Shown here in pieces: positions 1-64,000 of a DNA stretch of 64,000 nucleotides; position 1 is the first letter of the stretch, and every line of letters begins with the position of its first letter. The notes below the pieces were generated by a model that was given only the letters and a program-made list of their open reading frames with translations, was not told where the DNA came from and did not search any database. The stretch comes from Chloroflexota bacterium (lineage in GTDB: Bacteria > Chloroflexota > UBA6077 > FW602-bin22 > JAMCVK01), in NCBI GenBank assembly GCA_023475225.1, contig JAMCVK010000024.1:1-64000 (forward strand), in the 5' to 3' direction. The position numbers and the translations under genes were made by a program.

Positions 1-312
1 CTGTATAGTACCAGCTGGTTCTCCCCTTGTGCTAGGCTGGGGATGGGACTTATCCACAACTTGGCCAACTTATGAGTCTCCCTCCCCCAGACCCCCTCCC
101 TCATACTACGACTACTACTCATACCCCTGTACATCATGTATCTGAACTGGAAGGGGGGTTGTGTTGCATCCCATGACCTCCTTGTCAAATTGACAAAATA
201 GAGGGGGTATATTAACATTGGCGTATTCTTGAACTATGTTGGATATCACCTTCCTGGACTAAAAGAGTATTGGTAAGAGGCAGAGAACGCCGATGATCGA
301 GAGGAGACACGT
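1..312. other. Intergenic region upstream of argG
   Basis: No convincing gene is seen in the first 312 bases. The stretch holds one perfect DnaA-box-like sequence (TTATCCACA, 50-58), pyrimidine-rich runs at about 80-110, and the argG promoter and palindrome described separately. A single DnaA box without neighbours or an AT-rich unwinding element does not make an origin. The 5-prime boundary is the window edge, so an upstream gene may end just outside. Confidence 0.5.
182..218 (+). promoter_or_regulatory. Putative argG promoter with palindromic operator
   Basis: TTGACA at 190-195 is a perfect -35 hexamer, followed after 17 bases by TAACAT at 213-218, a 4/6 match to TATAAT. The -35 is the right arm of a perfect 15-base palindrome, TTGTCAA-A-TTGACAA (182-196). 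A protein bound there would block sigma binding. It does not resemble the ArgR box (TGAAT-n4-ATTCA). The 5-prime UTR would be about 85 bases. Promoter and operator are inferred from sequence only. Confidence 0.5.
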
Positions 313-1563
313 ATGGAGAGGGTAATCCTGGCCTATTCAGGCGGTTTAGATACTTCGGTAGCTATCAGATGGCTGGCTGAAAAATACAGCCTGGAGGTGA
401 TAGCCCTTACCGTTGACCTGGGGGCTAATGATCGTGACCTGGAAATGATCAGGGAGAAAGCATTAAAAATCGGTGCGATCAAGGCCGTGGTTGTAGATGC
501 AAAGGAGCTTTTTGTGCGCCATTTCGTCTTCCCTGCGCTACAAGCTGGGGCCATCTACGAGGGCCAGTATCCCTTGGCCACAGCCCTGGCTCGACCATTG
601 ATTGCTAAGCTGATGGTTGACCTGGCTCGTGCAGAAGGGGCAACAGCCGTAGCCCACGGCTGTACTGGAAAAGGCAATGACCAGGTCCGTTTCGACGTCT
701 CCGTAACCGCCCTGGCCCCTGAACTGAGAGTCATTGCTCCTATCAGGGAGTGGAAGATGTCACGCGAGGAGGAGATAGAGTATGCACTTAAGCACAATAT
801 ACCGGTACCGGCGACGGTGCGCTCCCCTTACAGCACTGACCAAAACCTTTGGGGTCGGAGCATCGAGTGTGGCGTCCTGGAAGATCCCTGGGCGGAACCA
901 CCTGAAGAGGTATACGAATGGACGCGTCGGATAGAGGATACACCTGTGGAGCCGCTCTACTTGGAAATAGAGTTTGAGAAGGGCATCCCGGTGGCCATAG
1001 ATGGGAAACGCCTGGACGGAGTGTCGCTTATCAGTAATCTGAACTATTTGGCTGGTGAACACGGCGTAGGGCGCATTGATCACATTGAGAATCGCCTCAT
1101 CGGTATCAAGTCGCGTGAGATATACGAGGCCCCGGCCGCGGTCGTGTTGCATAAGGCACATCAGAGCCTGGAAGATTTAACACTGACCAAGGACGCTGCC
1201 CGCTTCAAGTCCAAGGTTGCGGCTGAATATGCTGACCTTATCTACAACGGATTATGGTTCTCTTCCCTTCACCAGGATCTAGCCGCCTATGTGGCCAGCT
1301 CACAACGTCACGTGACAGGCACAATCAGGATGAAACTATTTAGGGGAACCAGTCAGGTAGTGGGGCGCCATTCGCCAAAATCACTGTATAGCTATTCCTT
1401 AGCCACCTACGACAAAGGCGACCTCTTCGATTACCGGGCGGCGGAGGGCTTCATTAAGCTCTGGGGATTGCCTTTGAAGACACAAGCCCAGGTGCAGCTC
1501 TTCACCCCAGCGGCTGAGATCCCTGAGATTATGCCTCCAGAGGTGGGGATCAAAAACCCTTGA
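313..1563 (+). CDS. argG: Argininosuccinate synthase
   Basis: This 416-residue protein joins citrulline and aspartate using ATP to give argininosuccinate, the penultimate step of arginine synthesis, in the cytoplasm. The PP-loop for ATP binding, AYSGGLDTS, lies at residues 7-15, and the conserved HGCTGKGNDQVRF motif follows near residue 115. Length is normal for the family (about 400). The ATG start sits six bases after a GAGGAG ribosome site. argH follows 160 bases downstream on the same strand, so the last two arginine steps are probably co-transcribed, with a strong hairpin between them. Confidence 0.97.
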   Translation: MERVILAYSGGLDTSVAIRWLAEKYSLEVIALTVDLGANDRDLEMIREKALKIGAIKAVVVDAKELFVRHFVFPALQAGAIYEGQYPLATALARPLIAKLMVDLARAEGATAVAHGCTGKGNDQVRFDVSVTALAPELRVIAPIREWKMSREEEIEYALKHNIPVPATVRSPYSTDQNLWGRSIECGVLEDPWAEPPEEVYEWTRRIEDTPVEPLYLEIEFEKGIPVAIDGKRLDGVSLISNLNYLAGEHGVGRIDHIENRLIGIKSREIYEAPAAVVLHKAHQSLEDLTLTKDAARFKSKVAAEYADLIYNGLWFSSLHQDLAAYVASSQRHVTGTIRMKLFRGTSQVVGRHSPKSLYSYSLATYDKGDLFDYRAAEGFIKLWGLPLKTQAQVQLFTPAAEIPEIMPPEVGIKNP

Positions 1564-1648
1564 ATCAGGGGAAATCCAGAGGGATGATACCTCTCTAGGC
1601 GAGGTTCGTGGGGCATTTTCTCTCCCGCTTAAGTCTTAAAGGCTGGGG

Positions 1649-1692
1649 TCTTTAAGCTGAGGGGTGCCGTTAAACACCTCTCAGCTTAAAGA
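1649..1692 (+). repeat. Long hairpin in argG-argH spacer
   Basis: An 18-base stem, TCTTTAAGCTGAGGGGTG against CACCTCTCAGCTTAAAGA, closes an 8-base loop (1667-1674). Only one pair is a G-U wobble. No T-tract follows on the + strand, so it is unlikely to be a simple intrinsic terminator. It could be an mRNA processing or stabilising hairpin that sets different argG and argH levels, or a short palindromic repeat. It ends about 30 bases before the argH start. Confidence 0.8.
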
Positions 1693-1723
1693 TCATTTGA
1701 ATCAGGTTTGAAAGGCGATCAAG

Positions 1724-3163
1724 ATGAAGTTATGGGGTGGAAGATTTGCCAAGGATACCAGCCGGCTGGTTGAGGAATTTACTGCCTCTATCCCCTTCGA
1801 TCAGCGCCTCTACCGTTATGACATCGCCGGCAGCATCGCTCACTGTCGCATGCTGGCTAAGCAGCAAATCCTCTCCTCTGAAGAGGCGGAGACGATCTGT
1901 GCTGGCCTGCACGAGATCCTAGGCGAGATTGAGGGTGGACGATTGCAGTTTTGCCTTGATCTGGAAGACATCCACCTTACGATAGAGGCCCGCCTGCAAG
2001 AGAAGATTGGTGATCTGGCAGGCAAACTGCATACTGCTCGCAGTCGGAACGATCAGATCGCCCTTGACCTCTGTCTCTATCTGCGAGAAGCGATCGCTGA
2101 CTCGGTTGAGCGACTCATCGGTTTGCAAAAAGCCATTCTTGATCTGGCTAAGAAGCATTGCGACGTAATCTTACCCGGCTATACTCATTTGCAGCGTGCC
2201 CAGCCGGTTCTCCTGCCCCATCATCTCCTGGCCTATTTCGAGATGTTCCAGCGAGACATCGCACGTCTCCAGGACTGCTACCAGCGTACTGATGTCTTGC
2301 CCCTTGGTTCTGGAGCTCTGGCTGGCGTTCCTTATCCGATCGATCGAGAGAGCCTAGCTCAGGAGCTACACTTTGCCTCCATAAGTCGCAACAGCATTGA
2401 CGCCGTCAGCGACCGTGATTTCGTCATTGAATATTTGGCTGCTGCTAGTTTGTCTATGATGCATCTGTCACGCCTGGCTGAAGATCTTATCCTTTGGTCA
2501 TCAAGCGAATTCGGCTTCATCGAGCTCGACGATGCCTACTGCACTGGCAGCAGCATTATGCCTCAAAAAAAGAACCCTGATGTGGCTGAGCTGGTGCGAG
2601 CCAAGACCAGCCGTCTCTACGGCCACCTGGTTGCTATGCTGGTGGTGCTTAAGGCCCTTCCCTTATCCTATAATCGGGATTTGCAAGAGGATAAGGAAGC
2701 CCTTTTCGATACTGTTGATACTTTGCTCTCGTGTCTAGCTATCTTTAGTCCCTTGCTCCAAACGATGAAGATACGTGCGACGCGCATGCGCACCGCGGCT
2801 GAGGCTGATTTCTCTTTAGCTACAGACATTGCCGACTATCTGGTACGGCAGGGGCTACCCTTTCGCCAAGCCCATGAGGTGGTCGGAAAGATGGTCTCCT
2901 GGTGCCTGGCTAACGGCCGGACCTTCGCAGATATGACCATTGAGGACTATCGCCGTTTCTCCCCCCTTTTTGCAGAAGATGTGTATCAGATCACGGTAGA
3001 AACAGCTGTGGCAGCGCGGGATTGTCCTGGGGGCACCGCTCCGAGACGAGTGGGCGAAGCCATTGAGGCAGACGAAGAGAGATTGAACCAGAATGCTGCC
3101 TGGCTTCAGAAAGTGAAACAGGATATCATCCTTCCCCTAATCTTTCGGCCCCACCAAACTTGA
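1724..3163 (+). CDS. argH: Argininosuccinate lyase
   Basis: This cytoplasmic enzyme splits argininosuccinate into arginine and fumarate. It belongs to the fumarase/aspartase superfamily. The signature GSSIMPQKKNPD is near residue 275 and carries the mobile catalytic serine loop; the N-terminal MKLWGGRF and the TARSRNDQ segment near residue 105 are typical. The length, 479 residues, is close to the usual 460. The ATG start follows an AAAGG ribosome site by eight bases. It lies in tandem with argG, and the two complete arginine synthesis from citrulline. Confidence 0.97.
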   Translation: MKLWGGRFAKDTSRLVEEFTASIPFDQRLYRYDIAGSIAHCRMLAKQQILSSEEAETICAGLHEILGEIEGGRLQFCLDLEDIHLTIEARLQEKIGDLAGKLHTARSRNDQIALDLCLYLREAIADSVERLIGLQKAILDLAKKHCDVILPGYTHLQRAQPVLLPHHLLAYFEMFQRDIARLQDCYQRTDVLPLGSGALAGVPYPIDRESLAQELHFASISRNSIDAVSDRDFVIEYLAAASLSMMHLSRLAEDLILWSSSEFGFIELDDAYCTGSSIMPQKKNPDVAELVRAKTSRLYGHLVAMLVVLKALPLSYNRDLQEDKEALFDTVDTLLSCLAIFSPLLQTMKIRATRMRTAAEADFSLATDIADYLVRQGLPFRQAHEVVGKMVSWCLANGRTFADMTIEDYRRFSPLFAEDVYQITVETAVAARDCPGGTAPRRVGEAIEADEERLNQNAAWLQKVKQDIILPLIFRPHQT

Positions 3164-3407
3164 CATTTAGACGATCGTCCCTTAGTATGTTCTCAGGCAG
3201 AGGTAAAGAGGTCTGCATAGGAAAGTCGTCGCGGCTCATCTTGTTGGCGAGGATGTTATTGTCACGTACGAGAGTGGCACCAATTCTAGCTTAGATAACA
3301 ATGGTTAATCCATGGCGTTACAAACGGATAGTCGCCATCTCCAGCGAGGGTGACTACGCTCCGGTGAGTGATGGATTAACCATTATTTATTTAGAGGAGA
3401 TGCGCCA
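3164..3407 (+). other. Structured leader region before glmU
   Basis: No gene was found in these 244 bases. The 3-prime half holds a large inverted repeat (3300-3384) listed separately. Upstream there is a small hairpin, GCAGA/TCTGC, near 3196-3215, and no clear promoter pair. A stretch at about 3270-3280 (AGAGTGGCACC) superficially resembles a T-box, but the specifier stem and the conserved ACCGCG are missing. Confidence 0.5.
3300..3384 (+). repeat. 14-bp perfect inverted repeat enclosing a folded domain, glmU leader
   Basis: AATGGTTAATCCAT (3300-3313) and ATGGATTAACCATT (3371-3384) are perfect inverted copies. The 57 bases between them can fold again: CGGA/TCCG with a bulge, then TAGTCGCC paired with GGTGACTA, then CTC/GAG around a CAGC loop. 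The structure ends just before the glmU ribosome site. It could be an unrecognised cis-regulatory RNA or a small palindromic element; the sequence does not match the glmS ribozyme or any riboswitch core I know. Confidence 0.7.
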
Positions 3408-4760
3408 GTGATAGGGGTCGTAGTTTTGGCGGCCGGACAAGGCGTACGCATGAATTCTAAATTGCCTAAGGTGTTGCACCGTCTCGCCGGCAAACAGATG
3501 ATCACCTATGTCCTCGAGGCGGTACAGTCTATCGATGCCAAAGAGGTCGTCGTCGTGCTCGGCCGTGGTGGGGGGCAGGTGCGCCAAACACTTGGCGACA
3601 CTCTCACTTTCGTCGAGCAAAACGAACCGTTGGGCACTGGACACGCCGTTTGGCAAGCCCAATCACGGTTGCAGGGCAGGGTTGAGACAGTGTTGGTGCT
3701 TTATGGTGATACGCCCTTGATCCGTGGAGCTACTCTTCAACATCTAAGCGATACTCACACCCAAAGTAGGGCCTGCATAACTATGCTTACCGGCATGGTC
3801 GACGATCCCATCGGCTATGGTCGGATCGTGCGCAGCGCAGATGGGCGGATGATGGCCATCGTTGAGGAGGAGGCAGCTAACTCCGAGCAGAAACTGATCA
3901 AAGAGGTTAACGGTGGTGTCTATTGCTTTACCGCTGATTGGCTATGGCAAAACCTATCTCTCCTCCCTATCAGCCGCAAGGGAGAATACTATCTGACGGA
4001 TCTGGTCAGCATCGCCGTTGGTCAAAGGCAACTTGTAGAGACCTGTCCTGTCACCGATCTTGCTGAACTTAAAGGAATCAATAACCGCGTACAGCTTGCC
4101 GAGGCCGAAGAGGAGCTACGCTGGCGTGTGCGCCGAGATTTGATGCTCTCCGGAGTAACCCTGATCCAGCCGAGCTCCATTTTCATCGATGCCGATGTCC
4201 AGATAGGGCGAGATACGATTATCTACCCGAATACCTTTCTGGAGGGAAAGACGCGGATTGGCGAAGATTGCCTTATCGGTCCCAATAGCCATGTCATTGA
4301 TTCTAGTATTGGCGACCGCTGCCGCATCGTCGCTTCGATGCTGGAGGAGGTTAGCGTTGCCGAAGGGGTTAATATCGGTCCGTTCTCTCACCTGCGTCTT
4401 GGTGCTCACCTGGCCGCTGACGTATTTGTAGGTAATTTTGCTGAGATCAAAAAGTCGCGATTGGGCCGCGCGACACAGGTGCATCACTTCAGCTATTTGG
4501 GGGATGCCATCATCGGTGAGCGCGCTAACATTGGGGCGGGCACTGTGACCTGCAACTATGATAGTGAGACGAAGAGGAAGAGCAGCACGGTGATCGAGGA
4601 TGACGCAGCCATCGGCAGTGATACGTTGCTGGTAGCACCGGTACGGGTAGGAGCTGGGGCGGTGACCGGTTCTGGAGCTGTTGTTACCAAGGATGTGCCC
4701 CCAGGTCACCTGGTTGTTGGGGTGCCAGCCAGGGTGAAGCGGAAGGTGAAGAATATCTGA
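3408..4760 (+). CDS. glmU: Bifunctional GlmU (UDP-GlcNAc pyrophosphorylase / GlcN-1-P acetyltransferase)
   Basis: GlmU acetylates glucosamine-1-phosphate with acetyl-CoA and then transfers UMP to make UDP-GlcNAc, the precursor of peptidoglycan. The N-terminal domain (residues 1 to about 230) has the nucleotidyltransferase loop LAAGQGVRM and the KLPKVLH segment. The C-terminal half is a left-handed beta-helix of hexapeptide repeats with the acetyltransferase motif GAGTVTCNYD near residue 380. The length, 450, is normal. The start is GTG, eight bases after AGAGGAG; a nearer ATG at 3400 runs straight into a stop. A structured leader precedes it. Confidence 0.96.
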   Translation: MIGVVVLAAGQGVRMNSKLPKVLHRLAGKQMITYVLEAVQSIDAKEVVVVLGRGGGQVRQTLGDTLTFVEQNEPLGTGHAVWQAQSRLQGRVETVLVLYGDTPLIRGATLQHLSDTHTQSRACITMLTGMVDDPIGYGRIVRSADGRMMAIVEEEAANSEQKLIKEVNGGVYCFTADWLWQNLSLLPISRKGEYYLTDLVSIAVGQRQLVETCPVTDLAELKGINNRVQLAEAEEELRWRVRRDLMLSGVTLIQPSSIFIDADVQIGRDTIIYPNTFLEGKTRIGEDCLIGPNSHVIDSSIGDRCRIVASMLEEVSVAEGVNIGPFSHLRLGAHLAADVFVGNFAEIKKSRLGRATQVHHFSYLGDAIIGERANIGAGTVTCNYDSETKRKSSTVIEDDAAIGSDTLLVAPVRVGAGAVTGSGAVVTKDVPPGHLVVGVPARVKRKVKNI

Positions 4761-4817
4761 GGGGTTGCCTTCCTGCTAACCATCCCGCACATTGGCACCA
4801 TTTGGAGTTGATTCGTC

Positions 4818-6101
4818 TTGGATTCTGAAACGTGGTTCGAAGCGGCCGTCGTAGTGGTAGCCTTGTTGTTAGCGGCCTTCGCCGCTGCCGCGGAGACTGC
4901 TGTACGCTCTATAAGCAAGACTAGAATTCAACATCAATTGGAGCTGCGTGGCTCGCGCAGCCAGGCCTTGAAGGAGCTCCTGGAGAGCCCCGTCGTCTTG
5001 GGGTCTACGGTAATAATTATCAATACCCTCGCCATGATCACCGCCGCCAGCTTTACTACTATCCTGGCGATGAGATTAGCACCAGGCAATTACCTTAACC
5101 TTGCAGCTATAGTTGTGACCTTCGTGATCGTTCTCGTCTTCTGTCAAGCGGTGCCTAGAAGTTTGGCCATGCATAATCCGGAGGTAACCTCCTTATGGGT
5201 AGCTGGCCCAATGCAGGTTCTGGCCACCATCATGCGCCCAATCGTTATATTGCTCAGTGGCGCCACCTGCTCGATTGAGAGGTTCCTTGGACTCAAGCCC
5301 ACTCATGGTCCACTGGTTACGGAGGAGGAGCTGCGGATACTTGTAGGGGCTCGTGAAGGCGAAGGCCTTATTGAAGAGGATGAGAAAGAGATGATCCGTG
5401 GTGTCTTCGAGCTGGAGGAGACCACAGCGCGAGAGATAATGGTTCCACGCATAGACATCTTCGCTGTTGAGGCGGAGATGACTCTGGCTGAGCTCCTTCC
5501 CCATATCATCGATAATGGCTATTCTCGAGTGCCGGTGTACGAAGAGACTATAGATAACATAATCGGTGTCGTCTACGTCAAAGACATCTTCAAATACGTA
5601 CAGGAAAGCAATCTGTCCATCAAAGTGAAGGAGATCGTGCGTCCAGCCTATTTCATACCAGATTCGAAAAAGATCGATGAGCTTCTCCGCGAGCTCCAGC
5701 AGCGAAAGGTGCACATGGCCATCGTCGTTGACGAGTATGGCGGTACGGCCGGACTGGTAACCATAGAGGATTTGCTTGAGGAGATCGTCGGGGAAATTCA
5801 GGACGAGTACGACCGCGAGGAGGTTAAGATTCAACAGATAAGTGAGGAGGAAGCCATCTTCGATGCCGCCATCACTGTTCATGACGTCAATGAGATACTC
5901 TCTCTTCAGCTTGATGAGGAGGAGGTAGATACTATTGGTGGACTCGTCTACAACAGGCTAGGCAAGATACCTCTACCCGGTGATGAGGTGAAGGTAGACG
6001 ACGTAACCGTCTCTGTTATCTCCACTGATGGCCGCCGCATCAGGAAGGTTAGAGTCAAGCGCTCGGCGGCAGAGCAGCCGCTAGATGCAGCAGACGCTTA
6101 A
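4818..6101 (+). CDS. CorC/HlyC-family membrane protein with CBS pair
   Basis: A 427-residue integral membrane protein. The N-terminal DUF21/CNNM-type region (about residues 5-145) has several hydrophobic segments and the characteristic AAAAETAVRS stretch. Residues about 200-320 form two CBS domains (MVPRIDIFAV, then IVVDEYGGTAGLVTIEDLLEE), and residues about 335-415 form the small CorC_HlyC transporter-associated domain. Family members are linked to magnesium or cobalt efflux; the old hemolysin name is misleading. The start is TTG at 4818, 57 bases after glmU, so the two may share a transcript. The true substrate cannot be read from sequence. Confidence 0.9.
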   Translation: MDSETWFEAAVVVVALLLAAFAAAAETAVRSISKTRIQHQLELRGSRSQALKELLESPVVLGSTVIIINTLAMITAASFTTILAMRLAPGNYLNLAAIVVTFVIVLVFCQAVPRSLAMHNPEVTSLWVAGPMQVLATIMRPIVILLSGATCSIERFLGLKPTHGPLVTEEELRILVGAREGEGLIEEDEKEMIRGVFELEETTAREIMVPRIDIFAVEAEMTLAELLPHIIDNGYSRVPVYEETIDNIIGVVYVKDIFKYVQESNLSIKVKEIVRPAYFIPDSKKIDELLRELQQRKVHMAIVVDEYGGTAGLVTIEDLLEEIVGEIQDEYDREEVKIQQISEEEAIFDAAITVHDVNEILSLQLDEEEVDTIGGLVYNRLGKIPLPGDEVKVDDVTVSVISTDGRRIRKVRVKRSAAEQPLDAADA

Positions 6102-6226
6102 ATGCGAAGGGCAAGGGGCAGACGGGCTTTACCTTATTACCTCAGAGAGGGTCACAGATCTCCTCTAGTCCTCCCTCGGGGGTTCAAGGGTATTACTTAA
6201 TAACCCATAGAAGCCTCATGATGAGA

Positions 6227-7399
6227 CTACTGTAGAGCCTCCTGGATGCGTCGTCCTGCCTCGGCCAGGCGCTGAGTATCAGCTGTCAAGGCCATTCGCA
6301 CATAGCCCTCACCATGAGGACCGAATCCACTGCCTGGGGTGCAAACGATGCCGGCCTTTTCGATCAAAAAAGCAACAAATTGGGCTGAGGTGAACCCCAT
6401 CGGCACGGGTGCCCAGACGTAGAAGGTAGCTTTGGTTTTCTCTGTGACCAAACCTGCCGCATACAGGGCAACGATCAGGACGTCACGCCGCTCCTGGTAG
6501 ATTCGGCTGTTTGCCTGCCCCACGGACTCTGCCTGACTCAAGGCTACGATCCCTGCCTGCTGGACGGCCTGGAATGCCCCAGAATCTAGATTGCTCTTAA
6601 CTTTACCTAGGGCCCCAATGATCTCTGCTTTGCCAACGGCGAATCCGATTCGCCAGCCCGTCATATTAAATGTCTTGGAGAGGGAATGAAATTCAATGCC
6701 CACTTCTTTAGCTCCCGGGGACTGAAGGAAGCTGGGCGGGCGGTAGCCATCGAAGCTTATCTCTGAATAGGTGTTATCTTGGGCGATCACCACATTGTAT
6801 CGCTGGGCGAACTCTACCACCTGCGCGTAGAAGTCGGAGGGGGCTACAGCGCCGGTCGGGTTGTTTGGATAATTGAGAAACATTAGTTTGGCCCTGGTCG
6901 CTGTTTCGGGGGGAATGGCCTTCAGGTCGGGTAGGAAATCATTCTCGCGGAGAAGGGGCATAAAGTAGGGCTGCCCGCTGGCAAAGACGGTTCCCGATTG
7001 GTAAACGGGATACGCCGGATCTGGAATCAAGACGATATCGCCCGGATCGACGAGGGCTAGAGGTAGATGTCCGATCCCTTCTTTAGCCCCGATTAGGGTC
7101 AACACCTCGCTTCCGGGGTCCAAATCTACGGAGAAACGCCTCTTATACCACTCGGCGCAAGCCTGGCGGAAGGAAGGGAGGCCCTCTGATTCCGGATAGC
7201 GCTGATTGAGGGGATCAGCTGCCGCCCTGGCCAGGGCCTCGACTATCTCGGGTGGTGTCGGCAGGTCCGGGTCGCCGATGCCCAGATTGATGATATCTAC
7301 TCCTTTGGCGACGACCTCTTTTTTCTTGCGATCGATCTCCAGGAATAAATAAGGGGGTATCTGTTGGAGTCGCTGAGCTACAGAGACAGGAACACCCAT
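6227..7399 (-). CDS. dapL: LL-diaminopimelate aminotransferase
   Basis: A fold-type I PLP aminotransferase that converts tetrahydrodipicolinate directly to LL-diaminopimelate using glutamate, bypassing the acylated intermediates of the DapC/D/E route. The motifs NYPNNPTG and SLSKTFNMTGWR are present; the lysine near residue 242 binds PLP. The early PPYLFLEIDRKK segment is typical of DapL. The ATG at 7399 follows the dapF stop by one base and an AGGAG site by six; another ATG at 7417, inside dapF, also has an AGGAG. It is the last gene of the lysine operon. Specificity rests on context, since related aminotransferases look similar. Confidence 0.88.
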   Translation of the reverse strand: MGVPVSVAQRLQQIPPYLFLEIDRKKKEVVAKGVDIINLGIGDPDLPTPPEIVEALARAAADPLNQRYPESEGLPSFRQACAEWYKRRFSVDLDPGSEVLTLIGAKEGIGHLPLALVDPGDIVLIPDPAYPVYQSGTVFASGQPYFMPLLRENDFLPDLKAIPPETATRAKLMFLNYPNNPTGAVAPSDFYAQVVEFAQRYNVVIAQDNTYSEISFDGYRPPSFLQSPGAKEVGIEFHSLSKTFNMTGWRIGFAVGKAEIIGALGKVKSNLDSGAFQAVQQAGIVALSQAESVGQANSRIYQERRDVLIVALYAAGLVTEKTKATFYVWAPVPMGFTSAQFVAFLIEKAGIVCTPGSGFGPHGEGYVRMALTADTQRLAEAGRRIQEALQ

Positions 7400-7400
7400 C

Positions 7401-8264
7401 TTAATCTCCTGGCTCATAGAAATATTCTCCTAGACAGATGTACTTGGCCTCGCCTGTCATATAGACCGGTTCGTCCCTTCCAGACCAGCGGACGCCCAGG
7501 TTTCCACCGTTAAGGATCAGCGTGACCTCGGGATCGACTAACCCATGGATTTGCGCCGCTACGGTGCTGGCACAAGCCCCGCTGCCACAGGCGAGGGTCT
7601 CTCCAACTCCCCGTTCCCAAACGCGCATCCTTATCGTCCGGCGATCCAGCACGGCGCAGAATTCTACGTTCGTCCGCTGGGGGAAAAGAGGGTGCTTTTC
7701 AAGAAGTGGCCCGATCTGCTCCACTGCTAGCCTTTCCACCTCTCCCTGCTTGGGGAAAAAGATTACGGCGTGAGGATTACCCATAGAAAGGCAAGTAATC
7801 CGGTAAGCCTTACCAGCGACCTCGAGGGGATAGTCTTTAATGATAGTTTCTTCCAGGTTCACTGGGATGCGTGATGGCTCGAAGACTGGTCGTCCCATAT
7901 CGACAGTGATACCCCGCACCTCGCCGTGCTCTATGTTCAGGAAGATATCCTTTGGGCCGGCCAAGGTGTCGATGATCAATCGCCCTTTCTCTGTCCAGTC
8001 TCGATCGTAGACGTAGCGGGCCAGACAGCGGATGCCGTTGCCACACATCTCTGCCTCGCTGCCATCAGGATTGAATATTCTCATCCTGAAGTCGGCTGAT
8101 TTTGAAGTGTCCAGGGCGATTAAACCATCTGCTCCGACACCAAAATGACGGTCGCATACCTTCACGGCCAGGTCTTTCCAATCAAGATTCGGTTCACCCT
8201 GCGCGTCGACCAGAATAAAATCATTCCCCACACCGTGCATCTTGCAAAACTTGACCTTAATCAC
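7401..8264 (-). CDS. dapF: Diaminopimelate epimerase
   Basis: A cofactor-independent racemase that turns LL- into meso-diaminopimelate, used for lysine and, where DAP-type, for peptidoglycan. Both catalytic cysteines are visible, in EMCGNGIRC and in ACGSGACAS, as is the N-terminal KMHGVGNDFILVD. The length, 287 residues, is usual. It overlaps the lysA stop by four bases and is followed immediately by dapL, so translation is probably coupled. Confidence 0.97.
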   Translation of the reverse strand: MIKVKFCKMHGVGNDFILVDAQGEPNLDWKDLAVKVCDRHFGVGADGLIALDTSKSADFRMRIFNPDGSEAEMCGNGIRCLARYVYDRDWTEKGRLIIDTLAGPKDIFLNIEHGEVRGITVDMGRPVFEPSRIPVNLEETIIKDYPLEVAGKAYRITCLSMGNPHAVIFFPKQGEVERLAVEQIGPLLEKHPLFPQRTNVEFCAVLDRRTIRMRVWERGVGETLACGSGACASTVAAQIHGLVDPEVTLILNGGNLGVRWSGRDEPVYMTGEAKYICLGEYFYEPGD

Positions 8265-9505
8265 GCCTGATCCTCCCCCCGCACAAGATCCTCATAGGTC
8301 TCCCGTCTCCTAACTAATTTCCAGTGGTCACCGCTTACCAGTACTTCAGCGGCACGTGGTCTAGCATTGTAATTTGAAGACATCGAAAAGCCGTAAGCCC
8401 CCGCGCTCTGCACTGCCAGTAGTTCCCCTTGTTCCACTATGACCATCTCTCGTTCACGGGCCAAGAAATCGCCTGATTCACACACCGGGCCTACTACGTC
8501 CACTACCTCGGTTTCCCTCTTTTCCACCAGGGGGAGGATAGCATGGTAGGCATCGTAGAGAGCGGGTCGGATCAAATCATTCATCGCGGCGTCAACGATG
8601 ACGAACTTTTTTAATTCGTTTCTTTTAATGTAGAGCACCCGCGTCAATAAAACTCCGGCATTGCCCACGATGAACCGTCCCGGTTCGACGATTAAAGTGC
8701 AGTCTCTTTCTTTGATCATAGGCACAATCGTCTTAGCCAACACCTGTGGACCCTCCGGCGCTTCATCCCGATAAGTGATGCCAAGCCCACCGCCGATGTC
8801 CACGTAACGGAGACTTAACCCCATCTCCCTTAGGTGATCATATACCTCAAGCAACTTCCGCGCCGCATCTACGATTGGTTGCACTTTCAAGAGCTGAGAG
8901 CCGATGTGCATCTGTATCCCAACCGGCTCAAGGCTCGGTAGCGTCATAGCTTGTTGGTAGAGGGTGAGTGCTTCCTCAGTGGGGATCCCGAATTTATACT
9001 GCTTCATCCCCGTCGTGATATAAGGATGCGTCTTCGCCTCTATATCAGGATTCAGGCGCAGGGCGATCGGCGCCCGACAATGCAGCCTTTCAGCGACGGC
9101 AGCGATGGTCTCCATCTCCGCCTGAGACTCAACGTTGAACATCAGGATACGGTTCTGGAGAGCGTATTCTATCTCGGGGACAGTCTTGCCGACGCTGGCG
9201 TAGACGATCTTGCCCGGGTCGAATCCGGCTTCGATCGCCTTGAAGAGCTCACCCCCAGAGACGATGTCTGCCCCTGCTCCCAACCCAGCTAATAGGCGAC
9301 TGATGGCCAGGTTGGAGTTCGACTTGAGAGAAAAGCAAACAATGTGTGGCACGGCCGCAAAGGCGCGATCGATCTCCCGATAACTATGTGTGATGGCGGC
9401 CTGGCTATAGACATAGGTTGGTGTTCCGACCTCTTCGGCGATGTCAGCCAGGCGAACTCCCTCGCCATAGAGGTGGCCATTATGGTAGAAATAGGCTCCC
9501 GTCAT
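8261..9505 (-). CDS. lysA: Diaminopimelate decarboxylase
   Basis: This PLP enzyme decarboxylates meso-diaminopimelate to L-lysine, the final step of the pathway. It is a fold-type III alanine-racemase-like barrel: the lysine in CFSLKSNSN forms the PLP aldimine, HIGSQ and GGGLGI bind the phosphate, and EPGRFIVGNAG and CESGDFLA near the C terminus complete the active site at the dimer interface. 414 residues is normal. It overlaps dapB and dapF by four bases each. Confidence 0.96.
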   Translation of the reverse strand: MTGAYFYHNGHLYGEGVRLADIAEEVGTPTYVYSQAAITHSYREIDRAFAAVPHIVCFSLKSNSNLAISRLLAGLGAGADIVSGGELFKAIEAGFDPGKIVYASVGKTVPEIEYALQNRILMFNVESQAEMETIAAVAERLHCRAPIALRLNPDIEAKTHPYITTGMKQYKFGIPTEEALTLYQQAMTLPSLEPVGIQMHIGSQLLKVQPIVDAARKLLEVYDHLREMGLSLRYVDIGGGLGITYRDEAPEGPQVLAKTIVPMIKERDCTLIVEPGRFIVGNAGVLLTRVLYIKRNELKKFVIVDAAMNDLIRPALYDAYHAILPLVEKRETEVVDVVGPVCESGDFLAREREMVIVEQGELLAVQSAGAYGFSMSSNYNARPRAAEVLVSGDHWKLVRRRETYEDLVRGEDQA

Positions 9506-10314
9506 GCCTCAGCCACCGCTGCAGCCAATATATCTTGCATGGAATAAAGCCCGGGCTGTTGTTGCACGATGTATTTTGCTGCCCGAATGGCTCCTAAGGC
9601 AAATGTTTGGCGACTATAACAACGGTGCAAAAGCTCGATCTGCTCTCCCTCGTTAGCAAAGAGAATGGTGTGTTCGCCGACGATGCCCCCGGCGCGCACG
9701 GCGTGGATGCCGATCTCTCCACTGGCACGTGGGGCTATCCCCTTGCGACCGTAGACCCCGATCTTGTCCATCTCAGCACCCAGCGCGGCGGCGATAGCCT
9801 CACCCAACTTCAGGGCTGTTCCAGAAGGAGCATCCTTTTTATGCCGGTGATGCGCTTCTATGATCTCTATATCGTAGTCCTTCCCCAAGGCCTGCGCTAT
9901 CAAGGGCACCATCCTAAGAAGCACATTGACCCCTATGCTCATATTCGGTGATAAGAGGATCGGCACATGGGTGGACATCTGCCGGATGGCTTCCAGTTGG
10001 GCGGTATCAAAACCGGTCGTGCCGATGACAGCTGCCTTTCCATATTGGGTAACTATTTGCAGATGCTCGATAGACGCCGCTGGATTGGTAAATTCAACGA
10101 TGGTATCTGCTTGGCGCAGGGCCTCTGCCAGGTTGTCGCTGACCAAAACACCTATCGGTGCCTGCCCACAAAGCAACCCCATGTCCTTGCCCAGATCGGG
10201 ATGAGCGGAGGATTCTATCCCTCCCACTACCTCTATATCCTTGTCTTGGAGAGCGGCGGTCGCTACCTGGTGCCCCATCCTGCCAGCTACGCCAACGATC
10301 ACTATCCTGGTCAT
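9502..10314 (-). CDS. dapB: 4-Hydroxy-tetrahydrodipicolinate reductase
   Basis: It reduces the DapA product to tetrahydrodipicolinate with NAD(P)H. The N-terminal Rossmann motif GVAGRMG, the substrate segment EAHHRHKKDAPSGTA (catalytic His and Lys) and the C-terminal region are all present. The length, about 270 residues, is normal. Two consecutive ATG codons (10317 and 10314) follow AGGAGGG; the second has the better spacing and is chosen here. It is the fourth gene of the lysine operon, overlapping lysA by four bases. Confidence 0.96.
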   Translation of the reverse strand: MTRIVIVGVAGRMGHQVATAALQDKDIEVVGGIESSAHPDLGKDMGLLCGQAPIGVLVSDNLAEALRQADTIVEFTNPAASIEHLQIVTQYGKAAVIGTTGFDTAQLEAIRQMSTHVPILLSPNMSIGVNVLLRMVPLIAQALGKDYDIEIIEAHHRHKKDAPSGTALKLGEAIAAALGAEMDKIGVYGRKGIAPRASGEIGIHAVRAGGIVGEHTILFANEGEQIELLHRCYSRQTFALGAIRAAKYIVQQQPGLYSMQDILAAAVAEA

Positions 10315-10322
10315 CATCCCTC

Positions 10323-11204
10323 CTAAGCCACGGGAACCAACTGACAGGCAGCCAATGTCTCCTTCAGCTTCTTTAAGTTTGTCTCAGACATTGGACAAAG
10401 AGGCAGGCGGAATTCGAGCTCGCACAACCCCATAAGAGCGGCTGCAGTCTTGACCGGGATCGGATTGGTTTCGATAAAGAGGGCTTTGAACAGATCGAAT
10501 AGCTGGTAGTGCATCTCTTTAGCTCGCTGCGGATCTCCTCGCAGGAAGGCGTCCACCATCGCAGCTACCTCGCGGGGGGCGATGTTAGCGGCCACCGAGA
10601 CTACTCCCACTCCACCCAAGGCCATCATCGGTAGGGTTAAAGAGTCGTCGCCGGAGAGCACGGCGAAGTCTGGGCCGCAGAGATGCACGATAGCGCTCAC
10701 CTGATCCAGGTTACCGCTAGCCTCCTTGATCCCAACAATGTTCTCAATCTTAGCCAGGCGCGCTACCGTCTCTGGCAACAGGTTCACCCCTGTTCGTCCT
10801 GGGACGTTATAGAGAATGAGGGGTAAACTTGTCTCCCTGGCCACTGCCTCATAGTGGCGGAATAGACCCTCCTGGGTTGGTTTGTTGTAGTAGGGTGTCA
10901 CCAGTAGCGCCCCATCCGCGCCCACCTTCTGAGCGGCCAGCGTGTGCTTGATCGCCTTGGCTGTGTCGTTCGCCCCGGTCCCAGCGATCACCGGCACCCG
11001 GTGGTCCGCAGCCTCTATAGTGATCTCGATCACTCTTTGCTGCTCTTCACCACCGAGCGTTGCCGATTCACCGGTCGTGCCACACGGCACCAGAGCGCTG
11101 GTGCCGTTTTTGATCTGGAATTCAACCAGCGCACGCAGCTTTTTCTCATCGATTTGCCCATTCCTAAAGGGCGTAATCAAGGCTACGACTGATCCCTTAA
11201 ACAT
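10323..11204 (-). CDS. dapA: 4-Hydroxy-tetrahydrodipicolinate synthase
   Basis: A class I aldolase-type TIM barrel that condenses pyruvate with aspartate semialdehyde, the first committed step to lysine. CGTTGESATL near residue 45, the tyrosine of LYNVPGRTG near residue 135, and the Schiff-base lysine in GIKEASGN near residue 163 are the active-site landmarks. The length, 293 residues, is standard. It sits five bases after lysC in the same operon. In many bacteria this enzyme is feedback-inhibited by lysine; whether this one is cannot be judged. Confidence 0.96.
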   Translation of the reverse strand: MFKGSVVALITPFRNGQIDEKKLRALVEFQIKNGTSALVPCGTTGESATLGGEEQQRVIEITIEAADHRVPVIAGTGANDTAKAIKHTLAAQKVGADGALLVTPYYNKPTQEGLFRHYEAVARETSLPLILYNVPGRTGVNLLPETVARLAKIENIVGIKEASGNLDQVSAIVHLCGPDFAVLSGDDSLTLPMMALGGVGVVSVAANIAPREVAAMVDAFLRGDPQRAKEMHYQLFDLFKALFIETNPIPVKTAAALMGLCELEFRLPLCPMSETNLKKLKETLAACQLVPVA

Positions 11205-11209
11205 CCTGG

Positions 11210-12430
11210 TTACCTCCCTTTCTCAAGCCCAAAGTCTTTGTGCAAACGCCTAACCGCTTCCTGAACCCGATCCTTGGCGATCACACATGTCACTTGTATC
11301 TCTGAGGTGGTCACCATTTCGATGCTGATCCCGGCCATGGCCAGGGACTTAAACATCTTTGCTGCGTAGCCAGGCCTATTCTGCATGCCCGTACCAATGA
11401 TAGACACCTTAGCCAAGTTTCCCTGGGAGGAGATGCCCCCGGCTCCTATCGTCGCAGCCGCTTTTTCTACGATCGGGAGGACATGTGGTAGCTCCTTCTC
11501 TGATATGGTGAAGGAGACGTCGGATCTAAGGTTCTCGCCGCGGCTCTCAACGATGACATCTACGCTCACTTCAGCCACAGCCAGCGGGCCAAAAATCTGA
11601 TGGAGCGAGTCAGGCTGCATCCTTACACCGGCAATGGTGATCCTGGCTACATCTAGATCGTAAGCAATCCCACTGATCGTATTAATTTTCTCCATCGAGT
11701 CCACCTTAGTAATGATAGTGCCCGGATTATCGTTGAAGCTGGAGCGCACAATGATCTCCATGTTGTAGAGCTTCCCCAGCTCAACGGCTCGGGGATGCAG
11801 CACCTTTGTTCCACGCCAGGCTAGCTCTGTCATCTCCTCATAGGAGATACGTTCCAGTTTTGCCGCCTCGGGGACAAGGCGTGGGTCAGCCGTATAGACC
11901 CCATCCACATCTGTATATATCTCGCAGCGGTCTGCACGCAATGCGGCGGCCATGGCTACGGCCGTTGTATCCGAACCACCCCGCCCCAGGGTAGTCACAT
12001 CTGAGAGCCTGTTCACCCCCTGGAAACCGGCAATAATAACGACCTGTCCGGCGGACAGGGCTCGTCGCACCCTTTCGGTTCTGATCTGGCTTATCCGTGC
12101 CTTGCCGTAGCGTCCTATAGTGCGAATGCCAGCCTGGGCCCCACTCAGAGAGAGAGCCGGTAGGCCAAGGTCCTCAAGGGCCATAGCTACTAGGGCTACC
12201 GCTTGCTCCTCGCCGGTCGCCAGCAGCTGGTCAAGTTCCCGTAGAGAGGGACGGCGTGCCGTCTGGTAAGCCAGCTCGAGTAGCTTATCTGTGGTGTCTC
12301 CCATAGCCGAGACGACAACTACCAGATCGTTACCCTCAGCCTTAGTCTTGGCCACACGTTGGGCTACGGCCTTGACCCTCTCAACTGTTCCGACCGAGGT
12401 GCCTCCATACTTCTGCACGACCAGCGCCAT
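11210..12430 (-). CDS. lysC: Aspartate kinase
   Basis: It phosphorylates aspartate to open the aspartate-family pathway. The N terminus MALVVQKYGGTSVG and the GRGGSDTTAVA and DVDGVYTADPR motifs mark the kinase domain; two ACT domains fill the last 140 residues or so (around TGMQNRPGYAAKMF) and are the usual site of lysine or threonine feedback. The ATG at 12430 gives the family-typical start and 406 residues; an upstream in-frame GTG at 12457 would overlap asd. It is the second gene of the operon. Confidence 0.95.
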   Translation of the reverse strand: MALVVQKYGGTSVGTVERVKAVAQRVAKTKAEGNDLVVVVSAMGDTTDKLLELAYQTARRPSLRELDQLLATGEEQAVALVAMALEDLGLPALSLSGAQAGIRTIGRYGKARISQIRTERVRRALSAGQVVIIAGFQGVNRLSDVTTLGRGGSDTTAVAMAAALRADRCEIYTDVDGVYTADPRLVPEAAKLERISYEEMTELAWRGTKVLHPRAVELGKLYNMEIIVRSSFNDNPGTIITKVDSMEKINTISGIAYDLDVARITIAGVRMQPDSLHQIFGPLAVAEVSVDVIVESRGENLRSDVSFTISEKELPHVLPIVEKAAATIGAGGISSQGNLAKVSIIGTGMQNRPGYAAKMFKSLAMAGISIEMVTTSEIQVTCVIAKDRVQEAVRRLHKDFGLEKGR

Positions 12431-12435
12431 CGTCG

Positions 12436-13458
12436 TCAGATGATCCCCCTTTGCCACAGAAGCTCGGCGATCTGTACGGCGTTAAGCGCTGCCCCTTTAC
12501 GAATATTATCTGAAACAACCCACATGCTCAATCCATTCGGCAGGACATCGTTCCGACGGATCCGCCCGACGAATACCCCATCTCGCCCAGCCGCAGAGAG
12601 GGGCGTGGGGTAGATGGCGACCTGGGGATCATCTTGGACTACTACCCCCGGCGCGTCGCGCAGGATGGCCCTTACTTCCTCTGGGCTCATCTCCTTGGTC
12701 AGTCCGATGTGTACGGCCTCGGAATGAGCGAACATCACCGGCACCCGCACCGTGGTGACGGCCAACGGCAGGTCAGGCAGGTGCATTATTTTGCGCGTCT
12801 CATGAATCATCTTCCACTCTTCCTTACAGTAACCATCCCCAAGGAAGACATCTATATGAGGAAAAAGGTTGAAAGCGATAGGATGAGGGTAAACCTCAGG
12901 CTTAAATTGATCCTCTTTGTCGTCGAGCATCAACCTAGCCTGTGTTCGTAGCTCAGTTAGGGCTGCGCTCCCCGTGCCCGACACGGACTGATAGGTATCG
13001 ACCACAACGCTCTTCAGGGGGTTGGCCTTGTGAATGGGATTAAGGGCCACTACCATCTGGATGGTCGAACAGTTGGGATTAGCGATGATGCCTCGCTGCC
13101 ATTCAACATCTTTGGGATTAACCTCAGGTACCACCAGGGGCACGTCGTCGTCCATACGGAAAGCGGCACTGTTATCAATCACGACCGCCCCGGCTCGTGC
13201 GGCCTCAGGGGCAAGCTGGCGACTTACCTCGGTTCCAGCCGAGAAGAGGGCAATATCGATCCCGGCGAAGGAATTTTCCTTGGCCTCCTCGATTGTATAA
13301 GTGTTACCCTTCCAGGGCAAAACAGTGTCCGCCGAGCGGGCCGAGGCCAGAGGCCGTAGATGTTTTACAGGGAAGCGGCGTTCTTCCAGGACCGCCGCCA
13401 TGGTTTGTCCTACTAAACCGGTAGCCCCTACGATGGCTACATTGAACTCTCGTCGCAT
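12436..13458 (-). CDS. asd: Aspartate-semialdehyde dehydrogenase
   Basis: It reduces aspartyl phosphate to aspartate semialdehyde with NADPH, at the branch point to lysine, methionine and threonine. The NADP-binding GATGLVGQTM is at residues 11-20, and the catalytic cysteine lies in NPNCSTIQ near residue 129. The 340-residue length is normal. It is the promoter-proximal gene of the lysine operon and follows a leader of about 100 bases with a consensus promoter and a perfect palindrome. No lysine riboswitch is seen. Confidence 0.96.
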   Translation of the reverse strand: MRREFNVAIVGATGLVGQTMAAVLEERRFPVKHLRPLASARSADTVLPWKGNTYTIEEAKENSFAGIDIALFSAGTEVSRQLAPEAARAGAVVIDNSAAFRMDDDVPLVVPEVNPKDVEWQRGIIANPNCSTIQMVVALNPIHKANPLKSVVVDTYQSVSGTGSAALTELRTQARLMLDDKEDQFKPEVYPHPIAFNLFPHIDVFLGDGYCKEEWKMIHETRKIMHLPDLPLAVTTVRVPVMFAHSEAVHIGLTKEMSPEEVRAILRDAPGVVVQDDPQVAIYPTPLSAAGRDGVFVGRIRRNDVLPNGLSMWVVSDNIRKGAALNAVQIAELLWQRGII

Positions 13459-13496
13459 ACCTCACCTTTATCAGTATCAAAAATAGGCATATTTTC

Positions 13497-13541
13497 CAGG
13501 TATCATGAAGAACAAAATAGAGATACCTGAAACGCGTTTCA
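13497..13541 (-). promoter_or_regulatory. Palindromic operator and hairpin in the asd leader
   Basis: TGAAACGCGTTTCA (13528-13541) is a perfect 14-base palindrome with the central CG typical of LacI/GalR-family operators. It lies just downstream of the predicted start of transcription, where a repressor would act as a roadblock. An overlapping inverted repeat, CAGGTATC (13497-13504) with GATACCTG (13522-13529), could form a hairpin that excludes the palindromic fold in RNA. Function is inferred; no LacI-family gene is in the window. Confidence 0.55.
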
Positions 13542-13567
13542 AGCGTCCAGGATCCCACGGTGTACGT

Positions 13568-13596
13568 AATCTAACATATTCAAAAATTGTGGTCAA
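13568..13596 (-). promoter_or_regulatory. Promoter of the asd-lysC-dap operon
   Basis: On the minus strand TTGACC (13596-13591, 5/6 to consensus) is separated by 17 bases from TAGATT (13573-13568, 4/6), with an upstream TG giving an extended -10 (TGTTAGATT). Transcription would start near 13561, leaving a 5-prime UTR of about 100 bases before asd that contains the LacI-like palindrome. Confidence 0.65.
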
Positions 13597-13655
13597 GATT
13601 GCGAAAGGCTGTTGAGAACGAAGAAGGGGACGTAGGGAGGAGTGTTTCGGGACTT

Positions 13656-14591
13656 TCAGTTTAGGTGGAAGTGCAACGGATCCTCGAGTACTTCTATCTG
13701 CTCCAAGGTTTCTTGGGCAGCAGCGCGAAGATGCTCATCAGGGCCATTGGCCCAGCGTTCCAGGATCTCCTTCGCCAGCTGTCCACCGATCTTACCCAGT
13801 GCGCTGATGGCCGCCAAGCGCACCTGGAGATCTTCGTCTTCCTTAATCGTCTCATTCAGGCGAGGTATGGCTCTTCTATCCTCCATCTCCCCACAGGCCT
13901 GTGCTGCCTCATAGCGCATCTCTGGGTCAGCGTTGTCTAGTTCCTTAAAAATCGTCTCTAGCCAACGCGGATCACAGTTGCGCCCCATTCCGGAGACGGC
14001 CGAAATGTGCATCTTCGGGTCTGGATCAGCATACGCCCGCTCGATGATCTCCTTGATCTGATTCTCGCTCAAGTAGGAGATGGACTCAACGGCCCGCCGA
14101 CGCACTCCCACTGGCTCCTTTTGATCGGAGATTATTCTGAGGAGGGACTCCTTGACCTTAGCACTGGTGGGTGGATCTAGTCTTTCCATCTCGGCCAAAT
14201 AGACGAAATGTCCCAGACAGCTGGCTGCCGCTGCGCGTACCATTGGAGAGGCGTCCTTCCCCAGGACGGCTAATAACAGGTCAGCTGTGTCAAAAGCGTT
14301 GTCTTCCCAAAGCCCCTCGACAGCATGCAAACGCACTTCGGCATCGCTGTCCTCGAGGCAAAACTTAAATACATCGTTAAAGTCTAGCTCCACGTTATCT
14401 TCAGCCAATTCGACTAAGGAGGCCACAATTTTGCGCCGCTGTTCAAGAGCGATATCAGGCCACGCTTGTCTCAGGAGGATAAGATCCTGAGCTGATAGAG
14501 CTGACAGCGCCTGCAACCCAGCCATAGAAAGGGGTCTGGTGCTATCCTTGAGCCTGTGCAATGTCTGGGTGAAATCCCATTCGAGACTCAT
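13656..14591 (-). CDS. HEAT-repeat protein
   Basis: A 311-residue soluble protein built almost entirely of HEAT-like helical repeats, each with a pattern such as DPEMRYEAAQACGEM, DLQVRLAAISALGKI and EHLRAAAQETLEQI. About six repeats span residues 65-300. There is no signal peptide or transmembrane segment. Such solenoids usually act as protein-binding scaffolds; phycobilin-lyase-like HEAT proteins also exist, but nothing here points to pigment chemistry. It lies between the lysine operon and yraN on the same strand, probably in a separate unit. The function is unknown. Confidence 0.75.
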   Translation of the reverse strand: MSLEWDFTQTLHRLKDSTRPLSMAGLQALSALSAQDLILLRQAWPDIALEQRRKIVASLVELAEDNVELDFNDVFKFCLEDSDAEVRLHAVEGLWEDNAFDTADLLLAVLGKDASPMVRAAAASCLGHFVYLAEMERLDPPTSAKVKESLLRIISDQKEPVGVRRRAVESISYLSENQIKEIIERAYADPDPKMHISAVSGMGRNCDPRWLETIFKELDNADPEMRYEAAQACGEMEDRRAIPRLNETIKEDEDLQVRLAAISALGKIGGQLAKEILERWANGPDEHLRAAAQETLEQIEVLEDPLHFHLN

Positions 14592-14676
14592 CGCCTTAGC
14601 CTTCTACCTGCAAAATCATTACCATTATATCTGTAAATGAAGGATGACTGGCTTCACCCCTAGCCAGAGCCATTTG

Positions 14677-15066
14677 CTATTTTGCCCAGATGGCATTCTT
14701 TATTAATTCGATGCGTTGGGTGACTCCCTCAGGCGCGAAGTCGATCGCCACGACATCGATACGATAGGATGGAAATGAGTTGGGCTGAGCACTCAGGTAA
14801 TACTCGACCAGTTGCCGCAACTTTCGCTGCTTGATCCTCGTCAGCGACTCCTCGGGAGCCCCAAATCCTTGCCCTTGGCGGGCTCTGACCTCGATGAAGA
14901 TCAGGCAATCTTGTTCCATGGCTACGATATCGATCTCGCCAAGGGGACAACGAAAGTTTCTCTCGCGTATGACGTAGCCATGGGACAGCAAATAGTCCGC
15001 TGCTACCGCTTCTCCTAATCGCCCTAATCGCCCTTTTTGTCCCACCTGGTGTGGTGGACTACCCAT
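14677..15066 (-). CDS. YraN family endonuclease-like protein (UPF0102)
   Basis: A 129-residue protein of the UPF0102/YraN family, which has a restriction-endonuclease-like fold. The core GEIDIVA followed by IFIEVRAR supplies the D-ExK-like arrangement of acidic residues, and GRLGEAVAADYLL forms the N-terminal helix. Family members are nearly always next to rnhB, as here: its ATG overlaps the last base of the rnhB stop. The role is poorly defined; Holliday-junction-resolvase-like activity has been proposed from the fold. Confidence 0.9.
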   Translation of the reverse strand: MGSPPHQVGQKGRLGRLGEAVAADYLLSHGYVIRERNFRCPLGEIDIVAMEQDCLIFIEVRARQGQGFGAPEESLTRIKQRKLRQLVEYYLSAQPNSFPSYRIDVVAIDFAPEGVTQRIELIKNAIWAK

Positions 15067-15734
15067 TACTCTCTCTCATCGTCAAGCATATCCCGCACCG
15101 GGGCGAACGAGTGGCGGTGAAGGGGACATACGCCGAGCCGTGCTAAAGCCCGTAGATGTTCTGGGGTGCTATACCCTTTATGGCGAGCGAAGCCATAACC
15201 AGCATAACAGATATCTTGCTCGATCATCAGGCGATCCCGCCTTACCTTGGCCACGATAGACGCAGCGGCAATCGAAAGGCAAAGCATATCGCCATCTACT
15301 ATTGATTTCTGGGGGATCGATAGAGCTGGTAATCCTAAGTAATCTATAAGGAGGAAATCTGGGCGCAGAGGTAGGTTCTTCACCGCGGCTATCATAGCCA
15401 ACCTCGTGGCAGCGACGATACCAACCTCATCAATCACCTCGGCCAACACCGCCCCCACCCCAATGCCAATAGCTTCGGCTTCTATCTCGGTAAGGGCCGC
15501 TTTGCGCTGTTCTGGAGTCAACAGCTTCGAATCCCGCACGTTTTCTAAACGCCCTAAGGCATGATAGCAACGATGTGGTAGAATAACGGCCGCAGCCACA
15601 ACCGGCCCAGCGAGGCAACCACGACCGGCCTCATCAATACCGGCCACTATATCGTAACCCATGCGCAACAGAGAGAGCTCTTCCTGTGTTGTTGGGTGGC
15701 GGCAATCCTTCGTGGTAGTCCTCGTCACTTTCAC
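15066..15734 (-). CDS. rnhB: Ribonuclease HII
   Basis: It cleaves RNA in RNA-DNA hybrids and removes single ribonucleotides from DNA. The conserved IDEAGRGCLAGPVVAAAV near residues 33-50 contains the first catalytic Asp-Glu pair; DSKLL and the IDYLG and SIAAASIVAKV stretches supply the rest. The length, 222 residues, is usual. It follows rplS and is translationally coupled to yraN, a widespread arrangement (rplS-rnhB-yraN). Confidence 0.96.
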   Translation of the reverse strand: MKVTRTTTKDCRHPTTQEELSLLRMGYDIVAGIDEAGRGCLAGPVVAAAVILPHRCYHALGRLENVRDSKLLTPEQRKAALTEIEAEAIGIGVGAVLAEVIDEVGIVAATRLAMIAAVKNLPLRPDFLLIDYLGLPALSIPQKSIVDGDMLCLSIAAASIVAKVRRDRLMIEQDICYAGYGFARHKGYSTPEHLRALARLGVCPLHRHSFAPVRDMLDDERE

Positions 15735-15799
15735 GTACCTGAGTCATTCTATAAGATGGGGCAATGATCCTGTCGCTGTCCCCTCAGGATGCTGTTCTG

Positions 15800-16144
15800 C
15801 TACCGTTTCTCCTTGATCCGTGCTGCCTTGCCAATTAGGCCTCGCAGATAATACAATTGCGCCCGTCGCACCTTTCCGCGTCGCAGCACTTCGATTTTAG
15901 CCAAACGTGGGGAGTGCAAGGGGAAGGTTCGTTCAACCCCAACACCGTGGGAAATACGCCGAACAGTGAAGGTGGTATTGAGACCGCCGTGACGCAGCCG
16001 CATCACTATGCCCTCGAAGATTTGGGTGCGTTCCCGATTGCCTTCAACGACTTTGAAGTGAACCCGGACTGTATCGCCGGAATGGAATTCTGGCACGCTC
16101 TCTTTGAGTTGTTGTTCCTCTACAGATTTGACTAAATCGACCAA
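15800..16144 (-). CDS. rplS: 50S ribosomal protein L19
   Basis: L19 sits at the 30S-50S interface. The 114-residue sequence has the family features [22 protein letters not shown], split across the first half, and the C-terminal [13 protein letters not shown]. It has its own promoter 40 bases upstream, and rnhB and yraN follow. In many bacteria L19 comes after trmD; those genes are absent here. Confidence 0.97.
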
Positions 16145-16180
16145 CCTCTGCCTCCAAATTCAACCTCTTAAACGACCGCC

Positions 16181-16210
16181 ATTATAGCATAGAGGACGTA
16201 AGGTAGGCAA
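16181..16210 (-). promoter_or_regulatory. rplS promoter
   Basis: On the minus strand TTGCCT (16210-16205) lies 18 bases before a perfect TATAAT (16186-16181), which is preceded by TGC, an extended -10. The predicted transcript starts about 30 bases before the rplS ATG. Confidence 0.7.
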
Positions 16211-16235
16211 ATTTAGTCTCGAGGACGTTGAATAG

Positions 16236-16265
16236 CCCCCCCAAATCCGCCTTCGGGGGACTTTG
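16236..16265. repeat. GC-rich palindromic tract, copy A
   Basis: A run of seven C, then AAATCCGCCTTC, then GGGGGACTTTG. It shares CCCCAAATCCGCC and TTCGGGGGAC with the tract at 25759-25802 (CCCCAGATCCGCC, TTCGGCGGAC), and the end GGGGGACTT with the tract at 28163-28211. It may be a member of a dispersed palindromic repeat family. Confidence 0.45.
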
Positions 16266-16418
16266 CACTCCCCATCCAGCGAGAGAAATGTTGGGCTCTT
16301 GTTCTACAAGCATATGGGCGCAAGCTATAGCGTCTACAAGACCTATCGAAGGGAGAAATTGCATTACATTTTCTCTGGCGTAGGAATAATAGAGGTGAGG
16401 CCGAATAAAAAGTGGCCG

Positions 16419-16427
16419 TGTTATAAT
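16419..16427 (+). promoter_or_regulatory. Extended -10 promoter of the glycosyltransferase
   Basis: TGTTATAAT is a perfect extended -10 element, 37 bases before the start codon. No -35 hexamer is recognisable at the right distance, which extended -10 promoters can tolerate. Confidence 0.55.
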
Positions 16428-16463
16428 GAGAGCCAGTGAGAGATTCGAGGAGGGCCACGGTAG

Positions 16464-18822
<2,359 letters not shown>

Positions 18823-18838
18823 GGCAGTGGGGTTAATA

Positions 18839-18847
18839 TGGTATAAT
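18839..18847 (+). promoter_or_regulatory. Extended -10 promoter of sbcDC
   Basis: TGGTATAAT is a perfect extended -10 about 108 bases before sbcD. No good -35 is found. It is divergent from the tgt promoter. Confidence 0.55.
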
Positions 18848-18954
18848 CATGCTAGCCCAGTATCCTGACACTGTTATTGGTCGCTGTTAGACTTAGGTTG
18901 CGTTCGGTGATCTCCGGCCACTATTACAGCCGTTAAAGGGATAAGGAACGTTCG

Positions 18955-20178
18955 TTGGGTAAGATCAGGTTACTGCACCTCGCCGATATCCACTTGGGCA
19001 TCGAGACTTATGGACGGCTCGATACGACAACTGGGCTCAGTAGTCGTTTACATGATTTCACGGCCGTTTTTGATGAGGCCATTGAGTATGCTCTGCATAA
19101 CGACGTTGATTTTGTTCTTTTTGCCGGAGATGCTTATCGAACGCGTGATCCTAATCCCACTTATCAACGTGAATTTGCTAGGCGTATCCGCCGTTTGACC
19201 GCTGCTGGAATTCCCACCTTCCTGTTAATCGGAAATCACGATGTGCCGCTGTCTGCGGGACGGGCTAATACTGTAGATATCTTTAAGACGCTGGACGTAG
19301 AGAATGTTTACGTTGGAAGCAAACCGGATACACACATCATCCAAACGCGGCGTGGGCCGTTACAGCTTGTGGCCCTTCCCTGGGTGACGCGGAGCTTGAT
19401 CCTGAGTAAAGAGGAATATAAGAACAAGACATTGGATGAGATTAACAGTCTGATAGCTGAGAAGATCCAGACTATTATCAGAACCGCAGTCTCCCAGCTC
19501 AACCCAGCGCTTCCTACCATTTTAGCCGCTCACCTATCCGTGATGGGGGCAACCTGGAGCTCGGAGAAGAGCGTAATGCTTGGGCAGGATGTGGTTCTGC
19601 CAAGAAGCGAACTGGCTAGCCCTGCCTTCGACTACGTGGCCCTTGGACACGTGCATAAACACCAGGTTTTGAGCAATCATCCCTTAATGGTCTATGCTGG
19701 CAGCCTTGAACGGATAGACTTTGGCGAGGCGAAGGAGGAGAAGGGCTTCGTGATCGTGGACCTGGAGAGGGGGTCGGCTGATTTCCAATTTATCCCTGTG
19801 TCTGCGCGACGGTTCGTTACCATCGAGGTATCGGCTTATGGTGATAATCCCCTACAGCAGGTGCTGCAAGCCATCGAAGGGGAGGATGTTCGTGGTGCTA
19901 TAGTGCGTGTTTGGATTCACACGTCGGCGGAGAAGGAAGCGCTTATTCCTTATAAGGAGGTTCGCCATGCTTTAAGGGACGCCTATTACGTGGCGGCCGT
20001 TCGGAAAATAGTCCAGCGCGAGCGTCGGACTCTGTTTGGTGGCCGATTGATAGAGGGAATGACACCCCTTGAAGCCCTGGAGTGTTATTTGAGGAGCAGG
20101 AGTAGCCCGCCCTCCCCAGAGCGGCTGAAAATCCTGCTGGATTATGCGGATAAGATCATACAGGAAGGGATGCAATGA
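18955..20178 (+). CDS. sbcD: SbcD/Mre11-type nuclease
   Basis: The calcineurin-like phosphoesterase subunit of the SbcCD (Mre11-Rad50) complex, which opens hairpins and processes DNA double-strand ends. Metal-binding motifs are HLADIHLG at residues 7-14, FAGDAYR near residue 60, LIGNHD near residue 95 and ALGHVHKHQ near residue 230; the second is less canonical than the usual GDxxD. The length is 407 residues. The start is TTG, seven bases after AAGGA. It overlaps sbcC by four bases. Confidence 0.93.
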   Translation: MGKIRLLHLADIHLGIETYGRLDTTTGLSSRLHDFTAVFDEAIEYALHNDVDFVLFAGDAYRTRDPNPTYQREFARRIRRLTAAGIPTFLLIGNHDVPLSAGRANTVDIFKTLDVENVYVGSKPDTHIIQTRRGPLQLVALPWVTRSLILSKEEYKNKTLDEINSLIAEKIQTIIRTAVSQLNPALPTILAAHLSVMGATWSSEKSVMLGQDVVLPRSELASPAFDYVALGHVHKHQVLSNHPLMVYAGSLERIDFGEAKEEKGFVIVDLERGSADFQFIPVSARRFVTIEVSAYGDNPLQQVLQAIEGEDVRGAIVRVWIHTSAEKEALIPYKEVRHALRDAYYVAAVRKIVQRERRTLFGGRLIEGMTPLEALECYLRSRSSPPSPERLKILLDYADKIIQEGMQ

Positions 20179-22733
20179 TTCCTTTGCGATTGCAATTACG
20201 TAATTTTATGTGCTATACGGACAACGTGGCCCCACTCGTCTTGGATGGCATTCATATAGCCTGCTTAGCTGGTGATAACGGACATGGCAAGTCGGCGCTG
20301 CTGGATGCCATAACGTGGGCCCTTTGGGGCAAGGCCCGCTCTAAGAATGATGATGAGCTTATCCATATCGGCAAGACGGAGATGGAGGTGGAGTTCGAGT
20401 TCGAGTTGGAGGATAATCGCTATCGCCTTATCCGGAAGCGGAGCTTGAAGGGTAAACGAAGCCTGCCGCACCTGGAGTTTCAAATTTATAGCCGAGATGG
20501 CTATGTCCCGATCACTGGCAATACCATCCAGGATACGCAGCGAAAAATCAGCGATGTTTTGCGTATAGAATACGAGACTTTCATCAACTCTGCCTTCATA
20601 TTGCAAGGCCGAGCAGATGAGTTTACTGTTAAACCACCGGCTGAGCGCAAGAAGGTGCTTGCCGAGATACTTGGGCTCAGCTTTTATGATCAGCTGGAGG
20701 AGAGGTCGAGAGAGCAGTCAAGGCGCTGCGAGACGGAGCGCCGTGAGCTGGCCAGCGCTATCGAACAGATCGATTTAGAGCTATCCCGTAAGCCTGAATA
20801 TGAGGTAGCATTGGAGGCCGTCCAACAACAGTTGAGGGACCTGGAGGAGGCGGTTAAATCTGTGGGGCAGGAGCTGGCTGAGCTGCGGGAAAAGAAGAAT
20901 CAGCTGGATCTTAAGGTGAAGCAAAGGGAAGAAATTGAATTCAGAGTAAGACAAGCCCAACACGACCTGGCCGAGACCGAAAGGCGGATCGATGAGCACG
21001 AGAGAAAAATCGGCGAGTATCAGAGGATCATTGCCGAGAAGAAGATGATTGAGGATGGCTATCATAGATTCGTCCAGCTGAAAGAGATGAGCGATGACCT
21101 TAACGCTAAGCTGGCTCAGTGGGCCAAATTAAGTGAGCAGAAAGCGAACTTGGAGAAGGTAATCAGCGAGAAGAGGAGCCAATTGCTGGCTGGGCAACAA
21201 CTTCGCACTAACACCATCGCTGCTCTACAGAAAAAGTGTGAACAAACATCCGTCTGGCAGCAGGAACTACAGGTGACTAAGCAAAAACTCGAGGCTCTGG
21301 CTGGCCTGGAAGCTGAGCGGGATCGCAACCGTGATCTTCGGCAATCTGAGGAGAGTGAGATCAAAGCCCTGAAGGAGAGAAACGTCCTGATCCAACAGGA
21401 AATAGGGGAACTAAAGGAAAAACGGAATATGCTCAAGACAGCCGCTGCAGTCTGCCCCGTATGTGAAAGCAGCCTGGGGGAGGACGGCCGAGAGCGTCTC
21501 ATAAGCAAGTTCGAGATGGAGCAGCAGAGGTATGAGGAGGGGTACCGAAATAATCAGTCTCGTGTGAGAGATTTGGTGCGGCAGATTGAGCAGGTGCAAA
21601 AGCACATTGGGGTGATAGAGAGCGCCTTGCGTGAAAAAGAGGCTCTCCAGCGTAAAGCGGTTGCGTTAGAAAAAAATTTGATTGATGCAGAAGAAGCAAG
21701 CAAGCAAATTGCCCTTGAACAGGAGCAGCTCGAGTGGCTGAGGGGGCAGCTGGCACGTTCTGAGTACGCCTTAGCTGAGCAGGAGGCGCTGGCCGCTCTA
21801 CAGAACGATCTGGCGAAGATTGGCTATGATAAGGACCAACACGACCGGGTGAGGGATGAGCTGGGTGGTCTGCGAAAATACGAAGATCTAAGGTCAAAGC
21901 TGATGCTGGCCGAGCACTCCCTTGTTCAGGAGCAGGGTGCCTTAGAGCAGACCCGAAAAACTGAAGGGCGCTGGCGCCAGATGCTGGCCTCTGATTTGCA
22001 GGCTAAGGAACGCATTGAGCAAGAATTAGCCGCCTTACCTTCTCTATCGGAACGGCTTAGTGAGACTGAAAAGAATCTCGATTTGTTATTAAGACAACAG
22101 GCCGATGCCCGACAGCGCTTGGGACAGACCCAGCAGATGCTTAATCATTGTCGATACCTGGAGGAACAGCGCCAGATAAAAGTGGTGGCTTCAGCCAGGG
22201 TGATCGAGGAGAAGTCTATATGTGATGACTTGACCTTGGCCTTCGGTAAGAAGGGTATCCAAGCTATCATGATTGAGAATGCCATCCCTGAGATAGAGGC
22301 TGAGGCCAATGCGCTCCTATCCAGAATGACTGATAACCGGATGCACGTTACCTTTGAGACACAGCGTGATACGAGGTCTGGTGATGGCGTGATCGAGACC
22401 CTGGATATAAAGATAGCGGATGAGCTGGGCACGCGTAGCTATGAGCTCTACAGTGGCGGTGAGGCCTTTCGGGTGAACTTCGCTATCAGGATAGCTCTTA
22501 GCAAATTGCTGGCTCGGCGGGCGGGGGCACGTCTACAAACTTTGGTTATAGACGAGGGCTTCGGAACGCAGGATACCAGCGGACGAGAGCGGCTGGTGGA
22601 GGCGATCAACAGCATCCGTGATGATTTTGATAAGATTCTGGTCATCACCCATGTTGATGAACTAAAAGATGCCTTCCCTGTGCGTATCGATGTGGTTAAA
22701 ACAGCGGAGGGTTCACAGATCATTTTTGGCTAG
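20175..22733 (+). CDS. sbcC: SbcC/Rad50-type ATPase
   Basis: The SMC-like partner of SbcD. The Walker A motif GDNGHGKSALLD lies near residue 33 and the ABC signature LYSGGEAFRVN near residue 758, followed by the Walker B LVIDEGFGTQD. Between them are two long coiled coils joined at a Rad50 zinc hook, CPVC, near residue 432. The length, 852 residues, is typical of compact bacterial and Rad50-like proteins. It is co-transcribed with sbcD (ATGA overlap). Confidence 0.95.
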   Translation: MIPLRLQLRNFMCYTDNVAPLVLDGIHIACLAGDNGHGKSALLDAITWALWGKARSKNDDELIHIGKTEMEVEFEFELEDNRYRLIRKRSLKGKRSLPHLEFQIYSRDGYVPITGNTIQDTQRKISDVLRIEYETFINSAFILQGRADEFTVKPPAERKKVLAEILGLSFYDQLEERSREQSRRCETERRELASAIEQIDLELSRKPEYEVALEAVQQQLRDLEEAVKSVGQELAELREKKNQLDLKVKQREEIEFRVRQAQHDLAETERRIDEHERKIGEYQRIIAEKKMIEDGYHRFVQLKEMSDDLNAKLAQWAKLSEQKANLEKVISEKRSQLLAGQQLRTNTIAALQKKCEQTSVWQQELQVTKQKLEALAGLEAERDRNRDLRQSEESEIKALKERNVLIQQEIGELKEKRNMLKTAAAVCPVCESSLGEDGRERLISKFEMEQQRYEEGYRNNQSRVRDLVRQIEQVQKHIGVIESALREKEALQRKAVALEKNLIDAEEASKQIALEQEQLEWLRGQLARSEYALAEQEALAALQNDLAKIGYDKDQHDRVRDELGGLRKYEDLRSKLMLAEHSLVQEQGALEQTRKTEGRWRQMLASDLQAKERIEQELAALPSLSERLSETEKNLDLLLRQQADARQRLGQTQQMLNHCRYLEEQRQIKVVASARVIEEKSICDDLTLAFGKKGIQAIMIENAIPEIEAEANALLSRMTDNRMHVTFETQRDTRSGDGVIETLDIKIADELGTRSYELYSGGEAFRVNFAIRIALSKLLARRAGARLQTLVIDEGFGTQDTSGRERLVEAINSIRDDFDKILVITHVDELKDAFPVRIDVVKTAEGSQIIFG

Positions 22734-22864
22734 CCTCCGTATTATTAATTCGTCCTGTAGTCCACCGTCTGCAGCAATCCCCGCTACCTCTTCTATTCCT
22801 CCAGCGGCGATGGGGCGGTCTGGAGGGATAAAGCGCTATGATAGACTGAGGAGGACCCGAATTA

Positions 22865-23608
22865 ATGTTGAATCATCTCCTGAAGAAGCATCCCGGTATC
22901 ATTGGCCATCGCGGTGCTATGGGATATGTCCCTGAGAACACGATGGCATCATTCCAAAAGGCGCTCGACTTGGGTGCTGACTTAGTGGAACTCGATGTCC
23001 ATATGACAAAGGATGGGGTACCTGTAGTCATCCACGATGTCAGGCTGGAGCGCACCACTACCGGCTCGGGCTACGTTAAGGATAAATCTCTTGATGCCAT
23101 CGTCCAGCTTGATGCAGGCTCTTGGTTTGGTTCTCAATTTGCGCGAGAGCGTATCCCCACATTGGAGGAGGTGCTCGTCTGGGCGAAGGGGAGGATCGGT
23201 CTGGTCATTGAGATTAAGAATGGACCGATCTGGTACGATGGTCTGGAGGTGAGAATTGTTGATCTGGTCAAGAGGCACAAGATGAATGAGGAGATTATCA
23301 TAACCTCATTCGATCATCTGACGGTTAAAAAAGTGAAGGAGAAGGGTGAGGGAATAAAGACGGGAATAATCTATGTGGGGAGGCTTGTTGACACGGTAGC
23401 TGCGGCTCGTTTGGCCCGAGCGGAGGCGGTCTTTCCCCATTGGAGTATGGTAGATAGGGTGGTCGTAGAAGAGTGCCATCGGTCTGGCTTGAGCATCAAC
23501 CCCTGGGGTGGGCGAGATACACTTGACATAAAGAAGTTAAGAGATCTTGGTGTGGATGGTATTGTGGTAGATTGTCCGGATATATTGAAAGGGTTAAGGG
23601 ATGGCTGA
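22865..23608 (+). CDS. Glycerophosphodiester phosphodiesterase
   Basis: It hydrolyses glycerophosphodiesters to an alcohol and glycerol-3-phosphate. The N-terminal GHRGAMGYVPENTMASF carries the catalytic histidine and metal-binding Glu, followed by ELDVHMTKDGVPVVIHD with the second histidine. 247 residues is the usual size of the short cytoplasmic form, and there is no signal peptide. The start follows GAGGAGG by ten bases. It overlaps the next gene by eight bases, suggesting co-translation with a surface lipoprotein of unknown role. Confidence 0.93.
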   Translation: MLNHLLKKHPGIIGHRGAMGYVPENTMASFQKALDLGADLVELDVHMTKDGVPVVIHDVRLERTTTGSGYVKDKSLDAIVQLDAGSWFGSQFARERIPTLEEVLVWAKGRIGLVIEIKNGPIWYDGLEVRIVDLVKRHKMNEEIIITSFDHLTVKKVKEKGEGIKTGIIYVGRLVDTVAAARLARAEAVFPHWSMVDRVVVEECHRSGLSINPWGGRDTLDIKKLRDLGVDGIVVDCPDILKGLRDG

Positions 23609-24962
23609 CTATCTCAGAAGATGTTTACCATTGAGAGGGGAGGGGAATCCCAAAATCATCGTTCTTTGTTTTGCCCTTCTGGTCGGAAGCACGATCGTTC
23701 AGGGCTGTCGCCTTAACCTCTTTCCACCACCGCTGTCGAAGCCTACCGAGGTCGCCTTGGCCGTGACACCAGCTGCTACCACCGTACCTCCCCAGGTAGC
23801 CACGGCGACACCATCTTTGGTGGCTACCCCTTCGCTAACAATTATGCCTATTCTTACGCCTACCAGGACCCCTATCCTTGTGCCCTTTCCCACGCCTACC
23901 GCAGTTCTCCTTACGACACCACGCCCCGCCAGCGGAGGCGAGCTGGCCTTCGTGCGTGATGGTGATATTTGGGTGTCGGCCAGTGATGGAACGCAGGCAA
24001 GGCGCTTGACGTTCGATGGAGGATGTTCATCGCCCCAGTGGTCTCCGGATGGACGTTATATCGTCTTCGTGCGCGGTAGTGGCGCCAATTCTGAGATATA
24101 TCTAATTGGAGCGGATGGCCGCGATGAAAAACGGCTAACCCATAATAATGTAGTTGACTCCCAACCTGTTTGGTCCCCGAGGGGGAGCTGGATAGCCTAC
24201 ACGCGACGTGCTGATAACACGGGTGATGGAAAGATTGATGAGCGTGATGCGGCCGAAATTTGGCTGACGGCCACGGATGGAGGAGGGCAAAGGAAGATAG
24301 CTGATGGTCTGGACCCCGCCTGGTCTCCGGAGGGATTGCGCCTGGCCTTCGCCACAAATGGTGAGCTAGAACCAGGTGGTGGTTATAGGCAGAACAATAG
24401 CGTTCACCTGATTAACACGCAAGGTAAAAACGAGTGGGAGCTGGTAGGAGTCAAGGATATCCCTGCTGACCTAAGTAAGTATAACTTTCCCTTTACACCG
24501 GGAACGATTAGCTTGCGTTACCCGGCCTGGTCCAGCGATGGTAAGATTATCGCTTTTATGGCTCTAGGGCATACTGGTTTGATCGGGATCATAACGGACA
24601 AGGCTAAAGATTTAACGATACTTGATTTCAACTACGAGGGGGGCTTCGGTCGACCGTCTTGGTCGCCTAAGGGACGAGGTCTGGCCTATGAATCCCTTCC
24701 GGCTAGCGGTATCAACCATGTGATCATTCGGGATCTGACAACTGGGACGAAAACCGATATCGGGGATGAGCGATCCGGGTTAAGCGTCGCTTCGCCCTCT
24801 TGGGCTCCGGATGGAAAACGGTTGGCTTTGGTAAGGATAAAGGGAGTTGGTCAGACGAGGCAAATGTACCTCTCGGTCGTGGACGTGGATGGAAGCAATC
24901 TGCGACGGATGGTCGAAGGTAAAGATCCTCATTGGAATCCCGTGAGCGTTGTACCAAGATAG
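23601..24962 (+). CDS. Putative lipoprotein with TolB/WD40-like beta-propeller
   Basis: A 453-residue exported protein. The hydrophobic segment at about residues 20-35 ends in VQGC, a plausible lipobox with cysteine near residue 36. A linker of about 75 residues rich in Thr and Pro follows. The rest holds at least five PD40/TolB-type blades recognisable by WSPDGRYIVF, WSPRGSWIAY, WSPEGLRLAF, WSSDGKIIAF and WAPDGKRLAL. Such proteins usually bind peptides or partner proteins outside the cell. No Tol system is nearby, so the name TolB should not be taken as function. It ends one base from the convergent nth. Confidence 0.82.
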   Translation: MADYLRRCLPLRGEGNPKIIVLCFALLVGSTIVQGCRLNLFPPPLSKPTEVALAVTPAATTVPPQVATATPSLVATPSLTIMPILTPTRTPILVPFPTPTAVLLTTPRPASGGELAFVRDGDIWVSASDGTQARRLTFDGGCSSPQWSPDGRYIVFVRGSGANSEIYLIGADGRDEKRLTHNNVVDSQPVWSPRGSWIAYTRRADNTGDGKIDERDAAEIWLTATDGGGQRKIADGLDPAWSPEGLRLAFATNGELEPGGGYRQNNSVHLINTQGKNEWELVGVKDIPADLSKYNFPFTPGTISLRYPAWSSDGKIIAFMALGHTGLIGIITDKAKDLTILDFNYEGGFGRPSWSPKGRGLAYESLPASGINHVIIRDLTTGTKTDIGDERSGLSVASPSWAPDGKRLALVRIKGVGQTRQMYLSVVDVDGSNLRRMVEGKDPHWNPVSVVPR

Positions 24963-25640
24963 TTAGGTTGGGTATTTATCCGGTGATGGCTGCTGGCTAT
25001 CGCATTCAGGTTTTAGGATACAAATCGGACATTTTGGCCGTTGGGCCGTGCAGATGAGACGACCGTGGGCGATCGTGTTCAGGTGAAAGCTATAGATTGC
25101 CTCCGCTGGGAGTGTTTGTTCAAGGGCGGCTTGCGTTTGCTCCGGCGAGGCCCGATCTCCCACGAGCCCTAATCGTTTACTGATCCGATGGATGTGAGTG
25201 TCTACGGGCATAACGGGCCGTCCCAGGGAAAATAGGAGAACGCAGGCCGCTGTCTTTGGCCCGACCCCCTTCATTGAGCGCAACCATTCTTGTGCTTGTT
25301 TCGCGTCCATATCCTGGAGAAACCTAAGGCTGAGCTCTCCGCTTCTTGTCCAAAGTTGATGTAGACAGCCCTGAATGCGTCTTGCCTTGATGTTGGCTAA
25401 TCCGCTGACCTTGATAGATTGAGCGAGGGCGGCCTCATCAGCCCTTAATACAGCCTCCCAGGAAGGGAAGGTCTTGATCAGTTGCTGGAATGCACGGTGA
25501 GAGTTTGTATCGGCTGTGTTTTGCGAGAGAATCGTAAGGATCAGCTCACTTAATGTGTCGTGATGGGGTCGCCATTGGTGCTGGCCGTATTGCCCCAATA
25601 AGAGTGTATAGACACGTAGGGCTTTATTGTTCACCCTCAT
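24963..25640 (-). CDS. nth: Endonuclease III-like DNA glycosylase/AP lyase
   Basis: A base-excision repair enzyme removing oxidised pyrimidines and nicking at abasic sites. The helix-hairpin-helix MKGVGPKTAACVL contains the catalytic lysine, and VDTHIHRIS contains the conserved aspartate. The C-terminal C-x6-C-x2-C-x5-C pattern (around CTAQRPKCPIC) binds a 4Fe-4S cluster. The ATG at 25640 is chosen because GGAGGAG lies six bases before it; an upstream GTG at 25682 has poorer spacing. The result is 225 residues, close to the usual 211-220. Confidence 0.93.
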   Translation of the reverse strand: MRVNNKALRVYTLLLGQYGQHQWRPHHDTLSELILTILSQNTADTNSHRAFQQLIKTFPSWEAVLRADEAALAQSIKVSGLANIKARRIQGCLHQLWTRSGELSLRFLQDMDAKQAQEWLRSMKGVGPKTAACVLLFSLGRPVMPVDTHIHRISKRLGLVGDRASPEQTQAALEQTLPAEAIYSFHLNTIAHGRLICTAQRPKCPICILKPECDSQQPSPDKYPT

Positions 25641-25717
25641 TAAGGTCTCCTCCGTCCACTTGGACCTGAGTGGATGCTCCACTGCCCCTTTTGATTTTCA
25701 TTCCCGATTGTGGATTT

Positions 25718-25726
25718 ATTATATCA
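25718..25726 (-). promoter_or_regulatory. Extended -10 promoter of nth
   Basis: On the minus strand TGATATAAT (25726-25718) is a perfect extended -10 about 78 bases before the chosen nth start. No good -35 hexamer is seen. Confidence 0.5.
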
Positions 25727-25758
25727 CGGGGTTGATTCTCTATCTCTGTTGGGGCACA

Positions 25759-25802
25759 TCCCCAGATCCGCCGTCCGCCGAAGGTCCGCCTTCGGCGGAC
25801 GC
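25759..25802. repeat. GC-rich palindrome, copy B
   Basis: GTCCGCCGAAGG (25773-25784) and CCTTCGGCGGAC (25789-25800) form a perfect 12-bp stem around a TCCG loop. The flanks, CCCCAGATCCGCC before and GGACG after, resemble the tract at 16236-16265. No T-tract follows on either strand, so it is not an obvious terminator; it lies between two divergent promoters. Confidence 0.7.
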
Positions 25803-25844
25803 CCCCTTGGAACCTCCCTTAGTTCAATATTTTCTCGACGTTTG

Positions 25845-25874
25845 TTGCTGGACGGAGGATCAAAGTGTTATAAT
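25845..25874 (+). promoter_or_regulatory. Promoter of the UvrD/PcrA helicase
   Basis: TTGCTG (25845-25850) is followed after 18 bases by TATAAT (25869-25874) with an upstream TGT, giving an extended -10. Transcription would start near 25881, about 23 bases before the ATG. Confidence 0.65.
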
Positions 25875-25903
25875 TTGGTTGCCAGTCACGGCTAGGAGTG
25901 AAT

Positions 25904-28111
25904 ATGGATATCCTTGCCTCTCTCAATGCGGCCCAGCGGCAGGCTGTGGAGTCTATAGCTGGACCGCTTCTCATTCTTGCGGGCCCTGGTTCAGGCAAAA
26001 CCAGAGTGATCACCCATCGTATCGCCTATTTAGTTCTGGTCTGCGGTCTTAACCCCCACAACATTATGGCTGTTACATTCACCAATAAGGCTGCCCAGGA
26101 AATGCTTAACCGTTTGACCCAGTTGGTCCCCCATAGCATTGAAAATCTGACACTGGGCACCTTTCACGCTATTTGCGCCCGCATCCTTCGTCGGGAGGGC
26201 CAGAGTATAGGCTTAGATCTGCACTTCGTCATTTATGATGACGACGATCAGATCGCTCTTATCAAGCAGGTATTGAGGGAAATGAATCTTGATGAGAAGA
26301 AATATCAGCTACGAGCGCTACAAAGCTATATTTCGGCGGCCAAGAGTGAGTTGCGAAATTACTGGGAATACGCCGAGCAGGCACGCACTTATTGGGAGGA
26401 GATCGTAGCCCGTGTTTATAAGCGCTATCAGGAGCTGTTGCTCCAAAATAAGGGACTTGACTTTGATGATCTGCTGATGACAACAGTACGTCTATTCCGG
26501 GAGAGTCCTGATGTGCTTGAGCGCTATCAAAGACGCTACGTCCACATCCTCGTAGACGAGTTTCAGGATACTAACATCGCTCAGTATGTTCTGGTGAAGC
26601 TTCTAGCTGCTAAGCATCGTAATATCTGTGTAGTAGGCGATGAGGATCAGTCCATCTATGGCTGGCGCCAGGCGGATATTCGCAATATCCTGAATTTCGA
26701 GAGCGACTTCCCTGATGCGCGGGTGATTCGTCTTGAACAGAATTATCGTTCTACTAAAACTATTTTGACTGCTGCTCGCCAGGTGATCACCGTAAACCGT
26801 ATGCGTAAAGAGAAGAATCTCTGGACAAGCAACGAAGAGGGGCAGCCCGTGACCATCTTTGAGGCCTACGATGAACAGGAGGAAGCTGGCTATGTAGCCA
26901 GAGAGATCGAGCGTCTAGTTACTCGGGACTCTCTTCAGCCGCGCGACTGTGCAGTAATGTATCGCACTAATGCCCAATCGCGGGTTCTAGAGGAGACATT
27001 TTTGCGATACAGACTGCCCTATAAATTAGTTGGGGCAACGCGCTTCTATGAGCGCAAAGAGGTAAAGGATATACTGGCATACTTACGTGTTATTTATAAC
27101 TCATACGATACGGTCAGCTTGAATCGGATAATTAACGTACCGGGGCGAGGTTTAGGTCAAAAAACGTTGCTGGAGCTTGATCGTTGGTCACGCCAGGTTG
27201 GTTTGCCCTCTCTTGCTGCCCTCCGGCTGTTGCGGGGTGAGCAGGAAGGGACCGAGGCATCTGGACGTCCTCGTTTCAATCGGCCGGAGAGCCCTTTTGG
27301 TACACGCACCGAGCATGTGCTCCTTAATCTTCTGCATCTGTTTGAGGAGTTGATTGCCGCCAGTCAGCAGTTGAACCTGGTGGAGCTGATGGATCTATTA
27401 TTAGCAAAGTCTGGTTACGCCGAAATGATACGGGATGGGACGGAAGAAGGTGAAGAGCGTTGGGAGAACATTAGGGAGCTAGCCTCGGTGGCTGCAGCTT
27501 ACCGGGACCTTCAACCAAGAGTCGGATTAGCCAGATTTCTTGAAGAGGTAGCTCTGGTCTCGGAGGTAGATAATTACGACGAGAAAGCAAGCGCGGTTAC
27601 GCTGATCACCTTGCATGCCGCTAAGGGTTTGGAGTTTCCGGTCGTCTTTATTGTTGGTATGGAGGAGGGGATCTGTCCTCATAGCCGTTCCTTTGATGAC
27701 CCCGCGGCGATGGAGGAGGAACGACGTTTATGCTACGTTGGCATGACGCGGGCTATGCAGCGTCTGTATCTGGTCTATGCCTTTCGACGTACCCTCTATG
27801 GTGCTCCAATGCGTAATGCGCCCTCTCGATTTTTGGCCGATATTCCGTCCCACCTGCTAAAAGAGGCAGCGCCGGCGAACAAGGGTCTGGGCTATGAGTC
27901 AGAGGAAGCGTTGAGGGTGGTTGCACCAGAGACACGAAATGAGGGAGCTCCTAGGTTCAAGTCCGGCGATAGGGTGAAGCATGCGAAGTTTGGTGAGGGC
28001 GTTGTCGTGAGCAGCACCATAGTCGGAGGTGACGAAGAGGTGACCGTAGCTTTTCACGATGTAGGTGTAAAGCGGCTCTCGCTGAATTTCGCTCCTTTAC
28101 AGCTAATCTGA
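25904..28111 (+). CDS. pcrA: UvrD/PcrA/Rep-type DNA helicase
   Basis: A superfamily 1A 3-prime to 5-prime helicase for repair and replication restart. Motif I AGPGSGKTRVI is near residue 26, motif Ia AVTFTNKAAQEM follows, motif II VDEFQDTN, motif III VGDEDQSIYGWR, motif IV RLEQNYRS, and motifs V-VI LHAAKGLEF and YVGMTRA. The tail contains the PcrA-type Tudor-like segment FKSGDRVKHAKFGEGVV near residue 685, which supports PcrA over Rep. The ATG at 25904 follows GGAG by five bases; an in-frame GTG two codons earlier is less likely. The length is 735 residues. Confidence 0.93.
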   Translation: MDILASLNAAQRQAVESIAGPLLILAGPGSGKTRVITHRIAYLVLVCGLNPHNIMAVTFTNKAAQEMLNRLTQLVPHSIENLTLGTFHAICARILRREGQSIGLDLHFVIYDDDDQIALIKQVLREMNLDEKKYQLRALQSYISAAKSELRNYWEYAEQARTYWEEIVARVYKRYQELLLQNKGLDFDDLLMTTVRLFRESPDVLERYQRRYVHILVDEFQDTNIAQYVLVKLLAAKHRNICVVGDEDQSIYGWRQADIRNILNFESDFPDARVIRLEQNYRSTKTILTAARQVITVNRMRKEKNLWTSNEEGQPVTIFEAYDEQEEAGYVAREIERLVTRDSLQPRDCAVMYRTNAQSRVLEETFLRYRLPYKLVGATRFYERKEVKDILAYLRVIYNSYDTVSLNRIINVPGRGLGQKTLLELDRWSRQVGLPSLAALRLLRGEQEGTEASGRPRFNRPESPFGTRTEHVLLNLLHLFEELIAASQQLNLVELMDLLLAKSGYAEMIRDGTEEGEERWENIRELASVAAAYRDLQPRVGLARFLEEVALVSEVDNYDEKASAVTLITLHAAKGLEFPVVFIVGMEEGICPHSRSFDDPAAMEEERRLCYVGMTRAMQRLYLVYAFRRTLYGAPMRNAPSRFLADIPSHLLKEAAPANKGLGYESEEALRVVAPETRNEGAPRFKSGDRVKHAKFGEGVVVSSTIVGGDEEVTVAFHDVGVKRLSLNFAPLQLI

Positions 28112-28162
28112 TCCATACCGCATCTTGATAGAGGGTGTTGAGCGGCACTATCGGCCTCTGAA

Positions 28163-28211
28163 CCCCAATCTTGGGGGACTTATGAGGAAAAAATGGGTTG
28201 GGGGAAGTCCC
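28163..28211. repeat. Palindromic tract, copy C
   Basis: CCCCA/TGGGG forms a small hairpin at 28163-28176, and GGGACTT (28175-28181) is inverted as AAGTCCC (28205-28211). The CCCCAA...GGGGGACTT arrangement recalls the tract at 16236-16265. It lies in the spacer after the helicase gene. Relation to the other two copies is tentative. Confidence 0.4.
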
Positions 28212-28290
28212 TAGAATCCTGGCCAGGGGTCCCCATTAAACATATTCTGATACAGTGGTCGAGAGATTGATCGAAGAGCAGGAGGGTAAT

Positions 28291-28680
28291 ATGCGCGTAA
28301 CCTTGCGTCAAATCGAGGGGATGCAGTTCCTGGGCGTGGCCAATGAGCATGCCTTGGTCATCGATCAAGGTTTGGATGGAGGGGGTCAGAACACCGGCTT
28401 TCGTCCCACGGAATTGTTGCTTTTGGCCCTGGGGGCGTGCATGATGGCGAACATCGTGGGTTTGGCCAGAAACCAAGAATTCCAGCTCGGCGGGTTGGAG
28501 CTGGCTTTAGAGGATGAAGTATTGTTGGCCCCAACCAGGATTAGCCAGATAAATATTACTATGAAGATCGCCGACGGACTGAGTGACAAGGAGAAGATGC
28601 GGCTCGTACGTTCGGCTGAACACTGCAAGATTCACAATACCCTTAGCACACCGCCACGAATAAACTTGAGCGTAGTTTGA
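28291..28680 (+). CDS. OsmC/Ohr-family protein
   Basis: A 129-residue OsmC-fold protein, probably a thiol peroxidase-type enzyme or a relative. The two family cysteines are present, in ALGACMMANI and in SAEHCKIHNTL, which in OsmC/Ohr form the redox pair that reduces organic hydroperoxides. The ATG at 28291 follows GGAGG by five bases; an earlier in-frame GTG or similar start at 28255 is not needed. It converges on rpsI. The substrate is unknown; YhfA-like members of the family have no proven activity. Confidence 0.85.
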   Translation: MRVTLRQIEGMQFLGVANEHALVIDQGLDGGGQNTGFRPTELLLLALGACMMANIVGLARNQEFQLGGLELALEDEVLLAPTRISQINITMKIADGLSDKEKMRLVRSAEHCKIHNTLSTPPRINLSVV

Positions 28681-28692
28681 GGATTGGGTGCT

Positions 28693-29100
28693 TTAACGTT
28701 TCGTGTATTGCGGTGCCTTTCGGGCCCGTTTTAGACCGTATTTTTTCCGCTCTTTCGCTCGGGGGTCGCGTGTTAATAGTCCAGCCTGGCGTAGGAGAGG
28801 GCGCAAACTATCGTTCAACTGAGTCAGAGCACGGGCTATACCGTGCCTAATGGCCTCTGCTTGTCCAGAGCATCCTCCCCCGGCGACCTTGGCTATGACG
28901 TTGATCTTGTCGGCCATATCCGTTAAATGCAGTGGCTGCTGAATCAGCACTTGCCAGGCCTTGCGAGGGAAAACCCCCTCCAGCGGCTTGTCGTTAATTG
29001 TAATTTGGCCGTCTCCTGGATACAGTCTAACGCGAGCTATGGCTGTTTTACGTCGTCCTGTACCGTAATGGTAGGCTTTATCATCCACTTTATCATTCAT
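28693..29100 (-). CDS. rpsI: 30S ribosomal protein S9
   Basis: S9 contacts the P-site tRNA through its C-terminal tail, here ending APQYTKR with the invariant terminal Lys-Arg. [15 protein letters not shown] marks the N terminus, and [19 protein letters not shown] the core. The 135 residues fit the family. It follows rplM with one base between, the usual L13-S9 pair, and is the last gene of the long minus-strand block. Confidence 0.97.
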
Positions 29101-29101
29101 A

Positions 29102-29572
29102 TTATAGTTTTAGCTCCTCTGTTATTCGTATCTTTCCATCAGCTTCCATTTTTAACTCCTTGGGCATCTGGGACTGATGCGGATGCGAGTTACCCTCATA
29201 AACCTTTAGTTTCTTGAACATGGCCCTACCCAAGGTATTATGAGGAAGCATACCTCGCACAGCCATCTCTATTACACGTCTTGGTTTCCGTGTCAGGAGG
29301 CTGCCCAAGCTTTCGCTTTTTAATCCTCCGGGATAGCCGGAGTGACGATAATATATTTTTTGGGTGAGTTTCTTTCCGGTAGTTTTGATCTTACTGGCGT
29401 TGATCACGATCACATAATCACCGGCATCCAGATGCGAGCTGTAGATGGGCTTATGTTTTCCCTTCAATATCTGAGCGATCCTAGTGGCCAGACGCCCGAG
29501 CGTTTGACCGGTTGCATCGATGACATACCACTGACGCTTAATTTCTGAAGCCTTTACCGCATGTGTTTTCAT
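29102..29572 (-). CDS. rplM: 50S ribosomal protein L13
   Basis: An early-assembly large-subunit protein. [15 protein letters not shown], near residue 15, and [21 protein letters not shown] in the last third are diagnostic. At 156 residues it is slightly longer than the usual 142-148 because of a C-terminal extension ending ITEELKL. It sits between truA and rpsI, as in many Gram-positive-type ribosomal clusters. Confidence 0.97.
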
Positions 29573-29611
29573 TCGGGACTCCCCTTTTGTTGCTTTTACA
29601 ATTCTAGAACT

Positions 29612-30343
29612 CTAGTAATTCACTCTGATCAGGCATAATCCATGGGCAGGAGCGGTCGGTCCAGCTAGGGTCCTATCGCGGGCAAGTAGAATATTTTCGA
29701 AGCCGGCTATGTCCAATTTGCCCCCACCCACCCAGAGCAGAGTGCCAACGATATTCCTTACCATATGTGGCAAAAAGGCGTTAGCTTCCAGGTCTATATA
29801 TATCTTATCGCCGTCTTTTTTGCAATCAGCACGCTGAACTTGGCGTACCGTATTGACCGCATTGGTACCTTTGCTGAAAGAGGCGAAGTCGTGTGTACCT
29901 ACCAATAATTGGCACGCCTTACACATCGCCTCGACATTCAGTGGATGGCGATAGTGATAAACGAGGTGTCTCACTAGCGCCGACGGGAACGGACGGTTAA
30001 GGATCACATAGCGATACTCACGATTGCGTGCGCTGTGTCGGGCGTGAAAGTTTGTCGGAACCTGTTTGGCCTCCTTAACGACTATATCCCGCGGAATAAG
30101 GCTCTTGAGAGCCCTGATAAACACTTCCGGTTCCAGTTTGGAGGCGGTCTTGAAATTGACTACCTGGCCGGCGGCGTGAACACCGGCATCTGTGCGTCCA
30201 GCTCCAATGACGCGGATTCGCTCTCCGGTTATCTGTGAAAGTGCTTGCTCCAGTTCACCCTGTATTGTTGGCAGTCCTCGTTGCAGCTGAAACCCACAAT
30301 AGCCGCTACCGTCGTATTCTACAACCAGCATCACATTATTCAT
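29612..30343 (-). CDS. truA: tRNA pseudouridine(38-40) synthase
   Basis: TruA isomerises uridines 38-40 in the anticodon arm of many tRNAs. The catalytic aspartate is in GAGRTDAGVHA near residue 52; VEYDGSGYCGFQ begins the protein. The length, 243 residues, is normal. Its location between rplQ and rplM matches the common rpoA-rplQ-truA-rplM-rpsI order. Confidence 0.96.
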   Translation of the reverse strand: MNNVMLVVEYDGSGYCGFQLQRGLPTIQGELEQALSQITGERIRVIGAGRTDAGVHAAGQVVNFKTASKLEPEVFIRALKSLIPRDIVVKEAKQVPTNFHARHSARNREYRYVILNRPFPSALVRHLVYHYRHPLNVEAMCKACQLLVGTHDFASFSKGTNAVNTVRQVQRADCKKDGDKIYIDLEANAFLPHMVRNIVGTLLWVGGGKLDIAGFENILLARDRTLAGPTAPAHGLCLIRVNY

Positions 30344-30392
30344 AATATAGGGTTGCAGGTTGTACTTTGCGTAATCTCCCTACTCTCTCAAC

Positions 30393-30746
30393 CTATTCGA
30401 CCAATTCGATTTGGGCCATTGGAGCTGCATCGCCTAGGCGTGGTCCCAACTTAATGATGCGTGTGTATCCCCCTTGCCTCTCAACATACTTGGGTGCGAT
30501 CACCGCAAAGAGCTTTTCAACGATTTTCGGGTCATAGATATAGGCTAGGGCCTGGCGGCGGGCGTGTAGATCGCCTCTCTTAGCCAGGGTAATCATTTTC
30601 TCAGCTTGACGCCGAGCCTCTTCTGCCTTGGCTTCGGTTGTTCTGATTCGCTCGTATCGGAAGAGGTCTGTTACCAGGTTTCGTAACAAAGCAAGTCGCT
30701 GACTTGTTGGTCGGTTAAGCTTGCGGCCTGCAATTCTATGCCTCAT
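30393..30746 (-). CDS. rplQ: 50S ribosomal protein L17
   Basis: The sequence [20 protein letters not shown] at the start and [23 protein letters not shown] at the end are typical. L17 binds near the polypeptide exit region of the 50S subunit. 117 residues is normal. The ATG overlaps the rpoA stop by four bases, implying translational coupling with RNA polymerase alpha. Confidence 0.97.
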
Positions 30747-31918
30747 TTTCGCAGCTCCTTCCTTCGGGCTCGACGCCCCCTATGCTTCCCCTCCTCTTCC
30801 TCCTCTTCGTAAACTAGCGGGTATTCCTCCTCTTCCGCTTCGGGAACATATTCCTCTGTCATAGCAACAGCTTCAGGGATTTCTTCTGGAGCTATGATGG
30901 CTTCTTCTTGTGTAGTCGTCGGGGGCACGGCCTCTTCTTCAGCCATTTCTTCTTTTGGAACCTCGGCCAAGGCGCTCGCGGCCAAGCGTGAGCCGTCTAA
31001 GAGTCCTCTGACCGCTAATCGGTCACGCAACTCCTCATAGGACTTGTGACCAAAGTTTCGCACATGCAACAGGTCTTCCTTGGTCATTTCTAGAACCTGG
31101 CCGACCTTGGTGATCCCCGCCCGCTTTAGGCAATTATGAGCCCGTATGCTGAGATCCAAGTCTTCGATGGGTATGTCATAGACTTTAGGAGGGATACTTG
31201 CAGGTCTCAGAAGGGGCTTTTCGAGACGCGTTATCGGTTTAGCACCAAGCTCCTCAAGCACAGTTAGGTTCTTTATAAGGATTTGGGCTGCCTGAGCAAT
31301 CGCTTCATCTGGCGCGATGGTTCCGTCTGTCCAGACTTCCAGTATCAGGCGGTCATAATCCGTTATTTGACCGACACGTCTACGTTCGACTTTAAAGTTT
31401 GCTTTTTTAACAGGGGTATAGATAGCGTCGACTGGTATGACTCCGATTTCTGATCCAGAACGGTCATCGGCTGGGACATATCCCCTTCCCCGCTCGGCTG
31501 TGAGCTCCATGTGCAGCCTAGCCTCGTCTGAGTCGAGCGTGGCAATGTGTAACTCGGGATTGACGATTTCTACCTCAGGCGGGCAGATCAGGTCAGCTGC
31601 GGTGACCTTTCCAGCGCCGGTGGCTTCGAGGAACAATTGTACCGGATGATCCGAAAAGCAGCGCAATCGCAGCTGCTTAATATTCATTATAATCTCGATT
31701 ACATCTTCACTCACGTGAGGTATACCAGAGAACTCATGATACACGTTATCTATCTTTAGCGAAGTTATGGCAGCGCCAGGAAGCGCTGAGAGCAAGACAC
31801 GGCGCATCGCATTACCGATGGTTATGCCAAAGCCTGGCTCAAGGGGTTCGATCTGGTAGCAGCCGTAGTTCTCTGAAGTAGTTACAACCTGTGTCTTAGG
31901 CAAAACTATGTCAATCAA
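30743..31918 (-). CDS. rpoA: RNA polymerase alpha subunit with long acidic tail
   Basis: Alpha scaffolds polymerase assembly through its N-terminal domain (residues 1 to about 230, with [17 protein letters not shown]) and contacts UP elements and activators through the C-terminal domain (about 250-310, with [13 protein letters not shown] and [10 protein letters not shown]). The key UP-element residues Arg and Asn are present. The protein is 391 residues, about 70 more than usual: after RGLLDGS comes an 80-residue tail rich in Glu and Pro ending in a basic cluster ([14 protein letters not shown]). The start is TTG at 31918, after AGGAGG by ten bases. It overlaps rplQ by four bases. Confidence 0.95.
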
Positions 31919-31992
31919 CTAGAGTCAGCCTCCTTAGGCGGTGACAGAAAGGTCGGGTGGGGTCGTCTGACCCACCATATCCCTTTAACCGT

Positions 31993-32625
31993 CTACCGCG
32001 AGTAGTACTCAATAATTAAGTGCTCTTGAATGCTGGCATCGATGTCCGAACGCGTTGGGGCAGATAGCACTCGTCCAGATAACGTAATTGGATCAAGGCT
32101 TAGCCAGGTAGGTGCGGATTTATGTGGGATCTCTTGCTGTAGAGCTTTAAAATACTCCGTTTCTCGGCTGTTTTCTCGGATAGCGATGACGTCTCCCGGT
32201 TTGACGATGTAAGAGGGGATATCGGTTTTCTTACCATTGACGGAAAAGTGTCCATGTCTAATTAGTTGACGAGCCTGGCGCCGAGATTCGGCAAAGCCAA
32301 GCCTAAAGATGACGTTATCCAATCTGGATTCTAATAATTGCAATAGATTTTCTCCGGCAGCACCTGGCCGCCTTTTAGCAGCGTCAAGGTGCTTGCGGAA
32401 CTGTCGCTCTAGGACACCATATATATATTTAACCTTCTGTTTCTCTTGTAGTTGTAGGCCGTATTCGGAAACCTTATGCCGGCGTTGAACTTGTCGCCCT
32501 GGTGGATAGGGACGCTTATTCGGCTCCACAGCGCATTTCGGCGTAAAACAACGATTTCCTTTAAGCAGCAACTTAGTGCCTGCTCTTCGGCAAATTTTAC
32601 ATGCCGGACCGGTATATCTACTCAT
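31993..32625 (-). CDS. rpsD: 30S ribosomal protein S4
   Basis: A primary 16S rRNA-binding protein that in several bacteria represses its own operon. The zinc-type N terminus has CKIC and a later C-x4-C (CFTPKC), and the S4 RNA-binding domain includes [15 protein letters not shown] and [18 protein letters not shown]. The ATG at 32625 ([10 protein letters not shown]) follows GAGGAGG by four bases and gives 210 residues; an earlier in-frame codon at 32661 is less typical. It lies within the alpha operon before rpoA. Confidence 0.96.
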
Positions 32626-32718
32626 TATGCCTCCTCGCGTTACAGTCCAAGAGGGATGCAATAATGCTTTCTATCTTGAGCTTACCTCTAGCCCTCCTGG
32701 TTATGCTCCGAACTGTTC

Positions 32719-33114
32719 TTATACTCTCCGTCTTTTTGGTGGACGACAACCGTTGTGAGGTATAGGCGTGACGTCCGTGATAGCAGTGACGGCTAAGCCG
32801 GCGGCTTGCAACGAGCGGATGGCTGCTTCACGTCCAGAGCCGGGACCCTTGACGAAAACGTCGACTTGCCGCATCCCGTGTTCCATTGCCTGTCTAGCGG
32901 CCTTCTCTGCAGCCACGCCGGCAGCGTAGGGGGTACTCTTGCGGGAACCCTTAAAGCCCGCTCCTCCACTGCTGCTCCAGGTGATAACGTTTCCGTTAGG
33001 ATCGGTGATGGTAACAATAGTGTTATTGAAGGTAGATTGGATGTATGCTCGGCCGACAGGTATCTGTTTCCGCACACGGCGTCGTGGCCGTGCCCCTTTT
33101 CTTCGCTCAGCCAT
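32719..33114 (-). CDS. rpsK: 30S ribosomal protein S11
   Basis: S11 forms part of the platform near the mRNA exit. [20 protein letters not shown] and the C-terminal [18 protein letters not shown] are strictly conserved features. The length, 131 residues, is normal. It lies 150 bases after rpsM, a wider gap than elsewhere in the cluster. Confidence 0.97.
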
Positions 33115-33220
33115 TCCAACTCCTCTCGCATCCTATCCCCGAAAGGGAATTATCAAGAATTCTTTAAAGCCTGTTTTTGATTCAGCGGGTTTATATAGAA
33201 TAATCTCTGGAATTACTAAG

Positions 33221-33239
33221 AGAGCCCAGACGGGGCTCT
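33221..33239 (-). other. Hairpin in the rpsM-rpsK spacer
   Basis: AGAGCCC (33221-33227) and GGGCTCT (33233-33239) form a perfect 7-bp stem with a 5-base loop in the 151-base gap between rpsM and rpsK. No T-tract follows in the direction of transcription. It could be a processing or protein-binding site, for example for S4 feedback, or a weak attenuator. Confidence 0.45.
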
Positions 33240-33265
33240 TGAGCATCGATCGCTGAGTGTTGGAT

Positions 33266-33649
33266 TTATTTCTTTGCGGTGGCCTTGCGCCGCCCGGCTA
33301 CAGTCTTCCTTGGTCCGCGCCTAGTACGGGCGTTGGTACGGGTCCGCTGTCCACGAACGGGTAGTCCCCTGCGGTGGCGGATCCCGCGGTAGCAACCTAT
33401 CTCCATTAAGCGCTTGATGTTGAGGTTGACCTCACGCCGTAAATCGCCCTCGACTTTATACTCACGGTCAATAAGATCGCGAATACGTCCTATCTCTTCC
33501 TCCGTTAGGTCCTTTACTCGTGTATCTGGATTTACCTGCGTGCGCTCCAGGATTTGTTTGCTCAATGTTGGCCCTATACCGTAGATATAGTGCAAAGCAA
33601 TTTCTACTCGCTTATCCCTAGGGATGTCAACCCCAGCGATTCTAGCCAT
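33266..33649 (-). CDS. rpsM: 30S ribosomal protein S13
   Basis: S13 bridges the small-subunit head to the 50S and touches the P-site tRNA. The N-terminal [23 protein letters not shown] and the [16 protein letters not shown] segment are diagnostic; the C-terminal tail is very basic. 127 residues, slightly longer than E. coli. It follows rpmJ in the usual infA-rpmJ-rpsM-rpsK order. Confidence 0.97.
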
Positions 33650-33738
33650 TCCTTCCCTCTCTCATAGAAAGTAATAAACCCCTAATACATTCGATTGTCC
33701 ATCAGTAGATGTGCTGTGGTGAACAATTGAGTCTATCA

Positions 33739-33852
33739 CTATCCTTGTTTCTGCTTGTGTTTGGGATTTGAACAGATGATCACCACAGTCCCTTTGCGGC
33801 GCACAATCTTACATTTTTCACAACGTGGCTTAACTGATGCTTGTACTTTCAT
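33739..33852 (-). CDS. rpmJ: 50S ribosomal protein L36
   Basis: A 37-codon gene between infA and rpsM. The protein begins [15 protein letters not shown] and ends KHKQKQG. The four zinc ligands of the C+ form are present: Cys-11, Cys-14, Cys-27 and His-32. The ATG is at 33852-33850 and the stop at 33741-33739. The position and sequence leave little doubt. Confidence 0.97.
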
Positions 33853-33915
33853 TTGTTCCTTGTTTACTGACGGAATTCTGGGATATTTTACATAAAATGG
33901 ATGTATTTTGTCAAT

Positions 33916-34134
33916 TCACTTAAGACGATAGGTGATTCGTCCACGGGTCAGATCATACGGTGATAACTCGACAAGAACACGATCTCCAGCGACTATCTTA
34001 ATGAAGTTTAGGCGAAGCTTGCCAGAGATATGAGCAAGTACCCTATGTCCGCTAGCCAGCTCGACCCGGAACATAGCATTAGGTAGCGCCTCGAGAACTT
34101 TGCCCTCCACCTCAATGGCGTCCTTTTTCGGCAT
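33916..34134 (-). CDS. infA: Translation initiation factor IF-1
   Basis: A single OB-fold protein of 72 residues that binds the ribosomal A site during initiation. [20 protein letters not shown] and the C-terminal [12 protein letters not shown] are typical. It lies between map and rpmJ in the standard order. Confidence 0.97.
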
Positions 34135-34154
34135 ACAAACTCCTGCCCTCTATC

Positions 34155-34907
34155 TCACGGGCGCGTCAAAATTTGTGGCTCGCCATCAGTGACAGCTATG
34201 GTGTGTTCGAAATGAGCTGACAAGCTCCGATCCTGGGTTATCACCGTCCATTTATCGTCAAGAACCATTGTTTCATATCTCCCGGCGTTGACCATCGGCT
34301 CGATAGCTAGCGTCATGCCTGGCCGTAAGACTGGGCCGTGATTGGGAGGCCCAAAATTGGGAATCTGAGGTTCCTCGTGCATGCTGCGCCCAATGCCGTG
34401 ACCGACATATTGGCGTACTACGGAGAAACCGTGCGATTCCACGTAGGACTGGATAGCCCAAGAAATGTCACTGAGGCGTTTACCGGCTATCGCCTGTGCT
34501 ATGCCCATATAGAGGGCTTTTTCCGTGGTTTCCAAAAGCAACTTGGCTTCTTCGCTGACCTGGCCAACGGGAACGGTGATAGCTGCATCAGCGTGTAATC
34601 CATTATAAATGGCCCCCAGATCCAGACCAACTATATCCCCTTCGCGCAGGACACGGCGCCGCGATGGTGGGCCATGAACTACCTCCTCGTTGATGGAGAC
34701 GCAGAGCGAGGCAGGGAAACCATTGTATCCCTTAAATGAGGGGATAGCGCCTTGTTTCCGAAATGACTTGTTCACGATAGCATCGAGCTCAGCGGTGCTG
34801 ATCCCTGGCCTGATCTTCTCTTGCAAAAGTGCTAAAGTTATGGCCACAATTCTCCCGGCCTGGCGCATAAGCGCTAACTCTTCGCCTGATTTGATGATTG
34901 CAGCCAT
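34155..34907 (-). CDS. map: Methionine aminopeptidase, type I
   Basis: It removes the N-terminal methionine of nascent proteins. The pita-bread metal ligands are visible: VGLDLGAIYNGLHADAA (two Asp), GHGIGRSMHEEP (His), EPMV (Glu) and a final Glu in HFEHTIAVT. The length, 250 residues, is usual for the short form without an N-terminal zinc domain. It lies three bases after adk in the secY-adk-map-infA order. Confidence 0.96.
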   Translation of the reverse strand: MAAIIKSGEELALMRQAGRIVAITLALLQEKIRPGISTAELDAIVNKSFRKQGAIPSFKGYNGFPASLCVSINEEVVHGPPSRRRVLREGDIVGLDLGAIYNGLHADAAITVPVGQVSEEAKLLLETTEKALYMGIAQAIAGKRLSDISWAIQSYVESHGFSVVRQYVGHGIGRSMHEEPQIPNFGPPNHGPVLRPGMTLAIEPMVNAGRYETMVLDDKWTVITQDRSLSAHFEHTIAVTDGEPQILTRP

Positions 34908-34910
34908 ATA

Positions 34911-35564
34911 CTATACAAACTGCAGCTGGAGGGCTGCCAGAATATCTCGCTGGACATTCTCAACTGACTGCTCGCCGTTTATCCTGATAAGCAATCCGCC
35001 TTCCTCGTAATATTTGATTAGGGGTGCTGTCTCCGTAAAATATACCCCCAATCTTGTACGGACGGTCTCTTCCTTGTCATCAGGGCGCTGATATAGCTCT
35101 CCTCCACATTGTGGACATACCTTCGGCTGTCGTGTTGGGTGCTTTCTATCATTATAGTCTGCTTCGCAGTTCCGACATAACCATCGGCCTGACAGTCGCT
35201 CGACCAGCTTATCCTCTGAGACATCAATGTAGAGTACCCTCGTTATTGATTTTCCTATTTCGTGCAGAGCTGCGTCAAGAGCCTTGGCCTGGTTAATGGT
35301 GCGGGGAAAACCGTCCAATATCGCTCCCCGGCCACAGTCTGGCTTGGCGAGCCTCTCGCGAATAAGGTCGATCGTAATCTCGTCTGGAACTAATAAACCA
35401 CGCTCCATATATGATTTAGCCAGCTGGCCAAGCTTTGTGCCGTGTCTAAGTGCTGCACGGAACAGGTCTCCTGAGGAGATATGAGGTGCCTGCAACTGAG
35501 TAGCTAACATCTTTGCTTGTGTGCCTTTGCCAGCCCCTGGAGCGCCGAGTAAGATGATGTACAT
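34911..35564 (-). CDS. adk: Adenylate kinase
   Basis: It interconverts AMP, ADP and ATP. The P-loop GAPGAGKGTQA is at residues 7-17 and DGFPRTINQA near residue 85. The lid contains a four-cysteine zinc site (CRNC followed by CPQC), common outside the proteobacteria. The 217-residue length is the long-lid form. It lies directly after secY. Confidence 0.97.
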   Translation of the reverse strand: MYIILLGAPGAGKGTQAKMLATQLQAPHISSGDLFRAALRHGTKLGQLAKSYMERGLLVPDEITIDLIRERLAKPDCGRGAILDGFPRTINQAKALDAALHEIGKSITRVLYIDVSEDKLVERLSGRWLCRNCEADYNDRKHPTRQPKVCPQCGGELYQRPDDKEETVRTRLGVYFTETAPLIKYYEEGGLLIRINGEQSVENVQRDILAALQLQFV

Positions 35565-35571
35565 TTTGCCT

Positions 35572-36846
35572 CTACCTAATGAACCCTTCGTAATGTCGCA
35601 TTAATAACTGGGATTCGAGCTGTCTCATGGTATCTAAAACGACGCCGACTACAATCAATAACCCTGTGCTGCTGAGAACTAGCTGTGTGCCGATACCACG
35701 GGCGAAAAAGGGAAGAACAGCGATGATGCCGAGAAAGATGGCCCCTAACCATGTTATGCGGTTAAGTATCTGCCTCAAGTACTCCGCCGTAGGCCTTCCT
35801 GGGCGGATACCCTGAACAAAGGCGCCATATTTTTGCAGGTTATCGGCAAGGTTTTGCTGTTCAAAGATGACTAGAGTATAGAAGAATGTAAATCCAACTA
35901 CCAGTACGAAATATAGCCCCCAGTAAAATACCCCGCTGGTATTAAAAGTGTCAAACACCCACTTTGCTGTTGAGCCTATCGTTCCCTCGGAGGCCATAAA
36001 ATAGCTCGCTACCGTCCCAGGAAATATCATAATCGACATGGCGAATATTAATGGGATCATCCCGGCGGAATTTACACGCAATGGGATATATGTGCTTTGC
36101 CCGCCATACATTCTTGTGCCACGAATACGCTTTGGATAGTGGACAGGGATACGCCGCTGGGCCTCCTGTACCACGACGATAGCACCAACGGTGATGACCC
36201 CCAAAAGGGCAAAGAAGGCGAGCGCCATGTAATCGCTGCTGATTAGTGATTGCCCTAGCATTTGGGGCAATCTGGCGACGATGCCGGCGAAGATAATGAT
36301 CGATACACCATTGCCGATACCATTCTCACTGATCAGCTCACCTAACCACACCAGCAGGATCGTTCCCGCGGTCATAGACATAATCATTGCGCTAGTGGGT
36401 AGGAGCGTCTCCCCTGAGAGGCCAAAATTGGTGATAATGCCTTGGCTATGCAGGAGTGTCGCTGTTGCATAAGCCTGTAGGGCGGCGAGGGGAACGGTGA
36501 GCCAGTGGGTATATTGGTTGATCCTTTTTCTCCCGGCTTCGCCTTCCTTGCCCAATTCCTGTAGATGGGGAATAATGGGATGGAGCAGCTGCATGATGAT
36601 CGAGCTGGTAATGTAGGGGTAAACACCCATAGCAGCTACAGAGAACGTGGTCATCGCCCCACCTGAGAATAGGTCGAGCATACCCATAAGCTGATTTGTT
36701 TGGAATAGCTGCTGTAATTTCTGGAAATCTACCCCGGGCACCGGAATATGGGCGATCAAGCGGAAGAGGATAAGCATACCGATAGTGAAAATGATCTTTC
36801 GCCGCAAGTCCGGCAATTTAAAAGCATTCAGCATGGCCTGTAACAT
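35572..36846 (-). CDS. secY: Protein translocase subunit SecY
   Basis: The channel subunit of the SecYEG translocon in the cytoplasmic membrane. Ten hydrophobic segments are expected and visible. HIPVPGVD near residue 30, GIGNGVSIIIFAG near residue 175 and the cytosolic loop with RIPVHYPKR near residue 235 are typical. 424 residues is normal. It follows rplO by a few bases. Confidence 0.96.
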   Translation of the reverse strand: MLQAMLNAFKLPDLRRKIIFTIGMLILFRLIAHIPVPGVDFQKLQQLFQTNQLMGMLDLFSGGAMTTFSVAAMGVYPYITSSIIMQLLHPIIPHLQELGKEGEAGRKRINQYTHWLTVPLAALQAYATATLLHSQGIITNFGLSGETLLPTSAMIMSMTAGTILLVWLGELISENGIGNGVSIIIFAGIVARLPQMLGQSLISSDYMALAFFALLGVITVGAIVVVQEAQRRIPVHYPKRIRGTRMYGGQSTYIPLRVNSAGMIPLIFAMSIMIFPGTVASYFMASEGTIGSTAKWVFDTFNTSGVFYWGLYFVLVVGFTFFYTLVIFEQQNLADNLQKYGAFVQGIRPGRPTAEYLRQILNRITWLGAIFLGIIAVLPFFARGIGTQLVLSSTGLLIVVGVVLDTMRQLESQLLMRHYEGFIR

Positions 36847-36850
36847 AGCT

Positions 36851-37375
36851 TTACGTCTCCCGACGAGTGTTGGTATCCTCAGCCGTGCCTATAGCGTTGG
36901 CCTTGGATTTGATTATTCCCCTTCCCTTAGCAGCGATCTCTATCGCTGTTCCTCCAGCGGCTTCGATCTTCTCCTTAGCACTGCGGGAAAATTTATGGGC
37001 CATGATGGTAAGGGGCTGCTGGAGGTCACCGTGACCAAGTACCTTCACCAAGCGTGAGGAAGAAGCAATAAGTCGCCTGCTAGCCATCTGTTCTGGTCCA
37101 ATGCGTTCTCCTGCGTCAAACTTAGTTAGCTGTCGTAGGTTGACTACGGAGTATTCCGTTCGGAATTTGTTCACGAAACCACGTTTATGGGGCAAGCGTT
37201 TCATCAGTGGTGTTTGTCCACCCTCGAAGTGAGGGTGAATCTGCCCACCAGAACGTGCTTTCTGTCCTTTAGTACCGCGGCCAGCGGTCTTTACACGGCC
37301 GGAACCGTGTCCCCGCCCCACTCTTTTCCGGTTTTTCCTTGACCCCGCTGCTGGCCTTAGATCGTGAAGTCTCAT
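36851..37375 (-). CDS. rplO: 50S ribosomal protein L15
   Basis: The basic, glycine-rich N-terminal half (KRVGRGHGSGRVKTAGRGTKGQKARSG in segments) and the central GGQTPLMKRLPHKRGF are diagnostic. The ATG at 37375 lies seven bases after an AGGAG that overlaps the rpmD stop. The length is about 174 residues, somewhat longer than the usual 145-150 due to C-terminal residues ending TNTRRET. Confidence 0.96.
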   Translation of the reverse strand: MRLHDLRPAAGSRKNRKRVGRGHGSGRVKTAGRGTKGQKARSGGQIHPHFEGGQTPLMKRLPHKRGFVNKFRTEYSVVNLRQLTKFDAGERIGPEQMASRRLIASSSRLVKVLGHGDLQQPLTIMAHKFSRSAKEKIEAAGGTAIEIAAKGRGIIKSKANAIGTAEDTNTRRET

Positions 37376-37379
37376 CAAC

Positions 37380-37565
37380 TTACTCCTCTGCTTCCTCCAC
37401 CTTAACCAAGTGACGAACCGTCTCGATCATCCCTCTGACTGAGGGGCTATCTTGGTGTTTGATAGTTTGATTAAGTCGCCGTAGCCCGAGGGACTTAATC
37501 GTTTCCTTCTGGCGTCTGGTATGTCCAATAGCACTTTTCGTCCAGGTGATGCACAACTTAGTCAT
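37380..37565 (-). CDS. rpmD: 50S ribosomal protein L30
   Basis: A 61-residue L30 with [19 protein letters not shown] and the tail [17 protein letters not shown]30 is a small 23S rRNA-binding protein missing in some lineages. It sits between rpsE and rplO as usual. Confidence 0.96.
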
Positions 37566-37570
37566 TACCC

Positions 37571-38236
37571 TTAACCTCTCTGTGTGGCTGTGGATGGCTT
37601 TTTCTTCCTTGGACTGGGGTGCCTCGTTGGGCCTGTTGTCCTTGGAGTTTGTGCCTCAGGGTCTTGAGGAATTGGGGGCGATGGCTGTGTTGCCGCTGTT
37701 TCACTGGTAAGGGTACCGCCGGAAGAGACAGTGAATGTACCTTGCTCATCGATACTCGGCCTTCCTCGTCGCCTTATTTCCTCCTTGGGATTACGCAGTT
37801 GTCGTAGTCCCAGGAGGGTTGCTTGGGCGACGTTAACTGCGTTTGGGCTGCCGAGTGATTTAGTTAAGATGTCCTTTATGCCGGCGGATTCAACGATGGC
37901 GCGCACCGCTCCGCCAGCGATGACACCTGTACCGGTGGCTGCTGGCTTGAGTAATACTATGGCAGCCCCAAAGGAGGAGACGACCTCGTGGGGGATTGTT
38001 GTTCCAACGAGTGGTACCGCGATAAGGCACTTTCGCGCCTCTTCAGCACCCTTGCGGATCGCCTCAGGCACTTCTCTTGCTTTGCCAAGTCCAACACCAA
38101 CGTGACCGCAGCCATCCCCGACAACAACAACGGTACTAAATCTGAAGCGTCGTCCGCCTTTTACGACCTTAGCCACGCGATTAATACGGATGACACGATC
38201 TTCTAAGTTCAATTTAGATGGGTCTATCTTCGGCAT
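37571..38236 (-). CDS. rpsE: 30S ribosomal protein S5 with C-terminal extension
   Basis: S5 acts in decoding fidelity and mRNA unwinding. The double-stranded RNA-binding-like N domain ([22 protein letters not shown]) and the C domain with [25 protein letters not shown] are normal. After GRPSIDE the protein continues for about 57 residues rich in Thr, Ser and Pro, ending in a basic cluster ([17 protein letters not shown]). The usual length is about 165; here it is 221. The ATG at 38236 ([15 protein letters not shown]) is chosen over an upstream GTG at 38248. Confidence 0.95.
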
Positions 38237-38299
38237 TAATCCCCCCACTCAAAAAATCGGATGGTAAGCATTCGCTGGATCCGATAGCGTTACCACAGA

Positions 38300-38668
38300 T
38301 CAGAACTCTAGCCCAGCGGCACGTGCCGCGTCGGCCAGGGCCTTTAGACGGCCATGGTAGCGGAAGCCACCCCTATCAAAAACGACACGCTTAACGCCAT
38401 GTTCTAGTGCTCGCTTGGCCAGTAACTCTCCGACTAATCTGGCCTGATCGGTCTTACTTAAACCGTCCTGCTGCTGTCGTATCTTCGATTCCAGGGTCGA
38501 AGCAGCGGCAAACGTATGGCCGTGATCATCGTTGATCAATTGGGCATAGATGTGCTTCAGGCTACGGAAAACGGCCAGGCGTGGTCGCGCCATTGTACCA
38601 GCCACTTTTTTTCGCACCCTTCGGTGTCTCCTTATTCGGGCAGTTCTAGGGTTTGTCTCCTTACTCAT
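38300..38668 (-). CDS. rplR: 50S ribosomal protein L18
   Basis: L18 helps bind 5S rRNA to the central protuberance. [31 protein letters not shown] in segments and [22 protein letters not shown] at the C terminus are typical. 122 residues. It lies between rplF and rpsE in the spc order. Confidence 0.97.
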
Positions 38669-38701
38669 CGATGCTGATCCTCACTTCTCTTAGCAGCATG
38701 A

Positions 38702-39286
38702 CTACTTTTTGCTGGTGGCTTTAGCGGACTTACCAGCCTTACGGCGCACTCGCTCACCAGCGTATCTAATGCCCTTACCTTTATATGGCTCGGACTTCCT
38801 GATAGCTCGAATCTTAGCTGCCAGATCGCCAACCTTCTCTTTATCTATCCCTCTGATAACGAAACGGCTAGAGAGCCAATCATTAGTAGATGTTGGGGTG
38901 AAGGTCTCTAAATCCGTAATCTCGATCCCATCCGGCGGGGTGATCTCTACCGGGTGAGAGAACCCCAGCTGCAAAATGAGCTTATCCCCTTGTTTCTGGG
39001 CGCGGTAGCCGATCCCATAGATTTCCAGGGCCTTTTGGAAGCCCTGCGCCACTCCCGTGACCATGTTAGCCAGAAGGCTACGCGATAGCCCATGTAATGC
39101 ACGGCGCATCTGATCATCAGATGATCTGCGCACGGTTATTTGCCTATCGTGGATCTCGATAATGATTTCAGGACTGAATCTCCTGGTTAGCTCTCCCTTA
39201 GGCCCTTTTACAGTTACCTCATTGCCGTCAATATGAACCTGAACGCCATCTGATATTTCGATGGGCATTCGTCCTATTCGTGACAC
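38702..39286 (-). CDS. rplF: 50S ribosomal protein L6
   Basis: L6 lies near the sarcin-ricin loop and factor-binding site. The N terminus SRIGRMPIEI and the C-terminal KGKGIRYAGERVRRKAGK are conserved. The start is taken as GTG at 39286, eight bases after AGGAGG; the longer frame from 39340 would add unconserved residues. The length is 194 residues, normal with a short basic tail. Confidence 0.96.
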   Translation of the reverse strand: MSRIGRMPIEISDGVQVHIDGNEVTVKGPKGELTRRFSPEIIIEIHDRQITVRRSSDDQMRRALHGLSRSLLANMVTGVAQGFQKALEIYGIGYRAQKQGDKLILQLGFSHPVEITPPDGIEITDLETFTPTSTNDWLSSRFVIRGIDKEKVGDLAAKIRAIRKSEPYKGKGIRYAGERVRRKAGKSAKATSKK

Positions 39287-39305
39287 AAATGGAACCTCCT
39301 GGCGT

Positions 39306-39704
39306 TTACCAAATGTAGCAGAGTACCTCGCCACCAACATTCTGTCGACGCGCTTCCTGGGCTGTCATTACTCCCTTTGGGGTAGAGACGATGGCGATGC
39401 CTCGTCCACTCTTGATGCGGGGCATTTCACTGCTTTTTGCGTACACGCGCAGCCCAGGCTTGCTGACACGCTTAATCTCACTGATCAGTGGCTGCTTACG
39501 GCCTGTATAGCTAAGCCAAATACGCAACGTGCCCTGTGGGTTATCCCTAAACACCTCGTAGTCCTTAATGAACCCCTCTTCTTTAAGGATTTTGGCGATA
39601 GAAATTTTAAGATGTGAGGCGGGTATTAATACTTCTTCGTGTTTGGCCATTATGGCGTTGCGGATACGCGTGAGCATATCCGCTATTGGGTCAGTTATAT
39701 TCAC
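39306..39704 (-). CDS. rpsH: 30S ribosomal protein S8
   Basis: S8 is a primary 16S binder and, in E. coli, the repressor of the spc operon. [17 protein letters not shown] begins the conserved region, and GEVLCYIW ends it. Two starts compete: TTG at 39710 and GTG at 39704; the GTG has nine bases after GAGGAGG and is chosen, giving 132 residues. Confidence 0.95.
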
Positions 39705-39743
39705 ACTCAACGTCCTCCTCGGCAACCCCGATTCGATCATTTC

Positions 39744-39929
39744 TTACCAGCTAGACTTGATGACCCCCGGTATTTCCCCAGCGAGGGCTTTTTGGCGAAA
39801 GCAAATACGGCAGAGGCCAAATTTGCGTATGTAGGCACGTGGCCTACCACATAGATAGCAGCGATTGTGCTGTTGTACCTTGAAGTGCCTGGGGCGCTTA
39901 GATTTGACTATCATCGACTTCTTGGCCAC
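39744..39929 (-). CDS. rpsZ: 30S ribosomal protein S14, zinc-binding short form
   Basis: A 61-residue S14 of the C+ type, with zinc ligands in [20 protein letters not shown] (two CxxC). The long zinc-free form is replaced here by this one, as in Gram-positive-type bacteria. The start is GTG, after a GAGGG site. It sits between rplE and rpsH. Confidence 0.97.
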
Positions 39930-39945
39930 TTCTACCCTCTTTTGA

Positions 39946-40488
39946 CTAATTTTGGAATGGCATACCCATCAATTGTAATAGTCGACGTCCCTCCTCGTCG
40001 GTTTTGGCCGTGGTGACGACGCTGATCTCCATACCGCGCATCTTATCGATTTTATCGTATTCGATCTCGGGGAATGCCAATTGCTCCTTCAATCCAAGAG
40101 TATAATTGCCGTGTCCATCGAAGGAATTGCTTGATATGCCGCGGAAGTCGCGTTGTCGTGGCAAGGCCACATTGATCAGCTTGTCCAGGAACTCATACAT
40201 ACGGTCGCCACGTAGGGTTACCATTACTCCAATCGGCATACCGGCACGCACCTTGAAAGCGGCGATTGATTTTTTGGCTCTCGTAATGACTGGGCGCTGC
40301 CCGGTAATAGTGCTCAGATCATGCACGGCAGCATCCATAGCCTTGGCGTTCTGTGTAGCTTCGCCGACCCCGATATTTATAATGATCTTTCGGAGACGGG
40401 GAACCTCCATTATATTTCTGTAGTTGAGTTCACGCATCAGCGTGGGTATGACTACCGTCTTATGGTGTTCTTTTAGTCTTGGTGACAA
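39946..40488 (-). CDS. rplE: 50S ribosomal protein L5
   Basis: L5 binds 5S rRNA and contacts the P-site t[25 protein letters not shown] and [26 protein letters not shown] in segments are conserved. 180 residues is normal. The start is TTG at 40488, seven bases after AAGGAG. Confidence 0.97.
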
Positions 40489-40569
40489 TGGTTGACTCCT
40501 TGGGATGGTCTTCCGCTGACCGGCCTCCGGGAAAAATTTGACTTGGGTCAGCGCCCTCTTATTTTCAAT

Positions 40570-40881
40570 TTAACTGATGATCTCGCTGCAAGACTTGCAG
40601 AAGCGAACCTTTTTACCATCACTTAGGAAGCGATAACCAACTCTGGTAGCACGGTTACACTTGTCGCAGACGACGGCTACATTGGAGATGTGGATTGGTG
40701 CTTCCCGTTCGATGATACCGGCCTGGCGAGCCGTTCCTCTCGGTTTAGTGTGTTTTTTTATGATATTTATGCCAGAGACTAGTACTTTATTTTCCTTTGG
40801 CAGGACGCGATGGACCTTACCCCTTTTACCTTTATCTCGACCGCTTAACACTAAGACGGTATCGTCCTTCTTAACCTTCAT
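40570..40881 (-). CDS. rplX: 50S ribosomal protein L24
   Basis: L24 initiates large-subunit assembly and lines the exit tunnel mouth. The KOW motif VLSGRDKGKRGKVHRVLPKE is at residues 12-30, and the second half has CDKC and C-x2-C-like cysteines (FCKSCSE) that may bind zinc, a feature seen in some lineages. 103 residues is normal. Confidence 0.97.
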   Translation of the reverse strand: MKVKKDDTVLVLSGRDKGKRGKVHRVLPKENKVLVSGINIIKKHTKPRGTARQAGIIEREAPIHISNVAVVCDKCNRATRVGYRFLSDGKKVRFCKSCSEIIS

Positions 40882-40908
40882 CAGTCTCTGATCTCCCCTC
40901 TTTCCTAC

Positions 40909-41277
40909 CTAAAGCACTTCGGGGGCCAAGGATACGATCTTCATAAAGTTCTTATCACGCAGCTCACGCGCCACTGGACCGAAGATACGCGTTCCCTTCG
41001 GGTTGTTCTTATCGCTCAGGATCACGGCCGCGTTTTCGTCAAACTTGATATAAGATCCATCCGGTCGGCCATATTCTTTAGCTGTACGTACTACGACAGC
41101 CTGGACAACAGTCCCCTTCTTAACCGACCCGCCCGGCACAGCCTGCTTTACGGAGGCAACGATAACATCTCCAATCTCTGCATACTTTTTATTGGAGCCA
41201 CCTAAGACTCTGATACACATGAGCTCGCGTGCCCCGGTGTTGTCAGCCACCTTTAATCTACTCAATGGCTGTATCAT
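40909..41277 (-). CDS. rplN: 50S ribosomal protein L14
   Basis: L14 forms an intersubunit bridge. [20 protein letters not shown] and the C-terminal [19 protein letters not shown] are essentially invariant. 122 residues. It overlaps the end of rpsQ by 20 bases. Confidence 0.98.
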
Positions 41278-41557
41278 TGCTGGCCTCCTTCTCGGCCAGG
41301 CTTATGTCCTCGCCATGCTTCAAAATTTCTGCGACAGCCCAGCATTTTTCTTTGCTCAAGGGGCGAGTTTCGATGATTCGTACAAGATCGCCAATCTTGC
41401 TTGTGTTATGCTCATCATGGGCCTTGTATTTGACTGTATGGCGCACAGATTTACGATAGAGCGGGTGTCGTTTCAACACCTCGACCGCGACGACGACAGT
41501 CTTTTGCATCTTGTCACTAACGACCCGACCGATTCTTGTTTTGCGCTTTTTTTCCAC
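41258..41557 (-). CDS. rpsQ: 30S ribosomal protein S17
   Basis: S17 is a primary 16S-binding OB-fold protein. [22 protein letters not shown] near the N terminus and [20 protein letters not shown] follow family consensus. The start is set at GTG 41557 because AAAGGAG lies six bases upstream and the protein then begins with conserved residues; a longer frame from 41611 adds an unconserved stretch. The length is 99 residues, with a short C-terminal tail. Confidence 0.95.
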
Positions 41558-41698
41558 TATGTTCTCCTTTGCGCCTGGTTCTGGCCGAATGGGCGTGCTC
41601 TCAAAGAGCAAGGAAACAGGGAACGCTGCCAGTCCCTGTGTGGAGACCTTCCCAGAAACGTTCCCTCTGGATCTCCTCTTGGTATCCTCCTATGGCGC

Positions 41699-41890
41699 TT
41701 ATGGCCGTTCCCGTTCGTGCATTATAGTTTTTATTCTGGCGATAATCTTCCGTAACTCAGGCAGGCGGGCATAATTCGCTTTCTGCCGAGTGGCCATCTG
41801 AAAGCGCAAATTGAAGAGCTCTTTATGGGCCTCATCCAATTTCATTCGTAGCTCAGCCTGGCTAAGTTCTCGAATCTCTTTTGCTTTCAT
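41699..41890 (-). CDS. rpmC: 50S ribosomal protein L29
   Basis: A 63-residue helical protein at the exit tunnel that binds trigger factor and SRP. MKAKEIRELSQAELRMKLDE, then FNLRFQMATRQKANYARLPELRK in segments, is typical. It starts a sub-unit of the cluster with its own near-consensus promoter in the 116-base gap after rplP. Confidence 0.97.
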   Translation of the reverse strand: MKAKEIRELSQAELRMKLDEAHKELFNLRFQMATRQKANYARLPELRKIIARIKTIMHERERP

Positions 41891-41909
41891 CGTTTACCCC
41901 TAGATTTTT

Positions 41910-41982
41910 GGCTTCCAAATTATAGCAAATGGACGTCGATATGTCATTTTTGAGCGGCGGACAGAGAACAATTTTGGAAGCC
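41910..41982 (-). promoter_or_regulatory. Promoter framed by inverted repeat, rplP-rpmC spacer
   Basis: On the minus strand ATGACA (41947-41942, 5/6) lies 17 bases before a perfect TATAAT (41924-41919) with upstream TGC, an extended -10. The whole promoter is bracketed by an inverted repeat: GGCTTCCAAATT (41910-41921) and AATTTTGGAAGCC (41970-41982), matching over 12 bases with one inserted base. The -10 overlaps one arm. This would let rpmC onwards be transcribed separately from rpsJ-rplP. Confidence 0.75.
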
Positions 41983-42006
41983 ATACTGGGAGAGTTTGAC
42001 ATCCTC

Positions 42007-42435
42007 TTAGTCGGTGGTGGCCTGAAGCGTTTCCTTGGTCACAAACATTGTCTTGATAGGCAGCTTATGCGCGGCTAAGCGCATGGCCTCTCTGGCGGCT
42101 TCCTCTTTTACACCACTGACTTCAAAAAGTATCCTGCCCGGTTTTACTACAGCGACCCAGTGATCGAGGGCGCCCTTACCGCTACCCATGCGAGTCTCGG
42201 CGGGTTTGGCTGTTACTGGTTTATCCGGGAAGATGCGGATCCAAACCTTGCCATCTCGTTTGATGTGGTGGGTAATGGCACGACGAGCGGCTTCGATTTG
42301 GCGACTATCTATCCAGCTCGCCTCCAGGGCCTGTAAACCAAAATCTCCGAAGGCAACGGTAGTACCACGGCTTGCCCTTCCCTTCATTCGACCTCGTTGG
42401 GCCTTACGGTATTTTATCCTTTTTGGTTGTAACAT
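42007..42435 (-). CDS. rplP: 50S ribosomal protein L16
   Basis: L16 organises the A-site region of 23S r[22 protein letters not shown] and [22 protein letters not shown] in segments are diagnostic, with [18 protein letters not shown] between. 142 residues. It follows rpsC by 84 bases. Confidence 0.98.
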
Positions 42436-42519
42436 CTAAGATCTCTCCTTGGAAGATTACCTGGGGGCGGCTGTTATTACAGAGCTGCTTTTGAATACTC
42501 TGTTGGTGAGTAATCAGGG

Positions 42520-43188
42520 CTAACTAACTATGGGCGCTGGTTTGGGCTCCTCCCCCTTCTTCTCTGGAAGAATATCCCCTTTGTATATCCAGACCTTTAC
42601 TCCGATAAGTCCGAATGTAGTCAAGGCTTCGGCAAACCCGTAGTCGATATTGGCACGGAGTGTATGTAGGGGAACCTTTCCCTCTACCTCTCGTTCACGT
42701 CGGGACATTTCAGCGCCAGCCAGACGTCCGGAAACAACAATCTTAACGCCCTTAGCCCCACGCTGCATCGCTCTGGTTATAGCCTGCTTCATGGCCCGCT
42801 TGTAGGTAACCCTTCTTTGGATCTGCTCAGCTATGCTCTTAGCCGTGAGATAAGCGTCCAGTTCTGGCTGGCGAATCTCTTGGATGTTAACACGAATCCT
42901 CTTGCTGGTAAGTCTTTCAAGATGCTGTCGCAGGTCTTCAACCTTAGTACCGCTTCTGCCGATTACGATACCAGGCTTAGCCGTATGAATGGTGACCGTA
43001 ACCTGGTTGCCGGATCGTTCGATCTCGATCCGTGATATACCGGCATCGGCAAGTCTCTGTTTGATCATTCGTCGTATGTTCAGGTCCTCGTGAAGCAGCT
43101 CTCTGTACCCTTTTTCGGCATACCACTTAGCGTCCCAGCTCCTGGTGATACCGAGCCTAAATCCGGTAGGATGGACTTTTTGACCCAA
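42520..43188 (-). CDS. rpsC: 30S ribosomal protein S3
   Basis: S3 forms part of the mRNA entry tunnel and helicase. [22 protein letters not shown], here in two parts, the KH domain motif [16 protein letters not shown], and [20 protein letters not shown] are typical. The start is TTG at 43188 right behind AAGGAGGAGTAA, and follows the rplV stop with no gap. 222 residues. Confidence 0.97.
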
Positions 43189-43530
43189 TTACTCCTCCTT
43201 TTCCTCAACGATGACGGTGATATGGCTAGAGCGTCGGCGAATAGGATGGGCTCGTCCACGGGATACAGCCCGAAATCGCTTGGGCAGCGTTGGCCCTGGG
43301 TCAGCTGTAATATGACTAATGAACAGATCAGCGATTGACAGATTGTAATTGTTATCTGCGTTAGCAGCGGCGGACTTCACCACCTTAGCGACAGCTTTAG
43401 CAGCTGCATTAGGAATGAATTGCAGGATGGTTAAGGCCTCATTGACTGATTTGCCACGCACGGCATCCACCACGAGACGGACTTTGCGTGGTGACATACG
43501 TACATACTTGGCTACAGCTCTTACTTGCAC
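43189..43530 (-). CDS. rplV: 50S ribosomal protein L22
   Basis: L22 lines the exit tunnel. VRMSPRKVRLVVDAVRGKSVNEA near the N terminus and SRGRAHPIRRRSSHITVIVEEK at the end are conserved. 113 residues. The start is GTG, after GGAGAG. Confidence 0.97.
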   Translation of the reverse strand: MQVRAVAKYVRMSPRKVRLVVDAVRGKSVNEALTILQFIPNAAAKAVAKVVKSAAANADNNYNLSIADLFISHITADPGPTLPKRFRAVSRGRAHPIRRRSSHITVIVEEKEE

Positions 43531-43547
43531 GTTTCTCTCCGATGTTC

Positions 43548-43835
43548 CTATTTCTTAACCGTTGTGGCTCTTTCTGACCTGGAACTATGTCCCCTGAAAT
43601 GACGTGTGGGGGCGAATTCACCAAGCTTATGGCCGACCATATTCTCGGTGATATAGATGGGAACGTGGCGCCTCCCATCGTGTACGGCGATCGTATGGCC
43701 GACCATTTGCGGGAAAATGGTCGAGTCGCGAGACCATGTTTTAATTACCCGTCTCTCACTGCTCTTATTGAGGAGTTCTATCTTTTTCAACAGCTTGGGA
43801 TCAACGTACGGTCCCTTTTTTAGTGATCTGGACAA
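43548..43835 (-). CDS. rpsS: 30S ribosomal protein S19
   Basis: S19 lies in the small-subunit head, contacting the A-site tRNA region. [20 protein letters not shown] and the C-terminal [11 protein letters not shown] are conserved. The start is TTG at 43835, seven bases after AAGGAGG. 95 residues. Confidence 0.97.
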
Positions 43836-43855
43836 TGGTCATCCTCCTTAACCAG

Positions 43856-44692
43856 CTATTTCTGACTTTGCTTCCTTCGCATCACAATCATCTTATTTGA
43901 GACCTGACGGCGCCGGGTCTTAACTCCCCTAGCTGGTTTACCCCAAGGTGTTTTGGGGGAGGGCATCCCAATAGGAGCCTTGCCCTCTCCGCCCCCGTGA
44001 GGATGATCACGAGGAGTCATAGCCGAACCACGTACAGTTGGCCGATGCCCAAGCCAGCGGTTCCGACCAGCCTTGCCCAGCTTGATGTTCTTATGTTCCA
44101 CGTTACCAACCTGCCCGACAGTAGCCATACAACGGGCATGCACGTAGCGCAGCTCACCGGATGGTAAGCGGATAAGAGCTCGATTTTCCTCTTTGGCCAC
44201 CAATTGGGCAGCTGTTCCGGCGCTGCGCACTATTTGCCCACCTCGGCCGGGCTGAATCTCGATATTGTGAATCAGCGTGCCAACGGGCATATGACTCAAA
44301 GGCAAGCTGTTGCCGACTTGTACCTCGGCGTTTGATCCTGATTGGATCTTGTCACCCACTTTGAGCCCCAAAGGGCACAAGATATACCTCTTCTCCCCAT
44401 CGGCGTAGTGTAACAAGGCAATACGGGCCGACCGGTTTGGATCATATTCGATAGCAGCCACTTTAGCCGGTATATCGAGCTTATCACGTTTGAAGTCAAT
44501 TATCCGATATAGTCGCTTGTGACCACCACCACGATGGCGAATGGTAATGCGTCCATGCGCATTACGTCCTGCCTTCCTACGTAAAGGCGCTAGCAGAGAA
44601 CGCTCTGGTTCTGTCTTGGTGATCTCTTCGAATGTCGAAGGGACCATCCCTCTTCGCCCGGGGGATGTCGGCTTATACTCTTTTATTGGCAT
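43856..44692 (-). CDS. rplB: 50S ribosomal protein L2
   Basis: A primary 23S-binding protein needed for peptidyl transferase assembly. [45 protein letters not shown] with its invariant histidine, and the basic tail are diagnostic. 278 residues is normal. Confidence 0.98.
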
Positions 44693-44718
44693 GCGCTAAG
44701 GCCTCCCCCCTTCTCCAT

Positions 44719-45003
44719 TTAACGACCTTCAAATATCTCAATCCTTTGTCCTTCTTTTAGCGTGACGATAGCCTTTTTCCATGGTGATGTCACCACGTGG
44801 TGTCTTCCCACTCGCTGTGGTTTGCCCGGTACCTTGATTATGTTTACGGCGACAACATTAACCTTGAAGATTTGCTCTACCGCTTTCTTAATCCCTATCT
44901 TGTTGGCCTCCCTGGCCACTTCAAAGGTATATTTATTCTGTCCACTCAGGAGCATACTCTTCTCGCTGATTATGGGACGTCTTATAATTTCGTAAACATT
45001 CAT
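44719..45003 (-). CDS. rplW: 50S ribosomal protein L23
   Basis: L23 sits at the exit tunnel and docks trigger factor and SRP. IIRRPIISEKSMLL and NKYTFEVAREANKIGIKKAVEQ, in parts, match the family. 94 residues. It lies between rplD and rplB in the S10 order. Confidence 0.97.
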   Translation of the reverse strand: MNVYEIIRRPIISEKSMLLSGQNKYTFEVAREANKIGIKKAVEQIFKVNVVAVNIIKVPGKPQRVGRHHVVTSPWKKAIVTLKEGQRIEIFEGR

Positions 45004-45039
45004 TCGGGATGGCCCCCTTCTGTTTTGGTGATGGCTTGC

Positions 45040-45660
45040 TTAACCAAGAGTCGCCTCCACTTGGCGCACAGATTCTACCGGCATTAGAAGGTAATTATAG
45101 CGCAATATGTCAACTACGCTTAGGCTTTGGGCAGTAATAGTTTTCACATTTGGGATGTTGCGTGTGGCCAGCTCTACACTTGAGTCAGGTTTAGGCAGGA
45201 CGAGCAGGGCTGATGAGGTAATCGACATCTTTCTTAATATCTCCAGCATCTCCTTGGTCCTGGGCTGCTCCATCTCCAGCTGTTCCAAAATAATTAGCCG
45301 TTGGTTAGCTACCTTAGCCGAGAGAGCGGACTTAATCGCTAAACGCCGGGCCTTTTGGGGCATATCCTGTTTATAGCTGCGAGGGTGTGGCCCAAAGGCA
45401 ACGCCACCTCCTTTCCAATGAGGTGCCTTGCGAGAACCTTGTCTGGCCCGTCCGGTACCTTTTTGTCGCCAAGCCTTGGCCCCACTGCCAGAGACCTCGC
45501 CTCTCGTCTTTGTCGACGCCGTGCCCACACGGGCATTGCTGAGCTGTCGAACAACAGCCTGATGTAGAGATGGTTCGTTGATGGACCTGTTGAAGATATC
45601 ATCGTCAAGGTCGATTGTACCAACAACCTGAGCGTCTTTATTGTATATGGGGACTTCCAC
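45040..45660 (-). CDS. rplD: 50S ribosomal protein L4
   Basis: L4 lines the exit tunnel with its loop and represses the S10 operon in E. coli. TRGEVSGSGAKAWRQKGTGRARQGS and HWKGGGVAFGPHPRSY cover the loop. The start is GTG at 45660 after AGGAG. 206 residues is normal. Confidence 0.97.
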   Translation of the reverse strand: MEVPIYNKDAQVVGTIDLDDDIFNRSINEPSLHQAVVRQLSNARVGTASTKTRGEVSGSGAKAWRQKGTGRARQGSRKAPHWKGGGVAFGPHPRSYKQDMPQKARRLAIKSALSAKVANQRLIILEQLEMEQPRTKEMLEILRKMSITSSALLVLPKPDSSVELATRNIPNVKTITAQSLSVVDILRYNYLLMPVESVRQVEATLG

Positions 45661-45701
45661 CTTGTTATACTCCTGTCTTTGCAGTTAGATCACCGTTTTG
45701 A

Positions 45702-46346
45702 CTATTTTTGCGGTCCAGCCGCCACCCTCATTTTTCTTGCCCTCTTGACTAAGAGGAGGCTATTCCTCGCTCCTGGTACAGCTCCCTTGACTAATAGCAG
45801 ATTTCTTTCAGGGTCGGCTTGTACTACTTGTAGGTTCTGAACAGTCACCCGTCTGTGGCCCATTCGCCCAGCCATTCTGGTTCCCTTGAGAACACGACCC
45901 GGTGTAGTAGTCGCTCCTATGGAACCAGGGGCTCGATGACGGTCCGATTGCCCATGTGTTTTAGGGCCACCGGCGAAATGATGTCGTTTGACAACACCGG
46001 CAAAGCCCTTGCCTTTGGAGATCCCGGTAATATCTACTAACTCACCTGCTTTGAAGATACCGACGTCGATCTTCTGCCCGATCTGTAAAGGCTCTATGTC
46101 TTTGGCCTTTATCTCCCGTAGGTGGCGCAACACAAGCAACTTCTTCAGATGTCCTCTCTCGGGTTTATTTAGCCTCTTGGCTGCTGCAAAGCCGAGCTGA
46201 ACGGCTTCATAGCCATCCTTCGCAACGGTTTTGATCTGTGTTACATAGCACGGCCCGGCTTCGATCACAGTTACCGGCATAACGATCCCCGTTGGATCGG
46301 AGATACGGGTCATTCCAACCTTGCGTCCTAAAATGCCTTCGACCAT
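45702..46346 (-). CDS. rplC: 50S ribosomal protein L3
   Basis: An early-assembly protein near the peptidyl transferase centre. [12 protein letters not shown] at the N terminus, [31 protein letters not shown] in segments, and [19 protein letters not shown] are typical. ATG at 46346 (MVEGILG) is chosen; a TTG at 46358 is also in frame, and neither has a strong ribosome site. About 214 residues. Confidence 0.95.
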
Positions 46347-46399
46347 AGTTATAGCCAAGGAAATGCATTCCTATGATGCCATCCCTTGGTTCCAGCCTC

Positions 46400-46708
46400 C
46401 TATAGCTTGATTTCGATATCAACCCCTGCTGGCAGGTTAAGGCTCATAAGAGCGTTCACCGTCTTTGAGGTTGGTTCCCAAATATCAATCAGGCGTTTAT
46501 GGGTTCTTATCTCGAACTGTTCTCGGGAATCCTTATCAATATGCGGAGAGCGGATAACGCATATCTTCTCGATCCTCGTTGGAAGGGGGACAGGCCCGGC
46601 GACATGAGCCCCCATCCTTTCGGCTGTTTCGACGATTTGTTTTGCTGATTGATCAAGCAACCTGTGGTCATAAGCCTTAAGCTTGATTCTAATACGTTGC
46701 CTTGCCAT
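46400..46708 (-). CDS. rpsJ: 30S ribosomal protein S10
   Basis: S10 is a small-subunit head protein that also binds NusB in antitermination. [22 protein letters not shown] and [11 protein letters not shown] with [20 protein letters not shown], in parts, are conserved. 102 residues. It directly follows tuf (three bases), joining the str and S10 clusters. Confidence 0.98.
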
Positions 46709-46711
46709 AAA

Positions 46712-47914
46712 CTACTCCAAGGTCTTAGTGATGACGCCGGCGCCGACGGTATGTCCTCCCTCTCGGATAGCGAAGCGCAGTCCTTCCTCGAGGGCTACTG
46801 GCTGGATCAATTCGATTTCCATGCGGATGTTATCCCCTGGCATGACCATCTCCACCCCCTCGGGTAGGCGGGCTTCCCCGGTCACATCCGTTGTCCGCAG
46901 GTAGAACTGGGGGCGGTAGCCGCTGAAGAAGGGGGTATGTCGTCCCCCCTCCTCCTTGGTGAGGACGTAGACCTCGGCGGCGAAGTGGGTATGGGGGTGG
47001 ATGGAGCCTGGCTTGGCCAGCACCTGTCCTCGCTCCACCTCATCGCGCTCCACGCCTCGCAGGAGGCAGCCGATGTTGTCCCCGGCCTGTCCCTCATCGA
47101 GGGTCTTATGGAACATCTCCACCCCGGTCACCACCACCTTACGTGACTCTGGGGCGAAGCCGACTATTTCCACCTCGTCGCCCACCTTTATGCGTCCGCG
47201 CTCCGCCCGGCCGGTGACCACCGTTCCTCTCCCCTTGATGCCGAAGACGTCCTCGATGGGCATCAAGAAGGGCTTATCGATGGCCCTTTCTGGGGTGGGG
47301 ATGTAGTTATCGACGGCCTCGAGGAGTTGCCAGATGCACTGGTACTCTGGGGCGTCTGGGTTGGTGGCGGGTGATTCGAGGGCTTTGAGGGCGCTGCCGC
47401 GGATGATAGGTAGCTCCTCTCCGGGGAAGCCGTACTTAGAGAGCAGTTCACGCAGTTCCATCTCCACCAGTTCCAGGAGTTCTGGGTCGTCCATAGCGTC
47501 CACCTTATTGAGGAAGACGACCATACTGGGGACCTCGACCTGTCTAGCGAGGAGGATATGCTCTCGTGTTTGGGGCATAGGTCCATCGGGGGCGGAGACG
47601 ACCAAGATGGCCCCGTCCATCTGGGCGGCCCCGGTGATCATATTCTTGATGTAGTCGGCGTGTCCTGGGCAGTCGACGTGGGCGTAGTGGCGCTTATTCG
47701 TCTCGTACTCCACGTGGGCGATGGCGATGGTGATCCCCCTGGCCTTCTCCTCCGGGGCGTTATCGATGCTGTCGAAGGAACGAAACTCGGCCTCTCCCTT
47801 CATGGCCAGCACTTTAGTGATGGCTGAGGTGAGGGTGGTCTTGCCGTGGTCCACGTGTCCGATGGTGCCCACATTCAGGTGGGGCTTGGTTCGCTCAAAT
47901 CTCTTCTTGGCCAT
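46712..47914 (-). CDS. tuf: Elongation factor Tu
   Basis: EF-Tu carries aminoacyl-tRNA to the ribosome. G1 [11 protein letters not shown] near residue 18, G2 RGITIA, G3 DCPGH and G4 NKVD are visible, followed by the two beta-barrel domains; it ends [10 protein letters not shown]. 400 residues is normal. The gene is richer in G and C than neighbouring ribosomal genes (one sampled 60-base line, 47581-47640, is 70 percent; one in rpsJ, 46441-46500, is 45 percent). Two Thr tRNAs precede it; fusA, rpsG and rpsL do not. Confidence 0.98.
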
Positions 47915-47968
47915 TTATCCCTCTTCCTCCTTAAAGTTCACTTGAATAAAACACTGCACTATTCTCCC

Positions 47969-48044
<76 letters not shown>

Positions 48045-48212
48045 GTCCCCTGTCGGCTACCGGCTAACTATATAGAAAAAAATATTCTCCCTCAGGGTTT
48101 ATTGTTTCCCACCCAATGCCAGCTTGACCTGATAGGGGAAGCCAGGCTCAAACTGACTAGCCATTTCAGGTAACAACTCTGTGCCTTTTGGCGATAGCCC
48201 TCCCCTATTGGG
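48045..48212. other. Spacer between the two tRNA-Thr genes
   Basis: These 168 bases hold no open reading frame of note and no clear promoter. A T-rich run at about 48070-48080 follows a small CCCTGAGGG palindrome in the transcription direction, which might act as a weak terminator or processing point. Confidence 0.4.
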
Positions 48213-48288
48213 TGGAGCCGACGATGGGACTCGAACCCGCAACCGGCGGTTTACAAAACCGCTGCTCTGCCAATTGAGCTACGTCGGC
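48213..48288 (-). tRNA. tRNA-Thr (TGT anticodon)
   Basis: Cloverleaf on the minus strand: acceptor GCCGACG/CGTCGGC, D arm AGCTCAATTGGCAGAGC, anticodon stem GCGGT/ACCGC with loop TTTGTAA giving TGT, and T arm with TTCGAGT. Discriminator T and encoded CCA (48215-48213). It reads ACA and, by wobble, other Thr codons. It is promoter-proximal, ahead of tRNA-Thr(GGT) and tuf. Confidence 0.96.
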
Positions 48289-48299
48289 CTAAGACGATA

Positions 48300-48370
48300 A
48301 TTATACGTAAAAAAGCGCCCAGGTCAAGGGCACCACCGTTATTATACGGCATAATATTTGCAAATGTCAA
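48300..48370 (-). promoter_or_regulatory. Tandem promoters of tRNA-Thr-tRNA-Thr-tuf
   Basis: P1: perfect TTGACA (48370-48365), 18 bases, perfect TATAAT (48346-48341). P2: TTGACC (48327-48322, 5/6), 16 bases, perfect TATAAT (48305-48300). Both read on the minus strand into the first tRNA-Thr. P1 begins next to the stop of the MFS gene. These are among the strongest promoter matches in the window. Confidence 0.85.
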
Positions 48371-48372
48371 AT

Positions 48373-49626
48373 TTAACGACTCTTAGCCAATCCCCTTCTC
48401 ACCTGTGAGCCGACGGTCAATAGCCAGCCAAGACATAGCAAATAGAGTACAGAATCGACGACGAAGACGCTTCGTAGGTTGAAGCTGGCCAACGAACCGC
48501 TTACCATTGGACTCAGGGCATTACCTAACATCACGGCGCTGCCCAATAAGCCAAAGCCGATCCCCCGGCAATGGAGCGGAATGATCGAGCCTCCCAGCGA
48601 ATAGATGAGGGTTAAGACGCCTCCGGCGGCTAAGCCAAGCGATACTCTGGCAGCCAACAGCTGCCATGGCGTCTGAACAAAGGCAATAGGCAGGACGAGG
48701 AGAGCTCCCCCGCCAATGGCGAGTGGGAGAAGATATCCCGGGAAGGTACGGGTGGCCAACCGACCCATAAAGGCGGCCGATAGGGCGGTCGCTACTGCCC
48801 CTAAGGAGATGATTAATCCGGCTATCGAGGCAACCGCATAATCAGGCGTACCCAGCATAGCCACGTACAGTGGCAGGATGGGTGAGAAGCTCTTGTCGAC
48901 GAAGGAGGCCAAAAACAGTAGCAAAACCAAGGTGGTGAATCCAGGCAATCGCAGCATATCGCGCCAGGATAATTGAGGGTTGTGTTCGTCGGCCACGGCT
49001 AAACAAGGGCCTCTCTCCTGATACAGGGCAGTGACGATGATAGCGGCTAGCAGACACATGCTGGCACCGATGAAGAAGGTATGTCGTAAGCCGAGAAGGT
49101 CAGCAAGCATGCCACCAACCAGTGGACCTATGGCCAAGGATGACACCTGGGCGGCCTGTACCATCCCGACCGATTCGCTGACCTTGTCCCGGGGGCAGGA
49201 GGTCGTCACCAGAGCCATAGACATTGCTCCAACACCACCCAGGATGCCGATGGCCATGCGTAAAATTAGCAGCTGCCAGACATTGTTGACGAGGCCCATC
49301 AGGAACAAGAACACGACAAAACTGAAAAGTGAGCGCTGCACCATCATCTTGCGCCCATAAAGATCACCAATCCTACCCCAAAAGGGGGCCAGAAGTGAAG
49401 CCAGAAGGGGATTAACACCGAAAAGTATCCCTGACCACAAGGCTACCTCCCTGACATCGGTTACCCCCAACATTTGGACATACAAGGGCAGGAAAGGTAT
49501 CACAAAATCAAAGCCGGTGAAATTGATGAATACGGCCAGGGCGATGGCATACTGATTGCGCCTCCATTGCTCATCAGGAATGGCCGATCGAAGTTGCCAG
49601 TTGAAAATCTTATTCGGTAGCCTCAT
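48373..49626 (-). CDS. Major facilitator superfamily transporter
   Basis: A 417-residue membrane protein with twelve likely transmembrane helices in two halves. The loop 2-3 motif is present as GRIGDLYGRKMMVQ near residue 85, and GRLATRTFPG is the equivalent in the second half. It resembles the drug-proton antiporter (DHA1) group with 12 helices, but the substrate cannot be inferred. It overlaps rlmB by four bases, so it is the last protein gene of the cysE-cysS-rlmB operon before the tRNA-tuf promoters. Confidence 0.88.
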   Translation of the reverse strand: MRLPNKIFNWQLRSAIPDEQWRRNQYAIALAVFINFTGFDFVIPFLPLYVQMLGVTDVREVALWSGILFGVNPLLASLLAPFWGRIGDLYGRKMMVQRSLFSFVVFLFLMGLVNNVWQLLILRMAIGILGGVGAMSMALVTTSCPRDKVSESVGMVQAAQVSSLAIGPLVGGMLADLLGLRHTFFIGASMCLLAAIIVTALYQERGPCLAVADEHNPQLSWRDMLRLPGFTTLVLLLFLASFVDKSFSPILPLYVAMLGTPDYAVASIAGLIISLGAVATALSAAFMGRLATRTFPGYLLPLAIGGGALLVLPIAFVQTPWQLLAARVSLGLAAGGVLTLIYSLGGSIIPLHCRGIGFGLLGSAVMLGNALSPMVSGSLASFNLRSVFVVDSVLYLLCLGWLLTVGSQVRRGLAKSR

Positions 49627-50375
49627 CCTGAGGACTCCTCTCCTCTCTTCCTCTGTTGCCAGACATGGTAGAGTACTAGAGACCCCGCCACAGCCGCATT
49701 GAGCGAGCCTACTAACCCCCGCATCGGTATTTTCACCAACAGGTCACAGTTTTCCCTTACCAGGCGGCTGATGCCTGTCCCTTCTCCACCAACCACCAGG
49801 GCCAATGGTAAGGTTAAATCGACCTCGTCGTAACTGCGTTCACCAGCTAAGTCAAGGCCAATTACCCAAATCCCCTGGGCCTTTAAGAATCGTAGACAGC
49901 GAGTAAGATTAGTAACTCGCGCTACTGGTACGTGCTCCACTGCTCCGGCAGATGACCTCACCACAGCCGCCGTAACCTCAACGGCACGATGTTTGGGAAT
50001 GATTACCCCGTGTGCCCCCACGGCCTCAGCTGTACGCAGCAATGAACCAAAATTCTGAGGGTCCTGGAGGCTATCGAGGATTAAGAGCAGCGGCATCTCA
50101 GCACGTTTTTGAGCCTCGGCGAGGATGGTGTCAACATCAGCATAGCTATATGCTGATACCTCTACAGCCACACCTTGGTGATCGTGAAGTCCAGTGATTC
50201 TATGTAGGGCCTGTCCATCCACTACCTGGAGGGGGATACCACGCTGCTGAGCAAGGTCTACGATTCGGGCCACAGCGGCCGTCGGCTTCGCCTTGGCCAA
50301 CAGATAGACCATTTTTACCGTCCGTCTACCCCGTAAGACCTCGTAGACGGAGTTCCTACCCCAGATAATGTCCAT
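49623..50375 (-). CDS. rlmB: 23S rRNA 2-prime-O-guanosine methyltransferase (RlmB/TrmH family)
   Basis: A SPOUT (knotted) methyltransferase that modifies G2251 of 23S rRNA or an equivalent. The N-terminal substrate-binding domain is followed by motif 1 DPQNFGSLLRTAEA, motif 2 VVGGEGTGISRL and motif 3 IPMRGLVGSLNAAVA. 250 residues is normal. It follows cysS, the usual cysS-rlmB order in Gram-positive-type bacteria. The exact target base is an inference. Confidence 0.92.
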   Translation of the reverse strand: MDIIWGRNSVYEVLRGRRTVKMVYLLAKAKPTAAVARIVDLAQQRGIPLQVVDGQALHRITGLHDHQGVAVEVSAYSYADVDTILAEAQKRAEMPLLLILDSLQDPQNFGSLLRTAEAVGAHGVIIPKHRAVEVTAAVVRSSAGAVEHVPVARVTNLTRCLRFLKAQGIWVIGLDLAGERSYDEVDLTLPLALVVGGEGTGISRLVRENCDLLVKIPMRGLVGSLNAAVAGSLVLYHVWQQRKRGEESSG

Positions 50376-50386
50376 ACGAACGAGAC

Positions 50387-51778
50387 CTATCTCAGCCTGT
50401 GCCAGGTCGTCCCATCGGGCCGATCTTCAAGCTGGATGCCCAGTTCCGCCAATTGACTCCGTATTTTATCTGCTGAAGCCCACTGCTTGGCCGATCTCAA
50501 ATCGGCTCGCACCGCAATCAATAGCTCGATCAATGGCTTAGCAGCCAAATCCCTAGCGCTGGTCGGTTCTGTCAGGGTCAGCCCTAAGACAGAGGCGAGT
50601 TCTCGTAAAGTTGATTGAGCTTCCGCTAAGGATTCCTTCGGAGCTCCCTGTTCCGCAGCCCGGTTGATCTCCCTTGCCAGATCGAAGAGATGTCCGATAG
50701 CCGCGGCTGTATTAAAATCATCGTCCATGGCGGCTACAAAACGCTGTCGGGTCTCTTGGGCTATTACTGTTACAGGCGAAGGGCTAAGGTCGCTTGGCGA
50801 AGCCGCCATATCTCTGACCACGGCACGCAACCGTTCAATCCCCCGCTCAGCGGCGATCACCGCCTCATCGCTATAAACGATAGGGCTTCGGTAATGCGAG
50901 GAAAGAACGAAAAGACGTAATGCATCAGGACTGAAACGCTGTAGAGACTCTTTTACGGTTACCAGATTGCCCAGCGATTTAGACATTTTCTCTTCGCCCA
51001 AGCGCAGGAGGGCATTGTGAACCCAGTAACCTACGAAGGGAACCACCCCGGTATACGACTCTGTTTGAGCCAGTTCGTTCTCGTGATGCGGAAAGATTAG
51101 ATCCTGTCCTCCACCGTGGATATCGATCTGTTCACCGAGATATTTTAAGGACATGGCCGAGCACTCGATGTGCCACCCCGGTCGGCCCATCCCCCAAGGG
51201 CTCTTCCAGGCCGGTTCTCCTTGTTTCGCTGCTTTCCAGAGGACAAAATCTGCCGGGCTGGCCTTTCGCGCATCCACCTCCACCCGAGCGCCGGACACCA
51301 ATTCATCTAAAGGACGACCGGATAGCTTACCATAGTCTGGATCAGAGTTCACGGCAAAATAGACATCGCCATTGGCAACGTAGGCGTGTCCCTTCGTCAA
51401 CAATCCCTCGATCAGATGAATGATAGCGTCGATCTCCTGCGTCACCTTTGGGTAGACATCAGCACGTTTGATATTCAGAGCGTCCATGTCGGTGAAATAA
51501 TCGTTGATATATTTCTCGGCCAGTTCATCTGGCGAGACGCCCAATTGCCTGGCCCGGGCGATGATCTTATCATCCACATCAGTAAAGTTTTGCACGTATT
51601 TAACCCTATAACCGCGATATTCGAGATAACGGCGGATCACGTCGAAGGCGATGTAAGACATAGCATGACCCACGTGTACGGCATCATAGGGTGTGACCCC
51701 GCAAACATACATCTTAACCGGCTTGCCGAGTGGCCGAAACTCCTCTTTCTGACGTGTCATCGTGTTGTAGATTTTCAT
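50387..51778 (-). CDS. cysS: Cysteinyl-tRNA synthetase
   Basis: A class I synthetase. The HIGH motif appears as HVGHAMSY near residue 36, and the KMSKS loop as KMSKSLGN near residue 266. Zinc ligands include Cys-27 in CGVTPYD, a Cys in ECSAM and His and Glu in HHENE. 463 residues is normal. Its ATG overlaps the cysE stop by four bases, so cysteine synthesis and charging are coupled. Confidence 0.97.
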
Positions 51779-52488
51779 TCCCCTCTCCCTGAAAGAGGAT
51801 CTTGGGATAAAACGTCACGACGGTTGTCCTCTGGCAATTGCTCTAGTCTGCTCTCTGACCATTTGTGCTCCAGGGCTGATAAGCGATCCTCCAATTCCAG
51901 GATCTTGTGCTGCAGGCATGCAAGCATCTCTGCCTCCGGATCCGGCAACTGCACCTTCGTAGTTGAGCCGGTGCGGGGATCACGAAACGTCACTATCTTA
52001 GCTGGCACCCCCACGGCTGTGCAGTTGTCTGGCACATCACGTAGTACCACTGAACCGGCCCCGATAGTGACGTTGTTACCAACTACGATAGATCCTATCA
52101 GCTTGGCCCCGGCACCAATAATGACGTTATTCCCGATAGTGGGGTGGCGTTTACCCTTCTGCAAGCTGGCGCCACCGAGGGTAACGCCTTGATACATTGT
52201 CACATCATCCCCTATTTCTGCTGTTTCGCCGATCACGATCCCCATGCCGTGATCGATGAACAAGCGCCGGCCAATCCTTGCCCCCGGGTGAATCTCAATC
52301 CCGGTCAGCAATCGGTTAAGGTGTGAGATGAGTCTAGGGATGACGGGGACACGGTGGACGTGCAACCAATGGGCTATGCGATGTATCCAAACAGCGTGCA
52401 ACCCGGGATAAGCCAGCAATACTTCCCAGATGTTAGCGGCTGCCGGATCGCGCTCGAAAGCGGCTTGTATATCTTCGCGGATGGACAT
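51775..52488 (-). CDS. cysE: Serine O-acetyltransferase
   Basis: It acetylates serine to O-acetylserine, the entry to cysteine synthesis. The N-terminal helical domain is followed by left-handed beta-helix repeats with [22 protein letters not shown], in parts, and [18 protein letters not shown]. The ATG at 52488 ([15 protein letters not shown]) follows AGGAGG by six bases; the longer frame from 52584 overlaps a strong hairpin and is rejected. 237 residues is normal. Confidence 0.95.
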
Positions 52489-52674
52489 GTTGAACCTCCT
52501 CCATAAAAGATCACTGCATTGGCGATATAGCGGGCCTTCAAACAGGGGTATTGCTAGCCGCAATACCCCTTCAGACATACGCACCGCAGGGTACGAAAGG
52601 CCTGTCTGTCCAGGCGTCCGCCACGTTCTTTAAGGAGAAAGGTTAACACCTATCAGTCCATCTCCTCAAGGGAA
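52489..52674 (-). promoter_or_regulatory. Structured leader before cysE-cysS
   Basis: Read on the minus strand, three stems follow one another: CAGACA/TGTCTG enclosing CGTACC-CTGC-GGTGCG, then a perfect 10-bp hairpin GGGGTATTGC-ggcta-GCAATACCCC (52569-52545). The latter is terminator-like, though followed only by TGTTTG. Either it ends the ispF transcript, or it forms an attenuator for cysE-cysS. No T-box consensus is present, which is the usual cysteine control in Gram-positive bacteria. Confidence 0.55.
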
Positions 52675-53151
52675 CTATTTGACCTTCTCTAAAGCTACAA
52701 CAGCGTAGGCTGCTATGCCTTCTCCTCGCCCAAGAAAACCGAGCCCTTCGCTGGTTGTGGCTTTGATGCTCACCCGTTCTATATCTATGCTCAGTTGTCC
52801 AGCCATCTTCTCTCGCATCGCTGTGATGAAAGGGGCCAGCTTTGGTTTCTCCGCGATCACTGTAGCATCCATATTGGCTACTTGCCACCTGTGCCTCTCA
52901 AGCAAAGCGGCCACATCTCTCAACAAAATCAAGCTAGAGATGCCTTCGTAGCATGGATCATCCGCTGGGAAATGCTGGCCAATATCACCAAGGGATGCTG
53001 CACCAAGGATGGCGTCGATAACGGCGTGAATCAGCACATCCGCATCAGAGTGCCCCTCTAGCCCAAGCTCATAAGGGACAATCACGCCACCTAAAATAAG
53101 CCTTCGACCTTGGGCCAAGCGATGTACATCGTAGCCAATACCAACTCGCAT
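52675..53151 (-). CDS. ispF: 2-C-methyl-D-erythritol 2,4-cyclodiphosphate synthase
   Basis: A step of the non-mevalonate isoprenoid pathway that cyclises the CDP-methylerythritol phosphate. RVGIGYDVHRL with its metal-binding Asp-His, GHSDADVLIHAVIDAILGA and DATVIAEKPKLAPF, in parts, are diagnostic. 158 residues is normal. It follows ispD by 28 bases, as in many genomes. Confidence 0.97.
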   Translation of the reverse strand: MRVGIGYDVHRLAQGRRLILGGVIVPYELGLEGHSDADVLIHAVIDAILGAASLGDIGQHFPADDPCYEGISSLILLRDVAALLERHRWQVANMDATVIAEKPKLAPFITAMREKMAGQLSIDIERVSIKATTSEGLGFLGRGEGIAAYAVVALEKVK

Positions 53152-53179
53152 AGCTAAGACCGTCTCTATTACACCCTTT

Positions 53180-53917
53180 CTAGCGAATCGCCTCAGCTTG
53201 ACGCTTCAGAATCATCTCAGCTAGAGTCCAATCCTCCGGAGTGGTGATCTTTATGTTATCGTATGATCCCATGTAGACCTTCACCGGGTGCCCCTGACAT
53301 TCGAGCAGCGTGGCCTCATCGGTAACCTCAGCTGTGCCCTCCTGATAAGCGGCCGTGATCAGATCATAGCGAAAGACCTGGGGGGTCTGAATGACCCATA
53401 TGCCGGATCGCTCAGGAGTGGATAGGACGATGCCCCGCGCATCAACGATCTTAATCGTATCCTTGACTGGAACACCAGCGATGGCCGCCCCAAACTGTTT
53501 GGCCTCAGCCAGACCACACCGGATCAAGTGTTCAGAAACGAATGGCCGAGCTCCATCGTGGACGATGATCCACTTACAGTTCTGCAGTGAACACAGACCG
53601 TGCCAGACGGAATCTTGGCGACGCTCGCCCCCCAGGCATAGCTGCCGCACCTTCCACCAACCGGAACCCTCCACAAGTCTGCGCCCAAGGTCAAAATTTG
53701 ATTCGTTGAGAACGATCACGATATCGTCCACTTCAGGGCAACGCTGAAAAACCTCCACTGTGCGTGACAAGAGCGGCATCCCACCGAGTTTGGCGAAGAG
53801 CTTGTCGTTTCCCATACGCGCGCTCCTCCCAGCGGCGACGATAACCGCAGCGGTGCGGTCGATTTCCTTAATCTGATGGTCAGAACCGTCGATGGCCATC
53901 CTCCTCAAGAACCCCAA
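53180..53917 (-). CDS. ispD: 2-C-methyl-D-erythritol 4-phosphate cytidylyltransferase
   Basis: It transfers CMP to methylerythritol phosphate. AAVIVAAGRSARMGNDKLF binds CTP, and HDGARPFVS and PVKDTIK are the other conserved blocks. About 240 residues. The start is uncertain: ATG at 53899 has AGGAGG immediately adjacent, too close, and TTG at 53917 has no good ribosome site. With ispF it supplies two consecutive MEP steps. Confidence 0.94.
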   Translation of the reverse strand: MGFLRRMAIDGSDHQIKEIDRTAAVIVAAGRSARMGNDKLFAKLGGMPLLSRTVEVFQRCPEVDDIVIVLNESNFDLGRRLVEGSGWWKVRQLCLGGERRQDSVWHGLCSLQNCKWIIVHDGARPFVSEHLIRCGLAEAKQFGAAIAGVPVKDTIKIVDARGIVLSTPERSGIWVIQTPQVFRYDLITAAYQEGTAEVTDEATLLECQGHPVKVYMGSYDNIKITTPEDWTLAEMILKRQAEAIR

Positions 53918-53931
53918 GCAGCTGGAATACC

Positions 53932-54981
53932 CTATTCGCCTTTCAGATGAGCGAAAATCATCCGTCCGGCGACGGTTTGCAGCACTCTCGTCACGACGAC
54001 TTCTACCTCAGTGTTAAGGTGCTTGCGTCCATCTTCCACCACAACCATCGTGCCATCATCAAGATAGCCAACGCCCTGACCTATCTCCTTCCCCTCCTGG
54101 ATGAGCTGAATCGTCATCTCCTCGCCTGGTAACACAACCGATTTAACGGCGTTGGCCAGTTCGTTGATGTTGAGTACGCGCACACCCTGTAACCCAGCCA
54201 CCCGATTAAGATTGTAGTCATTAGTGATGATGGGGCAACGGAACTGTTTAGCCAGCTTGACCAGACGATTGTCCACATCGCCGGAGCCATCCACTTCGCT
54301 ATCGATGATTTTGATTGGAACAAGTGACTCCTTCTGCAATCTGTTCAACATATCCAGCCCACGTCGACCCCGGTTACGACGTAAGGCGTCTGGAGAATCG
54401 GCGATATGTTGCAGCTCATTAAGTACAAACCTGGGCACCATTAGTGTTCCCCCAATGAATCCGGTCTGGCTAATATCGGCGATGCGTCCATCGATAATCG
54501 CACTTGTATCGATGAGCACCTGCTCCGAGGAACTGCTTTGGCGCCCCTCCATCAGCAGCTGCCAAGGGGAGGTCAGTAGGGCGAATATTTCCCTCTTCCG
54601 CATCACCATGACAGAGATGCCCAAATAGGAGAAAACAACCGTAGCTGCCAGGGGAAGAACTTTGCCCAAGAAGGATGGTAGCATGGATAGGGGAATAGCG
54701 AGAAGGGCTGAGATGATAAGCCCTATGAGCAAACCGATTGTAGCTGCCAGTAGCTCCTGCGCCGATACCCTGTGGGCCCGTTCCAACAACCACAGAGTGG
54801 GGCGTATGGTTGCGTAAGGGGTCAGGGCTAATCCGATTCCCAGCCCCAATATCCCAAAGATGAGTCCGAGGATGATCTGTTGTCCCTGAATAATCTCAGG
54901 AGTAATTGAGCCCCCAAAACTCCAGCCTAAATATCCCAGAGTGACCGCGCCAAGAATACGAACGATAAGATCAATCTTCAT
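53932..54981 (-). CDS. Membrane PIN-TRAM domain protein (YacL-like)
   Basis: A 349-residue protein with four likely transmembrane helices (about residues 5-130), then a PIN nuclease domain with LIDTSAIIDGRIADI near residue 155, GRRGLDML, and DVDNRLVKLA and ITNDYNLNR carrying the acidic residues, and a C-terminal TRAM domain (GQGVGYLDDGTMVVVEDG). In many Gram-positive-type bacteria this gene lies next to ispD, as here. The target RNA is unknown. The ATG lies four bases after GGGGAG. It has its own promoters. Confidence 0.9.
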   Translation of the reverse strand: MKIDLIVRILGAVTLGYLGWSFGGSITPEIIQGQQIILGLIFGILGLGIGLALTPYATIRPTLWLLERAHRVSAQELLAATIGLLIGLIISALLAIPLSMLPSFLGKVLPLAATVVFSYLGISVMVMRKREIFALLTSPWQLLMEGRQSSSSEQVLIDTSAIIDGRIADISQTGFIGGTLMVPRFVLNELQHIADSPDALRRNRGRRGLDMLNRLQKESLVPIKIIDSEVDGSGDVDNRLVKLAKQFRCPIITNDYNLNRVAGLQGVRVLNINELANAVKSVVLPGEEMTIQLIQEGKEIGQGVGYLDDGTMVVVEDGRKHLNTEVEVVVTRVLQTVAGRMIFAHLKGE

Positions 54982-55045
54982 TGTACTCCCCTCCCAGCAC
55001 CCACTGCGACGGCAACATCTCTCTAGATGGCTTGATTTAGGAATA

Positions 55046-55073
55046 AATATAGTGTACCGAAGTACACTTGCAA
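55046..55073 (-). promoter_or_regulatory. Promoter with palindromic operator in its spacer (PIN-TRAM operon P1)
   Basis: On the minus strand TTGCAA (55073-55068) lies 16 bases before TATATT (55051-55046, 5/6). The spacer is itself a perfect palindrome: AGTGTAC-TTCG-GTACACT (55068-55051, 18 bases). A dimeric repressor bound there would block polymerase. It does not match the LexA or DtxR consensus that I know. Confidence 0.6.
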
Positions 55074-55120
55074 GATGACTATCCTTTCTTCTATGGAATT
55101 AAGCGATAAATAATTAATAG

Positions 55121-55148
55121 ATAATACCTTTGATGCCTGCTCAGTCAA
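55121..55148 (-). promoter_or_regulatory. Upstream promoter of the PIN-TRAM operon (P2)
   Basis: On the minus strand TTGACT (55148-55143, 5/6) lies 16 bases before TATTAT (55126-55121, 5/6). It is about 75 bases upstream of P1, so the operator in P1 could act as a roadblock to it. Confidence 0.55.
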
Positions 55149-55256
55149 GCACTTGCCAATGTCGGTTCGGTAACAGTTCCCCTATTCAATTAGAGTCCAA
55201 TGACATCCTTATAGGTATTGTTACGTTATCAATACTAACACGGAGATGGAGCCTTG

Positions 55257-56639
55257 TCAAAAGGCTTTTGCCCAGGCGATATCAAGGGCTTGACTCACTG
55301 TTTCTGCTCTGAGAGTCTCGATGCCCAGACTCTGGGCTAGCCGGACATTATCCATAGACTTGGGCAACAGGCACCGGCTGAACCCCAGCTTGGCTGCCTC
55401 GGCCAGGCGTTTCTCCAGCTGCCCAACACGGCGCAATTCACCTGACAGTCCTATCTCTCCGATGGCCACTAAATCTGGGGGGATCGGCCTCTCACGGAAG
55501 CTAGAGGCAATGGCCAAGGCCACACCCAAATCGGCCGCAGGCTCACTGATGCTCAATCCGCCAACGACATTTACATAAATATCCTGATTGGAGAGGCCCA
55601 GTCCCACACGCTTGGTCAGCACTGCGGTAAGCAATAACAGACGATTAAAATCGATCCCATTTACTGTGCGGCGAGGGAGTCCAAAGCTGGTTGTACTAGT
55701 CAGACTCTGTACCTCCACCAACAGGGCTCGTGTCCCCTCCAAGGTGACCACAACCGCGGAACCCAGGGCTGTTGCCGGACGCTCGGCCAAGAAAACCTCT
55801 GAGGGGTTAGGCACCGGCACCATGCCCTCAGCTTGCATTTCAAAGACACCAACCTCATTAGTAGAACCAAAGCGGTTCTTCACCGCCCGCAATAGTCTAT
55901 AAGAGTGAAACCGTTCCCCTTCCAAATAGAGCACCGTATCCACGATATGTTCCAGGACACGTGGACCGGCGATCGCCCCTTCCTTCGTGACGTGCCCGAC
56001 CAGGAAGATTGAGATATTGCTGGATTTAGCCAGGCGCATCAAACACATCGTACACTCACGCAACTGCCCAATGCTGCCCGCCGCTGATGCTAACTCTTCC
56101 AGATATACGGTTTGGATGGAGTCGATGACGACTATCACCGGGTTGAGCTCCTCAATCCTATTGATGATCACATTCAGATTGGTCTCGGCCAAGACGTAGA
56201 GGCGCTCAGATACACTGTTTAAGCGATCGGCGCGCATCTTAATCTGTTGTGCGGACTCCTCGCCCGAGACGTAAAGCACCGTGCCGATGTTTTCAGCCAG
56301 GAGGGAGGAAGTCTGTAGCAAGAGCGTTGATTTACCTATTCCGGGATCGCCACCGATAAGGATGAGAGAACCGGGCACGATGCCTCCACCCAAGACGCGG
56401 CTGAATTCCTCAATGGGAATGCGAATTCGCTGAAAACCGTTGGCCGCGATCTGGGTTATGGGTTGTGGTGGGGCTTGGGATGTCACCAGGGTGGAAGACG
56501 GCCCACCTGAGGTGAGGGCTGTCTCTACTAGACTATTCCATTCCCCACAACTGGGGCAACGGCCAAGCCATTTGGGGCTTTCGTTGCCGCACTGTTGACA
56601 GACAAAAACGGTCTTGCCCCGCGCCTTCATATCGCTCAT
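55257..56639 (-). CDS. radA: DNA repair protein RadA (Sms)
   Basis: A RecA-like helicase for recombination and branch migration. The zinc finger FVCQQCGNESPKWLGRCPSCGEW is at residues 12-34 in two CxxC pairs. Walker A GDPGIGKSTLL lies near residue 93, the RadA motif KNRFGSTNEVGVF near residue 255, and a Lon-protease-like domain fills the C terminus. 460 residues is normal. The promoter is just upstream. Confidence 0.96.
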   Translation of the reverse strand: MSDMKARGKTVFVCQQCGNESPKWLGRCPSCGEWNSLVETALTSGGPSSTLVTSQAPPQPITQIAANGFQRIRIPIEEFSRVLGGGIVPGSLILIGGDPGIGKSTLLLQTSSLLAENIGTVLYVSGEESAQQIKMRADRLNSVSERLYVLAETNLNVIINRIEELNPVIVVIDSIQTVYLEELASAAGSIGQLRECTMCLMRLAKSSNISIFLVGHVTKEGAIAGPRVLEHIVDTVLYLEGERFHSYRLLRAVKNRFGSTNEVGVFEMQAEGMVPVPNPSEVFLAERPATALGSAVVVTLEGTRALLVEVQSLTSTTSFGLPRRTVNGIDFNRLLLLTAVLTKRVGLGLSNQDIYVNVVGGLSISEPAADLGVALAIASSFRERPIPPDLVAIGEIGLSGELRRVGQLEKRLAEAAKLGFSRCLLPKSMDNVRLAQSLGIETLRAETVSQALDIAWAKAF

Positions 56640-56733
56640 AGCTCCTATCTAATCCCGGCATCTCTATCGCTAACCTTCCTTACCCTACAAGGGCGGGGAT
56701 TATGCGCCCGTTAAGTAAGAATCAACTACAGAC

Positions 56734-56762
56734 ATTATAGCAAGGGGCATACCTTGGGGCAA
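56734..56762 (-). promoter_or_regulatory. radA promoter
   Basis: On the minus strand TTGCCC (56762-56757) lies 17 bases before a perfect TATAAT (56739-56734), with TGC upstream giving an extended -10. It lies in the gap between hyuB and radA, so the catabolic operon and the housekeeping block are transcribed separately. Confidence 0.7.
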
Positions 56763-56773
56763 TGCAAGCAGAG

Positions 56774-58351
56774 TTAACCCCAACCACCGCCACCAGGTGT
56801 CTGGATAAGCAGGATGTCGCCCTCGTCCACCGAAAAGGTAGCCTTTGACGGAAGCTCTGTTTCCTCCTCACATCTCTTCCTGAACAGGATGTTGCGACCG
56901 GTGGCTCCTGGGCTTCCTCCAAATAGGCCATAAGGGGCAAAGCGTCGTCGTTCCGAAACGATAGTCACCGTGGCTGAGGATAGAAACTCGATAGCGCGAT
57001 GGAGACCATCACCACCCTTATATTTGCCCAAGCCCCCGGAATGGCGGCGAATGGCATATTCTCGAACCCGGAAAGGGAATTGAAATTCCAGGGCCTCTAT
57101 TGGCGTGTTCATCGTGTTAGTCATATGGGTGTGTACTCCGGATAAACCGTCACGTCCTGGCCGCGCCCCCATGCCTCCACCGATGGTCTCGTAATAAGCA
57201 TAGAGTTGCTGTCGGAAGGGATCATAGCCCCCGATCGTTAGGTTATTCATTGTGCCCTGGCTGGCTGCCGGAATGATGTTGGGCAGCGCCTGGGCTAAAG
57301 CCCCCAGTATTACGTCTGCGATCCGCTGTGATGTCTCGACATTACCAGCTGAGACAGCCCGTGGCGGCCTGGCGTTCATAACACTGCCTTCTGGAGCAAT
57401 GACCTTGATGGGGGCCAGGCATCCCTGGTTAGCCGGTACGCGATCCCCCGTCAGACACCGCACAACGTATAGCGCCACCGATTGTGTGACGGACAGAACG
57501 GCGTTGACGCAGCCCATCCGTTCCGCTGAACTACCGCTGAAATCTAGAGTGAGCTCATCGCCTTGTACCGATACCTCCACCTGGATGACGACGGGTTCAG
57601 CCGTATACCCATCATTGTCAAGATGGTCGGTGAAGACATAACGGCCATCTGGAACTGCGCTGATGACCGCTCTAGTCAGTCGTTCCGTATATTGGATTAA
57701 AGCGTCTATGTGGGCTCTTGTCTCAGTGATGCCATAACGGGCGATGATCTCATTTAAGCATCTTTCCCCCACCCTTGCAGCGGCGATCTGGGCGGATAGA
57801 TCACCCCTGCGTTCCTCAGGGGTGCGGACATTACGGCAGATGAAACTTAACAGGGGCTCATCGACTTGTCCGGCCCGGGCAATCTTCAATGGTGGTATGA
57901 TGAGTCCCTCCTGGAAGATCTCCGTGGCCATCGGCATTGACCCTGGGGTCATGCCCCCGACATCGGCATGGTGGGCTCGACTGGCAACGAAGCCAAAGAG
58001 CTCTTCGGCATTGCTCTGCCCCCCTTCACGGATAAAGACCGGCGAGACTAACGTAATATCAGGGAGATGTGTTCCACCCAAATATGGATCGTTGAGGATC
58101 ACGATGTCGCCCGGTACAAAGTCGAATAGCTCAATAGCCTTGGCTACCGAAGCGGGCATGGCCCCTAGATGAACCGGGATATGAGCCGCCTGAGCTACCA
58201 TACGCCCCTGAACATCGAAAAAGGCACAGGAGTAGTCGCGGCGTTCCTTTATATTAGGTGAATAGGCCGTTCGACCCAAGGTCACACCCATCTCTTCGGC
58301 TACGGAGATGAAAAGGTTCTTAAAGATCTCTAAACTTACCGGATCGATCAC
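56774..58351 (-). CDS. Hydantoinase B / oxoprolinase beta-type subunit
   Basis: A 525-residue member of the HyuB family, the partner of HyuA in ATP-dependent hydrolysis of cyclic amides such as 5-oxoproline, hydantoins or N-methylhydantoin. DPVSLEIFKNLFISVAEEMG at the start, DVQGRMVAQAAHIPVHLG, NDPYLGGTHLPDITLVSPVF and GGGMGARPGRDG, in parts, are family blocks. The start is taken as GTG at 58351, just after the hyuA stop and eight bases from AGGGGG; the frame from 58405 would overlap hyuA by 50 bases. The substrate is unknown. Confidence 0.9.
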   Translation of the reverse strand: MIDPVSLEIFKNLFISVAEEMGVTLGRTAYSPNIKERRDYSCAFFDVQGRMVAQAAHIPVHLGAMPASVAKAIELFDFVPGDIVILNDPYLGGTHLPDITLVSPVFIREGGQSNAEELFGFVASRAHHADVGGMTPGSMPMATEIFQEGLIIPPLKIARAGQVDEPLLSFICRNVRTPEERRGDLSAQIAAARVGERCLNEIIARYGITETRAHIDALIQYTERLTRAVISAVPDGRYVFTDHLDNDGYTAEPVVIQVEVSVQGDELTLDFSGSSAERMGCVNAVLSVTQSVALYVVRCLTGDRVPANQGCLAPIKVIAPEGSVMNARPPRAVSAGNVETSQRIADVILGALAQALPNIIPAASQGTMNNLTIGGYDPFRQQLYAYYETIGGGMGARPGRDGLSGVHTHMTNTMNTPIEALEFQFPFRVREYAIRRHSGGLGKYKGGDGLHRAIEFLSSATVTIVSERRRFAPYGLFGGSPGATGRNILFRKRCEEETELPSKATFSVDEGDILLIQTPGGGGWG

Positions 58352-58355
58352 TATC

Positions 58356-60371
58356 TTATCCCCCTTCTGTGCTGGGAGATATGAGGAGATTGTGGAAGGG
58401 ATCAACTATACCAGTCCAGCTGGGTGGGATCACTACCGTAGAATCGAACTGGAAGATGATAGCCGGTCCGGCTATCCTGTTCCCACAATGTAGTCGCGAG
58501 CGCTCGTAAAGGGCTGTGGTCAACAGTTGGCCAGCAAATAAGACCGCTTTCTGGCCAAGTAGGGCCTCACTGGCATCTTCTCCCCTAAAGTTTTCCCTTT
58601 CCAGGCTGGGTTTGTCGACCAGCCCTACCGCCCTCAGTCGCAGGTTGACTATCTCCACAGCTCGCTCGGGATTGCTGTAGGCGAATCGTTGTTGGTGAGC
58701 CTTATGGAACCGCTCAATGGCGGCTAAGCGACCCATGGAATTGATGGCCGGCTCGCCAGGCGATTCATACACTGTAGTCAATTCGTAGGCTTGTCCTCGA
58801 TAGCGCATATCCAGAAACTTCTCAATCCTGATACGCTCCGCTGGAATCCCTTCAGCCAGCATCTCCATCCATCCCCGCCTCTCCAACGGTTCAAGGAGAT
58901 TTTGGATTTGTTCCGAACCGGCCTCGGCTTCGCCTAACATTACTGTTGTGGAGTAGTCTTTAATTATATCCGACATCATAATCCCCATAGCCGAAAGTAC
59001 TCCTGGATGGCGGGGAATCAATACCCGTGGTATGTGCAGCTCACGGGCCAGATCACAGGCATGGGCTGGCCCAGCACCACCGAAGGCGACGAGAACAAAG
59101 TCTCGGGGGTCAAAGCCGCGTTCCACTGATATCACCCTGATAGCGCGTTCCATATTCGAATTGGCCACGCGAATTATGCCTTGAGCGGCTTGTTGTATAC
59201 TGGTGCCCATCGTCTGGGCCAGACGCTCCATATGTGACTTAGTTCGTTCGTAGTCCAGGTACATCCGGCCGCCCAGAAAGTAGTCCACATCTAACCTGCC
59301 CAAGATCAGGTTGGCGTCGGTAACTGTGATATCCTGTCCTTTACCATAGCAAACCGGCCCGGGGTCGGCCCCGGCCGACTCAGGACCTACGGTTAAGGCC
59401 CCTCCACTATCTATGCGAGCGATGGAACCACCTCCTGCGCCAACCGTATGAATGTCAATCATAGGCACCCTTAGGGGATAGCCATCGATGCTGGACTCGG
59501 TAGTTTCCTGAATGTAACCAGGGCAAAGAGAGACGTCGGTTGATGTCCCCCCCATATCAAATGTGATGACGTGGTTGAAACCACTGGCTAGGGCTACATT
59601 ATAGGCACCTACCACACCACCAGCTGGCCCACTCAATATGGTTCGCACCGGTTGGTTGATGGCTGTCTCTGCTGAGATACTTCCTCCGGAGGACTGCATG
59701 ATCCGGAAGCTGTGGCCCAAGCCTGTCCGCAGCTTGGCTATATAGAGGCTGATGATTGGGGACACGTAGGCATTGACGGTCACAGTGCTGATACGCTCAT
59801 ACTCGCGGTATTCTGGCAGTATCTCACTGGATAAGGAGACGAATAAGGTATCTTGCTCCCGCAAGAGAACGTCTCTGACCAAACACTCGTGCACGGGGTT
59901 CAGGAAGGAGAAGAGAAAACAGATGGCCACAGACCCCACGTTTTGTGCCTGTAATAGGCGCATGATAGGGCCAATCTCTTCCGTTGAGAGGGGCTGGATG
60001 ACAGTGCCGGTGTAATCAATGCGTTCAGAAACCTCAAAGCGCCGTTCGCTTGGTACCAACAAAGGGGGTCGGTCAACCATCAAATCGTAGAGGCTGGGGC
60101 GAGTCTGGCGTCCAATCTCCAGGACGTCCTTGAACCCCTTAGTGGTGATGATGGCGGTGGTCGCCCCCTCACGCTCTAAAACGGCGTTTGTAGCCACGGT
60201 GGAGCCGTGCACGATAGGACAGTCAGAGGGTACGTTGAAGTCCTTGAGTCCCTGGCAGAGGGCCTCGGAGGGGTCGTCAGGGGTAGTAAGCAACTTGTGG
60301 ATGGCTAGTTTACCATCTCGAAACAGGACGAAGTCTGTGAATGTGCCGCCTATATCGACGCCTAAGATCAT
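58356..60371 (-). CDS. Hydantoinase A / oxoprolinase alpha-type subunit
   Basis: A 671-residue ASKHA-fold ATP-binding subunit. The N-terminal GVDIGGTFTDFVLF binds phosphate, and VAFGGAGPAHACDLARELHI, near residue 430, and TFDMGGTSTDVSL, near residue 275, are typical of the acetone carboxylase/hydantoinase/oxoprolinase family. It works with HyuB. Its place after a creatininase gene and a Liv-type transporter suggests a cyclic amide substrate. Confidence 0.92.
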   Translation of the reverse strand: MILGVDIGGTFTDFVLFRDGKLAIHKLLTTPDDPSEALCQGLKDFNVPSDCPIVHGSTVATNAVLEREGATTAIITTKGFKDVLEIGRQTRPSLYDLMVDRPPLLVPSERRFEVSERIDYTGTVIQPLSTEEIGPIMRLLQAQNVGSVAICFLFSFLNPVHECLVRDVLLREQDTLFVSLSSEILPEYREYERISTVTVNAYVSPIISLYIAKLRTGLGHSFRIMQSSGGSISAETAINQPVRTILSGPAGGVVGAYNVALASGFNHVITFDMGGTSTDVSLCPGYIQETTESSIDGYPLRVPMIDIHTVGAGGGSIARIDSGGALTVGPESAGADPGPVCYGKGQDITVTDANLILGRLDVDYFLGGRMYLDYERTKSHMERLAQTMGTSIQQAAQGIIRVANSNMERAIRVISVERGFDPRDFVLVAFGGAGPAHACDLARELHIPRVLIPRHPGVLSAMGIMMSDIIKDYSTTVMLGEAEAGSEQIQNLLEPLERRGWMEMLAEGIPAERIRIEKFLDMRYRGQAYELTTVYESPGEPAINSMGRLAAIERFHKAHQQRFAYSNPERAVEIVNLRLRAVGLVDKPSLERENFRGEDASEALLGQKAVLFAGQLLTTALYERSRLHCGNRIAGPAIIFQFDSTVVIPPSWTGIVDPFHNLLISPSTEGG

Positions 60372-60422
60372 CTTTGAGGAGCGGTGCTTAAGGATTTGTC
60401 TCTGCCCAGCAATATAGTAACC

Positions 60423-61229
60423 TTAATAGGGTATGTTCACTGTCTTTAGCTGTACCTTGAGTGGCCTCACCTGCTTGATTAGTTCCACAAGGTTAGCCAC
60501 CAGGGCCTTATGGAACCTTTCTCCTTTCTCGGCGGTGATCACTGTTGCATCCCCATAGACACCACTTGGTTCTGTATTCTGCTTGAACTCCTCCATCGTC
60601 TGAGGCACGAAGATGCGGTCCCCCTGAAGATAAGGGTCGGAGATATGAAACCGACCCTGTGGCCATACGTTTCGCCTGGCCTTACTCATATCTACCAGGT
60701 TTGGATACAGGTAGAGCATCTGCGATCCCTCATGCTGAGCGCCGTGCCCGATCGATCCAGGTTCGGGTGTTCGGAGCTCCCTGGATATCGTGTCACCAAG
60801 ATCCCAGGGATCCACTACGGCCACGTACGCCCCGGTCTCATTCCTCACCCTTGTCGCTGCTATCTGTAGCGGTGGCAGGTTGGCCCGGGCGTGACCATTG
60901 ACGATGATCACCTTACCGAAGCCATGGCTGATCAAGCTGTAGCAGACCTCGGTTACCACTTGGGCCACCGTCTCCGGTCGCAGGGTAATTGTCCCCGGAT
61001 AACCCATATGGTGAACTGACCAACCATACCAGAAAGGTGGTGCTACTAACGTCATCGTTTCCCTGGCGGCATCCTCAGCCAGGCGGATGGCCGTGAAGGC
61101 GTCGGTGCCTAAGGGCATATGTTGCCCGTGTTGCTCTGTGCTTCCCACTGGCAACAGGATCAAGTCGTTCTCCTTTAGATGTGCCTCTACCTCGGGCCAC
61201 TTCCATTCTTGGAGCCAACATCGCCACAT
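60423..61229 (-). CDS. Creatininase-family amidohydrolase
   Basis: A 268-residue metal-dependent amidohydrolase. The metal site GSTEQHGQHMPLGTD near residue 30 has the Glu, His and Asp expected. The usual NGHGGN appears as NGHARAN near residue 110, with one residue inserted, and the usual HAG-x2-ETS block appears as HGAQHEGS near residue 178. The fold and first metal ligands fit creatininase, but substrate residues differ, so it may act on another cyclic amide. It precedes hyuA and follows the ABC transporter. Confidence 0.85.
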   Translation of the reverse strand: MWRCWLQEWKWPEVEAHLKENDLILLPVGSTEQHGQHMPLGTDAFTAIRLAEDAARETMTLVAPPFWYGWSVHHMGYPGTITLRPETVAQVVTEVCYSLISHGFGKVIIVNGHARANLPPLQIAATRVRNETGAYVAVVDPWDLGDTISRELRTPEPGSIGHGAQHEGSQMLYLYPNLVDMSKARRNVWPQGRFHISDPYLQGDRIFVPQTMEEFKQNTEPSGVYGDATVITAEKGERFHKALVANLVELIKQVRPLKVQLKTVNIPY

Positions 61230-61242
61230 CGTTCACCCCTCG

Positions 61243-61947
61243 TTACATTCCTAAATAGGCTTTCCTGACGAGATCAATCTCCAGCAGCTCTGCCCCTGTG
61301 CCCTCCAGGACGATATTGCCGGTTTGAAGCACATAGGCTCTGTCGGCCAGCTCCAGGGCCTCTCTGACGTTCTGCTCTACCAGGAGGATGGTTGTGCCCT
61401 CCTGATTTATTTGCTTGATGGCCTCAAAGATGGCTGTCACCAGCCGGGGCATGAGCCCGAGGGAGGGTTCATCGAGCATCAGGAGTTTAGGGCGTGACAT
61501 TAAGCCACGGGCTATGGCCAGCATTTGCTGTTCACCCCCGCTCAATGTACCCGCCTTCTGTTTCTGTCGCTCCTTCAGCACAGGGAACATAGCGAAGATG
61601 CGTTGGAGTGTCTCTTCTCGCCACTCCTCGGACTTGCGTGAGTAGGCACCCAATAACAAGTTTTGCCGCACATTCATCTTGCTGAAGATGCGTCTTCCCT
61701 CAGGGACATGGGCGATGCCCAGATCAACCACCTGGTGGGGCGGCGATTGATCGATCCTTACGCCCTCAAATAGGATCTGTCCCTCTGTAGGATGAAGTAG
61801 ACTGGAGATAGTCTTCAGGATTGTGCTTTTACCCGCCCCATTAGAGCCGATGATGGCGACGATCTCTCCCGGCTCTATCCTGAAAGAGACATTGTGAAGG
61901 GCTGGAACACCCCCATACGATACTTTTATCTTCTCAACTTGCAGCAT
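61243..61947 (-). CDS. livF: Branched-chain amino acid-type ABC transporter ATPase LivF
   Basis: A 234-residue ABC ATPase. Walker A GSNGAGKST, the signature LSGGEQQMLAIARGLM, Walker B LLMLDEPSLGL and the H-loop region are present. It follows the LivF pattern (short, with EGTGAELLE near the end). ATG at 61947 (MLQVEKIKVSYGG) is chosen, eight bases after GGGAGA; it overlaps livG by 14 bases. Here it may serve a non-amino-acid substrate. Confidence 0.92.
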   Translation of the reverse strand: MLQVEKIKVSYGGVPALHNVSFRIEPGEIVAIIGSNGAGKSTILKTISSLLHPTEGQILFEGVRIDQSPPHQVVDLGIAHVPEGRRIFSKMNVRQNLLLGAYSRKSEEWREETLQRIFAMFPVLKERQKQKAGTLSGGEQQMLAIARGLMSRPKLLMLDEPSLGLMPRLVTAIFEAIKQINQEGTTILLVEQNVREALELADRAYVLQTGNIVLEGTGAELLEIDLVRKAYLGM

Positions 61948-62662
61948 GGTATCTATCTCCCAGGTAGGCTCTAATGACATCCTCGTTTTGGGCGATCTCC
62001 TGAGGCATGCCCTCAGCTATCTTCTTCCCATAGTCGAGCACGAGGACCCGATCGGAGATAGGCATAATTACTTCCATAACGTGCTCAACCAGAAAGAGGG
62101 TAATACCCCGGTCGCGCAACCTATAGATCAGCTCTACCGCCTCTTGTTGCTCCTTCGGATTTAAGCCGGCCATGGCCTCATCAAGCATCAACAGTTTTGG
62201 CCTGGTCGCTAAAGCGCGGGCCACCTCTAAGCGCTTCTTATCAGCGGTAGTCAGGTTGGCTCCCAGAATGGACTGCTTATCGGCTAGCCCAACGAATTCC
62301 AGTACCTCCAAAGCCGTCTTACGTGTCTGCTTGGCGTCCGCTGTGTGGCAGAAGCCGCCCACCATCACATTCTCCAGGACAGTCATATCCTTGAAGATGC
62401 GCATAATCTGGAAGGTGCGGGCCAGTCCAAGCTGGCAGATTCGCTCCGGCGTATATCCGGTGATCATCTGCCTGTCAAACCTGACGGAGCCTTCATCCGG
62501 CCGGTAGAACCCAGCGATGCAATTGAAAAGGGTAGTCTTGCCTGCCCCATTGGGACCGATCATACCCACGATCTCTCCCTGGTTGACCTCCACATTTATG
62601 CGGTCGTTAGCCACCAGGCCGCCAAACCTCTTCGTCAGATTGTTCACTTCGAGAAGAGCCAT
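61934..62662 (-). CDS. livG: Branched-chain amino acid-type ABC transporter ATPase LivG
   Basis: A 242-residue ATPase with Walker A GPNGAGKTT, a LivG-type signature (NLTTADKKRLEVARALA), and Walker B LLMLDEAMAGLNPKE. The C terminus (EDVIRAYLGDRYH) is typical of LivG. It pairs with LivF to power the LivHM channel. Confidence 0.92.
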   Translation of the reverse strand: MALLEVNNLTKRFGGLVANDRINVEVNQGEIVGMIGPNGAGKTTLFNCIAGFYRPDEGSVRFDRQMITGYTPERICQLGLARTFQIMRIFKDMTVLENVMVGGFCHTADAKQTRKTALEVLEFVGLADKQSILGANLTTADKKRLEVARALATRPKLLMLDEAMAGLNPKEQQEAVELIYRLRDRGITLFLVEHVMEVIMPISDRVLVLDYGKKIAEGMPQEIAQNEDVIRAYLGDRYHAAS

Positions 62663-62668
62663 CTCAAT

Positions 62669-63688
62669 TCAACCCTGCCGTCTGAATCGCTGAAGGAGTC
62701 CAATCAATCCCTTAGGCTGAAAAACAGCCACAATCGTAATCATGGCCCCATAGGTGATCAGGTGCACGGCCGTCGTGCTGCCCAGGTAAACGCGGGTGAA
62801 CTCGGACAAAGGTATCAACATGAGTGCTCCCAGAATAGGTCCCCAGAGCGTTCCCGCCCCTCCGACGACGGCAATAAGGCAGATGATCACCGAAAGTATG
62901 AAGTGGAATACCGTCTCCGGATCAATGAACATTAGATACTGGGCATAGAAGGATCCTCCGAAGGCAGTGAAGAGAGCACTGAAGGACATCGCAATCAACT
63001 TATATTTGGTGGGGTCTATGCCCAGGCTGCGTGCCGCATCCAGGTCCTGTTTGATGGCCCGGAAGTAGAAGCCCATTCGCGAGCGCTCAATCCAGTAGGT
63101 CAGAACCATTATGGCTGTAAGCATGGCCAGGCTGATGTAGTAAAAAGGGGCCCGACTCTTAAACTGAAAGTTGATAAATGACTCTTTTAGGAAGGGAACG
63201 TACAATCCTACGGCACCACCAACATCCTGCCAGTTAATAAAGCTGGTTTGGATTACTGAGGCAACGGCGATAGTAGCAATGACAAAATAGTGCCCTTTAA
63301 GTCTGAAGCATGGATAGCCAATGATCAAGGAAACCAGCACAGCCACAAGTCCACCGGCGAGCATCCCTATCCAGGGGCTGATGTTCCAGCGTAATAAGAG
63401 TACAGTTGAAGTGTAGGCGCCAATGCCAAGATAGGCGGCGTGTCCCAATGATACCTGACCGGCATAGCCACCGATGATATTCCAGGCCTGCCCCAACATA
63501 GCGTATAGGAAGATCATAATCATCACGTGCTGTGGGAAGAGCCCGCTGAAGATAAAGGGATAGACCAGGATGAAAACACCTAAACCAATCACTACAGCCA
63601 TCCTGACCAGGCCAAAGGTTGTGAGCGTTTCAACCAGGGGAGCCCGTCTGACCTCAGTTGCACCCTCTACAAGATTCGGCGTTCCCAT
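62669..63688 (-). CDS. livM: Branched-chain amino acid-type ABC transporter permease LivM
   Basis: A membrane permease with about nine hydrophobic helices. The family blocks MLGQAWNIIGGYAGQVSLGHAAYLGIGAY, in parts, and GRMGFYFRAI-like SRMGFYFRAIKQDLDAARSLGID are present. The ATG at 63688 is chosen; a TTG at 63709 overlapping the livH end is an alternative, neither with a strong ribosome site. About 339 residues. It follows livH by eight bases. Confidence 0.9.
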   Translation of the reverse strand: MGTPNLVEGATEVRRAPLVETLTTFGLVRMAVVIGLGVFILVYPFIFSGLFPQHVMIMIFLYAMLGQAWNIIGGYAGQVSLGHAAYLGIGAYTSTVLLLRWNISPWIGMLAGGLVAVLVSLIIGYPCFRLKGHYFVIATIAVASVIQTSFINWQDVGGAVGLYVPFLKESFINFQFKSRAPFYYISLAMLTAIMVLTYWIERSRMGFYFRAIKQDLDAARSLGIDPTKYKLIAMSFSALFTAFGGSFYAQYLMFIDPETVFHFILSVIICLIAVVGGAGTLWGPILGALMLIPLSEFTRVYLGSTTAVHLITYGAMITIVAVFQPKGLIGLLQRFRRQG

Positions 63689-63695
63689 TTGCTCA

Positions 63696-64000
63696 TCACC
63701 ACTTCCCAAATAGCCCTTGTGGCCGTATCAGCACAACAGTCAGATAGACCAATAAAACGATCGCGTACTTGAAAGCCGGCAGAAAAAGTCCGGCCCAATT
63801 CTCCACCAGGCCGATCAGTATGCCAGCGACGAAGGCCCCGCTGATGCTGCCAAATCCGCCCAGGGCTACCGTCACAAAGGCGGTGAGGGCAAAGATGGAG
63901 CCAACGTTGGGGAAGATGTAATAATAGGTGGCTAACAGCGCGCCGGCGATGCCCACACAGGCGGCACCTATCCCCCAGGCGATGGCGAACACACGATCGG
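63696..64000 (-). CDS. livH: Branched-chain amino acid-type ABC transporter permease LivH (3-prime part)
   Basis: The last 101 codons of a LivH permease; the gene runs off the right edge of the window. The fragment begins DRVFAIAWGIGAACVGIAGAL, in parts, and includes TVALGGFGSISGAFVAGILIGLVEN, the typical LivH C-terminal block, ending QGLFGKW. The start, promoter and any substrate-binding protein gene lie outside the window. Confidence 0.9.
   Translation of the reverse strand, partial: DRVFAIAWGIGAACVGIAGALLATYYYIFPNVGSIFALTAFVTVALGGFGSISGAFVAGILIGLVENWAGLFLPAFKYAIVLLVYLTVVLIRPQGLFGKW

Follow-up and report, generated by a model that had tools for sequence, protein, structure and literature searches.

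A probable near-consensus promoter overlapping an inverted repeat between rplP and rpmC in a Chloroflexota ribosomal protein cluster

The spc operon of Escherichia coli starts at rplN (PMC10931766). Internal promoters at the S10/spc boundary are housekeeping promoters placed within the S10-spc gene order, where they provide a second start for downstream genes; the putative promoter described here, in the gap between rplP and rpmC of a Chloroflexota bacterium, is of the same kind. It differs from the E. coli spc start in its place ahead of rpmC, two genes earlier in the order, and in its overlap with an inverted repeat. Our search of the literature on S10/spc internal promoters returned nothing direct for the phylum Chloroflexota. 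Another related arrangement is found in the leaders of phage T4 gene e and I-TevI, in which long transcripts carry an inhibitory hairpin and the sequence of its 5' strand also encodes the late promoter (PMC3014915). The likeness consists in the location of the promoter inside hairpin-coding sequence, so that the hairpin is available to read-through mRNA but not to mRNA initiated at the promoter. Unlike in T4 gene e, the Shine-Dalgarno sequence is here predicted to take part in a weak basal stem only, the promoter is of the sigma-70 type, and the host is a bacterium; the likeness of the Shine-Dalgarno step to that of gene e is weak. Invertible promoters of the fim-like and Bacteroides types are flanked by inverted repeats, and thus also resemble the present locus in having a promoter between the repeat arms. 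They differ from it in that the repeat described here is short, with a spacer of only 53 bp, the -10 element overlaps an arm, and the gene cluster is essential.

The analysed sequence, a stretch of 64,000 nucleotides referred to below as the window, is part of a 2.74-Mb genome, most of whose closest named matches belong to Chloroflexota, and carries the ribosomal protein cluster on the minus strand (Table 1). The following gap of the cluster, between rpmC and rpsQ, is also long (135 bp, 41564-41698 on the minus strand) and present in a single copy; its predicted folding energy is -49.7 kcal/mol (z -2.1).

Table 1. Features of the rplP-rpmC region, in window coordinates
Feature	Position	Strand	Remarks
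rplP (ribosomal protein L16)	42007-42435	-	PF00252, E 7.5e-57; gene upstream of the gap
rplP-rpmC gap, 116 bp	41891-42006	-	unusually long next to the gaps of relatives; one genomic copy
Distal arm TTTGGAAGCCA	41973-41983	+	some 61-71 bp ahead of the predicted start
Sigma-70-type promoter	41919-41947	-	-35 ATGACA 41947-41942; 17-bp spacer; extended -10 TGcTATAAT, TATAAT 41924-41919
Promoter-proximal arm TGGCTTCCAAA	41909-41919	+	overlaps the -10 and the predicted start
Dyad 5+3+5, TTTGGAAGCCAAA	41907-41919	-	includes the promoter-proximal arm
Predicted transcription start	41912-41913	-	6-7 bases past the -10; placed from the -10 position
AGGGG, likely Shine-Dalgarno of rpmC	41899-41903	-	putative
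rpmC (ribosomal protein L29)	41699-41890	-	PF00831, E 5e-21; first gene downstream of the promoter

A preliminary description of the sequence had placed an ATGACA-17-TATAAT promoter with an extended -10 between rplP and rpmC, and both its bases and its coordinates were confirmed. Sigma-70-type promoters were recognized by TTGACA and TATAAT hexamers near consensus at a spacing of 16-18 bp; the site conforms to this pattern, with 11 of the 12 consensus bases and the TG of the extended -10. Given the end of the TATAAT, transcription would begin about 22 nt before the ATG of rpmC, and the predicted leader would include the AGGGG, followed by the ATG eight bases on (counted from 41899). The window holds four promoters that match the consensus at 11 or more of the 12 positions, all of them on the minus strand; dinucleotide shuffles yield 0.52 on average. 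The remaining three sit at expected promoter places: two, at 48370 and 48327, are upstream of tRNA-Thr and tuf, and the third, at 33914, lies a short way ahead of a small ORF, the probable rpmJ. The two near-consensus promoters upstream of tuf precede a pair of tRNA-Thr genes in the region 47969-48370 (minus strand), and tuf and the S10 genes follow directly; given this order of promoters, tRNA genes and tuf/S10 genes, tRNAs may form the beginning of the ribosomal transcript.

Judging by its sequence and setting, the site in the rplP-rpmC gap is probably a genuine internal promoter, and the best reading of its role is that of a housekeeping promoter that would feed rpmC, rpsQ and the spc genes. 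The preliminary description had proposed that it decouples S10-type from spc-type genes. At the level of sequence, a promoter that would partly uncouple the downstream genes from the S10 genes is well supported. The boundary has to be corrected: the S10 operon of E. coli includes rpmC and rpsQ, so the promoter stands two genes before the S10/spc boundary of that species.

The comparison set comprised 109 other loci carrying both genes, drawn from the same order, class and phylum, from Firmicutes and from other groups; the order search covered 12 other genomes and the class search 28, and the closest relatives are members of the same order only, with L16 identity of 81% or less. In these relatives rplP and rpmC overlap or lie 0-83 bp apart, mostly overlapping or separated by a few bases, and the 116-bp gap is longer than in any of them. 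The DNA matches returned by the order and class searches fall in the coding ends. In the 150 bp before rpmC, none of the relatives has a promoter with 11 of 12 consensus bases, the best reaching 10 of 12. Their gaps of at least 30 bp contain no 8-bp inverted repeat, although a comparison that reaches the same order at its closest is too distant for judging conservation of the structure. The comparison of the gap with relatives, for which the preliminary description had called, yielded neither the promoter nor the arms in any of the 109 loci, and among the lineages compared the feature is confined to this one. Promoters of this quality do exist elsewhere in the related clusters: sites matching 11 or more of the 12 consensus bases number nine on the coding strand (the one in the window included) against one on the opposite strand. 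This bias indicates that internal promoters are general in the ribosomal cluster, and their presence there is ordinary. Three of the coding-strand sites coincide in position, some 1,765 bp past the start of rpmC: the sequence TTGACA-16-TATCAT is found there in L082, L094 and L103, loci of Selenomonadales-type or Acidaminococcaceae genomes, and probably represents an internal promoter conserved in the spc region.

The arms of the inverted repeat had been reported with exact coordinates and sequences; their perfect core is 11 bp long and gains AATT if a one-base bulge is allowed. The whole unit (41909-41983) spans 75 bp, and the reported overlap of the -10 with one arm amounts to 3 bases. The stem is followed by no T run on either strand, and hence does not have the form of an intrinsic terminator. 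Our preferred explanation, to which we assign a probability of about 0.4, combines the internal promoter with an RNA hairpin. A second transcript would start near 41912 and carry rpmC, rpsQ and the spc-type genes, while in read-through mRNA from an upstream S10-type promoter the arms would fold into a hairpin of 11 bp (plus 4 bp), the lower part of which would pair with the Shine-Dalgarno sequence of rpmC. The mRNA from the internal promoter would be devoid of the 5' arm, and its Shine-Dalgarno sequence would be freer. The hairpin, an option absent from the preliminary description, fits the locus at least as well as the options considered there. That it is functional is a tentative proposal, and that it gates the Shine-Dalgarno sequence of rpmC is doubtful.

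We infer hairpin formation from folding predictions for read-through mRNA beginning at 42066, 42006 or 41995, a situation that may arise if ribosomes cover rplP. The eight outer stem pairs have predicted probabilities of about 0.79-0.98 with these beginnings, and the hairpin disappears from the prediction when about 200 nt of ribosome-free rplP mRNA are included. In the predicted read-through mRNA, CCC at 41990-41988 partly pairs with the AGGGG. For read-through from 41995, ten 3' ends were compared: eight of them give the Shine-Dalgarno sequence a mean unpaired probability of 0.26-0.30, and the remaining two give 0.67-0.71; in the promoter transcript it is predicted at 0.31-0.90, mostly about 0.8. 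The low native unpaired value is reached in 1.5% of shuffles of the 5' arm. The prediction is nevertheless weak and varies with the context: opening the site would cost only about 1.5-1.8 kcal/mol in the read-through mRNA against 0.7-0.9 kcal/mol in the promoter transcript, a difference of about 1 kcal/mol. The Shine-Dalgarno sites of other genes in the cluster show comparable pairing (unpaired 0.05-0.81), and the folding z-score of the gap is only -1.0 to -1.5. Rfam gave no match at gathering score in the window, ribosomal protein leader families included, and one chance-level match near the gap. Two intergenic regions elsewhere in the window fold more strongly. The gap at 3164-3407 (plus strand), between argininosuccinate lyase and glmU-like genes, has a fold z of -4.9 against shuffles and no Rfam match; shortly ahead of the start of the glmU-like gene it contains a perfect inverted repeat of 14 bp (3300-3313/3371-3384), and it is a candidate structured leader RNA. 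The gap at 1564-1723 (plus strand), upstream of the argininosuccinate lyase gene, has a z of -4.1 and a 13-bp inverted repeat with a spacer of 18, and its only Rfam matches are implausible microRNAs.

Several other explanations of the locus have to be weighed against the combination of promoter and hairpin. The promoter may be real and the repeat functionless, a coincidence or a neutral relic in an AT-rich gap; we regard this as possible, if somewhat unlikely. The repeat is known from one genome, its arms are not conserved in relatives, the fold z-score of the gap is weak, and an average of 0.75 inverted repeats of at least 11 bp is expected from shuffles across 64 kb. Speaking against it, shuffling the 116-nt gap 20,000 times produced a repeat of at least 11 bp in just 5 cases, a figure that overstates the significance since the place had been picked in the preliminary description; the excess still holds over all gaps of the window, which together contain four inverted repeats of at least 11 bp against 0.07 expected. 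Pure chance is a statistically unlikely origin of the repeat. The reverse case, in which the promoter-like sequence is unused and rpmC is transcribed only from upstream, agrees with the absence of a comparable promoter at the same place in relatives, and is improbable in view of the near-complete consensus with an extended -10, the ideal spacing, the right distance to the ribosome-binding site and the company of comparable window sites that precede tRNA-Thr/tuf genes and the probable rpmJ.

The arms might also serve a dimeric repressor as two operators, of which the proximal would cover the -10 and start and the distal would lie near -66, possibly forming a loop; the preliminary description had suggested a repressor site pair or a looping element. 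In favour of this reading, both arms are dyad-like (TTTGGAAGCCAAA is perfect and TTTGGAAGCCATA has one change), and the proximal arm is placed to occlude RNA polymerase. The dyad centres, however, are 66 bp or about 6.3 helical turns apart, short of an ideal phase; no regulator gene was linked to the arms, and the genome has no other intergenic copy of TTTGGAAGCCAAA at 0-1 mismatch, so that an operator pair appears quite unlikely. The search for further copies of the arm motif also led us to reject an operator of a regulon: the one-mismatch copies of TTTGGAAGCCAAA elsewhere are all in coding frames, and the motif is absent from relatives. Matches with up to two mismatches number 63 genome-wide, slightly above the 44 of a reversed-pattern control, and a regulon-type operator is unsupported; a repressor with this one target is conceivable. 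Least probable is the proposal that the promoter was brought along by a small, MITE-like inserted element whose terminal repeat the arms would form. The gap exceeds those of relatives in length and the promoter lies between arms resembling terminal repeats, yet blastn with the gap found no second copy in the genome, returning chance-level short matches only, and no target duplication flanks the 75-bp unit. With both the multiple copies and the target-site duplication of such elements missing, a MITE or small inserted element was rejected, and the scar of an insertion envisaged in the preliminary description is unlikely. Phage records have no match, and a plasmid search retrieved unrelated ribosomal genes only.

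The strongest version of the hairpin explanation would follow the design of T4 gene e, with the hairpin silencing rpmC on read-through mRNA and the short mRNA of the embedded promoter being freely translated. This is conceivable, and we consider it very unlikely; if true, the synthesis of L29 and the downstream proteins would hang on the internal promoter and not on transcription of the S10 genes. Taken as an internal promoter alone, the locus would be ordinary. If promoter and hairpin do act together, one lineage would have divided an S10-spc cluster that is usually continuous, and would have done so at a different point from E. coli, with a hairpin-nested promoter as the divider.
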